Shown here: positions 1 through 37,678 of the stretch, in pieces
Numbering within the stretch: position 1 is the first letter of the stretch
Layout: every line of letters begins with the position of its first letter
Virus record (IMG/VR): IMGVR_UViG_3300035670_000638
Location: 1-37,678 of that record
DNA length: 37,678 nucleotides
DNA from: a virus
Strand: one strand, 5' to 3'
Position numbers and translations under genes: made by a program
The notes under the pieces: model-generated
The model's input: the letters and a program-made list of their open reading frames with translations, nothing else
What the model was told of the DNA's origin: nothing
The model's database searches: none

Positions 1-127
1 CTGCGCATCCACCAACGATCACGAAGCGTTGTTGGCACTGAGAGCCATACAAAAACTGATCGAAAAGGACGGTGGTCGTCTCACTGACCTTCACTACACG
101 AAGGGTCATAGCGGCACCGTTCAGTTC
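1..127. repeat. Terminal direct repeat, left copy (contig overlap)
   Basis: Bases 1-127 are identical to 37552-37678, the last 127 bases of the window. The repeat lies inside one reading frame that continues correctly across the junction. It is therefore most simply the overlap left by assembling a circular or circularly permuted molecule; 127 is a commonly used assembly k-mer length. A real 127-bp terminal redundancy cannot be excluded from sequence alone. Confidence 0.9.
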
Positions 128-289
128 GATCAGTTGATGGACAAACTCAACAACGGCTTCGACCAATCCATGGTCGATAAGAACAAGGAACTGGAAGCCG
201 AGGTCGCTCGGTTGAACAAGCGGATCACCAAGCTCAAGGGTGAGAATTTGCGGCTTCGTGGTTTTGAGGTCGTATCCGAGCAGGAATAG
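2..289 (+). CDS. Coiled-coil protein, 3' part of gene split by contig ends
   Basis: This frame is open from base 2 and continues the gene that starts at 37523. The joined product is about 105 residues. The N-terminal half is mixed alpha/polar. The C-terminal third is a charged heptad-rich stretch around KNKELEAEVARLNKRI, which reads as a coiled coil and suggests a dimeric protein. It is the second gene of the rightward early operon and ends 2 bases before a strong hairpin terminator. No family is recognised. A TTG at 29 could be called as a start, but the ATG at 37523, coupled by ATGA to the previous gene, is far better. Confidence 0.8.
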   Translation, partial: CASTNDHEALLALRAIQKLIEKDGGRLTDLHYTKGHSGTVQFDQLMDKLNNGFDQSMVDKNKELEAEVARLNKRITKLKGENLRLRGFEVVSEQE

Positions 290-291
290 AA

Positions 292-315
292 TAAGGGGGC
301 TTCGCAGCCCCCTTA
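292..315. terminator. Bidirectional intrinsic terminator
   Basis: A perfect 10-bp stem (292-301 with 306-315) with loop TCGC is followed on the plus strand by CTTTTTG. It ends the rightward early operon. The stop codon of the leftward gene at 313 lies in its right arm, so it probably also stops the convergent minus operon, although the minus-side T tract is weak. Confidence 0.85.
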
Positions 316-561
316 CTTTTTGCGGATTTCATCCAACCAGACCACTTTCCCGACCGTATCGAGGGTGACACGACATCTGTATGATGCGTCGATCACCTCG
401 TTGTCATGCCTGCGTTCATGATGGGCAATGGCTTTTTCAATCGTGCGCAACTTACGCTTCAGCCAGCCGCGCAAGTACCACGGACATTCTCCAACCAACG
501 ACGACACCACTTCGCGGAAGAAGTACAAATTCTTCAGCATTTCAGGTATCTGGTCAGACAT
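313..561 (-). CDS. Unknown small protein, last gene of sigma-proximal minus operon
   Basis: The 82-residue product is helical and basic in the middle (RGWLKRKLRTIEKAIAHHERR) with a more beta-like C-terminus ending in WLDEIRKK. No family or catalytic motif is recognised. Its ATG overlaps the TGA of the upstream 53-residue gene by 8 bases (554-561), indicating translational coupling. The stop codon sits in the shared terminator at 292-315. Expression would come from the TAAATA promoter at 1514-1521. The overlaps on one side and terminator on the other support a real gene; function is unknown. Confidence 0.7.
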   Translation of the reverse strand: MSDQIPEMLKNLYFFREVVSSLVGECPWYLRGWLKRKLRTIEKAIAHHERRHDNEVIDASYRCRVTLDTVGKVVWLDEIRKK

Positions 562-715
562 CGATGGTGTCCTTGATCTTGATGGTGATCTTGATCTTAT
601 CAGACTTGTCCACGATCAACAAGTCATCGATCTCGCGATCAAAGAACATGTCGATCTCCACCGGTGTGTAGCCTTTCTCGGCAAGAATTTGCCTGATTTT
701 CTCGTCAATCTTCAT
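554..715 (-). CDS. Short acidic/beta-rich protein (53 aa)
   Basis: This short frame starts with ATG at 715 and reads MKIDEKIRQILAEKG at the N-terminus, ending KIKITIKIKDTIDV. It fills the gap between two minus-strand genes exactly: it overlaps the end of the upstream gene by 11 bases and the start of the downstream gene by 8. Such overlap on both sides is typical of phage operons and is the main evidence. The product alternates charged and aliphatic residues at the C-terminus, consistent with beta strands. No family is recognised. Confidence 0.65.
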   Translation of the reverse strand: MKIDEKIRQILAEKGYTPVEIDMFFDREIDDLLIVDKSDKIKITIKIKDTIDV

Positions 716-1028
716 CGTCTTCAAATTCCTCGATACCGATCACTTCACCACCGCGAAGTTGGACGACGGAGAATTTGTCCGTCTTGAACATCTTGTTCAA
801 TTTTTCAGCCATGTTGATGATATGACCCTTGTTGACCGAACTGACCCGCTTGTACTTCGATGGCTTGTCCACCAGTTCGTGCTTGGTCATGACGTTGCAT
901 GGTTTGCCGTCAAAGAAAACCGCATAGACCGCTCGTGCTTTGGTCACCACAGTGCTGATGTAGTCCTCACGACGGGTGAATTTGCACAGTTCGGTCGGTT
1001 TCGGACGACCGCTGCCTTTACTTCCCAT
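705..1028 (-). CDS. Unknown basic protein with acidic tail (107 aa)
   Basis: The product begins with a glycine/lysine-rich segment (GSKGSGRPKP), continues with a mixed basic body and ends in an acidic tail EEFEDDED. The Arg/Lys-rich N-terminus would suit nucleic-acid contact, but this is inference. Start and stop both overlap neighbours (1018-1028 upstream, 705-715 downstream). It lies four genes downstream of the late sigma factor in the same direction, so a transcription-related role is possible. No sequence resemblance to T4 gp33 or another coactivator was seen. Function unknown. Confidence 0.7.
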   Translation of the reverse strand: MGSKGSGRPKPTELCKFTRREDYISTVVTKARAVYAVFFDGKPCNVMTKHELVDKPSKYKRVSSVNKGHIINMAEKLNKMFKTDKFSVVQLRGGEVIGIEEFEDDED

Positions 1029-1200
1029 CTTGCTGAAGCTCCCACGTCAAATTCCCGATCTCAAGGAACTGATCCATCGGCATGTGGACTGTATTTCCAT
1101 GGTCGTCGGTGATGAAAACTTCACACCCTTCGATACGAACTACCGGGCAGCAACGACGGTTAGCACACATCACCCATTCGTTTTCATTTCGCTGATACAT
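1018..1200 (-). CDS. Small cysteine-containing protein (60 aa)
   Basis: The 60-residue product has a cysteine cluster near its N-terminus (CANRRCC), then VVRIEGCEVFITDDHGN and a short helix. Four cysteines in such a short chain could bind metal or form disulfides, but no standard zinc-ribbon spacing is complete. The gene overlaps both neighbours (1184-1200 upstream, 1018-1028 downstream), which supports it as real. No family name can be given with confidence. Confidence 0.65.
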   Translation of the reverse strand: MYQRNENEWVMCANRRCCPVVRIEGCEVFITDDHGNTVHMPMDQFLEIGNLTWELQQDGK

Positions 1201-1492
1201 TGTCTGATCCTTCTATCGCGTTAGCCATCACTTGTATCAGATCGACCACGACGTGGATCAGCAAGCACGAGCCTGCCAGTGCCAATGGATAAAGTATCAC
1301 TGGATGCACCAACCAAATTCCGACACAGATCACACCACACCAAAATCCGGTGCAGTGTGCGCACTTCATCATGTCCGCACCGATAGGGAATTTGGACGCA
1401 GCCTCACGGAGCCAGCCCATCAACGGACTGTTCATCACCCCAAAGGTCAGCGAAAAGGTCGCAAGCACTAATACTAAGAATTCCATGATCAT
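1184..1492 (-). CDS. Membrane protein with CxxCxxFWxG motif (DUF1360-like)
   Basis: The 102-residue product has three hydrophobic segments: residues about 1-20, 45-62 and 64-88. Between the first and second lies CAHCTGFWCG, a short Cys-rich signature like that of DUF1360-type inner-membrane proteins. It is likely an inner-membrane protein; its role is unknown. The ATG at 1492 is used here, but the ATG at 1486 is possible. A TAAATA promoter at 1514-1521, overlapping the stop of the sigma gene, sits directly upstream, so this is the first gene of a late operon running to 313. Confidence 0.65.
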   Translation of the reverse strand: MIMEFLVLVLATFSLTFGVMNSPLMGWLREAASKFPIGADMMKCAHCTGFWCGVICVGIWLVHPVILYPLALAGSCLLIHVVVDLIQVMANAIEGSDNVSAK

Positions 1493-1513
1493 GGTTCCAC
1501 TTAAATACCATGA

Positions 1514-1521
1514 TATTTAGT
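1514..1521 (-). promoter_or_regulatory. Late promoter ACTAAATA before the CxxC membrane gene
   Basis: On the minus strand the sequence reads GACTAAATATC. The TAA of this motif is also the stop codon of the sigma gene. By T4 spacing transcription would start near 1508, leaving about 15 bases of leader before the ATG at 1492. Confidence 0.6.
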
Positions 1522-1888
1522 CTTGCAGTTGTCGATTGAAGCTCGGGTCTAACCCATTAGCCATTTTAATCTCATCGAGAATGTCACGCTGCTTATGTTG
1601 TTTGGTCAAATATTGGATAAAAGAACGTTCAATGCAGGTCGTGTAATACGAAAACGGGGATGATGGTGAGTTGATGTCGAACTTGGACCATGCACCGCTA
1701 CACAAGTTGAGAAGAGCCGCACTCTTCATATCATCAAGATAACTGTAGTTTCTCCAATTGCCTTTCTGTCCGATGCGATCCACCAACAACATGAAGTATT
1801 TGCCGAGTTGTTCTGTGATATGACCAGCTTCACGTGCCACGATCAATTCTTTTCTAAGTTGTTCACCTGTTAGGTACTTCTTCGACAT
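1517..1888 (-). CDS. T4 gp55-like late RNA polymerase sigma factor (short form)
   Basis: The 123-residue product matches the sigma region 2 pattern of T4 gp55 by eye: a DMK...A helix, then WSKFD, then PFSYYTTCIERSFIQYL followed by a basic KQHKQRDI segment. In T4, gp55 replaces sigma70 and recognises TATAAATA at late promoters. This protein is shorter than gp55 (about 185 residues). The C-terminus (ending FNRQLQD) lacks an obvious gp45-type clamp-binding motif. The start is supported by AGGGAG before the ATG. More than 20 TAAATA sites ahead of operons in this genome give independent functional support. Assignment is by motif memory, not alignment. Confidence 0.8.
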   Translation of the reverse strand: MSKKYLTGEQLRKELIVAREAGHITEQLGKYFMLLVDRIGQKGNWRNYSYLDDMKSAALLNLCSGAWSKFDINSPSSPFSYYTTCIERSFIQYLTKQHKQRDILDEIKMANGLDPSFNRQLQD

Positions 1889-1912
1889 GCATCAACTCCC
1901 TGTTGTGTTGCA

Positions 1913-1942
1913 ATTATGCAACTATTTAAGGGAATTTACCAA
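1913..1942 (-). promoter_or_regulatory. Possible sigma70 promoter of the late sigma gene
   Basis: On the minus strand TTGGTA and CATAAT are separated by 18 bases, a reasonable -35/-10 pair. The late motif at 1923-1930 lies in its spacer. This arrangement would let host polymerase start sigma synthesis, followed by autoactivation. Confidence 0.4.
1923..1930 (-). promoter_or_regulatory. Late-type motif CTTAAATA before the sigma gene
   Basis: The minus strand reads CCCTTAAATAGTTGC upstream of the gp55-like gene. If used, the late sigma would activate its own transcription. It overlaps the possible sigma70 promoter. Confidence 0.5.
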
Positions 1943-1990
1943 TTTCTTCGTGGACGACCCAAAATCGGTGCCTTTGGGATATTCACAGAA

Positions 1991-2002
1991 GATAAATAAA
2001 TA
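1991..2002 (+). promoter_or_regulatory. Late promoter with doubled TAAATA
   Basis: GATAAATAAATA contains two overlapping TAAATA hexamers (1993-1998 and 1997-2002). Spacing from the second places +1 at 2008. A hairpin CGGGG-AGACGA-CCCCG (2009-2024) then begins at +2 of the transcript. Confidence 0.65.
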
Positions 2003-2051
2003 TTGAGACGGGGAGACGACCCCGCATACGATGATGAAGAAGGACGATGAA

Positions 2052-2714
2052 ATGACGAACGACGTATTCTCACAGGGTGACATGGCAGAAAACCGGGAAT
2101 CCCGCGACCAACGGCAGGCAGATTTCAATAAGTATGACCAGCCAGCCCGTGTAGCGACCTTTAAGTTGCTTGAAAAGTCTCTGGCTGAACGTGGATTGAT
2201 GATGGTGGATTTCCGCAGCACAAAGATGCGTGAACGTACACCTGATCTTGCCGTGGTCGGTATCGAGGCTTTTAACGCGAAGATGGAACAGATACGCAAT
2301 ACTCTGGGTAATCCGAACATTCTCCCGACCACACCGTTCATCCAATCATGGCTGCGTGATAAGTCAAACATCCACAGCGTGTTGGAATTGTCGATCAAGA
2401 CGAGGTGGGAGCCGAACAAGCCGTTCCCGTATGAGAACACCCATCTTCCACCCCGTAAACGTCACTACTTCGATTACGTCGATGACCCGTCGAAGTTGCT
2501 ATTCATCGAGTACAACAGCGACCTGTCGCAGTTCTGTGTACTCAGTGGTAAAGACGTATGGGCTGTGATTGAAGAAGCCACCACCAACGGAACCGGTTTC
2601 GAAGAAACCACCGTTGAAAGCGGTAACCAAGAGAAGTTTCTAAACATCCCCCACACCAATGCTGTATTCGGTGTGATGATCTATGATGAAGAGGACAATG
2701 AGCCATGCAACTGA
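2052..2714 (+). CDS. Unknown protein upstream of endolysin (220 aa)
   Basis: The product is acidic and soluble, with a polar N-terminus (NDVFSQGDMAENRESRDQRQ), aromatic-rich middle (KRHYFDYVDD) and acidic end. No conserved catalytic motif or transmembrane segment was seen. An ATG at 2031 is in frame, but AGGA at 2041-2044 is well placed for the ATG at 2052 and the 2031 codon directly follows the leader hairpin. The gene overlaps the endolysin gene by 10 bases and shares its late promoter at 1991-2002. It could be a lysis or virion-associated partner, but only context suggests this. Confidence 0.7.
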   Translation: MTNDVFSQGDMAENRESRDQRQADFNKYDQPARVATFKLLEKSLAERGLMMVDFRSTKMRERTPDLAVVGIEAFNAKMEQIRNTLGNPNILPTTPFIQSWLRDKSNIHSVLELSIKTRWEPNKPFPYENTHLPPRKRHYFDYVDDPSKLLFIEYNSDLSQFCVLSGKDVWAVIEEATTNGTGFEETTVESGNQEKFLNIPHTNAVFGVMIYDEEDNEPCN

Positions 2715-3211
2715 GTAAGAATTTCACCTTGAACGAAATGCTGAAATCACCAACAGCAGAACGTATGAACATCAAGAATACAACATCCGACCCCGTGATC
2801 ATCTTCAACCTGTCCGAGTTGGTCATAAAAATTCTTCAGCCCCTTCGCGATCATCTGGGGCATCCCATCACGATCAATTCTGGATACCGTAGCCCTGAAA
2901 CCAATACGGCATGTGGTGGTGCCAAGACATCGCAACATATGTCTGGATGTGCTGCGGACATGGAAGTTTATGGGATGGACAACAAAGAGCTTGCTCTGAC
3001 CATACGCGACCTCGGTCTACCCTTCGACCAAATAATCCTTGAGTTCTATAAGGAAGGGCAGCCTGATAGTGGATGGGTTCATGTATCATATGACCCGAAA
3101 AAAGCAAAACAACGCGGTGAATTTCTCGTGTTTACTCACGAAACCGGTTACACCAAGTTCAGTGAAGAGTTGCCAGAAGTGTTCCGTAACGCGAAGGTGA
3201 TCAATAAATGA
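2705..3211 (+). CDS. Endolysin, peptidase M15 family (zinc D-Ala-D-Ala carboxypeptidase-like)
   Basis: The 168-residue product has the M15A pattern: INSGYRSPETN, then TSQHMSGCAADM supplying the first His and the Asp of the zinc site, and GWVHVSY supplying the second His. This family hydrolyses peptide bonds in the peptidoglycan stem, so the protein most likely acts as the lysis enzyme in the periplasm. No signal peptide is visible, so export would need a holin such as the product of 8490-8918. Length fits single-domain phage M15 endolysins. Translation is coupled to the preceding gene by a 10-base overlap. Confidence 0.9.
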   Translation: MQLSKNFTLNEMLKSPTAERMNIKNTTSDPVIIFNLSELVIKILQPLRDHLGHPITINSGYRSPETNTACGGAKTSQHMSGCAADMEVYGMDNKELALTIRDLGLPFDQIILEFYKEGQPDSGWVHVSYDPKKAKQRGEFLVFTHETGYTKFSEELPEVFRNAKVINK

Positions 3212-3214
3212 GGT

Positions 3215-3247
3215 CATGACCTGAACCATATGCTCGATCAGGTCATG
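3215..3247. terminator. Hairpin after endolysin gene
   Basis: CATGACCTGA (3215-3224) pairs perfectly with TCAGGTCATG (3238-3247) across a 13-base loop. It starts 4 bases after the endolysin stop. No T tract follows on either strand, so it may be a weak terminator or an mRNA 3'-end stabiliser. Confidence 0.5.
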
Positions 3248-3263
3248 AACCAAAAGAAGTCCG

Positions 3264-3271
3264 CTTAAATA
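3264..3271 (+). promoter_or_regulatory. Late promoter CTTAAATA facing a gene-free interval
   Basis: CGCTTAAATACATTC points right into 3277-3443, where no gene exists. Predicted +1 is 3277. This is one of several late-type motifs that drive apparently non-coding DNA. Confidence 0.5.
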
Positions 3272-3276
3272 CATTC

Positions 3277-3443
3277 ATAATTTGGGTTGGCACCATATCT
3301 CTACAGACCCGCACGGGTCGTTGGTCTGTCAATGCCACTGATGCTTAAACCGACGTTTCCCATGCTTATGTACTCAACGTCGGTGGTAGTCAAATCCCGG
3401 TGCCGTAAATGTCAGTCAGGGGACAATCAGTGGAACACCCGAA
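3277..3443 (+). ncRNA. Candidate structured RNA, about 165 nt
   Basis: Downstream of the late motif, pairing by eye gives a closing stem GGCACC/GGTGCC (3289-3294 with 3399-3404). It encloses ACAGACC/GGTCTGT (3303-3309 with 3323-3329) and the 9-bp ACCGACGTT/AACGTCGGT (3349-3357 with 3376-3384). CCACTG (3335-3340) can pair with CAGTGG (3428-3433) to form a pseudoknot. No coding frame of useful length is present. No known RNA family was recognised. No clear 3' terminator is seen before the convergent gene ending at 3444, so transcript extent is uncertain. Confidence 0.45.
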
Positions 3444-3839
3444 CTACTTGCGACGGAGCTTGGTGAGATAATCATCAAGCCCGTTCATAAATTCTCGACG
3501 CTGCTTTTCCCACTCAGAGCGTCGTGCGGTAGTGATAAGGTCAAGCCCTGCTCCACTATCACCGAACATCTGATCAAACCGCTCAGCGTCCTCCAAATCG
3601 CGGAAGAGGAAGTCAATCGACACCAAGGTGATCGGTTCATGACCCTTGGAGGATGGGAACTGGTAGTAGTCACCCGCAAACAGGTTGTTGGTGATCTCAT
3701 AGGAGTAGATGTGTTGGGCTTCCAACCAGCTTTCCATGCGCTCAACGTCCTCGTCTTGATAGAGGTCAGCGACGAAGGTACGAACAACATGCAGTTCAGC
3801 AGGAAATAAACCGGTGGTGATCTCACGCATCTTAGACAT
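3444..3839 (-). CDS. Unknown acidic protein (131 aa)
   Basis: The product is a soluble alpha/beta protein with segments ELHVVRTFVADLYQDED and ITLVSIDFLFRDLEDAERF and a basic helical C-terminus (DYLTKLRRK). The alternation suggests a small ferredoxin-like fold, which is only an impression. The ATG at 3839 is preferred over 3845 because GGAG lies 7 bases upstream. It overlaps the upstream gene by 8 bases. The neighbour at 3832 has a similar RDLEDAERF-like ending (TSARHATLFRLRFG), so the two may be distant paralogues. Function unknown. Confidence 0.7.
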   Translation of the reverse strand: MSKMREITTGLFPAELHVVRTFVADLYQDEDVERMESWLEAQHIYSYEITNNLFAGDYYQFPSSKGHEPITLVSIDFLFRDLEDAERFDQMFGDSGAGLDLITTARRSEWEKQRREFMNGLDDYLTKLRRK

Positions 3840-4098
3840 GGGCATTCTCCAATAGAGGTGGAAGTCTGTTCAATACGTCCCCACCAAAACGTAGACGGAA
3901 TAACGTCGCGTGACGCGCACTGGTGAAGAATACATCAACAACTTTCTGATGGGTGACTATTTGTCTGTTGCCACGGAACAACGCATTGGTATCAGCCACC
4001 TGTGTAATCGTAATCGTGTAATCTTCAGGATGAAGTATGGTGTGTAGCCAGTCAGTAACGATGTCACGTTCTGAATACGGAAGTCGAATACACAGCAT
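3832..4098 (-). CDS. Unknown protein, possible paralogue of its neighbour (88 aa)
   Basis: The product starts MLCIRLPYSERDIVTDWL and ends FRLRFGGDVLNRLPPLLE. The order helix, beta segment, then F..R...G near the C-terminus resembles the downstream 131-residue protein. ATG at 4098 is chosen over 4122 because GGAGG sits 5-6 bases upstream of it. The gene overlaps its downstream neighbour by 8 bases. No family recognised. Confidence 0.65.
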   Translation of the reverse strand: MLCIRLPYSERDIVTDWLHTILHPEDYTITITQVADTNALFRGNRQIVTHQKVVDVFFTSARHATLFRLRFGGDVLNRLPPLLENAHV

Positions 4099-4140
4099 GG
4101 TGTCCTCCGATGAAGAGATCATGGACAGGTGTCGGTCATC

Positions 4141-4362
4141 TTAGTGAATAGTCACGTCGTGGTCGATACATTGGTACAGATCAACGGCAGCGTACTTCTC
4201 AGAGCCGACAATACGTCCAACACAGGACACTGGTATATCGAGGTCGTAGAAGATGGTGGACACTTCGATGGTGATGATCTCATCGTGGTAGTGGACATGG
4301 AGCATGTCACCGATCTTCAGGTTTTTGGCAGTAATCGACTGGATCAATTTGTATGTCCTCAT
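4141..4362 (-). CDS. Unknown small beta-rich protein (73 aa)
   Basis: The product (MRTYKLIQSITAKNLKIGD at the N-terminus) contains KIGDMLHVHYHDEIITIEV and looks like a small all-beta protein. An upstream extension to 4539 with non-ATG starts exists but would be unusually basic and lacks a ribosome site, so it is rejected. The ribosome site before 4362 is weak. A late motif at 4449-4456 lies about 80 bases upstream and makes this the first gene of the three-gene minus operon. No function can be assigned. Confidence 0.55.
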   Translation of the reverse strand: MRTYKLIQSITAKNLKIGDMLHVHYHDEIITIEVSTIFYDLDIPVSCVGRIVGSEKYAAVDLYQCIDHDVTIH

Positions 4363-4448
4363 GTAGTGCGAAATCCCGATTAAAAGAAGGTCAGGAAGAA
4401 GGTAGCAGAAACGTAGGGAAACTGCTGGCTCGGGCTGTCTTATGAGGG

Positions 4449-4456
4449 TATTTATG
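4449..4456 (-). promoter_or_regulatory. Late promoter CATAAATA for the 4362-3444 operon
   Basis: The minus strand reads GTCATAAATACCC. Predicted +1 is 4443, giving a leader of about 80 bases that contains a small AGCAG/CTGCT hairpin. Confidence 0.5.
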
Positions 4457-4554
4457 ACTATTGCGTTCAGGGATGGAGATACTTTGATTGCTCGGGATAT
4501 GGCTGGAAAGCGCGATTTTTTGTGTTTGTCAAGCACCAAATACGCGAAAAACGC

Positions 4555-4571
4555 ATTATTTTGAAAATAAT
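4555..4571. repeat. AT-rich perfect palindrome
   Basis: ATTATTTT and AAAATAAT flank a single G (4563), giving a 17-bp palindrome in an AT-rich stretch. It adjoins the phased CAAGTA repeats, as a duplex-unwinding element would at an origin; this is inference. Confidence 0.6.
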
Positions 4572-4597
4572 TTGATGTGTTGCATAAATGTCACACT

Positions 4598-4668
4598 CAA
4601 GTAGTCAGCAAGTAATCATACAACCATCACAAGTAAACCACCAAGTATTCAGAAGACAAGCTCAAGTA
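4598..4668 (+). repeat. Five helically phased CAAGTA repeats (iteron-like)
   Basis: CAAGTA occurs at 4598, 4609, 4630, 4642 and 4663. Start-to-start spacings are 11, 21, 12 and 21, close to multiples of the 10.5-bp helical turn. All copies have the same orientation. This is how iterons or cooperative operator sites look. Confidence 0.6.
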
Positions 4669-4754
4669 ATACTGTGTCAAGCACAAAGTGATCAGGACAC
4701 CATCAACTCAGGCATGCCTTGGACGCATGGAACGTTCTACTACCACAAGGTGCG

Positions 4755-4769
4755 GAACAAAACGTGAAC
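4755..4769 (+). promoter_or_regulatory. LexA-type box GAAC-AAAACGT-GAAC
   Basis: This is an exact match to the reverse complement of GTTC-N7-GTTC, the SOS box of alphaproteobacterial LexA. The spacer AAAACGT recurs in other copies. Confidence 0.6.
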
Positions 4770-4829
4770 ACTTGATTGGTACAGTATTCGCATCTTGCAA
4801 TGATCGTGCCAGTCCTGATGTGACATCCT

Positions 4830-4850
4830 TGAGAATGATAATCATTCTCA
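4830..4850. promoter_or_regulatory. Fur-box-like 21-bp perfect palindrome
   Basis: The sequence GAGAATGATAATCATTCTC (4831-4849), extended one base each side, is a perfect palindrome about base 4840. It differs from the 19-bp consensus Fur box GATAATGATAATCATTATC at only two symmetric positions. No gene start follows closely on either strand. Confidence 0.55.
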
Positions 4851-4896
4851 TTGGTATGGTTCGTGTTCTTGCAAGAAGTATGCCATCTCAGGTATG

Positions 4897-4922
4897 GAAC
4901 AAAACGTGAACAAACCATGAAC
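4897..4922 (+). promoter_or_regulatory. Triple GAAC array (two overlapping LexA-type boxes)
   Basis: GAAC occurs at 4897, 4908 and 4919, each separated by 7 bases (AAAACGT, then AAACCAT). This gives two overlapping GAAC-N7-GAAC sites with an exact 11-bp period. Confidence 0.6.
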
Positions 4923-4943
4923 CATATGCTGAGCGCAACAGTG

Positions 4944-4958
4944 GAACAAAACATGAAC
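4944..4958 (+). promoter_or_regulatory. LexA-type box GAAC-AAAACAT-GAAC
   Basis: Another exact GAAC-N7-GAAC, preceded by G as in the other copies (GGAAC). Confidence 0.55.
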
Positions 4959-4969
4959 ACGTGGCAACA

Positions 4970-4984
4970 GAACAAAACGTGAAC
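4970..4984 (+). promoter_or_regulatory. LexA-type box GAAC-AAAACGT-GAAC
   Basis: Its 15 bases are identical to the site at 4755-4769. Confidence 0.6.
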
Positions 4985-5298
4985 AGAATGGGGCAGCCAT
5001 CATAGGGGTATGCCTATGCACATACCATGCCAGCACCATCACACTGACCATGAACAACCATACACTGTAATACGTCTACATATAGACAAGAGTTGTCGCA
5101 TAATATTTAATTATGACTCCAACAGCATTTGCTAATACACTAGGAAAACCAAGGCTTTGCGAGGTTATGAGAACGTTTCGCAACTGTCTAGATATAGCAT
5201 ACCAAATATGGTGGACACGTTAAGCGAGTGATGTGCTTAGTCTACCGTGCCAGTGGTCTGCCACAATCCTGATAGGAATGTTAGCACATCGATAGGTT

Positions 5299-5313
5299 GT
5301 TCACGTTTTGTTC
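5299..5313 (-). promoter_or_regulatory. LexA-type box GTTC-ACGTTTT-GTTC, inverted orientation
   Basis: This is the reverse complement of the same 15-mer found at 4755 and 4970. From here rightward the boxes face the opposite way, so two inverted arrays flank about 310 bp. Confidence 0.6.
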
Positions 5314-5337
5314 CATAGCCAAGCTCAATCATGGTTT

Positions 5338-5352
5338 GTTCACGGTTTGTAC
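5338..5352 (-). promoter_or_regulatory. Degenerate LexA-type box
   Basis: GTTC-ACGGTTT-GTAC differs from the exact pattern at one base of the second half-site. Confidence 0.4.
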
Positions 5353-5438
5353 CATGGCTATGCGTGATATGCATGGCAGCCCTGCGTCTATGACATGGCT
5401 GCAATTGCGACGCATTCTTAATGGTCGATTGTGCTTGA

Positions 5439-5473
5439 CTGTGGCATTTGTGCCACAGGGGTACAGACCCCCT
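5439..5473. repeat. Two adjoining inverted repeats
   Basis: CTGTGGCA-TTTG-TGCCACAG (5439-5458) is followed without a gap by AGGGG...CCCCT (5457-5461 with 5469-5473). They could be an operator dyad or part of an RNA. GTACAG (5461) can also pair with CTGTAC about 40 bases downstream. Confidence 0.5.
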
Positions 5474-5658
5474 ATTGACAAACAGCGTCGGGGCTATCCC
5501 ATCTGTACAAAAACAGGATTTCAAAATCCGACCACCAAGACCATCCTATGACCATCCCCGCGCATCTATGTGTGCAACGTCCTCTGCATGATCTCGCATC
5601 GTTCTCTTAAATTCTCTGCAAGACCCCACAAATCTGCATAGCTCCTATGCACAAATTT

Positions 5659-5673
5659 GTTCTTGTTTTGTTC
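5659..5673 (-). promoter_or_regulatory. LexA-type box just upstream of the RNA promoter
   Basis: GTTC-TTGTTTT-GTTC ends 9 bases before the late octamer at 5683-5690. The position suggests that the candidate RNA could be modulated by the factor binding these boxes. Confidence 0.5.
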
Positions 5674-5682
5674 CAATTCGTG

Positions 5683-5690
5683 CTTAAATA
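5683..5690 (+). promoter_or_regulatory. Late promoter CTTAAATA for the 5.7-6.1 kb RNA
   Basis: TGCTTAAATAGATG faces right into a region without genes. Predicted +1 is 5696. Confidence 0.55.
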
Positions 5691-5695
5691 GATGT

Positions 5696-6107
5696 TCATA
5701 GTTGGAACCGAAATGGTCGCAAGACCCTCGTCATCTGGGCAAGGTGATACTGTAGAAGACACCAACATGTCCTCTAACCCGAACTGGTTATAATCCAGTG
5801 ACACATCATGAGCTATTTGCGTGGCAAGTGATGTTAACCGTAGGTAATCCCAACCAAGACCCTGATTACAGGTGTGATGGTGATGGGATTGGAAGACTTG
5901 GGATGGATGTATAGACTTACCGGCATCTGCCAAATACCCAAGACGCAAGATGGTTCAACTCACCGAAAGAACAAGTTGATCATAGTTTTCTTATCTTCGG
6001 ATAGGGAAACTATGGTTAATCTACCGAATGAACGAAGTTCATGAGGTTCAGTTTAAGATACTAAGAAAATTCTCAAAAAGAAAACCCCGTAGAAATACGG
6101 GGTCTTA
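5696..6107 (+). ncRNA. Candidate large ornate RNA, about 400 nt
   Basis: Pairing by eye gives a closing stem GAACC/GGTTC (5705-5709 with 6045-6049) around a chain of hairpins: GGTC-GCAA-GACC (5715-5726); ACTGG/CCAGT (5783-5799); ACATCA/TGATGT (5803-5834) with an inner stem; a nested three-part stem 5846-5890 capped CCTG-ATTA-CAGG; CTTGGG/CCCAAG (5897-5942); TCAACT/AGTTGA (5955-5979); a 15-bp stem with a UUCG loop (5981-6014); ATGAAC-GAA-GTTCAT (6028-6042). The GNRA and C(UUCG)G loops and three G-U pairs in the 15-bp stem work only on the plus strand. A hairpin with a GAAA loop at 6084-6103 could end it. No family was recognised. Confidence 0.55.
6084..6103. terminator. Terminator of the minus operon, possibly of the plus RNA too
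   Basis: ACCCCGTA-GAAA-TACGGGGT is an 8-bp stem. On the minus strand TTTTCTTTTT follows, a good intrinsic terminator for the gene ending at 6115. On the plus strand it has a GNRA loop and the weaker tail TCTTAAT. Confidence 0.85.
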
Positions 6108-6114
6108 ATCGAAA

Positions 6115-6327
6115 TCAGTCCTTGGTTTCTAGTTTCATTTGTTCGATGACTTCGCAGTACACCTTGAACTGCTTCTCCATTGATGGGTAGTTCTTGCGGT
6201 TCTGTTCGTAGTTCTGACGGGCATCTTCGTACAATTCATCGAAGGTCTTACCTTGCTTGAGTTTGTGCGTCAGTATGCTCTTCACCATGTCTGCGAACGT
6301 CATCGTTGCTGATATGTCGATGGACAT
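6115..6327 (-). CDS. Unknown helical protein (70 aa)
   Basis: The product (MSIDISATMTFADMVKSIL at the N-terminus) is predominantly helical with many Lys/Glu/Tyr (YEDARQNYEQNRKNYPS). The start at 6327 is set by TAATG, where the stop of the upstream gene overlaps the ATG. It is the last gene of the five-gene minus operon that starts with the methylase and ends at the terminator 6084-6103. No family recognised. Confidence 0.7.
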   Translation of the reverse strand: MSIDISATMTFADMVKSILTHKLKQGKTFDELYEDARQNYEQNRKNYPSMEKQFKVYCEVIEQMKLETKD

Positions 6328-6512
6328 TAGAACCACTCGACCAGTATTTCGAAGATACGGATGGACTTGCCCGCTTCGACCACTTTGATGTCGTTGTAGC
6401 GGTTGTTGTAGTTCTGGATCAGGTCATCAAATTCCGACTTCGGAACCAGCACGACCTTGGCACGGATGTCCGACCCATCACGCAGGGTCATAAGCTTTTC
6501 AATCAAAGTCAT
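6327..6512 (-). CDS. Unknown small protein (61 aa)
   Basis: The product has an N-terminal helix (IEKLMTLRDG), a beta-rich centre (RAKVVLVPKSEFDDL) and a hydrophobic end. Its ATG overlaps the TGA of the preceding 40-residue gene (ATGA) and its TAA overlaps the next ATG, so it is translationally coupled on both sides. Function unknown. Confidence 0.7.
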   Translation of the reverse strand: MTLIEKLMTLRDGSDIRAKVVLVPKSEFDDLIQNYNNRYNDIKVVEAGKSIRIFEILVEWF

Positions 6513-6631
6513 TGTCTTTCCTTTCTTGTGAAATCCACATAGATCACGTTATCCCGATACCTGACCTGTACCGGTGCCGCACCCATTATTAAGTCGAACC
6601 ATAACCGATACCATCCCATCCAGAGCATCAT
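6509..6631 (-). CDS. Tiny amphipathic protein (40 aa)
   Basis: The frame starts ATGATG at 6631 and reads MMLWMGWYRLWFDLIMGAAP, then a polar basic end (DFTRKERQ). The first 20 residues are rich in Trp, Leu and Met, consistent with a membrane-associated helix. It is joined to both neighbours by 4-base ATGA overlaps (6628-6631 and 6509-6512), which is strong evidence for translation despite its length. Role unknown. Confidence 0.65.
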   Translation of the reverse strand: MMLWMGWYRLWFDLIMGAAPVQVRYRDNVIYVDFTRKERQ

Positions 6632-6897
6632 AGGTCTACCTCGAACAAATTCTTGCCTGTCCATCCCACGTCCCGTTGAGCGTGAGCCGTCTTACGTACT
6701 TGGTCGGGATGAACACCCGCAGCCACACAAACGTCCTTGAAATCGCTTCCAAACGACAACAGCCACGTCCGTGCTTGGTTGATGTCCACCTCGGTGCAGT
6801 GCTGACCACTCGGCTTCGAACATGCATCAACGAAAGCCTGCCGTAGAACAGCGAGCCAGAATTTGCGCATGCGATTGATTTCGTAATGGGTGGTCAT
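6628..6897 (-). CDS. Small phage protein with WLxSxxSDFxxVCxxAGxxPxxVR-like motif (89 aa)
   Basis: The central part reads WLLSFGSDFKDVCVAAGVHP and continues DQVRK. This pattern is familiar from uncharacterised small proteins of alphaproteobacterial phages and gene transfer agents, but no function is known to me. The N-terminus is helical and basic (NRMRKFWLAVLRQAF). The gene lies 3 bases after the methylase stop on the minus strand and is ATGA-coupled to the next one. Regulation would come from the late promoter at 7513-7520. Confidence 0.7.
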   Translation of the reverse strand: MTTHYEINRMRKFWLAVLRQAFVDACSKPSGQHCTEVDINQARTWLLSFGSDFKDVCVAAGVHPDQVRKTAHAQRDVGWTGKNLFEVDL

Positions 6898-6900
6898 AAT

Positions 6901-7485
6901 TTACAACATGGTGTGAGCGGGAATGTTGGGGATATTGAAGAACAGGATTTCCGCATAGACCTCGTGACCGGGGAATATCTTGCGCGGCATCGAACAGATC
7001 GACGTGATGTTCCAATTCTCTTTGATGTAGACGTACCGCGAGCTTGTCGTCCAATTGATGTTCAGACGGAAATGTATTGGACTGATCATCACACACGGTA
7101 TCTTGTTACCCCATAGATCATGCACCTTGCGCAAGAACACCTCTGGGTAATACTTAGGTCTTGCTCCGTTAAACGGAGGGTTCATCACCACCAGATCAGG
7201 AACTACACCAGCAAGGGCTAAGTCTTCAAATTTCCCAAGATGAAATTCATCCGTCCATTGTCGGTTCGCGTCATCGTTGATGTCGCATCCGATGGTTCGG
7301 ATAGATGGATCATGCGCTTTGTACGGAGCGAACAAGGCACCGGCACCAACAGAAGGGTCAAGCACACAACGGAAATCGAAGCCAGTGAGTTGAGCAATGT
7401 GGTCGGCAACATGTGGGGGTGTGTACACAGCATTGATCTTCTCCGTCCGTTCCTTGATCCGTTTGGGCTGCACAGCAATCGTCAT
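6901..7485 (-). CDS. DNA N6-adenine methyltransferase
   Basis: The 194-residue product has the amino-methyltransferase core: DPSVGAGAL (motif I, S-adenosylmethionine binding, residues about 43-51), a GCDIN motif II acidic segment near residue 70, and VVMNPPFNG (motif IV catalytic NPPF, residues about 99-107). The region YTPPHVADHI just before motif I is motif X-like. The enzyme should methylate adenine in DNA. No target-recognition domain is evident and no partner restriction enzyme is nearby, so it is a solitary phage methylase, plausibly protecting phage DNA from host restriction. Late promoter at 7513-7520. Confidence 0.88.
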   Translation of the reverse strand: MTIAVQPKRIKERTEKINAVYTPPHVADHIAQLTGFDFRCVLDPSVGAGALFAPYKAHDPSIRTIGCDINDDANRQWTDEFHLGKFEDLALAGVVPDLVVMNPPFNGARPKYYPEVFLRKVHDLWGNKIPCVMISPIHFRLNINWTTSSRYVYIKENWNITSICSMPRKIFPGHEVYAEILFFNIPNIPAHTML

Positions 7486-7512
7486 TAACCTATCTCCGAA
7501 ACAATTCGCATG

Positions 7513-7520
7513 TATTTATC
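7513..7520 (-). promoter_or_regulatory. Late promoter GATAAATA for the methylase operon
   Basis: The minus strand reads GCGGATAAATACATG. It is back-to-back with the rightward late promoter at 7528-7535, with 7 bases between octamers. Confidence 0.65.
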
Positions 7521-7527
7521 CGCTCAT

Positions 7528-7535
7528 GATAAATA
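7528..7535 (+). promoter_or_regulatory. Late promoter GATAAATA for the packaging operon
   Basis: ATGATAAATAATG lies about 40 bases before the small terminase ATG. Predicted +1 is 7541. No inverted repeat follows, unlike most other sites. Confidence 0.65.
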
Positions 7536-7576
7536 ATGTCAGGATAAACACACAATTTGTTTCGAAGAGGGTCTTA

Positions 7577-8128
7577 ATGTCTGCCAAAGATGACCTTATG
7601 AAAGTCCACGAGTTGATCCACCGCAACGGTGAGGTGGAAGAGATCACTGAAGATCATCTTCAAGCCATTGAGGCTCTTGATAGCGTCAAGTCCAAGTGCC
7701 TTGATGTCCTCGAACCCAAGAAGCGCAAGTGGGTCAATGCGTTCATTGCCAATCAAGACAATGTTGCTGCGGCAAGCCGTCTGATCGGCATCAGTGAACG
7801 GACAGGATACCGGTGGCTCGAAGACCCCATCATCCGTCATGCGGTGAATTTGCGCAGAAGCGAACTTCAAGGTGCCTTCACCATCACCCCTGAAATGGTC
7901 GCGGGGAATTTGGCCCGAGTGGCTTTTGAGCAGAACCCAACCAAGTACGGTATGCGGTGGGCAGATATGATCCGTGCTAACGAAGTCCTTGCTGCAATGC
8001 TTGGGTTCGACAAATCGAAGTCCGATGACAAGCCCGCACCACCGATCAATTTCGGTGTTGCGATCTTCCCGAGTTCCGATCCCGAACAGACCAAGGTTGA
8101 GATCATCAATGTGGAGAAGAGCGAGTGA
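7577..8128 (+). CDS. terS: Terminase small subunit
   Basis: The 183-residue product has an N-terminal helical segment and then a helix-turn-helix at about residues 66-85 (NVAAASRLIGISERTGYRWL), typical of small terminase subunits that bind the packaging site. The C-terminus is polar and Pro-rich. It lies two genes upstream of the large terminase in the same operon. ATG at 7577 has GAGGG upstream, and upstream in-frame codons overlap the divergent promoters, so they are not coding. The function is assigned from HTH plus context. Confidence 0.8.
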   Translation: MSAKDDLMKVHELIHRNGEVEEITEDHLQAIEALDSVKSKCLDVLEPKKRKWVNAFIANQDNVAAASRLIGISERTGYRWLEDPIIRHAVNLRRSELQGAFTITPEMVAGNLARVAFEQNPTKYGMRWADMIRANEVLAAMLGFDKSKSDDKPAPPINFGVAIFPSSDPEQTKVEIINVEKSE

Positions 8129-8490
8129 CCACTTGCATCATTTTCCAGATTGATCCCAAACCGACACCGCGTCCACGAGTAGCACGTTTTGGTGGGACGT
8201 ATTACCCAGAGGGCTACAAGCACTACAAAGAAGCACTTGAAGCGCAAGCTGAGAACATCACGGACATTCTTTCTCGGGAAGAATTCAAGGTTCGGATGGA
8301 GTTCTACGTGAAGAAGCCCAAGTCCACCAAGAAAGTACGTCCAAGCGGAGACGTGGATAACTATGCAAAGGGTGTTCTCGATGCCCTAACGGGTAATCTT
8401 TGGTTGGACGACGATCAAGTGATCGAGTTAACCATCACCAAGCAATGGGGTGATGGCAGTGTTCATGTCTACTATGATGAGGTGAAATAA
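8125..8490 (+). CDS. rusA: RusA-family Holliday junction resolvase
   Basis: The 121-residue product carries the RusA layout: PTPRPRVAR near the N-terminus, then GDVDNYAKGVLDAL and LWLDDDQV, which supply the catalytic aspartates. RusA enzymes cleave four-way DNA junctions as homodimers; in phages they resolve replication or packaging intermediates. The start is GTG at 8125, overlapping the small terminase stop (GTGA), and the stop overlaps the next ATG (TAATG). It sits unusually between the two terminase subunits, which suggests it trims branched DNA ahead of packaging. It is the only recognisable recombination gene here. Confidence 0.9.
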   Translation: MTTCIIFQIDPKPTPRPRVARFGGTYYPEGYKHYKEALEAQAENITDILSREEFKVRMEFYVKKPKSTKKVRPSGDVDNYAKGVLDALTGNLWLDDDQVIELTITKQWGDGSVHVYYDEVK

Positions 8491-8918
8491 TGCCAGTAGT
8501 CGCGGAAGTCATTTCAGGTATCGCACAGCCCTTGTTCGGTTTGATCGATAATCTGTTCACGTCCGATGAAGAGCGTGAGAAAGCCAAGCTTGCACTCATG
8601 CAAATGGAACAGCAAGGTAAGCTTGAAGAGTTGAAGACCAATCTCAGTGCAATTCTTGCCGAAGCAAATTCCGAAGACCCCTATACCAGTCGTGCCAGAC
8701 CCACATTCTTGTACGTCATGTATGGATGCATCGGTATGTGTTTCTTAGCTGCGTTTGCTGGCATCTTTGCCCCGCATGCTGTCAACACCTTTGCGGCCAA
8801 CTTGACCATGATGCTGACGGCAATCCCCGAGGAAATGTGGTGGTTGTTCGGTGCTGGCTACCTTGGCTACAACGCATCGCGTTCTTACGACAAGAAGACT
8901 TTCTGGAACAAGAAGTAA
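8490..8918 (+). CDS. Holin, GTA-type 3TM-like
   Basis: The 142-residue product begins with an amphipathic segment (VVAEVISGIAQPLFGLIDNL), continues with a charged helix, and has two clear membrane segments at about residues 72-92 (FLYVMYGCIGMCFLAAF) and 108-128 around MWWLFGAGYLGYN. This order matches the family annotated as holin of 3TMs for gene-transfer release. It would form the membrane lesion that lets the M15 endolysin reach the wall. Placement between RusA and the large terminase, far from the endolysin gene, is notable. Coupled by TAATG on both sides. Confidence 0.72.
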   Translation: MPVVAEVISGIAQPLFGLIDNLFTSDEEREKAKLALMQMEQQGKLEELKTNLSAILAEANSEDPYTSRARPTFLYVMYGCIGMCFLAAFAGIFAPHAVNTFAANLTMMLTAIPEEMWWLFGAGYLGYNASRSYDKKTFWNKK

Positions 8919-10381
8919 TGACCTACCAAAAAGGCATCGACATCAATTTCACCCCGATCCAACAGGAGTGGTTGACTGCCGTTGGGACGGAAATGTTGGT
9001 GGGTGGTGCGGCTGGTCCCGGTAAATCGTGGTTCATCCGTGCCTCCCATATCTTTTGGGCTACCCAAATTCCCAATCTACAGACGTACATCTTCCGTCGA
9101 ACCTTTCCTGACTTGTACAACAACCATCTGACGGGTCCAACGTCATTGGTTGCCATGTTGGCTCCGTTGATCGAAAGTAAGCACGTCAAGTTCGATCAAC
9201 GGAACAACGTCTTCACGTTCTGGAACGGCTCCCAAATTCACTTGGGTTATTGCCAGTACGAAAATGATTGGACGAAGTTCCAGGGTGCTGAAATTCATCT
9301 ACTCAGTATTGACGAATTGACCCATTGGACGAAATCACTTTATCTGAACCTTCGTACCCGTGTTCGTATGACGAACATCGAAATACCGAAGCAGTGGAAG
9401 CATCTGTTCCCACGTATCATCAATGCGACCAACCCCGGTGGTGTCGGACACAACTGGGTGAAGCAGTATTTTGTTGATATGGCTACCCCGAAGAAGGCAG
9501 TGGCAATTCCCGATAATGAAGGTGGGATGATCCGTCAGTACATGCCCGCGCGTTTGACCGACAATCCTCACATGAAGAAGTTCGATCCTCAGTACGAAAA
9601 CCGTTTGAAGTCGGCATCATCCCCTGAAATGGTGCGAGCCATGCTTGAGGGTGACTGGAACATCGTGTCTGGTGGCATGCTCGATGACGTGTGGTCTGCA
9701 AAGTACAATGTACTGAAGCCGTTCACCATCCCACAGAACTGGTATGTGGATCGATGCTACGACTATGGCTCTGCCAAACCGTGGGCATGTCTGTGGGTTG
9801 CCGAGAGTAATGGTGAAGAAGTCGAAGTCAAGATGGAGAAGGACGGACAGATCAAGAAGGTGAAAGTTTCTTTCCCCAAAGGATCAGTCTTTGTAATAAA
9901 AGAAGCCTACGGCATGATGGGTCAGGAATACAACAAGGGTGATCGTAAAGACCCTTATGAACAAGCCAAAGTAATCCATGAAATCGATAAGCAGTTCAAA
10001 CTAAACGGCATCAAGGTCTACCCCGGTCCTGCCGATAACTCGATTTTCGATGGATCACGTGGTGAAAGTATTGCTGATATGATGGATGTCGAGAATGTTA
10101 ACTGGACCAAGAGCGACAAATCACCGGGAAGTCGTCGTACTGGTTGGTCAAAGATGCGTTCCATGCTGAAAGCTGCTCATAAATATCCGCTTGAAGAACC
10201 AGCGTTGTACATTTTTGACACGTGCGTGAACACAATTCGTACATTACCAACGCTTCCCCGTGATCAGCACAACCTTGATGACGTGGATACAGACGCGGAA
10301 GACCACATTGCCGACGCACTCCGCTACCGTATCACCGACAAGGGAAAGCAACCATTCACTACCAGACTGGCTGGTTTCTAA
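8918..10381 (+). CDS. terL: Terminase large subunit
   Basis: The 487-residue product has the ATPase Walker A GGAAGPGKS (residues about 29-37), the arginine-containing IFRRTFPDL, Walker B LLSIDELTHW, and the coupling segment NATNPGG. The C-terminal half has the RNase H-like nuclease with CYDYGSAKPWA as its first acidic site and DHIADALRY as the last. It cuts and pumps concatemeric DNA into the procapsid through the portal. ATG at 8918 overlaps the holin stop. An upstream extension in frame is just the shadow of the holin gene. Confidence 0.95.
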   Translation: MTYQKGIDINFTPIQQEWLTAVGTEMLVGGAAGPGKSWFIRASHIFWATQIPNLQTYIFRRTFPDLYNNHLTGPTSLVAMLAPLIESKHVKFDQRNNVFTFWNGSQIHLGYCQYENDWTKFQGAEIHLLSIDELTHWTKSLYLNLRTRVRMTNIEIPKQWKHLFPRIINATNPGGVGHNWVKQYFVDMATPKKAVAIPDNEGGMIRQYMPARLTDNPHMKKFDPQYENRLKSASSPEMVRAMLEGDWNIVSGGMLDDVWSAKYNVLKPFTIPQNWYVDRCYDYGSAKPWACLWVAESNGEEVEVKMEKDGQIKKVKVSFPKGSVFVIKEAYGMMGQEYNKGDRKDPYEQAKVIHEIDKQFKLNGIKVYPGPADNSIFDGSRGESIADMMDVENVNWTKSDKSPGSRRTGWSKMRSMLKAAHKYPLEEPALYIFDTCVNTIRTLPTLPRDQHNLDDVDTDAEDHIADALRYRITDKGKQPFTTRLAGF

Positions 10382-10387
10382 TAAATA
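10380..10387 (+). promoter_or_regulatory. Late promoter AATAAATA before the portal gene
   Basis: CTAATAAATACAAG overlaps the end of terL. Predicted +1 (10393) begins the 8-base palindrome AGCATGCT. The leader also holds GCGACGGACTTCG, resembling the hairpin in the tail-tube leader. Confidence 0.6.
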
Positions 10388-10423
10388 CAAGAAGCATGCT
10401 GCGACGGACTTCGAGGGACGGAT

Positions 10424-11869
10424 ATGACAGTAAATTCAAAACATCCCCAATACAACGAGTGGATCGGCACCGTAAACAAGTGCAGAAGTGCCATTCGTGG
10501 GCAAAAAGCGATCAAGTCGCAGACTGACCTATTTCTACCAAAACCCGGTGGTATGACTACTGCCGATTACAATGACTACCTCACCCGAGCGATCTTCGTA
10601 CAGGCTTCTGGTCGTACAGTTGATGCGCTTGTTGGTAGCATTTTCCGCAAGAAGCCACAAGTCGCTGGTGTGGATGTCCTTGAGCCGTGGTTGTCGGACA
10701 TTGACTTGAAGGGGACGACTGCGTTCCAGTTCATGGCTGATGTCGTGCGCGATCAGATCGGTGTGTCCCGTGCTGGTGTTCTGGTTGACTACTCGGAGAC
10801 GATGCTTCGTCCCGTCTGCCATTACTACACCGCTGAGAGCATAATCAATTGGTGGCAGGATTTCCGTGATGGGATGTGGGTCACGAGCATGGTGGTTCTT
10901 GAAGAGAACTACATCGAGCGTGAAGAGGTATTCACCGTCGTCAACAAGAAGCAGTATCGTGTACTCCGTCTCGATGAGAACGGTCTGTATGTGAACGAAG
11001 TCTATCGTGAGACGAACGATAAGAATTTCCGCATGGAACCTGCGTTGTCGGTACAGCCCAAGATCAAGGGTAAGCCGATGTCGTTCATCCCGTTCGTGTG
11101 CTTCAATCCGACCAAGCTTGGTTTCGAAACCGAAGTACCTGTGATCGACGGCATCGTTGATCTTAACATCGGACATTATCGCAACTACGCTGATCTTGAG
11201 ATTGGACGGCACTACACTGGTTTACCGACCCCGATCATCACTGGCATCAACAAGCAGACCGACACCAATGGCTACGTCATTGGTGGTAAAACTGCATGGA
11301 TACTTCCCGAGAATGCCACGGCATCGTTCCTTGAGTTCAAGGGTGATGGTTTGGGCAACCTTGAGCGTGGTCTGACTTCGAAAGAAGAGCAGATGTCCAT
11401 GCTTGGTGCAAGGCTGATCCGTTCGGACAAATCTGGACGTGGTGACAGCACCGCAACCGAGTGGCAAATCCGCAATGCGGGTGAGACTTCGGTCCTTACC
11501 ATGATTGCCAACACCGCAGCAGTCGGTTTCGAGATCGTGTTCTACTACATGGCTCGATTTGCTGGTGTTGATATTGCTCGTGATGAAGTGATCGTCCGTC
11601 TGAACACCGACTTTGTGTCCGCACGTCTGAATTCCGATGAAATCCGTGCATTGACCGAAGCCGTCCAGACCGGTGTGCTTTCACCCGAAGCCTACGTGTT
11701 CAATCTCGCATCGGGTGAAATGCTGCCCGAAGACGTGGACATTGATAAAGAGGTCAAGCGGATTACCGAGCAGCTAAATAAAGCATTGGATAAAACCAGC
11801 ACACCTGACAGCGGGGCTGTCGGGAATTCATCGGAGGTGAATGATGCTGCTCAAGTTGCACGTAAGTAA
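10424..11869 (+). CDS. Portal protein, DUF4055 type
   Basis: The 481-residue product matches by eye the DUF4055 family of phage portal proteins: an N-terminal HPQYNEWIGTVNKCRSAIRG region, TVDALVGSIFRKKP, and a later conserved RLIRSDKSGRGDSTATEW. Portals form the dodecameric channel at the capsid vertex that threads DNA and binds the terminase and connector. Length and position directly after terL fit. Translation starts at the ATG after GAGGGACGGAT. The end overlaps the scaffold gene by about 29 bases. Confidence 0.88.
   Translation: MTVNSKHPQYNEWIGTVNKCRSAIRGQKAIKSQTDLFLPKPGGMTTADYNDYLTRAIFVQASGRTVDALVGSIFRKKPQVAGVDVLEPWLSDIDLKGTTAFQFMADVVRDQIGVSRAGVLVDYSETMLRPVCHYYTAESIINWWQDFRDGMWVTSMVVLEENYIEREEVFTVVNKKQYRVLRLDENGLYVNEVYRETNDKNFRMEPALSVQPKIKGKPMSFIPFVCFNPTKLGFETEVPVIDGIVDLNIGHYRNYADLEIGRHYTGLPTPIITGINKQTDTNGYVIGGKTAWILPENATASFLEFKGDGLGNLERGLTSKEEQMSMLGARLIRSDKSGRGDSTATEWQIRNAGETSVLTMIANTAAVGFEIVFYYMARFAGVDIARDEVIVRLNTDFVSARLNSDEIRALTEAVQTGVLSPEAYVFNLASGEMLPEDVDIDKEVKRITEQLNKALDKTSTPDSGAVGNSSEVNDAAQVARK
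11773..11780 (+). promoter_or_regulatory. Possible internal late promoter before scaffold gene
   Basis: AGCTAAATAAAGC lies inside the portal gene about 60 bases before the scaffold start. It could be a codon coincidence. Confidence 0.3.
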
Positions 11870-12527
11870 ACTCGAAGACGTTAGTGAAGATTTTCGTGGT
11901 CTGTACGAACCCGATGGTGACAAGTTCAAGCTGAAGGTCATGATCGAGGATTTCGTCCACAAGGATCAGGTTGCGGAATTCCGCACAAATAACATCAATT
12001 TGAAGAAGCAGAACGAAGAACTGCTTGCCAAGATCGATGAGATCAAGGGTGAAGCAGGCAAGGAAGTAGAAGAGTTGGTCAGCAAGCGCGTTGCCACCTA
12101 CAAGGGTGAAACCAGCAAGCAGCTTGAAGAATTGACCACCGCTCTGAAGTCGAAGGAAGCATTGGTGTCCAATCTTCTGATCGACAACAAGGTGAAGGAA
12201 GCGGCACTGAAGTCTGGTGTTCGTGCAACTGCCCTTGATGACGTAATTCTCCGTGCCAAGCAGACGTTCACCCTCGAAGGTGAAGCAGTCGTTGCGAAGC
12301 AGAACGGTGAAACCGTGTACGGTGCGGATACTAAGCCGCTCGACATCAATGGGTGGATGAAGCAGTTGACCACTCAGGCTCCGCACCTCTTCGAAACCAG
12401 CGTTGGTGCTGGTGCAATGGGCAGCAAGGTCACTGGTGGACAGCCTGATATGGGCAACATGTCTGCTCATGAGCGCATCGTTGCTGGTCTAAAAATGGTC
12501 GGTCGTACCGCTGCGTCTCAGCAGTAA
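11841..12527 (+). CDS. Capsid scaffolding protein
   Basis: The product (227 or 228 residues, starting at 11844 or 11841) is hydrophilic, Lys/Glu-rich and strongly helical from about residues 30-120 (NNINLKKQNEELLAKIDEIK), as scaffolds are. It ends with a Gly/Met-rich flexible tail and a helix. It lies between portal and major capsid, the usual scaffold position. GGAGGTGA is well placed for the start. It would direct assembly of the procapsid and leave before DNA packaging. The assignment relies on composition and position. Confidence 0.75.
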   Translation: MMLLKLHVSKLEDVSEDFRGLYEPDGDKFKLKVMIEDFVHKDQVAEFRTNNINLKKQNEELLAKIDEIKGEAGKEVEELVSKRVATYKGETSKQLEELTTALKSKEALVSNLLIDNKVKEAALKSGVRATALDDVILRAKQTFTLEGEAVVAKQNGETVYGADTKPLDINGWMKQLTTQAPHLFETSVGAGAMGSKVTGGQPDMGNMSAHERIVAGLKMVGRTAASQQ

Positions 12528-12537
12528 TACGATCTTG

Positions 12538-12545
12538 TATAAATA
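12538..12545 (+). promoter_or_regulatory. Late promoter TATAAATA of the major capsid gene
   Basis: This is an exact match to the T4 late consensus octamer. It precedes what should be the most highly expressed gene. Predicted +1 is 12551. Confidence 0.75.
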
Positions 12546-12550
12546 GCTTT

Positions 12551-12607
12551 CGAAGATGCGATGAGTGGTGGTCGGGGATCACCACTCGGGTGTCGGGGAC
12601 ACCTTCG
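12551..12607 (+). promoter_or_regulatory. Three-way-junction leader of the capsid mRNA
   Basis: From the predicted +1, CGAAG (12551-12555) pairs with CTTCG (12603-12607). It encloses GAGTGGTG/CACCACTC (12563-12570 with 12580-12587, loop GTCGGGGAT) and GGTGTC/GACACC (12589-12594 with 12598-12603, loop GGG), which share one base with the closing stem. The leader then runs through CTGAACAAAACAAAACGTG to AAAGGAG before the ATG at 12648. AGCTTTC near the ribosome site could pair with GAAGCT after the junction, so translation control is possible. Confidence 0.6.
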
Positions 12608-12647
12608 AAGCTGAACAAAACAAAACGTGAACTAAAGGAGCTTTCAC

Positions 12648-13562
12648 ATGGTTATGACCCTCGTAGAAGCCCAGAAGCGTTATCAGAACCCGTTGGTGTC
12701 CGGTGTTGCCGAAACCATCGTAACTGCTGATCAGTTTCAGGGTTTGATCCCGCTGGTTGCCATCGCTGGCAACGGCATTACTTTCCAGTCCGAAGCAACT
12801 GTCGGTAATGCCGCATTTGCGGACTACAACGCTGACATCAGCGCAACCAATCTGTCCACCCGCGACACCGAGACTGTCGTGCTGACCCGCATCATCGGTG
12901 AAGCCACTCTCGACAAGTTGATGCAGATGGCTCACAACACTGGCTCTGCTGAAGACCTGATGGCTGCGGAAATTCGTTCCAAGGCAAAAGACATCACCAA
13001 TAAGGTTGGTGCTGGCAACATCACTGGCAACGGCACCTATCCGAACCTGAAGGGTCTGTTCGCTCAGGTCACTTCTGGTCAGTCGTTGGTCAATGCGACC
13101 AGCCGTGCGGTTACTTTCGATCTGATCGATGAACTGCTCGACAAGGTTGATGGTGACAAATTCCTCGTGATGAACAGCGGTATGTTCCGCAAGATCAAGG
13201 CTCTGTATCGTTCGTTCGGTGGCATCACCCCCGACTACGTGCAGCTTGGTGGTCTGTCTCTCCCGTCCTACGACGGTAAGCCGATCTTCATCAATGACAA
13301 CATTGGTGTTGCGGAAGCGGCTGACGGTTCTGCCCTGACCGGTGGCACCAGCACCTCGATCTACTGCGGTCGTTTCGATGACGGCACCCTGAAGCACGGT
13401 CTGGCCGTGATTTATCCTTCGGCTTCCGAAGCGGGTATCGTGGTTGAGCCGGTGGGTGTGCATGCCACTAAGGACGCTGACAGCGTTCGTGTGAAGCGTT
13501 ACCTCGGTCTGGGTCTGTTCAACTCGAAGGGTCTTGCCCGTCTAGGTTCGTTGAACAAGTAA
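12648..13562 (+). CDS. Major capsid protein
   Basis: The 304-residue product begins MVMTLVEAQKRYQNPLVSGV and contains stretches seen in HK97-fold coats of this type: LIPLVAIAGNGI, TRDTETVVLTRIIGE, and LVMNSGMFRKIKALYR. It has its own consensus late promoter, a structured leader and a terminator, as expected for the most abundant virion protein. AAAGGAG lies at good distance from the ATG. Codon use is strongly biased (many GGT, CGT, AAG, CTG), consistent with high expression. No cleaved pro-domain is evident. Confidence 0.88.
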   Translation: MVMTLVEAQKRYQNPLVSGVAETIVTADQFQGLIPLVAIAGNGITFQSEATVGNAAFADYNADISATNLSTRDTETVVLTRIIGEATLDKLMQMAHNTGSAEDLMAAEIRSKAKDITNKVGAGNITGNGTYPNLKGLFAQVTSGQSLVNATSRAVTFDLIDELLDKVDGDKFLVMNSGMFRKIKALYRSFGGITPDYVQLGGLSLPSYDGKPIFINDNIGVAEAADGSALTGGTSTSIYCGRFDDGTLKHGLAVIYPSASEAGIVVEPVGVHATKDADSVRVKRYLGLGLFNSKGLARLGSLNK

Positions 13563-13581
13563 GCCAGTCAATCGGTAATCC

Positions 13582-13589
13582 GATAAATA
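13582..13589 (+). promoter_or_regulatory. Late promoter GATAAATA embedded at the capsid terminator
   Basis: The motif abuts the left arm of the terminator at 13591-13614. Predicted +1 (13595) falls inside that arm, so new transcripts would start with GGTGGA-GAAA-TCCACC. Confidence 0.65.
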
Positions 13590-13590
13590 G

Positions 13591-13614
13591 GGGAGGTGGA
13601 GAAATCCACCTCCC
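13591..13614 (+). terminator. Intrinsic terminator of the capsid gene
   Basis: GGGAGGTGGA-GAAA-TCCACCTCCC has a perfect 10-bp stem and GNRA loop, followed by TTTATTTGTTT. Confidence 0.9.
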
Positions 13615-13636
13615 TTTATTTGTTTGGGAGATACAA

Positions 13637-13885
13637 ATGGAAATACGTGTACCAAAGCCCGATTGGGCTGAAAACAAGTCCACGATCTATATTCGTGGTA
13701 AGGCTTTCACCGTCGATGGCTCTTGGGCATTTGGTGAGATCGAAGAGGCTGTGTGGGACATTTGGATGCTTCAGTTGAAGGCAGTCAAGATCATCCCCGA
13801 AGCCGAGCGCATTGAGCGTCCAATCACTCAGACCGAATACCTACAAGAACACAATACCCGCAAACCCGGTCGTCCGAAGAAGTAA
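13637..13885 (+). CDS. Unknown small virion or connector protein (82 aa)
   Basis: The product (MEIRVPKPDWAENKSTIYIRG at start) is a small protein with aromatic centre WDIWMLQLKAVKI and a basic C-terminal tail KPGRPKK. Position between major capsid and head-tail connectors is where head decoration or connector accessory proteins lie. GGGAG precedes the ATG. No domain recognised. Confidence 0.75.
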   Translation: MEIRVPKPDWAENKSTIYIRGKAFTVDGSWAFGEIEEAVWDIWMLQLKAVKIIPEAERIERPITQTEYLQEHNTRKPGRPKK

Positions 13886-13896
13886 GGGGTAAAACC

Positions 13897-14448
13897 ATGG
13901 CAATCACGCTTGATGCTACAGTTGGTGGAGCTAACGCAAACAGTTATTGCACTGTAGCGGATGCCGACGATTACCACTCAACTCTCACCCAAGATTTGTC
14001 CGACGTATGGGCAAACGCTGACAAGGCAAAGATGCTGATGTGGGCTACCCGTCTGGTTGACCAGCACTGGAAGTTCATCGGTCAGCGGGTCAGTTCTGAT
14101 CAGGCTCTCGAATTCCCGCGCAAGAACGTCTACCGCGACGGTGTGTATTTTGCTGGTGATTATCCAGTCGAATACTTGTCATCGTCCACCATCCCCGCAT
14201 TCTTAAAGAACGCAGTAGCCGAAATGGCACGAATTCTGTCGGAAGAGAATGTCACTGCGGTTTCGGACAAGGTTGGTGTTGAAAAAATCAAGGTCGGCTC
14301 CATCGAACTGGACATGACTGGTAGCGTGGACATCACCGAAGGTGTGTTCCGTCCTGCGGTCTATGACATGCTTGCAAAGTACGGTCAGTATCTCCCGTCG
14401 TTGAAAGATGAGCGTGGAATTCAGGTCGTGAAACTGGTTCGGGGGTAA
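13897..14448 (+). CDS. Head-tail connector (DnaT-like phage family)
   Basis: The 183-residue product contains GGANANSYCTVADADDYHS, WATRLVDQHWKFIGQR and ALEFPRKN, a pattern recurrent in phage proteins annotated as DnaT-like ssDNA-binding. In phages this fold is the head-tail adaptor that docks on the portal; the DnaT label is probably misleading here. It is followed immediately by the head-closure and tail-completion genes, which supports the adaptor role. Confidence 0.75.
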   Translation: MAITLDATVGGANANSYCTVADADDYHSTLTQDLSDVWANADKAKMLMWATRLVDQHWKFIGQRVSSDQALEFPRKNVYRDGVYFAGDYPVEYLSSSTIPAFLKNAVAEMARILSEENVTAVSDKVGVEKIKVGSIELDMTGSVDITEGVFRPAVYDMLAKYGQYLPSLKDERGIQVVKLVRG

Positions 14449-14451
14449 GTT

Positions 14452-14814
14452 ATGGGACTTCGTGAAACCATCAAGGCTGGTGCGCGAACCGCGTTCAATG
14501 TGCTGGGTGACATCAAAGAAAGTGTCACCTACAAAGCGCACAACGCTGGTGTTTATGACCGCACCACTGGAAAACAAAGCGAAAGTTGGACCAACTACAG
14601 CATTGAAGCGATATTTGATGGTTTCAATGAAGTCGAAGTTAATCCAACGAGTGATATTCGCTTCGGTGATCTCAAGGTGATGTTCCTGAACGTGAATGTT
14701 TTTACCCCCAAGAGCAGCGATGTAGTGGTTCGTGACGGTAATGACTACGAAGTTATTGGTGTTCAGACCGACCCCGCTAAAGCCGTGTGGATACTTCAAG
14801 CGAGGAAAAAATAA
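14452..14814 (+). CDS. Head closure / stopper-like protein (120 aa)
   Basis: The product is a small beta-rich protein with VTYKAHNAGVYDRTTGK, SIEAIFDGFNEVEV and DVVVRDGNDYEVIGVQTDP, resembling the stopper proteins that close the connector after packaging. The gene starts 3 bases after the upstream stop and is TAATG-coupled to the next. Assignment is by order (adaptor, stopper, HK97-gp10-like, terminator) and by the short beta-barrel character. Confidence 0.65.
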   Translation: MGLRETIKAGARTAFNVLGDIKESVTYKAHNAGVYDRTTGKQSESWTNYSIEAIFDGFNEVEVNPTSDIRFGDLKVMFLNVNVFTPKSSDVVVRDGNDYEVIGVQTDPAKAVWILQARKK

Positions 14815-15119
14815 TGGGTGGGATCAGCGAAAAAGGCATGTCTGAATGGCTTCAGAACTTGGGTGTCAACTCTGTTGCCAAGATCAATGAGATCGGTGAA
14901 CAGGTCGTGTCTGATGCCGCTGAATACACCCCTGTCCTCACTGGTCGTCTGAAAGCCGCATGGGAGATGAAGCCGATCAGTAAATTGGGTGACAACCTAG
15001 TAATTAAGAACGATGTCGAGTACGCATCGGAAGTTGAATACGGTGGTGTAAAAAATGAACCACGGATGATGCTTCGTAAAGCACTTGCTCGTGTCCCTAA
15101 AGTGATCACGGTGGACTGA
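14814..15119 (+). CDS. HK97 gp10-like tail completion protein (101 aa)
   Basis: The product has the hallmark AAEYTPVLTGRLKAAWE followed by YASEVEYGG and a C-terminal RMMLRKALARVP, the pattern of the HK97-gp10 family (neck or tail-completion). ATG at 14814 overlaps the previous stop (TAATG), ruling out the longer in-frame start at 14787. It would act at the head-tail interface. Confidence 0.85.
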   Translation: MGGISEKGMSEWLQNLGVNSVAKINEIGEQVVSDAAEYTPVLTGRLKAAWEMKPISKLGDNLVIKNDVEYASEVEYGGVKNEPRMMLRKALARVPKVITVD

Positions 15120-15120
15120 T

Positions 15121-15543
15121 ATGAACTTTCAAGATGAACGCAGATACCTTACTGATCTGTTCTTCGCTGCTTGGAACGCGAACAAGACACCAGTAAAGGT
15201 GGATAATAAGAAAGAATTGCTGACAAATGCTGGCACTATCGCAGATGAAACGGGTCTGGATGAGTGGGTTCGTCTATCGATCCAGCCAGTATTGGCAACT
15301 CAGGCTGATATGAATGCTACACGTCGGGTACGTCATACTGGACTACTCGACGTTTCTGTTTTCATCAAGTCTGGGGTGGGCATTGGACGTTGCCTCGAAC
15401 TAATCGATGCGGTCGATGCCATTTACTCGTTGAAGTCTTTCAATGGGATAACTGTGCGTGCTGGTAGCGTAAATAACGTCGGTGAAACCGCAGGGTTTTA
15501 CCAGATGACAATTACTTTCGAGTACCAGTGGGACACTGTTTGA
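15121..15543 (+). CDS. Tail terminator-like protein (140 aa)
   Basis: The 140-residue product has an N-terminal helix, then beta strands (WVRLSIQPVLATQ, GLLDVSVFIKSGVG) and a final YQMTITFEYQWDTV. This matches the fold and place of proteins that cap the tail tube (lambda gpU type) and the related DUF4128 family. It is immediately upstream of the tail-tube promoter. Start ATG follows the previous stop by one base. Confidence 0.75.
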   Translation: MNFQDERRYLTDLFFAAWNANKTPVKVDNKKELLTNAGTIADETGLDEWVRLSIQPVLATQADMNATRRVRHTGLLDVSVFIKSGVGIGRCLELIDAVDAIYSLKSFNGITVRAGSVNNVGETAGFYQMTITFEYQWDTV

Positions 15544-15549
15544 TAAATA
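15542..15549 (+). promoter_or_regulatory. Late promoter GATAAATA of the tail-tube gene
   Basis: TTGATAAATAGATCG overlaps the stop of the tail-terminator gene. Predicted +1 is 15555; hairpin GCGA-CGGAC-TCGC starts at +3. Confidence 0.65.
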
Positions 15550-15586
15550 GATCGTAGCGACGGACTCGCGTTTGGAGGAATAACGA

Positions 15587-16762
15587 ATGACTATTGCTGA
15601 TACCAGCCGCGTACAGCTTCGGTATGTAAAAGAAACCGTCGCTGGCACGACCCCTTCTACTCCGACCATGCTGGATTGGAGACTTACTGGCACCACGCTG
15701 AACGAAAACCGTGAGAGCATTGCTTCTCAGGAAATTCGTTCGGATCGTCAGACCACTGACTTGATCTCTGTTTCGTCCACCGTTGCCGGTGACGTGAACA
15801 TCGAAGCATCTTGGAAAGAGCATCAGCCGTTTGAGGTTGCCGCGCTCGAAGGTGATCTGTCTACTGCTTTGGCTTTCACCGCTGATACCGTGTCGGCTGC
15901 TGCGTCGGATGACAGCATCAACGACAGCGGTTCTGGTTTCCCTGTTGTGGTTCCCGGTCAGTGGGTTCGCGTCTCTGGCTTTGCCACCGCAGCCAACAAC
16001 GGTGTGTTCCGTGTTGCCAGCCGTACTGCTTCGAAGATCGTCTTCGACCGCAAGCTTGGTTCTGCCTCTCTGGCTCTGACCGACGAAGCCGCTGGTGAAG
16101 ATGTCAGCCTGAAGGGTCAGTTCGCGAAGAACGGTGTGACCCGTCACAGCTTCACCATCGAGAAGGAATACTCGGATATTTCCAAGTTCTTCCTGTTCCG
16201 TGGTTGCGAAGTCTCTGCTTGGCAGGGCAGCCTCACGGTTGGTGAAATCTTCACTCAGACCTTTAGCTTCATTGGTCGTAGCTCCACTCAGTCGGGTACC
16301 ACCGCTGCTTCGGCAAATACTCCATCTCAGACCGAGAGCGTGTTGAACGCTGTCGATAACGTCGGTGATATTGCCTTCGGTGACGTGATCTACACTGACG
16401 GTGTGCAGTCGATCTCTTGGCAGCTTGACAACAACATGCGTGAACAGCGTCAGATTGGTCAGTATGACCTTGCTGGTATTGGTTCTGGTACCATGAACCT
16501 CACTGGTTCGATGACCGCTTACTTCTCCAACAACAGCACGCTGTACACTCAGTTTATCAGCAATGCCTATTCTGGGTTCGACTTCTATACGCAGGATTAC
16601 GCTGGCAACGTTGTGGTCTACTCGATGCCCCGCATCAAGTTCTCGTCCGCAAACGTGACCGCTGGTGCGATCAATCAGGACGTGTTGCTTGAGCTTGAGT
16701 ATCAGGCTGTTCGTGACCCCGACCTCGGTTGGACCATGGGCATCAGCTACATCCCTGCGTAA
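15587..16762 (+). CDS. Major tail tube protein
   Basis: The 391-residue product starts with RVQLRYVKETVAGTTP and includes ITDL-type segments around IRSDRQTTDLISVSSTVAGD and later MNLTGSMTAYFSNNSTLY, the pattern of the phage tail-tube family with an extra Ig-like insertion (residues about 100-170). It polymerises as rings around the tape measure. Private late promoter, GGAGG site and terminator match an abundant virion protein; codon use is like the capsid gene. Confidence 0.88.
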   Translation: MTIADTSRVQLRYVKETVAGTTPSTPTMLDWRLTGTTLNENRESIASQEIRSDRQTTDLISVSSTVAGDVNIEASWKEHQPFEVAALEGDLSTALAFTADTVSAAASDDSINDSGSGFPVVVPGQWVRVSGFATAANNGVFRVASRTASKIVFDRKLGSASLALTDEAAGEDVSLKGQFAKNGVTRHSFTIEKEYSDISKFFLFRGCEVSAWQGSLTVGEIFTQTFSFIGRSSTQSGTTAASANTPSQTESVLNAVDNVGDIAFGDVIYTDGVQSISWQLDNNMREQRQIGQYDLAGIGSGTMNLTGSMTAYFSNNSTLYTQFISNAYSGFDFYTQDYAGNVVVYSMPRIKFSSANVTAGAINQDVLLELEYQAVRDPDLGWTMGISYIPA

Positions 16763-16772
16763 GTCGGGATGC

Positions 16773-16780
16773 ACTAAATA
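16773..16780 (+). promoter_or_regulatory. Late promoter ACTAAATA embedded at the tail-tube terminator
   Basis: The motif is one base from the terminator stem. Predicted +1 (16786) lies inside the stem, so a new RNA would begin GATAC-CGCA-GTATC. Confidence 0.55.
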
Positions 16781-16781
16781 A

Positions 16782-16803
16782 GGGGGATACCGCAGTATCC
16801 CCC
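16782..16803 (+). terminator. Intrinsic terminator of the tail-tube gene
   Basis: GGGGGATAC-CGCA-GTATCCCCC is a perfect 9-bp stem followed by TTTTGCTTTT. Confidence 0.92.
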
Positions 16804-16899
16804 TTTTGCTTTTCAGGTCCATGAAAAGCCTGACAACATTCTCTGACAAACCAAGATTTGTCACGTTGTCCTCAAATTCCCCATAGACATAACTACCCT

Positions 16900-16907
16900 G
16901 ATAAATA
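16900..16907 (+). promoter_or_regulatory. Late promoter GATAAATA of the tail chaperone/tape measure operon
   Basis: Predicted +1 is 16913. The repeat GTCATGGG/CCCATGAC (16909-16931) straddles it, leaving TGGG...CCCA at the RNA 5' end. Confidence 0.65.
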
Positions 16908-16950
16908 GGTCATGGGTGAATTTCCCATGACGACATTAAGGAGAAGTAAG

Positions 16951-17385
16951 ATGGCTTTTGACGTTTCGAAGAAGTTCGGTAGTCGCGATCCCCGCAAGGA
17001 TGCGGAGTGGATGGAATACGAGGGTGGTAAATTCCTGATTGCCCCCGCTGGTAGCCCGAGCTTCAAGAAGTTTACCATCAACCGTCTGTCCACCGAAGAA
17101 TTGATGGCTGCTGCTTCCGAAGGTGAAGCTGCGCTGACCAAGACCCGTTCGGTCGCTCAGATGATGGAATTCAACATCGATATGATCGTTCATTGTGTGC
17201 TGCTCGATTGGGCTGACATCGAAGAGAACGGTGAGCCGATTGCGTTCGACGTGGAAACCGCGAAGGACTTCCTGTTCCACTACGACGAACTGCGCACGCA
17301 GATCGACAAATTCTCGCTGGAACTTGGCCGCAAGAAGGGCTGGATTCCCGACGAAAAGAAAGTAGAAGACACTAAAAAAAAGTAA
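16951..17385 (+). CDS. Tail assembly chaperone (lambda gpG-like)
   Basis: The 144-residue product lies directly upstream of the tape measure behind AAGGAG. It is acidic and helical, with FTINRLSTEELMAAASEGEA and VHCVLLDWADIEENGEPI. It ends DTKKK at a run of eight A, the site of a -1 frameshift that would fuse it to the following frame. By analogy with lambda gpG and gpGT, the short form coats the tape measure protein and the long form recruits tube subunits. ATG at 16951 is preferred over upstream codons because of the ribosome site. Confidence 0.85.
   Translation: MAFDVSKKFGSRDPRKDAEWMEYEGGKFLIAPAGSPSFKKFTINRLSTEELMAAASEGEAALTKTRSVAQMMEFNIDMIVHCVLLDWADIEENGEPIAFDVETAKDFLFHYDELRTQIDKFSLELGRKKGWIPDEKKVEDTKKK
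17376..17382 (+). promoter_or_regulatory. -1 ribosomal frameshift slippery site A AAA AAG
   Basis: The run of eight A followed by G (17374-17382) contains the classic heptamer in the zero-frame register AAA AAA AAG TAA. Slippage back one base enters the -1 frame, open from here to 17705. Confidence 0.85.
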
Positions 17386-17705
17386 GGGACTACATTGAGT
17401 GGCTGTTGGAGTGGGGTCATATCAAACTTAAGAAAGTGCGAGCAGAACACCCACAGCCACCAATCCCCCCGCTCGGTGGTGTAGTAATCGAAGCGATGTC
17501 TCTTCTTTCGGGTGACCGAATAAATAACAACGGCATCCCTGCTGAAATCCCATTCACTTCAATTTTGACGTACATGAATTGGAGAGGGATCGAAAACCAA
17601 GACATCTTCCTCGACATCTTCAAAGACGCTGACAGGAAGTGGGTTGAAATCCAGTGTAAGAAAATCTCAGCACGGAACAACCCAATCCAAATTGGGGGCA
17701 AATAA
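17382..17705 (+). CDS. Tail assembly chaperone C-terminal part (T of G-T fusion)
   Basis: This -1 frame is continuous from the slippery site: VRDYIEWLLEWGHIKLKKV follows the shift, and the frame ends with QIGGK at 17705. It has no good start codon or ribosome site of its own. The stop overlaps the tape measure ATG (TAATG). The fused product would have about 250 residues. Length, position and slippery heptamer match the conserved G/GT arrangement of lambdoid long-tailed phages. Confidence 0.85.
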   Translation, partial: VRDYIEWLLEWGHIKLKKVRAEHPQPPIPPLGGVVIEAMSLLSGDRINNNGIPAEIPFTSILTYMNWRGIENQDIFLDIFKDADRKWVEIQCKKISARNNPIQIGGK

Positions 17706-20380
17706 TGACAACATCAGTTCTCGACGTAGTGGTTCGTTCATCTGCCGCACTCTCAGGTCTTCGGAGCATTGAGGGTGGGGTACAGAGCGTTCAGCGAGAA
17801 GTTCAACGTACTTCCCGTGAGATTAGCAGGTTCGAAAGCTCCGCTTCGTCCTCTTTCAAGTCCGTCGCTGGTGCTATCACAGGCATTGTCGGTGCGCTTG
17901 GGCTTGCTAAGCTCTCAGATGGTATCCTTGATAACATCAAGACGTTCGAGCAGCTACGTGCGGTTCTGAACACGGTCGAAGGTGATGCCACGAAGGCTGC
18001 CAAGTCTTTCGCTCAGATCACCGAATTCACCAAGAAAACCCCCTTCGAACTTGATGACGTAACGAAGTCCTTCATCATCCTGCGTCGTACTGGTCTTGAT
18101 CCGTCGATGAAAGCGATGGAAGTGTTCGGCAACGTGGCTGCTGCGAACGGTAAGAAGTTCAACCTGTTCGCAGAAGCCATTGCCGATGCTGCCACCGGTG
18201 AGTTCGACCGGCTGAAGGAATTCGGCATCAAGATGAACAAGCAGGGTGACAGCGTTGTTGCCACCTTCGATAATCAGACCAAGGTCATCGGTGCTGATCT
18301 CGCATCCATTACCTCGTACCTGTACGACATCGGAAACACCCGATACGCTGATGGTATTGCACAGCAATCCGCTCTCATGGGTACTGCAATATCCAACGTC
18401 AAAGATGCGTTTGCGTCGTTCTCTGATCAGATCGGTCAGGGTGGACTTGCTGCTGCCATCCGTGACGTAGCCTCGGAATTTGCCACGTTCATTGACGCGA
18501 ATAAAGACCTTGGTCGTGAGATCGGTGAAACCCTCGGAAATGCCGTCCGTAGTACAGCCGAAGCAGTCAAGTGGCTCTACAACAACATGGACCAGTTGAT
18601 GCCCGTTTTTGCGGGTTTGATTGCCTATAAGATGTCGGACATGTTCCTGACCATGGCTGCAAGTATTCGCGTCGCTGCGGTGGCTGCGTCAAGCTTGGCT
18701 GTTGCACTATTAGCAAACCCCATCGGGTTGCTTGCTGCGGCAATAGGTGTGGTAGTTGGTCTATTGACCAAGTGGTATATCGAGACGATAAAAGTAACCA
18801 ATGCTAATGCGTCAGCATGGGACATTCTTCAAGCAACTGCTAAAGTTCTGATGGATCGTCTAGCACCCGCGATTGAGTGGGTAAAGAATGCTTGGGAAGG
18901 CATGAAGGATGTGCTTGGTAAAGTCGCTGGTTGGGTAAAAGACAGCATCAACTTCATTATCGCGTCGTTTATTTCTCTGAAAGACATGGTTGTTTTCGTC
19001 GTTGAAAGCATCTACGTCGGATTCAAGAACACGTTCGGTCGTATCGGTGAGATAGCGAAAGCTTTCGGTACTTCGCTGGTAAATTTCATCACTGATCCAT
19101 TGGGTGGTGGTGATGCGTTCAAACCGCTGTTCGAGACGCTGAACAAGGAATGGTCAACCGGTATCCCTGCGTTGGCTTCCGAGTTCAAGAAAAAGGTCGA
19201 AGAGAATTTTGCACAGGACACCCTTGGTAATATGGGTGCTGCTCTTGCTGGTTCGATGAGTGGCTTTATTAGCGACGTTAACGCTGAATTGGCAAAGACT
19301 GGCAACGCTGGTAAGAAAGTCGGTGATGACGTTGCTGAAGGTGCGGCTCGTGGTGGTGGTGCGCTCGCTGAAATGGGTGTCAGCGCACGAAATGCTGGTG
19401 CAGAACTGGCAAAGCTGGCTGAAGAGCGCACCAAGTTCAAGAAGAAGCTCGAAGAGCGTGTTAAAGACCTTCAGCTTGAAGTAGATACCATCGGTATGTC
19501 GAAGCGTGCCGTAGAAGAATTGTCGATGGCTCGCGAAGCCGAAGCCCTGAAGGTTGATGAAAGCACCCGTGCGCTCATGAACCGCATCAACACGCTCAAT
19601 CAGGAAGCAGCCACCAAGAAGGTTGCTAATGACGTGAAGGAAATGGTCGAGAACATCCGTCGTGAGACGGCTGAACTCAATCAGAACAACATCGAGCGTG
19701 CGATCTCGGTCAACTTGCGTCAGGCTGAGAATTTGGCAAAAGCCGAAGGTGTTCAGCTTACTCAGGGTCAGATAGACAGCATCCGTTCTGCAACCATCGA
19801 GTATGAGAACCAGAAGAAGGCTATTGAGAAGCGCAAGGACGTTGAAGAGAAAGCCATCAAGGCTGCTGAAGATGCCGAACAGAAGCGTCGTCAGGAAATC
19901 GAGAAGACCGCACAGGCTTATGAGCGTGCTTCCGAGCGCATGGGTTCTGCGGTGGCTGCGTTCATCATGGACACACAGAACGGTCTTCGTCAGTTGGTCG
20001 GTGCGTTCATTTCTGCTCTGGCTTCGGTGTTCGCTGCCATGAACGGTGGTGGGGGCATGATGGGTGCGTTCTTCCAAGGCATGGGCAGCGGCTTCGGTGG
20101 CTTCCGTGCGGCTGGTGGTAATGTCGATGGTGGAAAGACCTACGTGGTCGGTGAAAAGGGTCCAGAACTCTTCACCACCAACCGTTCTGGTCTGATCATC
20201 CCGAACGACCAGTTGAGCATGATGGCTGCTAACAACAATGGTTCTTCGAGCAAGACTTCGGTGACCATTGGTCAGATCAGCGTCTCAAGCTCTGGTACAA
20301 TTGATGACAATTTCATCAATGACATTGCAGAGGCAATCGTCAAGGGATCGAACATTGCCACTCGTCGGCTGAACAAGTAA
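17705..20380 (+). CDS. Tape measure protein
   Basis: The 891-residue product has an N-terminal coiled coil, the tape-measure N-terminal domain at about residues 75-190 (FAQITEFTKKTPFELDDV, TGEFDRLKEFGIKM), two hydrophobic segments around residues 300-360 (SSLAVALLANPIGLLAAAIG), then a long Lys/Glu/Ala coiled-coil stretch to about 760. It ends with FRAAGGNVDGGKTYVVGEKG and a PELFTTNRSG segment typical of tape-measure C-termini. It sets tail length (about 130 nm at 1.5 angstrom per residue) and travels into the host envelope on infection. Confidence 0.93.
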   Translation: MTTSVLDVVVRSSAALSGLRSIEGGVQSVQREVQRTSREISRFESSASSSFKSVAGAITGIVGALGLAKLSDGILDNIKTFEQLRAVLNTVEGDATKAAKSFAQITEFTKKTPFELDDVTKSFIILRRTGLDPSMKAMEVFGNVAAANGKKFNLFAEAIADAATGEFDRLKEFGIKMNKQGDSVVATFDNQTKVIGADLASITSYLYDIGNTRYADGIAQQSALMGTAISNVKDAFASFSDQIGQGGLAAAIRDVASEFATFIDANKDLGREIGETLGNAVRSTAEAVKWLYNNMDQLMPVFAGLIAYKMSDMFLTMAASIRVAAVAASSLAVALLANPIGLLAAAIGVVVGLLTKWYIETIKVTNANASAWDILQATAKVLMDRLAPAIEWVKNAWEGMKDVLGKVAGWVKDSINFIIASFISLKDMVVFVVESIYVGFKNTFGRIGEIAKAFGTSLVNFITDPLGGGDAFKPLFETLNKEWSTGIPALASEFKKKVEENFAQDTLGNMGAALAGSMSGFISDVNAELAKTGNAGKKVGDDVAEGAARGGGALAEMGVSARNAGAELAKLAEERTKFKKKLEERVKDLQLEVDTIGMSKRAVEELSMAREAEALKVDESTRALMNRINTLNQEAATKKVANDVKEMVENIRRETAELNQNNIERAISVNLRQAENLAKAEGVQLTQGQIDSIRSATIEYENQKKAIEKRKDVEEKAIKAAEDAEQKRRQEIEKTAQAYERASERMGSAVAAFIMDTQNGLRQLVGAFISALASVFAAMNGGGGMMGAFFQGMGSGFGGFRAAGGNVDGGKTYVVGEKGPELFTTNRSGLIIPNDQLSMMAANNNGSSSKTSVTIGQISVSSSGTIDDNFINDIAEAIVKGSNIATRRLNK

Positions 20381-20392
20381 TAGAGGTTCAAA

Positions 20393-20758
20393 ATGGTAGC
20401 ATTCCCCACCCTTTCATACAAGCCAAGTACCTCAACGAAGTATGGTGATATTGAAAACTTCACCAACTACGTGACGTTCGGTCGTGGGTATTCTCAGCGC
20501 AGTGCAGAATACCGAAATGGTATCCGCAGACGGCTCGACCTTGAGTACGAATACTTGGGTGAAACCGACGCTGATACGCTGCGTACTTTCCTCGAAACCC
20601 ACTCCGATGGGTCAGCGGTTGATTGCCCCGACTGGATGGCTGATCATGATGGTGCAGTAGTGCGCAAGTGGTTCATCGAGAACTGGTCAGAAAAATATGC
20701 CAGTCCGTTGCACCACTCGTTTAGTATCAAACTAATTGAGGTATTCGATCCGTCATGA
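20393..20758 (+). CDS. Minor tail protein, lambda gpM-like
   Basis: The 121-residue product (FPTLSYKPSTSTKYGDIENF at start) is beta-rich with RRRLDLEYEYLGETDADTL. It follows the tape measure and precedes an L-like gene, the order H-M-L of lambda. This type of protein binds the tape measure end at the tail tip. Overlaps the L-like gene by 4 bases (ATGA). The identity rests on order and length (lambda M has 109 residues). Confidence 0.75.
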   Translation: MVAFPTLSYKPSTSTKYGDIENFTNYVTFGRGYSQRSAEYRNGIRRRLDLEYEYLGETDADTLRTFLETHSDGSAVDCPDWMADHDGAVVRKWFIENWSEKYASPLHHSFSIKLIEVFDPS

Positions 20759-21528
20759 CACTAACAAGCCACACCCAAAAATTCTCGATTGGAGCTATTA
20801 CAACTTTTGTTGAAATAGACTTCACACATGTTCGCTTGTATTCGACTTTGGGTCCAGACATCGTTCGGTTCTGTAATTCAGTATCGGACGATGGGACAAC
20901 CAAGCGGTCGTTCAACGGCAACACGTGGGACTTCGTTGACTTCGAATTCTCCAAGGTCGAGAGCGACATTACTGGTGCTATTCCCGAGCCTGAACTTCAG
21001 GTCCACGCGAACTACCAACCGCTTCGTGATGCGTTCATCGTGTTCGATGATCTGCGCAATGCGGTGGTGACCCGTTATCGGTACTTCCATAACGACAACA
21101 GCTTCGTCAAGGACAAGTATTTCATCTGGAAGATTGAGAAGTTCGACCACGAAGAATGCCAGATCAAGTTGTCGGTGGCTCGTGGCATGGACGATGCGAA
21201 TTCCACCGCAACCCGCGTTCTCCCGAGTGGTTTGTGTATTCGTAAATACAGAACATGGAATTCAACCACTAATGCCTTCGAATACACCGCTGTTAAAGAC
21301 GGTGGATGTCCGTGGGGACAGTGGCCAGTTCCGAACGAAGGTTCAAAAGGTACTCCGTACTACGATCTTCACAACAACTCGGTCGGCACTGGTTCACAAG
21401 ATCGGTGCAGCAAGACCTACGCGGCTTGTATCAAGCGGTTCGATCCAAGTGGCACTGGTCAGCAAACCATCCCGATCACCGCAGTATTGCGGACATACAG
21501 CAGCGCATCTGGTAGCGGGTGTTCATAA
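20755..21528 (+). CDS. Minor tail protein, lambda gpL-like (Cys-rich)
   Basis: The 257-residue product has a C-terminal cysteine set: LCIRKYRTW, GGCPWGQWPV, RCSKTYAACIKRF. This is the pattern of lambda gpL-type tail tip proteins, which bind an iron-sulfur cluster. The N-terminal part is a beta domain. It connects the tube and distal tail hub. ATGA coupling upstream and TAATG downstream. Length is close to lambda L (232 residues). Confidence 0.82.
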   Translation: MTLTSHTQKFSIGAITTFVEIDFTHVRLYSTLGPDIVRFCNSVSDDGTTKRSFNGNTWDFVDFEFSKVESDITGAIPEPELQVHANYQPLRDAFIVFDDLRNAVVTRYRYFHNDNSFVKDKYFIWKIEKFDHEECQIKLSVARGMDDANSTATRVLPSGLCIRKYRTWNSTTNAFEYTAVKDGGCPWGQWPVPNEGSKGTPYYDLHNNSVGTGSQDRCSKTYAACIKRFDPSGTGQQTIPITAVLRTYSSASGSGCS

Positions 21529-22241
21529 TGAGTGAATTCAAGAAGAAACTACTGAGCAAGGTCAATGCGCTCTCCACCTCGGAGATCAGCAACCCGACCA
21601 TCAGCCCGAAGATGAACGTCAACGGCACAAGTGGTCTGCTGAGCCAGCGGTACACTTTGTCCGAAAAAGACCCAAGTGAATACTACAACGGCACCGTTGG
21701 TGTTGATGCCCCACCGTCCATCCCTGTGGTGTACGGTGAAGTGCTGGTCAATGGGTTGCTCACCGACAGCGGTGAAAAGCGATCTGATATTGATCCTGAT
21801 CGCGTCATCCAAGAACTGGTCTTCGTGGTTGGTGAAGGTCCGACCGATGGTATTCCCGGTTCGACCCCTGCCGATCAGCTACAGAATACCTTCATCAATT
21901 GTAAGCCCGTTGTAGACCCTGAGACGGGTAAAGCCTCCATCGGTGACGTTGTACTCAAGTCGGCTCTTGCTGCCACGGCTAACGCTGTAATCCCCGCTGT
22001 GTTGAAGAATGTGGCAGGTACGATCCTCGGTGCGATTGACCCCGTTACTGATCAGGAAATTCAGTCGATCAAACGAGCCAAAGTACCCGATATGGCACTC
22101 GAAGACTTAAATAACGTATCGGCTGGTAGTGGTGGTAATAATTACGTTCTCTGGTATGACGCTGAGAATTGTATGTGGTCACCAAAACATATCAATGAAG
22201 TTCTCATTGCAGCGAACCCGAACGCTTTCCAACAGGGGTAA
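21528..22241 (+). CDS. Tail tip protein, lambda I/J N-terminal-like (237 aa)
   Basis: Residues about 60-80 read PPSIPVVYGEVLVNGLLT, which resembles the VLPVLYGEMRVGS segment near the end of lambda gpI. The following part contains VVGEGPTDGIP and LQNTFINCKPV, as in the start of J-like hub proteins (isegPIeG, vllNstPv). So this gene seems to combine an I-like end with a J-like beginning. ATG at 21528 is TAATG-coupled to the L-like gene. The remaining J-like sequence is on the next gene. Confidence 0.65.
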   Translation: MSEFKKKLLSKVNALSTSEISNPTISPKMNVNGTSGLLSQRYTLSEKDPSEYYNGTVGVDAPPSIPVVYGEVLVNGLLTDSGEKRSDIDPDRVIQELVFVVGEGPTDGIPGSTPADQLQNTFINCKPVVDPETGKASIGDVVLKSALAATANAVIPAVLKNVAGTILGAIDPVTDQEIQSIKRAKVPDMALEDLNNVSAGSGGNNYVLWYDAENCMWSPKHINEVLIAANPNAFQQG

Positions 22242-22244
22242 GAA

Positions 22245-25200
22245 ATGGCTAATAGCGCAACGAATTATTCCTACCCTCTTACCAAGATCACTACTTCGGA
22301 AGTAGTCCTATCAACCACAGCACCGGGGTTGACTGATACTGCTCGACTTGTTCTCCCACACACTGGGTCGAACAAAGTCTACGAGCAACCCGTTAAGGTG
22401 GTCGGTTCGAGTGAGTTGAAAATCCACATCGAGTTTGATGGCTTATACCTTGAGCAAAACGTTCAGGTCACCGACATCAAGTCAAACTCGATGGCTCGTG
22501 GGTGTGAGGGTGCTATTGCCCCGAAGAATGCCACCGAAGTATCATCGACCAAGACATACTTGAAGCAAACCGCTGGTGAAGTTGAAATTCAGTGGTGCTT
22601 GCTGGCTATTCCTTGCGGTGGCACTGAAAAGCAAGCATTCATGGCTGGCTCTCAGAAATTCACAGGTTTCAGCACCAAGCGTTTCAGCCAACATATCACG
22701 ATCCCGTTCAATTTCGACGCTGATGATTGGGAAGCGTTCCGTGAACTGCCGAAAATCCTGAAGGATGAAAGCACGCAGGTATTCCTTCGTCTGTCCCGCG
22801 TGGACAACATCACTTCATCTGGTAAGGTGTTCTATCTCGGATACTCAGCACCAGAAGGTGATGGGTGGAAGAACATGGCTTCTTACACCCTTGCCGCTGA
22901 TACTTTGGTGATCGACGGTGTTGATGTACCTGTCACCAACATACTAGATGATGACCAAGACCCTGAATTTGGCTCTACTGGTGGTTCTTTCGGTTCTGTG
23001 ACTTGCCCGACCACTCCCGGTGGTGGTGGAACTGATCCAGACCCAGCGGCATGTAATTGCTCGGGTACGAACATTGGCACCGGTCGTGAGATTTTCAAAC
23101 GCAAGACCGATGAGGGTGTGTTTGAATTCCGCACCATACAGCCCGGCCAAAACATCACCATCACACAGGGTGACAACGAACTGACCATCGAAGCAGTCAT
23201 CGGTGGGTCTACGGGTGGTAAAGTCACCCTTGATCCAATCGTACCTGTTCCGAGCCTTTCGATCTCTGGTTTGTTCACCAAGACCTACACTGCTGGCACG
23301 GTCAACAACCTGCCTGTGTTCGTCGCTGGAAGCACCTTGACCGACAACACCGTGACAGTCGTCCTGACCCGTGATCAAGGTACAGGTGTCATTTCCACCA
23401 CCACCGACGTGTTGGGTGTCACCAGCACCATCGCGGAAGGTTCGTTCACCGTGTCTGGTCCCGTGGACGATGTGAACCAAATTCTTGCTGACCTGAAGTA
23501 CAGCAGCGAGGACGGTGAACAGGGTGACGTGCGCATCAGCGGCAAGATCACTGACAGCGCAGGTACGTCCAAGAAGGCTTGTCAGGACGCAGTTCTGGTC
23601 AGCCCGACCGTCAAGAGCGTTGGTCGTGAAGCCTACGTTACTGGTCAGTTGACGGGCAACAGCGGTCAAATCCGTATCAAGGCAAATGGTCTTTACATCC
23701 ATGATGGGTGGGTATCGTTCAACTTAGACATCCCGACCACTTCGAACGATCTGGTTGATGCGATCAACAACAGCACGACCACCCCTGATTACTCCGCAAC
23801 GTGGGACACGGCCACACAGAAAATCACCATCAATGCCACCAAGGCTTTGGGTGACGATGCGAACGGCTGGGATTTGAGCTACGACACCACAGGTACTTTG
23901 GCTTGGTCTGGTGGGTCACACCTCAATGGTGGTGTGAAGAAGGATGAGACATTCTTCGACAGCCTCGGTGGTTTCCTGTCCGACAAGAATTTGTGGGCAA
24001 ACATCGCGGGTGGCACGGCTGGTGGTCTGCTTAGCTGGTGGCTGATGCCTGATGCGGCAACTCAGTCGGTTTCGTTCCCAACGGTCAACCTCGGTCTGAC
24101 TGGTGAGTACGAAAAGTCGGTCGCTTACCTGTACCGTGGCAAGAAAGTCAAAATTCCCAACGTGTTTAATCCGACCACCCGCACGTACTCTGGTGCGTGG
24201 GATGGTGTCACGTTCGCTGCCGACGAAGCATGGACGGATGATCCCGCTTGGTGTCTGCGTGACTATTTGACCAATTCGAACTTCGGCACTGGTGAAATAC
24301 TTCGTCTGTCATCAACCGACCTTGCCGTGCTTGATCAAGATTTGTACCAGTGCAGTCTTCGTAATTGCGAAGTAGTTGGTGATGGTAAAGGTGGTACACA
24401 AACCCGTTATACGATAAATACCGTCATCCAAGCTAACATGACGAAATGGGAAGCAATCCAAGCAATTGCATCAACGATGCATGCGAAAGTGGTTTGGCAC
24501 CATGGGCAAATTCGCGTAACTCAGGATCGTCCTGATGATGTGCGCTTCGTATTCAACAACTGTAATGTCCAAGACGGTGTGTTCTCGTGGTCGGGTGGTT
24601 CTGCCTCGACTTCTTATTCTGTCGTGAACGTGATCTGGAACAATCCAGAACTCTACTACAAACAGGATGTGGTGGTCGCACAGGACAATGATCTTGTAGA
24701 CTATTACGGAACCCGTACTCTCGATGAAATTGCGTTTGGTTGCACCCGCAAGGCACAGGCTATCCGTCATGGTCTTTGGGTACTTCAGACCGATAAAACC
24801 GAACCACAGCAGGTTGATTTCGTTGCTGGTTGGGAAGCATGGGATATGATGCCCGGTGATATTGTCGCAATAGAAGATCAATACAAGAGCCGCAACCCAA
24901 TGAACAACCGTTTTACCACGGTTTCTGGTCAGCCCCAACGTATTCGTCTGTCGGAAGAGGTGACCTTCACTTTCCCCGATACTTACAAGGTTCGTTTCCG
25001 TCGTGCCGATGGAACAACCGTACAGGCTACGGTCACTGGTATTCGCGACGCATCTGGTGTTGCTCTCGCAATGAGCGGAACCAAAACGGGTGTCCAATAC
25101 ATTGATCTTGATACTTCTGTTGGGACGATTTCCGAATGGCCGGTTGTCAATATCACTGGGACTGGTGCAGGCAAGGACGAGAAATTGTTCCGTGTCATCA

Positions 25201-25304
25201 AGGTCAGTGAAGACAAGTTCGGTGCCTTCGGGGTCACGGCTGTGAGGTACTATGCCGATAAATATGACTATATTGACGATGCAGATAACTACGTAATCGA
25301 GTAA
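22245..25304 (+). CDS. Central tail hub, lambda gpJ-like
   Basis: The 1019-residue product carries the lambda J core in its C-terminal half: YLYRGKKVKIPNVFNPTTR then YSGAWDG, AWCLRDYLTN, VTQDRPDD and a final LFRVIKVSEDKFGAFGVTAV. Lambda J forms the trimeric hub and receptor-contacting tip. The N-terminal half differs: a J-like part, a Gly/Asp/Pro linker (TTPGGGGTDPDPAACNC) and an Ig-like module at about 360-420. Unlike lambda, the protein ends straight after the hub, so receptor binding is probably done by the downstream fibre genes. Confidence 0.85.
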   Translation: MANSATNYSYPLTKITTSEVVLSTTAPGLTDTARLVLPHTGSNKVYEQPVKVVGSSELKIHIEFDGLYLEQNVQVTDIKSNSMARGCEGAIAPKNATEVSSTKTYLKQTAGEVEIQWCLLAIPCGGTEKQAFMAGSQKFTGFSTKRFSQHITIPFNFDADDWEAFRELPKILKDESTQVFLRLSRVDNITSSGKVFYLGYSAPEGDGWKNMASYTLAADTLVIDGVDVPVTNILDDDQDPEFGSTGGSFGSVTCPTTPGGGGTDPDPAACNCSGTNIGTGREIFKRKTDEGVFEFRTIQPGQNITITQGDNELTIEAVIGGSTGGKVTLDPIVPVPSLSISGLFTKTYTAGTVNNLPVFVAGSTLTDNTVTVVLTRDQGTGVISTTTDVLGVTSTIAEGSFTVSGPVDDVNQILADLKYSSEDGEQGDVRISGKITDSAGTSKKACQDAVLVSPTVKSVGREAYVTGQLTGNSGQIRIKANGLYIHDGWVSFNLDIPTTSNDLVDAINNSTTTPDYSATWDTATQKITINATKALGDDANGWDLSYDTTGTLAWSGGSHLNGGVKKDETFFDSLGGFLSDKNLWANIAGGTAGGLLSWWLMPDAATQSVSFPTVNLGLTGEYEKSVAYLYRGKKVKIPNVFNPTTRTYSGAWDGVTFAADEAWTDDPAWCLRDYLTNSNFGTGEILRLSSTDLAVLDQDLYQCSLRNCEVVGDGKGGTQTRYTINTVIQANMTKWEAIQAIASTMHAKVVWHHGQIRVTQDRPDDVRFVFNNCNVQDGVFSWSGGSASTSYSVVNVIWNNPELYYKQDVVVAQDNDLVDYYGTRTLDEIAFGCTRKAQAIRHGLWVLQTDKTEPQQVDFVAGWEAWDMMPGDIVAIEDQYKSRNPMNNRFTTVSGQPQRIRLSEEVTFTFPDTYKVRFRRADGTTVQATVTGIRDASGVALAMSGTKTGVQYIDLDTSVGTISEWPVVNITGTGAGKDEKLFRVIKVSEDKFGAFGVTAVRYYADKYDYIDDADNYVIE
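25257..25264 (+). promoter_or_regulatory. Possible late promoter inside the J-like gene end
   Basis: CCGATAAATATGAC lies about 50 bases before the GTG start of the next gene. It is coding (DKYDY), so coincidence is possible. Confidence 0.35.
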
Positions 25305-25314
25305 GGAGTAGCCC

Positions 25315-27867
25315 GTGGTTGATTTCACCATTACAGCGTCGGTTTCGACCATAAAAAACGCACCCGCTCGGTTCTCGATTGCAGCACCAGCGATCCCAAA
25401 CAACGGGTATAGCGAACCGATGACTGTCACCATTACTTCGAGTAATGGTGAAGACATCTTTAAGACCGGTCTTTATGGCTCTACCGTATCCGGAACGTCT
25501 GGTGGTGTGTGGTCGATCACGGGTACCCGTGCAGAATGTACCGCTGCTCTTGAAGAATTAACGGTGATCAACACCGCATGGCTCGGAACAGCTACTTGCA
25601 CACTGGTAGTAAAAAACGCATCCGATGTGACGGTTGGTTCTGGAACACTAACTGTTGAAGTATCCCAACGTCGCAACATCAGCGTTACTGCCCCAGAATT
25701 CAGCCAAGACCCAGCTAACGTCGATCTCGATGTACTCGGTCAAGCAACACTTGATCTCGGGCAGTATAACAACGTGAACAATGAGAACATCCGTCTCACA
25801 GTTTACTTCGCTGATGCCCGTCCTGTGGGAGTGGCTGATGCCAGCTTCGACACCAACTTCGATTTCTCTTTCGTCAATAGCCCGACCGCTGGTGGGTTTG
25901 CACCATCCAAAACCACGGACACTGGTCAAAAAATCATCCAGTTGAACGCTGCGGGTGGTGCTGCAAACTACTTGATGAAGAAAATGAAGGTGGACATCAA
26001 CCAGACCGTTGATATGAAAGGAACTGCCTACATTACGAACGGCTATGATACGGTGTCGAAGATTTTCTACATCTACCCGCGTGTCACCAACGTTCAGTAT
26101 GTTCCTGCTACACAGACCCCCGCTATGGCTTATCGTCAGCGCACCAACTATGCGCTGCCCGACTACACGTATTTCAATGGCAATACCACTGGAACACACA
26201 CCGTTGTGGCTAAAGTCGAAACTCCGACTGCAATGACCCTTTCCACGGGTACCTATGGCTCTGCCACGTCCACCTATAACAGCACTACTGGTGTATGGTC
26301 TATCACTGGCTCAAAAGAAAATGTCGGAACGGCTCTCAATGATCTGAAGCTGAATGTGACGAATTTCCCCGCTGTTCAAGGTACTTCTAAGTACGTGAAA
26401 GTATACGCGGACTCGACTTCTGGCACACTTCTCGGGACGTTCAACGTGGCATTCTCTGTGCCTGTGTTCACCGTGACCAATTCTACCCAAACAAACAATA
26501 TCACGTACTCGACTGCTACGAATTTCCCACTTCAAGACTTCGTATGCACCGTTGATCGTGACAGCTTCACTGCTACGTTGACTGTTTCTCATCCGTCGTT
26601 TGCCACGCTCAGCACTCCGTCGAGCGGCACCTGTACTTCGACGTACAACAGCGGAACTGGTGTGTGGACGGCTACCGTGACCGGTGCCAATTATGCCGAC
26701 CTTGACGCGGTGTTGGATGCGCTCACCGTCACCGTCACGAACTACGACTACGCAACTGCTGTCACCCCGATCACCATTGCTACGGTTTTCACCGATGGTT
26801 TAGCAACGATCAACGGAACCATCACGCTGAATATTTCGTCTGCTTGGACGAATAGCGGCACGCTGAACATGTCCACACAGCTTGGTAGCTCGGTGTTCCG
26901 CGCTGACGCTGGTGAGAACATGATTGCACAGTCCGATGGAACTACCGTGATGTTTTCCGCTGGTGATGCGAGCGGTCTGTTCAATGGTCGTGGTAAATGT
27001 TTGGTGATGGAAAAATCTGGGTCAACATTGTCATATGTGACTTCTGTTGCTCCAAACGGGTCTGCTGCGGTGGTTTCTGATTGTTTTGTTGGTGATGCAT
27101 CTGCGGTAGTTGTGTCCGATAACGGAAGTTCGACCGGTGCCAGTCTCGTTTTTCTTAAGAAAAACCCAACATGGGGTGCGGTTGGTTCAACCCTATCCTA
27201 TGCGTTCCCGTCTGTGAATTTCAGTGTGTCCGCATATAATACGTTCGCAATGGTTGGGAACTGGTTATACGACGGTGGTGCATATACTGATAATGGGTTG
27301 GTGGAGTTCTACAAATGGAACGGCACTTCATTTTCGCTGATTGGTTCACCATCACAGCGCAATTGGAGCAATGCATGGGTTGGTCGTAAGACTTTGATGT
27401 TTTACGATGCTACCCAATCACGGTATTACGGTGTTTACCAATGGTCAAGTGCGTCATCAACCCCAACGGTTGGTTGGCACACACTTACCGAAGCCACCAG
27501 CACTATCAGCGGAACCCCTGTCACGACCCAATCCCTATCTGGGTCGATTACCGCGATGTGTTTTAATAGCACCCGTCGTCGTTTGTTTGTCAAAACTGAC
27601 GCAAACATCTACGTGTTCAAACCTAACGTAGCTGAAACTGGTTATCAGTACGTATCCACCATCGCGAATACTATCACCAATGCACGTTCGATGAGTTCGT
27701 TTGGAAACCTATTGCACATCAGTGGTGACGGGAACGGCACGTATGTGATCAACGCAGATGACACCCTGACTGCGGTTACTGCAAATTCTTACGGTACGAT
27801 GGTCGGTGACGCTCTTATTGCCTGCCCAACGTTTGGTTCAAACACCATCGGTATCTACACAAGGTAA
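25315..27867 (+). CDS. Large tail protein with repeated Ig-like modules (850 aa)
   Basis: GTG at 25315 follows AAGGAG. A repeated module ends in G-V-W-(S/T)-(I/A)-T then about 10 residues and AL..L: copies lie near residues 64-80, 326-345 and 449-470. Each is about 100 residues, like phage Ig or cadherin-type beta sandwiches. The last 300 residues (FLKKNPTWGAVGSTLSYAF onward) change character and look like a beta-propeller or similar beta-rich head (YVFKPNVAETGYQYVSTIAN). It is probably a virion surface or fibre-anchoring protein. No enzyme motif seen. Confidence 0.7.
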   Translation: MVDFTITASVSTIKNAPARFSIAAPAIPNNGYSEPMTVTITSSNGEDIFKTGLYGSTVSGTSGGVWSITGTRAECTAALEELTVINTAWLGTATCTLVVKNASDVTVGSGTLTVEVSQRRNISVTAPEFSQDPANVDLDVLGQATLDLGQYNNVNNENIRLTVYFADARPVGVADASFDTNFDFSFVNSPTAGGFAPSKTTDTGQKIIQLNAAGGAANYLMKKMKVDINQTVDMKGTAYITNGYDTVSKIFYIYPRVTNVQYVPATQTPAMAYRQRTNYALPDYTYFNGNTTGTHTVVAKVETPTAMTLSTGTYGSATSTYNSTTGVWSITGSKENVGTALNDLKLNVTNFPAVQGTSKYVKVYADSTSGTLLGTFNVAFSVPVFTVTNSTQTNNITYSTATNFPLQDFVCTVDRDSFTATLTVSHPSFATLSTPSSGTCTSTYNSGTGVWTATVTGANYADLDAVLDALTVTVTNYDYATAVTPITIATVFTDGLATINGTITLNISSAWTNSGTLNMSTQLGSSVFRADAGENMIAQSDGTTVMFSAGDASGLFNGRGKCLVMEKSGSTLSYVTSVAPNGSAAVVSDCFVGDASAVVVSDNGSSTGASLVFLKKNPTWGAVGSTLSYAFPSVNFSVSAYNTFAMVGNWLYDGGAYTDNGLVEFYKWNGTSFSLIGSPSQRNWSNAWVGRKTLMFYDATQSRYYGVYQWSSASSTPTVGWHTLTEATSTISGTPVTTQSLSGSITAMCFNSTRRRLFVKTDANIYVFKPNVAETGYQYVSTIANTITNARSMSSFGNLLHISGDGNGTYVINADDTLTAVTANSYGTMVGDALIACPTFGSNTIGIYTR

Positions 27868-27871
27868 ATCC

Positions 27872-27879
27872 GATAAATA
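27872..27879 (+). promoter_or_regulatory. Late promoter GATAAATA of the fibre operon
   Basis: TCCGATAAATAGTG is 5 bases after the preceding stop. No leader hairpin was seen here. Confidence 0.65.
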
Positions 27880-27900
27880 GTGAAAGATCGAGGTGTGGAA

Positions 27901-28281
27901 ATGGCAGTAGCGACGTATAACATCACTCTTAATCAAGGTTCGACGTTCAGTCAGTCGTTCACGTTTAAAAACGCGAGCGGCACTGCCATCGACTTGACTG
28001 GATATTCAGCAAGAGCGCAAGTGCGTCGTTCTGCCAAAGCATCAGATGTCATGATTGATTTCAGCACAGAGAATGCCGTTTCGGCAGATGGTGTTGGTAT
28101 TATTCTAATCGATGTATTGAACGGCATCGTGACACTACAGATGCAAGCACAACATTCTGCTCTGCTTCCGTCTTTCGTCGGTGTCTATGATCTTGAGCTT
28201 GTTCATACCGTAGACAGTGAAATAATTGTCGAACGTATGGTTGCTGGCTCGTTCACCGTTGATGTCGAGGTGACAAGATGA
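27901..28281 (+). CDS. Fibre-associated baseplate/tip protein (126 aa)
   Basis: The product reads YNITLNQGSTFSQSFTFKNA then IDLTGYSARAQVRRS and a hydrophobic beta-rich end. This N-terminal pattern (long first strand, G.T, DLTGY.ar.q.R) is common in small proteins next to phage fibres, some of which attach upper baseplate or fibre subunits. ATG at 27901 is preferred over the in-frame GTG at 27880 because GAGGTG is upstream. It overlaps the next gene by 4 bases. Confidence 0.7.
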   Translation: MAVATYNITLNQGSTFSQSFTFKNASGTAIDLTGYSARAQVRRSAKASDVMIDFSTENAVSADGVGIILIDVLNGIVTLQMQAQHSALLPSFVGVYDLELVHTVDSEIIVERMVAGSFTVDVEVTR

Positions 28282-28535
28282 GCGAAGTAACGATTGTTGT
28301 CGAAGAGAAAACATCCACCATTGTCGAAGTACACTCTGGAAATATTGGTCCGAAAGGTGATCAAGGTATTCAGGGTATCCAAGGTCCGATGGGGGTGACC
28401 GTCATTAGCCTTGCCGACGACGTTGATGTTGCAGCCCGAACAAATGGTTCAATCCTATCGTGGGATAACACAACCAGTAAGTGGGTTGCCAAGAATGAAC
28501 TAAATAGTATCAAGACGGACGGAGGAAACTTCTAA
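28278..28535 (+). CDS. Short collagen-like fibre linker (85 aa)
   Basis: The product has VVEEKTSTIVEVHSGNIG and then collagen triplets GPKGDQGIQGIQGPMG, followed by a strand-rich SLADDVDVAARTNGSIL segment typical of trimeric fibre shafts. It likely trimerises and connects tail tip to fibre. It overlaps the upstream gene by 4 bases (ATGA), and the last base of its stop is the first of the next ATG (TAATG). Its 3' end contains the late motif at 28499-28506. Confidence 0.75.
   Translation: MSEVTIVVEEKTSTIVEVHSGNIGPKGDQGIQGIQGPMGVTVISLADDVDVAARTNGSILSWDNTTSKWVAKNELNSIKTDGGNF
28499..28506 (+). promoter_or_regulatory. Late promoter ACTAAATA before fibre gene
   Basis: GAACTAAATAGTATC lies 29 bases before the ATG at 28535, inside the end of the collagen-like gene. 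Confidence 0.5.
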
Positions 28536-29428
28536 TGACTAACGTAATTCGCATTAAACGTCGTGCAAGTGGTGCGGCTGGAAGTCCGACCGGACTTGAA
28601 AACGCTGAGTTGGCTTACAACGAGGTTGATGATACCCTTTATTACGGTAAAGGAACTGGTGGTGCTGGTGGGACTGCAACTACCATCGAGGCAATCGGTG
28701 GTGCTGGTGCATTTATCACGCTGACTGGTACACAATCGATCAGCGGCAACAAAACTTTCAGCGGAGTCGTGATTGTTCCGACCCCAACCGAAAATACCCA
28801 CGCTGCGACCAAAGCATACGTCGATAACTCACTGCCGTCCCTAACGGGTGGTGATGGTATCACCTATAATGCAGGTGAAATCAGCATCGATCTTGCTGCG
28901 TCAAGCCCAGGTCTGGTCATCGATGGCTCTGGTAAACTTGCTGTTTCGCTGTCTGCGTCGCATATCCCGACCCTGACCAGCGCAAAGATCAGCGACTTCG
29001 ACACGCAGGTTCGCACCAGTCGTCTCGACCAGATGGCTGCCCCGACCGCTTCGGTCAGCCTGAATTCTCAGAAGATAACCAACCTCGCAGTTCCTACCGA
29101 TGCGGCTGATGCCGCAACCAAGGCATACGTGGATGGGTTGGTCTCTGGTGGTGTGAACTACCGTGGCACCGTCGATGCGTCTGGTGCGGCTCCGTCCACC
29201 ACCGCTCTCGGTGACATGTACCGTGTGACGGTTGCTGGGTCGGTCGCAACTGGCTCGCTGGTTAACGTCGGTGATTACATCGTCTATAACGGCACTGGCT
29301 GGGATAAGGTGGACAACACCGACCCGTCCGTGTCTGCTGGCACTGGTATTACGGTGACCCCGACCTCTGATACATCTTACCAAGTCGCTATCAGTTCTTC
29401 GTGGGTAATTGATGGTGGTACTTTCTAA
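28535..29428 (+). CDS. Tail fibre protein A (297 aa)
   Basis: The N-terminus IRIKRRASGAAGSPTGLENA followed by ELAYNEVDDTLYYGKG is the fibre N-terminal module found in many long-tailed phages. The body has ATKAYVDN and ATKAYVDGL repeats, which mark trimeric fibre shafts. It ends with a short beta region and is followed by a strong terminator. The N-terminal module is shared with the next gene (29535), so the two are paralogous fibre parts. It likely binds the host surface or extends the tip. Confidence 0.8.
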   Translation: MTNVIRIKRRASGAAGSPTGLENAELAYNEVDDTLYYGKGTGGAGGTATTIEAIGGAGAFITLTGTQSISGNKTFSGVVIVPTPTENTHAATKAYVDNSLPSLTGGDGITYNAGEISIDLAASSPGLVIDGSGKLAVSLSASHIPTLTSAKISDFDTQVRTSRLDQMAAPTASVSLNSQKITNLAVPTDAADAATKAYVDGLVSGGVNYRGTVDASGAAPSTTALGDMYRVTVAGSVATGSLVNVGDYIVYNGTGWDKVDNTDPSVSAGTGITVTPTSDTSYQVAISSSWVIDGGTF

Positions 29429-29455
29429 AACACCCAATAAATTTCCTACCGTCTC

Positions 29456-29485
29456 AAGACCCGAGGGCTAAACACCTCGGGTCTT
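29456..29485 (+). terminator. Intrinsic terminator after fibre gene A
   Basis: AAGACCCGAGG (29456-29466) and CCTCGGGTCTT (29475-29485) form an 11-bp stem, followed by CTTGTTT. Confidence 0.9.
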
Positions 29486-29492
29486 CTTGTTT

Positions 29493-29500
29493 CATAAATA
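29493..29500 (+). promoter_or_regulatory. Late promoter CATAAATA before fibre gene B
   Basis: The motif follows the terminator tail. Predicted +1 is 29506, the second base of the hairpin GGTCTACATAGACC (29505-29518). Confidence 0.6.
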
Positions 29501-29534
29501 CTCAGGTCTACATAGACCATCGGAGAACAGCCAT

Positions 29535-30791
29535 ATGGCAAACAAAGTCACTCTCAAGCGGTCGTCCGTTGCGGCAAAAGTCCCGACGACCACCGATCTC
29601 GATCTTGGTGAATTGGCTATCAACACATATGATGGCAAGCTCTACCTGAAGAAAGACAACGGAACGGAATCCGTCGTCCAGATTGGTGGAATACTTTCAC
29701 TCAGCCAAGACAATACCCCAACACTTAGCGCATCACTTGATTGCTCTGGGTATGAACTACAGAATGTTGGTGGTATCTCCAACGTCGGAATTGGTGAACT
29801 CGTGTTTGACCCTGATGGGGCTTCTACGGGTACGACCAGTTTCTACGGTGATCTTGTTTGTGATGGATCGGTTTCACTTGGAACCTCGGTCGCTGTCAAA
29901 GTCGGCTCCGCTGGTATATCGGCTCGAACCACCAATGGTGATTTGAACCTCGCTGGAAATGGCACGGGTAAGGTCAAAGTTGGCCCTGTCAAGATGCCGT
30001 CCGCTGATGGCTCGACCAATCAGGTACTTCGCACCGATGGATCGGGTCAACTTGAGTGGGTTACGATCTCCACGGGTGGTCTTGGTGCAGTTGATGAAGA
30101 TACGTCCCCGACATTGGGTGGTGATCTCAACACTGATGGTCATTCGATCATTGACGCATCTTCAATCGCGTTAAACCAAGGAAGTGGTAGTACAGTTCTC
30201 ACCGTACAAAATGGTGAAGTGGCTGTTTCCGGTGACTGGAATAGCAGTGGTGCTGGTCGTATCAACGCTCCGTTCATTTCCGGTGATTTCATTTTCTCCG
30301 CAAGCGATACCGAAATGCAATTGGGTGGTTATTACACCCCCGGTGTTGGTTGGAGTGGTGGTGTTGGGTTGATGACCCCAACAACGGTTTATGCCGACAT
30401 GACAATTGGCACTGATGCTAAATTCAATGGTAAGCATTACGTAACTAATGCAGTTGGTCTTACTGGTTCAGCAACAAGCACGAATTTCCTCAATATGGCT
30501 ACATCGTCAGCCAATGCAGTAGTCATCATCGAAGCCGACGTTGGTGTTCGTGGTGCATCAGGTGCATATGCTGCGTTTAAAGTCAGTGCTGTTTGGAGCA
30601 GTGACAGCAGTGTGGCTACGATCCGTAGTGTTCAAAAAACCATCATTGGTCGTTCTGATGTAAATATCGACATCGATTTCGCAGTTGCTAATCTGGGTGG
30701 ATCGCTCAATGCGTTCCGTATCACTGCGCAGGGAACTGCTGCTGAGAACACAACGTTCTTTGGGACGATGACATGGTATGAGGTGGGCTAA
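29535..30791 (+). CDS. Tail fibre protein B (418 aa)
   Basis: Begins MANKVTLKRSSVAAKVPTTT, then LDLGELAINTYDGKLYLKK, the same N-terminal fibre module as the gene at 28535. The body is Gly/Ser/Thr-rich beta repeat sequence with SADGSTNQVLRTDGSGQLEW and LGGDLNTDGHSI, both typical of phage fibres. The C-terminal 150 residues (YTPGVGWSGGVGLMTPT onward) may be the receptor head. GGAG precedes the ATG at 29535. The stop and the next ATG overlap (TAATG). Confidence 0.8.
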   Translation: MANKVTLKRSSVAAKVPTTTDLDLGELAINTYDGKLYLKKDNGTESVVQIGGILSLSQDNTPTLSASLDCSGYELQNVGGISNVGIGELVFDPDGASTGTTSFYGDLVCDGSVSLGTSVAVKVGSAGISARTTNGDLNLAGNGTGKVKVGPVKMPSADGSTNQVLRTDGSGQLEWVTISTGGLGAVDEDTSPTLGGDLNTDGHSIIDASSIALNQGSGSTVLTVQNGEVAVSGDWNSSGAGRINAPFISGDFIFSASDTEMQLGGYYTPGVGWSGGVGLMTPTTVYADMTIGTDAKFNGKHYVTNAVGLTGSATSTNFLNMATSSANAVVIIEADVGVRGASGAYAAFKVSAVWSSDSSVATIRSVQKTIIGRSDVNIDIDFAVANLGGSLNAFRITAQGTAAENTTFFGTMTWYEVG

Positions 30792-31207
30792 TGGTCGGTT
30801 TAGTATTCGATAACGAAACACAGGAAATTCGCACGGGGGCTGGTGGTGGTATCAAGCTCGATCCCGGTGCATCCGATCTCGTCACCATCAAGAGCGGTGC
30901 GATCCTCCCTGACGGCTCTTTGTCAGAGCCAGCACTACGATTTGCGGACGACACCAATACTGGTCTGTACAGCCCTGAAAACGAGCAAGTGGCTGTTGTT
31001 GGTGATGGGGCTGTCATTGCCCTGTTTGACGGCACGGACGGATCGGTGACGATCAGCGGTAATAAATTCCCCACCGGTACTGGCACCGATGGTCAGGTAC
31101 TTTCTTCCGATGGGGCTGGTCAACTCTCATGGGTGACACCATCGGCTGGTGGGGGTGGTGATCCATCGGAAACATTCCGTTTTGTTTTGATGTTTGGAGG
31201 CATGTAA
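30791..31207 (+). CDS. Tail fibre protein C (138 aa)
   Basis: The product includes LRFADDTNTGLYSPENEQVA, a well-known fibre shaft motif, and GTDGQVLSSDGAGQLSWVTP, a repeat also present in fibre B. A Gly-rich hinge follows (SAGGGGDPSE), and the protein ends MFGGM. It looks like a short fibre or shaft segment that assembles with B and the RCC1 protein. Coupled by TAATG to gene B. Confidence 0.75.
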   Translation: MVGLVFDNETQEIRTGAGGGIKLDPGASDLVTIKSGAILPDGSLSEPALRFADDTNTGLYSPENEQVAVVGDGAVIALFDGTDGSVTISGNKFPTGTGTDGQVLSSDGAGQLSWVTPSAGGGGDPSETFRFVLMFGGM

Positions 31208-31208
31208 G

Positions 31209-31532
31209 ATGACAATGACTAATAAGAATTTCAGTGGCACCGCAGGAACCACGATGACTGCGGTTTATACATGCCCTGCATCAACTACTGCGGTGATTAA
31301 CTTGCTACAGGCAACCAATATCATTTCTGGACAGGTAACCGTTAATGTCGCTATCTTTGACACATCGGCTACCACCGAAACCAAATTTGTGGCAAATTCA
31401 CCAATGAACGTTGGGTCATCAATATCGTTGCTTGGTGGTGGGCTTGTTCTCGAAGCTGGGGACGAATTGCGCATCCAATCGTCCGCAAATTCATCGGTTG
31501 GATTTGTCGGTAGTGTCACGGAGATTGTCTAA
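31209..31532 (+). CDS. Small beta-rich virion protein (107 aa)
   Basis: The product (NFSGTAGTTMTAVYTCPAST) alternates hydrophobic and polar residues and ends SSANSSVGFVGSVTEIV. Similar small beta-sandwich proteins occur next to phage fibres and may trimerise as fibre knobs. GGAGG at 31195 supports the ATG at 31209. Its stop overlaps the ATG of the RCC1 gene. Function inferred from context only. Confidence 0.65.
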   Translation: MTMTNKNFSGTAGTTMTAVYTCPASTTAVINLLQATNIISGQVTVNVAIFDTSATTETKFVANSPMNVGSSISLLGGGLVLEAGDELRIQSSANSSVGFVGSVTEIV

Positions 31533-33805
31533 TGGCTTTTTCACGTCTCATGGGGGTAGGAAACACACCCCTGCAATCTTCTTACAATTTGGCTCTTTCC
31601 GGTTCTGGTGTCACGGTTACTGGTGTCAGAAACATCGACGCTATTCAAGGGCCATTAATTTATCAAGCTGGCTCCGTATTGGGTGTTGGTGGTAATACAA
31701 ACGGTGATACTGGGTGCCGTGTTAATACCACCCCGTTGAAAGAGTTTGCGTCATCAAGCCATTTTGCGTTCGACATTGTAGACATCAAAGGCACTGGGTC
31801 TACTTGGTATTATATGGATGCGAATGGTAGCGTTTGGTCGTCGGGTGGAAGCGGCAACGGGCAAATTGGTACAGGAGTATTTGCAACTCAATATGTTCCA
31901 CAGTATTCGTTTCCCAAAGCCCAAACTGTTGCGGGTGGGCTTCAACATGCTGTTCTCATCGACGGTGATGGGTACCTTTGGGCATGTGGATACAACTACC
32001 GTGGTCGTACCGGTCTTGGTTTTGATGCGTCAACCAGCACTGGTACGTGGACTAAATGCGACACCACCAACAGCGGGACGACAAAATTTGTCAAAGTATC
32101 CTGTGGTTCTTTTATGACCATTGCCATTGATCAGGCTGGCATAGCATGGGGGTTTGGTGAAGGCACTAATGGCACTTTCGGTCAAAATGATCAGACACAT
32201 CGTCTTCTTCCAACACAACTTGGCACCAAGTCTTGGAATCAAATCAGTTGTGGTTATGCTCATACCCTCGGTGTGGATACTGATAACAAACTATGGGCAT
32301 GGGGATACAACAATGCGTATCAATGTGGTACAGGAAACACCACAAACGTATTGGCATGGACAGAAATCAGCCTTGGTGTAACGGTTCAGGCTGTTGATGC
32401 GGGAAGTTCCTCATCCACGAGTCATAGTGTCGCATTGGATGTGAACGGTGAAATTTGGGTGGCTGGTGGTAATCAGTACGGAAAAACCGGACAGAATACC
32501 CAAACTGGTCAAACCACCAACTGGACGAAACTGAACACGGGGTCAACTCGTTTCACCAAAATCCGTGCAGGGGCAAATGAAACTTATGCTCTCGACACTA
32601 CTGGTAAGTTGTGGGTCTGTGGGTACAATGGTGCATACCAGTTGGATATGCAAAACACCACAAACGTGGTCGTTTTGACGCAAAGTAATAACCCGTATAC
32701 GTTCACTGATTTGTCCAGCCCGAACGGAAGTGGAATTATTGCAGGTTTGCGTTCTGGACGCGGCTGGTGGTCTGTTGGGTCTTTCAACGGGGCAGATGGA
32801 CGCGGCTCCGCTGGTGCGCATTACCGTTATTTCAGTCCAATCACTCACATCAAAGCAGATCAGGGGCATAACAGTCCACAGTCAACAGCTTTTATGCTAC
32901 TTGACGATGAGGGTGGTGTGCTTGGTTGGGGTAACAATTCCCAATTCCAATTAGGGCATCCTGATACTTCCGGTGGGTATCTTCCAAAAACCACCACTTA
33001 CACCAAATACAAATGGTCAACGACCGGTCAGCAGCATGCATTCCTCATCGATATGAACGATAAATTGTTTACCGCTGGCAGCAATACATCTGGAAAAACC
33101 GGTCTTAATTTGACATCTGGTACAACATCAACATGGACACAAATCGGAACTGATAGCTGGAAAATGGTTTCGGCATCGAGCCAGCAGCATTCTGCTGCTA
33201 TTCGTGCCGATGACACCCTATGGGCATGGGGACTGAATTCATCGTATCAGTTGGGTGATGGTACAAACGTCCAGAAAAACGTCCCAACTCAAATCGGGAC
33301 GGATACTTGGCTGCAAGTTGTTGCTGGATCAAACAATACTATCGGTATTCGTCTTACAGATGGTGCGTTGCTTGCCTGGGGTGCGAATAGCAGCTACGTG
33401 ACTGGTAAAAATACCGCAAGTGGTAGTACAACTTCTCCATCGGTGATTGCCTCCGGTACTGCGTTTGTGAAATGCAGTATCAGTATGACCCATGGTCTTG
33501 CTATTGACACCAGTGGAAACCTTTGGGCATGGGGGCAAAATACCAACGGTGAATGTGGTACTGGTACCACAGCAATTGTTGGTGTTCCAACACTTATCGA
33601 TAGTGTATTGAACTGGAAAAACGTATCCGCAGGTTCGAATTACTCAGTGGCAATCACCGAGGATGATGAAGTGTACGTCGCGGGTAATGGTGCCAACTAC
33701 TCGTTTGGTGTTCCGATTGCTGTAATAAATTTCACCAAGTTGACTGGAAACAAAATGTCTATCCTTAGCACTCATGGTACGACCATGTTGCTAAAATCTA
33801 TATGA
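31532..33805 (+). CDS. RCC1-repeat beta-propeller tail protein (757 aa)
   Basis: Fourteen repeats of the form (L/V)-W-A-W-G-x-N-x-x-x-x-x-G-x-G can be counted, for example LWACGYNYRGRTGLG, LWAWGYNNAYQCGTG, LWAWGLNSSYQLGDG and LWAWGQNTNGECGTG, starting with a weak one at VLGVGGNTNGDTGC and ending VYVAGNGANYSFG. Spacing is roughly 45-55 residues. Fourteen repeats would make two seven-bladed propellers. RCC1 repeats are protein-interaction folds. Being last in the fibre operon, it is likely the distal receptor-binding head or spike. Confidence 0.85.
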   Translation: MAFSRLMGVGNTPLQSSYNLALSGSGVTVTGVRNIDAIQGPLIYQAGSVLGVGGNTNGDTGCRVNTTPLKEFASSSHFAFDIVDIKGTGSTWYYMDANGSVWSSGGSGNGQIGTGVFATQYVPQYSFPKAQTVAGGLQHAVLIDGDGYLWACGYNYRGRTGLGFDASTSTGTWTKCDTTNSGTTKFVKVSCGSFMTIAIDQAGIAWGFGEGTNGTFGQNDQTHRLLPTQLGTKSWNQISCGYAHTLGVDTDNKLWAWGYNNAYQCGTGNTTNVLAWTEISLGVTVQAVDAGSSSSTSHSVALDVNGEIWVAGGNQYGKTGQNTQTGQTTNWTKLNTGSTRFTKIRAGANETYALDTTGKLWVCGYNGAYQLDMQNTTNVVVLTQSNNPYTFTDLSSPNGSGIIAGLRSGRGWWSVGSFNGADGRGSAGAHYRYFSPITHIKADQGHNSPQSTAFMLLDDEGGVLGWGNNSQFQLGHPDTSGGYLPKTTTYTKYKWSTTGQQHAFLIDMNDKLFTAGSNTSGKTGLNLTSGTTSTWTQIGTDSWKMVSASSQQHSAAIRADDTLWAWGLNSSYQLGDGTNVQKNVPTQIGTDTWLQVVAGSNNTIGIRLTDGALLAWGANSSYVTGKNTASGSTTSPSVIASGTAFVKCSISMTHGLAIDTSGNLWAWGQNTNGECGTGTTAIVGVPTLIDSVLNWKNVSAGSNYSVAITEDDEVYVAGNGANYSFGVPIAVINFTKLTGNKMSILSTHGTTMLLKSI

Positions 33806-33812
33806 GGTCAAA

Positions 33813-34025
33813 ATGAGCAATAAAACTCAACAAGCATGTAAGTTCCTTTCTGAAATGGAAATGAACAGTGCTATCGATTGGTTGGTTATCAATGACCAAA
33901 CCGCAATTCCAGAAATTGGTGGGAAAGATGATACTGGCAAATTCATCTTGTTCATTACCTTCGATGATGTAAGTAATGCAGTTGTTTTCTTCGATGAGTG
34001 TGTTGATTTGATAACCGATTGGTAA
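33813..34025 (+). CDS. Unknown small acidic protein (70 aa)
   Basis: The product has a helical start (SNKTQQACKFLSEMEMNSAI) and a short beta/aromatic end (FILFITFDDVSNAVVFFDEC). It starts 7 bases after the RCC1 gene stop, behind GAGG, and is the last of the fibre operon. It could be a fibre chaperone or unrelated. No family recognised. Confidence 0.6.
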   Translation: MSNKTQQACKFLSEMEMNSAIDWLVINDQTAIPEIGGKDDTGKFILFITFDDVSNAVVFFDECVDLITDW

Positions 34026-34081
34026 AAATCAACCAATACACAATACATAGTTCTATATCGTCCACTGGTTGTGGCTTCTTG

Positions 34082-34089
34082 AGTAAATA
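34082..34089 (+). promoter_or_regulatory. Late promoter AGTAAATA of the coiled-coil membrane gene
   Basis: GAGTAAATAGTAGAC lies 38 bases before the ATG at 34127. Confidence 0.55.
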
Positions 34090-34126
34090 GTAGACACACC
34101 TCAACTACAAAATCAGGTGAAGAACT

Positions 34127-34543
34127 ATGTCGGATGTAAAAGATATGGATGGAGAAAACGCGCAGGATAGACGTTCGCATGATCGTCAGCTTTCGGAACT
34201 ACATGACGATGTGTTGGAACTTACTGCCAAACATCACGAGTTGAAAGCTTGGATCGATGCCAAGCTGAACAACGGCATACGTTCTGATATTCAATCACTT
34301 CGAGCCGCAATCAGTGATCTCAAGGATGTGGTGGCTGAGAATGTTACTGCGGTGAGTACAGTAACCACAAAAGTCGATGGTCATATTGCCAGCGAAAGTG
34401 ATGTGGTTGGTGATCTCAAGACCGTGATCACCACCCTCACCGGTATCAAGAAGTTCGTCCTCGTGGTCGGATCGATTGCCACCGCTGCCGTGGCATGCTA
34501 CGGTGCATGGATACAAATCATCGCACCGATGATCGCTGGTTAA
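34127..34543 (+). CDS. Coiled-coil protein with C-terminal membrane anchor (138 aa)
   Basis: Residues 1-110 are charged and helical (QLSELHDDVLELTAKHHELK) with repeated hydrophobic heptads, and residues about 112-134 form one membrane segment (FVLVVGSIATAAVACYGAW). This layout fits phage lysis accessory proteins (holin-like or spanin-like) and also some superinfection factors. It has its own late promoter and terminator at the end of the structural region. AGGTGA supports the start. Lysis role is an inference. Confidence 0.7.
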   Translation: MSDVKDMDGENAQDRRSHDRQLSELHDDVLELTAKHHELKAWIDAKLNNGIRSDIQSLRAAISDLKDVVAENVTAVSTVTTKVDGHIASESDVVGDLKTVITTLTGIKKFVLVVGSIATAAVACYGAWIQIIAPMIAG

Positions 34544-34547
34544 AAAG

Positions 34548-34570
34548 AAGGGGAGCTAGTAGCTCCCCTT
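34548..34570. terminator. Bidirectional intrinsic terminator
   Basis: AAGGGGAGCT-AGT-AGCTCCCCTT is a perfect 10-bp stem. Plus-strand tail AAAGTTTT and minus-strand tail CTTTTT make it work for the convergent genes ending at 34543 and 34569. Confidence 0.9.
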
Positions 34571-34946
34571 AAAGTTTTGGATCGATGTCCATTGGGTGCG
34601 GGATGATCGATCCCGCTTGGTGCATCTTGATAACTCGACGCTTGTGGTTCCATGCCGAGAATTCTGACCCGTTCAACAGACGCAAATTCTCCCGACGCAG
34701 ATCAAGCCGATCATCGTTGACACGAACGACCCGACGCGACCGTGGGAAGTTCAGGATGTTCGCTGCCATCGTGATCGATGCGGGATAGTGCTTCGGCTCC
34801 CAAGCCAGACGCTTTCTCCACACCATATCAGTGTGCGGGTTGTACCACCACTTGAACTGTGAAAGGTACTCGTAGTCAACCTCGGACACCTTGGCTTCGA
34901 GCCACTTGTCCTTGAACTTGACGGGGATGATCTTGTAGTTGCTCAT
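34569..34946 (-). CDS. Degenerate HNH-type endonuclease-like protein (125 aa)
   Basis: The product resembles small phage HNH proteins: an N-terminal substrate-binding part (KWLEAKVSEVDYEYLSQFKW), a conserved MAANIL helix and RVNDDRLDLRRENLRLL, which aligns by eye with the H.N.D.lDNR..NLR core. The usual first histidine and the DNR triplet are altered here (VRVNDDRLDLRREN). It may be an inactive or diverged nuclease, possibly a DNA-binding relic. It is ATGA-coupled to the upstream HTH gene. Confidence 0.65.
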   Translation of the reverse strand: MSNYKIIPVKFKDKWLEAKVSEVDYEYLSQFKWWYNPHTDMVWRKRLAWEPKHYPASITMAANILNFPRSRRVVRVNDDRLDLRRENLRLLNGSEFSAWNHKRRVIKMHQAGSIIPHPMDIDPKL

Positions 34947-35299
34947 AGTCCTGCTTCCTCCTTCAGCATACCGATCTCACCAGCCAGCCATACCCGAATT
35001 TCCTTCGACGGAGCGCGGTTTTTCAGGGCTTCCAGCACCCGAACAGCGATCTCAGCATTGTCGGTAGCCAGATCGGTCATACCCCGCTCAAAAGCTTCCA
35101 AATCGGCTTGAATGGCAGCGACCTGATCGGCTACTTCCTCACGGATGTCCTTGTAGTAATCACCACGGATCGTGCGGATGATATGGACGTGAGAGCATCC
35201 GTACAAGTTGGCCAGTTCTCGGGTGGTCATGCGCTGCTTGTTCTCACGTATTGCCTTGACCATTGCTGGTGTGAACATTCTGTTGTGTCTTGTGTACAT
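34943..35299 (-). CDS. Helix-turn-helix protein (118 aa)
   Basis: Residues about 12-45 (VKAIRENKQRMTTRELANLY, then GCSHVHIIRTIRGDYYKDI) form an HTH like those found in phage HNH/homing nucleases and small regulators. The rest is an acidic helical domain. AGGTGA precedes the ATG at 35299, and a late promoter is at 35330-35337. Its pairing with the HNH-like gene suggests a split DNA-binding/nuclease pair. It could instead be a late regulator. Confidence 0.65.
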   Translation of the reverse strand: MYTRHNRMFTPAMVKAIRENKQRMTTRELANLYGCSHVHIIRTIRGDYYKDIREEVADQVAAIQADLEAFERGMTDLATDNAEIAVRVLEALKNRAPSKEIRVWLAGEIGMLKEEAGL

Positions 35300-35329
35300 A
35301 TTTTCACCTCGTGTTATCGTCGTCTGCTG

Positions 35330-35337
35330 TATTTATC
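35330..35337 (-). promoter_or_regulatory. Late promoter GATAAATA of the HTH/HNH operon
   Basis: The minus strand reads TAGGATAAATACAGC. Predicted +1 is 35324, 25 bases before the ATG. Confidence 0.6.
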
Positions 35338-35375
35338 CTAAACAACCATGTCCAATTATCCAATTTATTCCATAA

Positions 35376-35459
35376 GAAAACCCCACCTCCCGACGAGAAG
35401 AGGTGGGGTCAATGACGAAGTTGGGATGATGAAGTTGACGACGACACAAGGTACCCAAC
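35376..35459 (-). ncRNA. Candidate small RNA b, about 84 nt
   Basis: Predicted +1 at 35459 is the first base of GTTGGG, which pairs with CCCAAC (35454-35459 with 35420-35425 in plus coordinates). The RNA ends in a 10-bp terminator (35380-35409) with TTTT. There is no ATG in it. Promoter, 5' hairpin and terminator form a minimal transcription unit. Confidence 0.5.
35380..35409 (-). terminator. Intrinsic terminator of small RNA b
   Basis: On the minus strand ACCCCACCTC pairs with GAGGTGGGGT across a 10-base loop, followed by TTTCTTATGG. Confidence 0.85.
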
Positions 35460-35464
35460 ACAGG

Positions 35465-35472
35465 TATTTATT
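35465..35472 (-). promoter_or_regulatory. Late promoter AATAAATA of small RNA b
   Basis: The minus strand reads TTAATAAATACCTG, directly after the hairpin ending small RNA a. Confidence 0.55.
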
Positions 35473-35474
35473 AA

Positions 35475-35556
35475 ACGACTAAGGGGAGCGATGTGGCTAT
35501 CGCTCCCCTTTACCATTTTTACCGTGATAGAACAGATGTCTTCACCCATCTGCTTC
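35475..35556 (-). ncRNA. Candidate small RNA a, about 80 nt
   Basis: From predicted +1 at 35556 (GAAGCAGATGG), a stem with the core CAGATG/CATCTG (plus 35533-35538 with 35547-35552) extends by two pairs toward the 5' end. A strong 12-bp hairpin (35481-35510) follows. No coding frame. The minus-side T tract after the hairpin is weak, so read-through into RNA b is possible. Confidence 0.45.
35481..35510. terminator. 12-bp hairpin terminator
   Basis: AAGGGGAGCGAT-GTGGCT-ATCGCTCCCCTT is perfect. Its T tract is better on the plus strand (TTTACCATTTTT) than on the minus strand. Confidence 0.75.
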
Positions 35557-35561
35557 ATTCA

Positions 35562-35569
35562 TATTTATA
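35562..35569 (-). promoter_or_regulatory. Late promoter TATAAATA of small RNA a
   Basis: On the minus strand this is a perfect T4 late octamer (GTGTATAAATATGAATG), one of only two in the set (with the capsid promoter). Confidence 0.65.
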
Positions 35570-35649
35570 CACCATGAGAATTTCAGATGGTATTTCTTTT
35601 ATCCAAATTTTAGGCATAGTCCACCTTCCGCTATTCCCCGTAATCAAGA

Positions 35650-36099
35650 AGAAAGAGAAGTTTGAAGAATAATCTTCAGAACATTCTTTCCACGAGATCA
35701 CTCTTAGCGATCAAGGGAGGTAACTTTAGACCGTATATCTGAGATGCCTTTGGTGTCATTGCCTTGAAAGCAATTCCGTAGAGCCACCTACGTCCCCGTT
35801 GCATTATATGGTTAATGCAAGACCACTACTATCACGGTTTATTTTGTCTCAGTTGTCTCTCAGGTCGCTACCAACCATTCGAGGGGTAGGAATAAGTGCA
35901 AGCACTCGAAGTTCCCCCGGTCACCGATTGTTTTTACTTCATCAATCATTGAAGGTTTTGACGTTTCGCTCTGTGAGCCAAATGCATCACGTCACCAGCA
36001 TTTCGTTTTGTTCCACAGTTCGACCGACCCGAAGCCATTAAGTCTCTGTTTCACTGGTGCCTCATTATGGGACAGTCACCAACCCGACCATTCAGTTCA
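35650..36099 (-). ncRNA. Candidate large structured RNA, about 450 nt
   Basis: On the minus strand from predicted +1 at 36099, hairpins include (plus coordinates): GACGT/ACGTC 35960-35993 enclosing GCTC-TGT-GAGC; CTTCA/TGAAG 35937-35954; a long stem GGGG..CCCC 35883-35917 capped by AGTG-CAAG-CACT; TTGCATT/AATGCAA 35799-35820; CGTAG/CTACG 35777-35792; a 7-bp stem 35758-35774; a 7-bp stem 35696-35712; TGAAGA/TCTTCA 35663-35678. The stems at 35758 and 35696 each contain a G-U pair only in the minus sense. The longest minus frame noticed is about 30 codons. No known family recognised. Confidence 0.45.
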
Positions 36100-36104
36100 A
36101 CAAG

Positions 36105-36112
36105 TATTTAGC
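36105..36112 (-). promoter_or_regulatory. Late promoter GCTAAATA of the 36.1-35.65 kb RNA
   Basis: The minus strand reads CTGGCTAAATACTTG. It directs transcription into gene-free DNA. Confidence 0.5.
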
Positions 36113-36168
36113 CAGAGGTGGTCTGTCAGTGTCACTAAAAAAGTACAAAACAAGAACATTTCGGACGA

Positions 36169-36210
36169 AAAGCATTTGGGTGTGGTAGGAATGTCACACC
36201 CAAATGCTTT
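36169..36210 (-). terminator. Long-stem terminator of the leftward early operon
   Basis: A perfect 16-bp stem (36169-36184 with 36195-36210) with a 10-base loop begins in the stop codon of the gene ending at 36209. A short T run (CTTTTCG) follows on the minus strand. Confidence 0.8.
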
Positions 36211-36523
36211 ACTCACGGGCAAGACGCTGTTTCCGTTTGATGCGTTCACGTCGATCCTTGATTTTCTTATCGATCACTCCGATCAGATTGGCTTGAGCCA
36301 CCGTCACTGGTGATCCCCGTCGCAATCGAGCCACCGCATCGAGTAGTCTGACCTTCCATGGTTCATGCGTCTCTTGGTCAGCCATGCGCTGAACCTTGGC
36401 TGCAAAAGAATTCATGGCTGACCGCTTCCGTGCTTTTCGAGCCATGCGATCAAGTCGTGCATCCAGCCCACTGGTCATGGTGGGTTGATGCTGTTTGGCT
36501 TTGTCCCAGTCCAGTTTCGTCAT
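36209..36523 (-). CDS. Highly basic helical protein (104 aa)
   Basis: The product is rich in Arg and Lys throughout (RLDRMARKARKRSAMNSFAA, KDRRERIKRKQRLARE) and almost entirely helical. It could bind DNA or RNA, e.g. as a small early nucleoid or polymerase effector, but no family is recognised. ATGA overlap with the upstream gene and the 16-bp terminator overlapping its stop show that it is the last gene of the leftward early operon. Confidence 0.7.
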   Translation of the reverse strand: MTKLDWDKAKQHQPTMTSGLDARLDRMARKARKRSAMNSFAAKVQRMADQETHEPWKVRLLDAVARLRRGSPVTVAQANLIGVIDKKIKDRRERIKRKQRLARE

Positions 36524-36975
36524 TTACTCATCACCTTGAGCGTTCGCACGATTGTCGCGAACGGATCAGTCGGTTCTTCCCACGTGGCATAGTGATAGTA
36601 CGACGGTCGGTCGATCAAGTTATCTCCGACCCGTGTTGTACTCATACCCTCGTTGATCAACGTGTCGAAACCACGCATGCGTAACCACGTCATCACTTGC
36701 TTGTGGTTATCGGGCATCATGTGCAGCAGGAAGTCTCGACCACTTTCATCACCGCTGTAGTCGAGGAAGAACGGCTCGGTCTTCGCGATGATACGACGGA
36801 AGATCGACCGCATCGTGCGCAAGCTATGAACCGGTGCCTCTCCGTAAATTCGCACGTTGATCTTGGCACATAGCGGGAAGTCGAGTAGTTCACCCCGCTC
36901 CCGTGCCGCAATGGATGCCTCGATCCAGTCTCGCATGAGACGGTCGAAGCTTCGTCGGTTATGGATAGTCCTCAT
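36520..36975 (-). CDS. Unknown early protein (151 aa)
   Basis: The product (MRTIHNRRSFDRLMRDWIEA at start) is a soluble alpha/beta protein with DFPLCAKINVRIYG, KTEPFFLDYSGDESGRDFLL and a late WLRMRGFDTLINEG segment. The start at 36975 is chosen because the strong sigma70 promoter at 37006-37034 gives +1 near 37000, so the longer frame to 37053 would begin upstream of the transcript. No family is recognised. As one of only four clearly early proteins, it may take part in host takeover or replication initiation. Confidence 0.7.
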   Translation of the reverse strand: MRTIHNRRSFDRLMRDWIEASIAARERGELLDFPLCAKINVRIYGEAPVHSLRTMRSIFRRIIAKTEPFFLDYSGDESGRDFLLHMMPDNHKQVMTWLRMRGFDTLINEGMSTTRVGDNLIDRPSYYHYATWEEPTDPFATIVRTLKVMSK

Positions 36976-37005
36976 CGTCGGTCGTCCTATCACCATTGAT
37001 ACATG

Positions 37006-37034
37006 ACCGTAGCACGACCAGTTCATCATGTCAA
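37006..37034 (-). promoter_or_regulatory. Strong sigma70 early promoter, leftward
   Basis: The minus strand has TTGACA (37034-37029), 17 bases, then TACGGT (37011-37006). It fires the 36975-36209 operon. Confidence 0.8.
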
Positions 37035-37046
37035 GCCCAAAAATCG

Positions 37047-37075
37047 TTGACACTGGACGAAAGCCTTGCTATGGT
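37047..37075 (+). promoter_or_regulatory. Strong sigma70 early promoter, rightward
   Basis: TTGACA (37047-37052), 17 bases, TATGGT (37070-37075). Its -35 is only 12 bp from the -35 of the leftward promoter, giving a compact divergent pair. Confidence 0.85.
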
Positions 37076-37112
37076 TGGCTTTGACGATTGGTCAGAACGA
37101 CATGAGGTGAAC

Positions 37113-37526
37113 ATGACGAACGTAATCGAGTTTCCGGTGAGGCATTGTCCATATGCCTTGCGGGTTAAGCAGATGATGGACGCACACAAGGTGCCGATGC
37201 CGCTGGTGCAGATCGGTTGGGTCGTGGCTCCCCATGGCAAGCCGACCCGCACCGCGATCCACAAACTGACTGCGGATGCAGTTGGTGACGGTTTCAGCCT
37301 GATCATCGACAACGACAGCCTGTTTGTGACTGACAACAAGGGTAAGAGTTTCATGGTTATGTTCAACCGTGAAATGAACGGTGTCGGGTCGAACGCGGGC
37401 AACGAAGATGTCAAAGCCCACGTCGAAGAAATGATCGGCTTGCTCACCAAGTTGAACTGGCAGAACATCGCGACCGACATCACGAACTCCAATCGGGTCA
37501 AGAAGGCACGGGACAAACGGCAATGA
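37113..37526 (+). CDS. Unknown early protein (137 aa)
   Basis: The product begins MTNVIEFPVRHCPYALRVKQ, has a glycine/aspartate beta part (DGFSLIIDNDSLFVTDNKGK) and a helical end (EEMIGLLTKLNWQNIATDI). The ATG at 37113 is preferred to 36996 because transcription should start near 37082; GAGGTGA lies just upstream. It is the first gene of the rightward early operon and is ATGA-coupled to the next. No domain recognised. Confidence 0.75.
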   Translation: MTNVIEFPVRHCPYALRVKQMMDAHKVPMPLVQIGWVVAPHGKPTRTAIHKLTADAVGDGFSLIIDNDSLFVTDNKGKSFMVMFNREMNGVGSNAGNEDVKAHVEEMIGLLTKLNWQNIATDITNSNRVKKARDKRQ

Positions 37527-37678
37527 CACAACTGCCCAAGTTGCTGGCTCTCTGCGCATCCACCAACGATCACGAAGCGTTGTTGGCACTGAGAGCCATA
37601 CAAAAACTGATCGAAAAGGACGGTGGTCGTCTCACTGACCTTCACTACACGAAGGGTCATAGCGGCACCGTTCAGTTC
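37523..37678 (+). CDS. Coiled-coil protein, 5' part of gene split by contig ends
   Basis: ATG at 37523 overlaps the previous TGA (ATGA). The frame MTQLPKLLALCASTNDHEAL runs off the window and continues at base 2. The joined protein is about 105 residues with a C-terminal coiled coil. See the entry at 2-289. Confidence 0.8.
   Translation, partial: MTQLPKLLALCASTNDHEALLALRAIQKLIEKDGGRLTDLHYTKGHSGTVQF
37552..37678. repeat. Terminal direct repeat, right copy (contig overlap)
   Basis: Identical to bases 1-127. Remove one copy to obtain the circular map of 37,551 bp. Confidence 0.9.

Follow-up and report, generated by a model that had tools for sequence, protein, structure and literature searches.

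The window analysed here spans an entire IMG/VR virus record (37,678 bases), which carries siphovirus-type genes for terminase, portal, scaffold, major head protein, minor tail protein and tape measure. The phage is an unclassified lineage of its own; its nearest terminase relatives among viral contigs share 48% identity, and DNA searches against the phage collection returned zero matches for it. Within the tail region, a 757-aa protein (31532-33805) contains RCC1-type beta-propeller repeats. Gene density is high elsewhere in the genome; positions 4380-6114, about 1.7 kb, are without genes. The ORFs of this region have codon-usage scores of -0.15 to -0.34, below every accepted phage gene (minimum -0.09 and median 0.23 in this reference set), and a Pfam scan of five of them gave no match. 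The original prediction that 5696-6107 holds no credible gene is thereby borne out. The same applies to a 113-aa minus-strand ORF at 5607-5948, the frame named beforehand as the one that could speak against an RNA, whose codon usage also falls below that of all accepted genes.

The gene-free region contains an array of repeated boxes. Seven exact GTTC-N7-GTTC cores lie within 920 bp (4755-5673), and the whole record holds nine, where 1.9 would be expected. The boxes are 18-nt units, TGTTC[A/T][C/T]GTTTTGTTCCA, present in both orientations (Table 1); the last one ends at 5675, and 5696-6107 is free of them. GTTC-N7-GTTC is the LexA motif of alphaproteobacteria (PMC3323433; PMC12700426). The extended 18-mer TGTTCACGTTTTGTTCCA occurs in 97 stretches of viral contigs, which represent 48 distinct unrelated contexts and often contain arrays. 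It also occurs in 11 stretches among 257 billion bases of prokaryotic genomes (85,000 genomes), mostly within genes, a number that we estimate to be near chance level, and the exact 18-mer, that is, the LexA consensus with these flanks, was not found in alphaproteobacterial genomes. Near copies of the box in viral loci are located outside predicted genes of at least 70 aa in 86 of 157 cases; some groups have the box close to terminase genes, others close to polynucleotide kinase genes. In four viral loci (L020, L021, L038 and L096) a box precedes the large terminase gene by 48-50 nt, and in three (L016, L027 and L065) it stands upstream of the small terminase gene; this placement in several groups suggests a shared operator or a packaging-related site. 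Another locus (L078, 10755-13270) accumulates 14 near box copies and 20 GTTC-N7-GTTC cores, with one stretch upstream of a polynucleotide-kinase-like gene. The idea that boxes generally drive structured RNA found no support: across 42 contexts the mean z of the plus strand downstream is -1.5, with no general excess of structure, so that the boxes are not regularly accompanied by such an RNA.

The octamer CTTAAATA at 5683-5690 is one of five such octamers in the record, where 0.33 would be expected. Transcription from it would presumably start at ~5696-5698, the position given by T4 late-promoter spacing. The shorter motif TAAATA occurs at 35 sites versus 8.2 expected, about four times as many, and reached a maximum of 13 across 30 shuffles. 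Many of these sites are located directly upstream of genes on the coding strand, for example those for the portal (10382) and the major head protein (12538); others lie at 7513 on the minus strand, before leftward genes, and at 7530, before the gene for the terminase small subunit. The phage also encodes a gp55-like sigma factor, 44% identical to annotated late sigma factors of Pseudomonas jumbo phages. Given this gene, the enrichment in TAAATA and the position of the predicted start 2-4 nt before the closing helix described below, the late promoter originally proposed at 5683 is credible. A second CTTAAATA site (3264-3443, plus strand) precedes ~170 plus-strand bases of apparent spacer, the fold of which is no better than that of shuffled controls (z -1.0).

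Table 1. Features predicted in and around the gene-free region, and the gp55-like sigma factor gene
Feature	Position	Strand	Details
gp55-like late transcription sigma factor gene	1517-1888	-	phrog_12791, E 1.7e-25
Gene-free region, ~1.7 kb	4380-6114		Flanked by two leftward gene blocks; codon usage, Pfam
Four 18-nt boxes	4753, 4895, 4942, 4968 (within 4753-4985)	-	Plus overlapping fifth core, 4908-4922
Box (5298-5315) and imperfect box (5337-5354)	5298-5354	+	
GTTC-N7-GTTC (LexA-type) box TGTTCTTGTTTTGTTCCA	5658-5675	+	Abuts late promoter, ends 7 bases before it
Putative T4-like late promoter CTTAAATA	5683-5690	+	Start site expected at ~5696-5698
Candidate late noncoding RNA	5696-6107	+	Fold z -5.5; start predicted from late promoter; 3' end uncertain, ~6047 to 6107
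Multi-branched domain	5700-5960	+	Closing helix 5700-5709/5952-5960; pairing probability 0.81-0.83; z -2.6 to -3.0
GGUC-GCAA-GACC hairpin, GNRA loop	5715-5726	+	Pairing probability 0.99
5-bp hairpin, 7-nt loop UUAUAAU	5783-5799	+	Pairing probability 0.96
Two-part hairpin ACAUCAU..GCUAU/GUGGC..GUGAUGU	5803-5834	+	Pairing probability 0.95-0.97
Long imperfect hairpin UAAUCCCA/UGGGAUUG	5845-5891	+	Pairing probability 0.88-1.0
21-bp hairpin, cap C(UUCG)G	5975-6020	+	Five G-U pairs, no A-C
Hairpin with AUGAAC-GAA-GUUCAU core at 6028-6042	6023-6047	+	Pairing probability 0.91-0.99
Intrinsic terminator of leftward operon	6081-6106	-	AAGACCCCGTATTTCTACGGGGTTTT-CTTTTT, minus strand only

Folded as plus-strand RNA, 5696-6107 reaches a minimum free energy of -133.1 kcal/mol (z -5.5), a value that no dinucleotide shuffle equalled; a lack of stability above such controls, named beforehand as a result that would speak against the prediction, is thus not observed. 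Among the 412-nt segments of the record, taken on both strands, this one ranks first of 252, against a genome background whose mean z is itself not zero (~-1.5 on the plus and ~-1.2 on the minus strand). The bulk of the excess stability is in the 3' part (5973-6048), with z -8.2 on the plus versus -3.7 on the minus strand; the 5' multi-branched domain is only modestly above chance, 5698-5972 having a z of -2.6 that is identical on both strands. In sliding windows, high plus-strand stability runs beyond 6107 into the antisense of the gene at 6115-6336, and stability alone therefore does not mark the 3' end of the RNA. The antisense of this gene is unusually stable as RNA (6151-6300, plus strand, z -6.4).

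In the fold, which is predicted from the single known sequence, the 5' multi-branched domain is closed by a helix that begins 2-4 nt after the predicted start site; a closing helix of equal length at the ends appeared in 10 of 400 shuffles. Eight hairpins had been proposed within a closing stem. The stem is recovered, but its helix (5700-5709/5952-5960) encloses six hairpins, the UUCG and GAA hairpins lying outside it. All three hairpins that had been named individually (GCAA at 5715-5726, GAA at 6028-6042 and the UUCG stem) are present in the fold, although the UUCG stem, described as 15 bp with three G-U pairs, extends to 21 bp with five. This makes it the longest hairpin in the 37,678-base record, compared with a maximum of 16 bp across 20 shuffled genomes. 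Because its five imperfect pairs are all G-U and none is A-C, the UUCG stem fits a plus-strand RNA rather than an inverted repeat of the DNA. The original prediction had fixed the strand with all three named hairpins; this holds for the UUCG stem and fails for the GCAA and GAA hairpins, which fold nearly as well on the opposite strand. The second longest hairpin of the record, with 19 bp and a 4-nt loop, is located at 36169-36210, outside clear genes.

The hairpin at 6081-6106 had been interpreted as the terminator of the plus-strand RNA, with a GAAA loop at 6084. The T-run that goes with it lies on the minus strand, and the hairpin adjoins the stop of the leftward gene 6115-6336, so that it serves this gene, which ends at 6115. 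On the plus strand the hairpin is followed by UCUUAAUC, merely UCUUAA in the RNA, and for a plus-strand transcript it would act at best as a weak, shared terminator. The distance from the late promoter to this hairpin is about 350-410 nt.

Searches of Rfam with 5696-6107 returned nothing credible, whether the gathering score or a relaxed limit of E 5 was applied; the original prediction had recognised no intron core, RNase P or tmRNA. No tRNA, tmRNA, RNase P RNA, group I or II intron or known riboswitch was matched with Rfam or ARAGORN, and the 37.7 kb record, which may be a fragment, contains no tRNA. No RNA homologue was detected by megablast, blastn or nhmmer in viral contigs, phages, plasmids, E. 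coli or the box-bearing viral loci, nor in a scan of 80 terminase-related viral loci. A covariance model of the 3' domain likewise found no homologue, a silence of little weight as evidence, since a single sequence went into the model. The 15-mer GGTCGCAAGACCCTC has many viral matches, but the two best proved unrelated, one lying in a coding frame and the other being a 25-nt local match. A viral locus considered as a relative of the gene at 6115-6336 (L002) has a long coding stretch at that place and no RNA.

We favour the reading of 5696-6107 as a late plus-strand noncoding RNA, the product of a stand-alone gene of the phage late class, and we consider that it has about an even chance of being correct. 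This reading draws on the late sigma factor gene, the promoter motif, the directional UUCG helix and the absence of coding signal, and also on the plus-strand z of -5.5, the first rank among 252, the closing helix near the start and the box arrays. It is not a leader, since there is no plus-strand gene before that of the terminase small subunit, which has a TAAATA of its own at 7530. Several observations count against a late noncoding RNA, namely the lack of a homologue in the collections searched, the z of -2.6 of the 5' domain, equal on both strands, a plus strand without a good terminator and a stability that extends past 6107.

From the arrangement of these elements we infer how transcription, the RNA ends, repression and role might be connected. 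The gp55-like sigma factor would direct RNA polymerase to CTTAAATA at 5683, and transcription starting near 5696-5698 would yield an untranslated RNA of about 350-410 nt. Its 5' end may fold at once into the closed multi-branched domain, and its 3' end would consist of three hairpins: the 21-bp UUCG stem, the AUGAAC hairpin and the one that also belongs to the terminator of the leftward operon. As the box at 5658-5675 ends 7 bases before the promoter, a protein bound there should block initiation; this protein, LexA or a LexA-like repressor, probably silences the promoter until late infection. The RNA would most likely act in trans, as a stable, structured, protein-binding molecule. A bolder proposal sees here a novel class of late noncoding phage RNA with a promoter gated by the LexA-type box array, whereby a structured effector RNA would be made only with the late programme running and the SOS-type repressor off; we hold this to be quite unlikely.

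The main rival to a late noncoding RNA is that 4380-6114 acts as DNA, as a replication origin or control region with iteron-like boxes. The late promoter would then provide a primer or activating transcript, and the hairpins would be incidental or would control that transcript. We consider this less likely than the RNA reading. It would explain seven exact cores within 920 bp in both orientations, where the whole record should contain 1.9, as well as 1.7 kb devoid of genes in an otherwise dense genome and the location of the extended box in unrelated viral contigs, in a small majority of cases outside predicted genes. However, the boxes stop at 5675, leaving 5696-6107 with none and with a directional RNA hairpin of its own, and neither a clear GC-skew switch at the box array nor a replication protein beside it was recognised.

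The promoter at 5683 and the leftward operon (6115-7485) are convergent, so that the late transcript might instead oppose this operon and silence it, either through antisense pairing or through collision of polymerases. The UUCG hairpin would in that case be an RNase III site or a stabilising end, the remaining fold having no specific role. A 21-bp stem is about the length cut by RNase III, and the weak plus-strand terminator makes read-through into the antisense of 6115-6512 plausible. Yet the leftward genes have TAAATA sites of their own, for example at 7513 on the minus strand, and may thus be late too, and a crude search for duplex targets among 48 gene starts revealed nothing convincing; such a shut-off seems unlikely to us.

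We think it very unlikely that the locus is mostly the work of chance, a spacer, either untranscribed or in decay, whose folding score is inflated by one strong hairpin and an adjoining terminator. The sequence is a singleton, its excess stability resides mostly in 5973-6048, and coding segments elsewhere in the record reach similar local z values, but chance would not readily account for a late promoter motif with a closing helix beside the predicted start, for five of five imperfect pairs being G-U or for a 21-bp stem beyond all shuffles. Finally, that the RNA belongs with large ornate phage RNAs such as GOLLD and ROOL, or is an analogue of them, and assembles as a multimer, is highly improbable: it is phage-encoded, probably late and more structured than shuffled controls, but with ~400 nt, no Rfam match even at the limit of E 5, a record without tRNAs and a modest 5' fold, the style of GOLLD or ROOL that the original prediction saw in it is not sustained.

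A late noncoding RNA at this locus, if transcribed, would be an unclassified structured RNA in a phage that combines T4-like late transcription with unrelated morphogenesis genes. What may prove more general is the 18-nt LexA-type box, common to dozens of unrelated environmental viral contigs, whose distribution makes SOS-type control of these phages directly testable.

Among known systems, GOLLD is a noncoding RNA found in phages and prophages, and its level is reported to rise during lysis; ROOL, also a phage noncoding RNA, has an elaborate predicted fold, and no protein partner of it is known (PMC12286853). The candidate shares with GOLLD its nature as a phage noncoding RNA, but many GOLLD members exceed 800 nt, twice its size, and are often found near tRNA islands, and the GOLLD model of Rfam does not match it. 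With ROOL it shares a phage origin and an elaborate predicted fold, but it has no Rfam match, no tRNA island and no covariation support for that fold. Membership in either family is not supported, and the resemblance is one of setting only. T4-type late transcription relies on a gp55 sigma factor and TATAAATA promoters; a TATAAATA-like -10 element at 5683 and a gp55-type sigma gene at 1517-1888 are both found here. The phage itself is no relative of T4, and its structural genes for head and tail, which are of siphovirus type, occur together with a T4 gp55-like late sigma gene and TAAATA promoter-like sites across the genome. The boxes have the same half-sites and spacing as the alphaproteobacterial LexA box (PMC3323433), the GTTC-N7-GTTC direct repeat being present in seven exact cores at 4755-5673, and the phage spacer TTGTTTT is one base off a Caulobacter box, GTTCttgttatGTTC (PMC12700426). 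The phage boxes differ in being conserved across 18 nt, including spacer and flanks, and in forming an array of seven, whereas ~97% of Caulobacter SOS promoters have one box.

Follow-up and report, generated by a model that had tools for sequence, protein, structure and literature searches.

The virus record analysed here in full, which we call the window, comprises 37,678 bases, and its first and last 127 bases (1-127 and 37552-37678) are identical. The simplest explanation of these ends is that the genome was assembled in full as a circle and is 37,551 bases long. The plus strand carries a head-tail block that encodes the terminase, the portal, the scaffold, the major head protein, the tape measure and a J protein of the lambda type, and an RCC1-like repeat protein (31532-33805, plus strand; PHROG 7220, E 7e-60) is encoded where the tail block ends. 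The 29 distinct proteins scanned, a subset of the open reading frames, included no member of a polymerase, primase or helicase family; one weak 'DNA polymerase' match (E 0.041) appeared among the tail-fibre matches of 28278-28535. For the portal and the terminase, identity stays below 60% in all matched phage records. When contigs were searched with the terminase, five loci were obtained; in an alignment-based search that found 598 related stretches, the best 80 showed at most 48% identity, and the 88 terminase-based loci gave, among the matches listed, matches to head and packaging genes only. Contig scans with two neighbouring proteins, the portal and the J protein returned no relatives, an absence that is not proof because the searched sets may omit very near records. 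The protein encoded next to the element described below gave one weak match, interrupted by two stops, in the genomes of one class.

The phage encodes a gp55-type late sigma factor (Table 1). PHROG 12791, one of the two families that it matches, is annotated as 'sigma factor for late transcription'. The phage protein is closest to gp55-type factors of jumbo phages, at about the 35-45% level (44% to a jumbo-phage late sigma). A search with it gave viral loci, of which the best 80 of 364 were taken, and three genome loci. We presume that this sigma factor is the reader of the late motifs. The heptamer ATAAATA occurs 19 times genome-wide, compared with a mean of 1.9 in shuffled sequence (maximum 5 in 30 shuffles). 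In the structural block, 12 copies lie on the coding strand and one on the opposite strand, compared with averages of 1.9 and 0.3, respectively, for permuted heptamers, so that the strand bias of ATAAATA alone is uninformative and its count is the informative measure. Based on the sigma gene and this enrichment, late promoters are credible in the phage genome.

According to a review of T4 late transcription (PMC2988020), the T4 late promoter has a TATA box of 8 bp that lies roughly one turn of the helix upstream of the start, and phage Aeh1 uses a variant with a/gC at -13/-12. The present phage resembles T4 in possessing a gp55-type sigma gene and TATAAATA-like boxes before late genes, and it differs in that it is a 37.5-kb phage with lambda-like tail genes whose late promoters are predicted from sequence. 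A gp55-type late sigma factor and T4-like late motifs beside lambda-like tail genes form an unusual combination in a genome of this size, and it may interest specialists more than the candidate RNA itself. In the literature, surveyed by titles and the beginnings of abstracts, neither the present RNA nor a small siphophage with a gp55-type system was described.

An earlier note on this DNA had proposed that a late motif at 36105-36112 is followed on the minus strand by 450 bases without genes, 35650-36099, which fold as a large structured RNA. The motif is present, with its TAAATA at 36110-36105 on the minus strand. A sigma gene whose product could read it is present, yet the box at 36112-36105 is the C variant of the TATAAATA-type box, and this variant is not enriched by itself (CTAAATA occurs five times genome-wide against a shuffle mean of 2.0). 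For this reason we regard GCTAAATA at 36112-36105 as a plausible, not an established, late promoter. Four TAAATA motifs occur between 35.3 and 36.1 kb, all on the minus strand, as are the neighbouring genes, and the late motif at 35336 precedes the minus-strand gene 35299-34943. The lack of genes was borne out as well: 35300-36168 contains no gene-like open reading frame, codon scores are low (-0.56 and -0.14 for the two largest open frames against a training-gene mean of +0.33), and a PHROGs search with ten open frames of the gene-free stretch gave no family, the best E being 0.065. Small peptides were also considered as the product and were rejected on the missing family match and the poor codon scores.

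Table 1. Coordinates of the features discussed in the text (positions in the window).
Feature	Position	Strand	Details
gp55-type late sigma factor	1517-1888	minus	123 aa; PHROG 12791 E 1.7e-25, PHROG 234 E 1.8e-17
Companion element	5692-6105	plus	414 nt; TTAAATA motif upstream at 5684
Strong terminator, probably ending the unit	35379-35410	minus	terminator scan
ATAAATA late motif before possible small RNA	35465-35471	minus	motif scan
13-bp GC hairpin	35481-35510	minus	terminator scan; terminator-like in the plus direction only
Hairpin-rich structured domain	35515-35840	minus	326 nt; real core of the finding
Closing helix P1, 3' arm	35521-35530	minus	CTATCACGGT; beyond the 3' limit of the earlier note
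Perfect late motif of T4 type within the domain	35562-35569	minus	TATAAATA; possible nested promoter
Hairpin, 6 bp	35663-35678	minus	kept in the minimum-energy fold
Hairpin, 7 bp	35696-35712	minus	one G-U on minus; 5' arm alternatively pairs with 35821-35828 (P2)
Hairpin, 7 bp	35758-35774	minus	one G-U on minus; competes with the long-range fold
Hairpin, 6 bp	35777-35792	minus	one G-U on minus; competes with the long-range fold
Hairpin, 8 bp	35799-35820	minus	kept in the minimum-energy fold
Closing helix P1, 5' arm	35829-35838	minus	10 bp; ACCGTGATAG
5' segment lacking excess structure and coding signal	35841-36099	minus	folding and codon tests
Late-promoter-like motif	36105-36112	minus	GCTAAATA; fits the Aeh1 a/gC variant; start predicted near 36099
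Perfect 16-bp inverted repeat	36169-36210		separates gene 36209-36523 (minus) from the unit

We then compared the folding of the locus with that of shuffled sequence. At least eight hairpins had been claimed for 35650-36099; a fixed rule finds 12 on the minus strand, compared with 7.5 ± 1.8 in shuffles (2 of 100 reach 12), and the summed stem score of this strand (156.5 against 89.5 ± 21.2) is reached by none of 300 shuffles. The energy of the whole interval is a different matter, since on the minus strand it is no stronger than that of shuffled sequence (z -0.37, equalled by 35 of 100 shuffles); the plus strand gives z -2.29, with 2 of 100 shuffles as good. Thus the local hairpins are real, whereas a well-folded 450-nt RNA as delimited fails. 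The proposed 3' limit cuts off the 3' half of the only domain that is significantly folded, and about 260 nt without excess structure are included, so that what stands of the proposal is a structured, gene-free element behind a late-type motif and not its extent.

By part, only 35515-35840 folds better than its shuffles on both strands. Its minus strand reaches -99.3 kcal/mol (shuffles -74.2 ± 5.0; z -5.01) and its plus strand -86.2 kcal/mol (shuffles -62.4 ± 4.8; z -4.92), and on either strand none of 600 shuffles is as good. The adjoining part, 35841-36104, does not fold better than shuffles (z +0.13, 100 of 200 as good; hairpin score reached by 30 of 300). The hairpin density of 35515-35840 exceeds that of all 460 genome grid windows on either strand, a rank to be read with the fact that the limits of the domain were set after inspecting the fold; even without shifting, the grid windows 35372-35697 (4.05 on minus) and 35698-36023 (3.99 on plus) rank within the top seven density rows. 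Minimum free energies with z of -5 or below occur in 8 of 230 genome windows, mostly coding (12 shuffles each), and one of the eight, 35209-35534 on the minus strand, overlaps the downstream part of the unit.

The domain is closed by the helix P1, whose pair probability is 0.93-1.00 in three contexts (the domain alone, 36104-35481 and 36104-35379). A perfect 10-bp inverted repeat alone is present in 23 of 200 shuffles and is hence unsurprising. Inside P1, the helix P2 has a pair probability of 0.82-0.93, and the long-range fold and the local hairpins 35792-35777, 35774-35758 and 35712-35696 are partly mutually exclusive. These same three hairpins each carry a G-U pair that forms in the minus sense only (the earlier note had spoken of two such hairpins), but they do not serve as evidence for the strand, because the plus strand has G-U pairs of its own. 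As large a minus-over-plus hairpin difference is seen in 82 of 300 shuffles of the domain and in 165 of 300 of 35650-36099, and this asymmetry is not significant. Since the excess structure is equal on both strands, the fold of 35515-35840 does not choose between them. The corrected boundaries, with 35829-35838 paired to 35521-35530, define the construct to test. A 5'-3' closure of the 726-nt transcript was considered and attributed to chance, as it is equalled by 66 of 160 controls with a shuffled tail and by 97 of 160 with a shuffled 5' part.

The companion element at about 5.7 kb was folded in the same manner. Its plus strand gives z -5.95 and its minus strand z -4.10, each with none of 100 shuffles as good; when it was folded without its terminator and with 24 shuffles, z was -3.25 on both strands, and thus the value of -5.95 depends on the terminator and on the number of shuffles. 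Folding of the whole molecule is better supported for 5692-6105 than for the element near 36 kb. If its 414 nt and the 326-nt domain both count, the earlier estimate that about 2% of the genome is ornate RNA is fair (740/37,551). The terminator that ends 5692-6105 has its longer U tract on the minus strand. A shared 5' motif of the two elements was tried and rejected: about 2% of shuffles equal the two elements in similarity over the first 60 nt, and over the full length the similarity is that of chance (0.59 of shuffles). One viral contig contains this motif, at the end of a reading frame.

It had also been suggested that the element near 36 kb contains the core of a repeated LexA-like box. 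The string GGAACAAAACG is found at 36014-36004 on the minus strand, but its second half-site is missing. The alphaproteobacterial LexA box has the consensus GAAC-N7-GAAC as quoted in PMC3091678, whereas 36014-36004 reads GAAC-N7-AATG, with AATG in place of the second GAAC; the likeness lies in GGAACAAAACG, which is common to this site and to the complete boxes at 4755-5673. The latter region is, judging from its boxes, an SOS-box array. It holds seven of the nine GAAC-N7-GAAC sites of the genome (genome shuffle mean 1.8), and viral contigs carry the 17-base box in at least 119 stretches.

To place the two elements among known sequences, blastn searches were made with 35300-36230 and 4700-6110 against phages and with 35380-36120 against plasmids, and nothing was found. 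Both elements gave only short chance matches against 293 loci, which included the 80 viral sigma loci and excluded the three genome sigma loci, and the element near 36 kb had no match in 385 genomes of one class, in a run without a positive control. In the whole window no Rfam family reached its gathering threshold; at E <= 10, 35300-36230 gave four unrelated weak families only, and no tRNA, tmRNA, GOLLD or ROOL. ARAGORN found no tRNA gene and no tmRNA in the whole genome. A tRNA-like or tmRNA-like identity was rejected on these grounds, with only low-scoring calls appearing at forced thresholds. The adjacent hairpins at 35758-35792 (minus) have the look of a D arm and of an anticodon arm bearing a UCA triplet, and no acceptor or T arm lies beside them.

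GOLLD and ROOL, the large ornate RNAs of phages and prophages, form homo-oligomeric RNA cages. The present element is like them in being large, gene-free, hairpin-rich and phage-borne; it is unlike them in that it has no Rfam match, lies in a genome without tRNA, has no homologue in our searches and shows excess structure in only 326 nt. By the covariance-model test it is not a member of GOLLD or ROOL. PMC12286853 describes GOLLD and ROOL as often encoded near tRNA islands and GOLLD expression as rising during phage lysis, and the latter would be paralleled here by the putative late promoter.

For the unit at 36112-35379 on the minus strand, the observed facts are the late motifs, the presence of a sigma gene, the excess of hairpins and the missing coding signal. 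The element is likely a noncoding RNA, and we suggest, with a probability of roughly one half, that 36112-35379 is a noncoding late transcription unit that makes a stable folded late RNA. The minus strand is favoured because of the promoter motif and the gene order, and not because of the fold. Transcription from the plus strand was the converse reading, and 35650-36099 indeed folds better in that sense and the hairpin at 35481-35510 is terminator-like in it. It is nevertheless decidedly improbable, because no late motif lies on the plus strand between 34.1 and 37.5 kb, the only sigma70-like site, at 37047, is well downstream, and all neighbouring genes from 34569 to 37053 are on the minus strand. 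The likeness of the two strands in hairpin and folding excess is also what palindromes acting in DNA would give, in which case the locus would be a replication origin, a recombination or packaging site or a protein-binding site, and any RNA would be incidental. We consider this rather unlikely: the arms of the closing helix are about 300 nt apart, unlike those of a compact DNA palindrome, the extremes of cumulative GC skew (3599 and 34605) track gene direction and lie away from the site near 36 kb, and the late motifs are all on one strand.

Another reading takes the locus for an insulating spacer, in which terminator-like and stray hairpins separate late units in drifting sequence that has no function as RNA. 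Several terminator-like hairpins do flank the domain (eight in 34000-37678, against a shuffle mean of 3.2), and half of the unit is without excess structure. Against this, U tracts are missing from the hairpins inside the domain, a long-range helix connects these hairpins, their density is the highest of the 460 windows, and 870 bp is large for a spacer in a 37.5-kb genome, so that this reading appears improbable. A decayed gene or a tRNA-like cluster is very unlikely indeed, as the resemblance of 35792-35777 and 35774-35758 to a D arm beside an anticodon arm was seen by eye, without support from any tool, and is opposed by the ARAGORN result, by the lack of an Rfam tRNA at E <= 10 and by the lack of a protein family in the ten open frames.

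For the noncoding late transcription unit, we infer transcription, strand, ends and function as follows. The gp55-type sigma factor of the phage would recognise GCTAAATA at 36112-36105, and the RNA would start near 36099. It would pass about 260 nt without special structure and then the 326-nt hairpin domain closed by the 10-bp helix, and it would stop at the strong terminator 35410-35379 or, in part, at the hairpin 35510-35481, giving a late noncoding RNA with a full length of at most about 725 nt. The late motifs at 35569 and 35471 may yield shorter RNAs with a common 3' end, and the product is probably the RNA itself rather than a peptide. If GOLLD (PMC12286853) and similar phage RNAs are taken as a guide, it is conceivable, at rather long odds, that this late RNA serves to hold or to shield an RNA or a protein while particles are being produced. 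Equally speculative is the broader view that 5692-6105 (plus) and about 36099-35379 (minus) are two unrelated large structured late RNAs of a new family, possibly scaffolds in particle production, both made from late-type motifs that a jumbo-related gp55-type sigma factor would read, and both outside a tRNA-island setting.

Covariation is the usual way of finding large structured phage RNAs whose function is unknown, and it misses orphans. If the unit is transcribed, it would link dedicated noncoding RNAs to a small tailed phage that has a late switch of T4 type, and would offer a compact system for asking what large structured phage RNAs do. The element is of modest interest alone and of higher interest with its genomic context.

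Downstream of the domain, a possible small RNA (35379-35463, minus) lies between a late motif and the strong terminator. Within it, a sequence of about 14 bases is nearly repeated (CAACTTCATCATCC / CAACTTCGTCATTG), and its z is -3.2 with the terminator and -1.1 without it. In the structural block, the intergenic segments 13563-13636 and 16763-16911 also fold strongly on both strands, with z of about -4 to -5.
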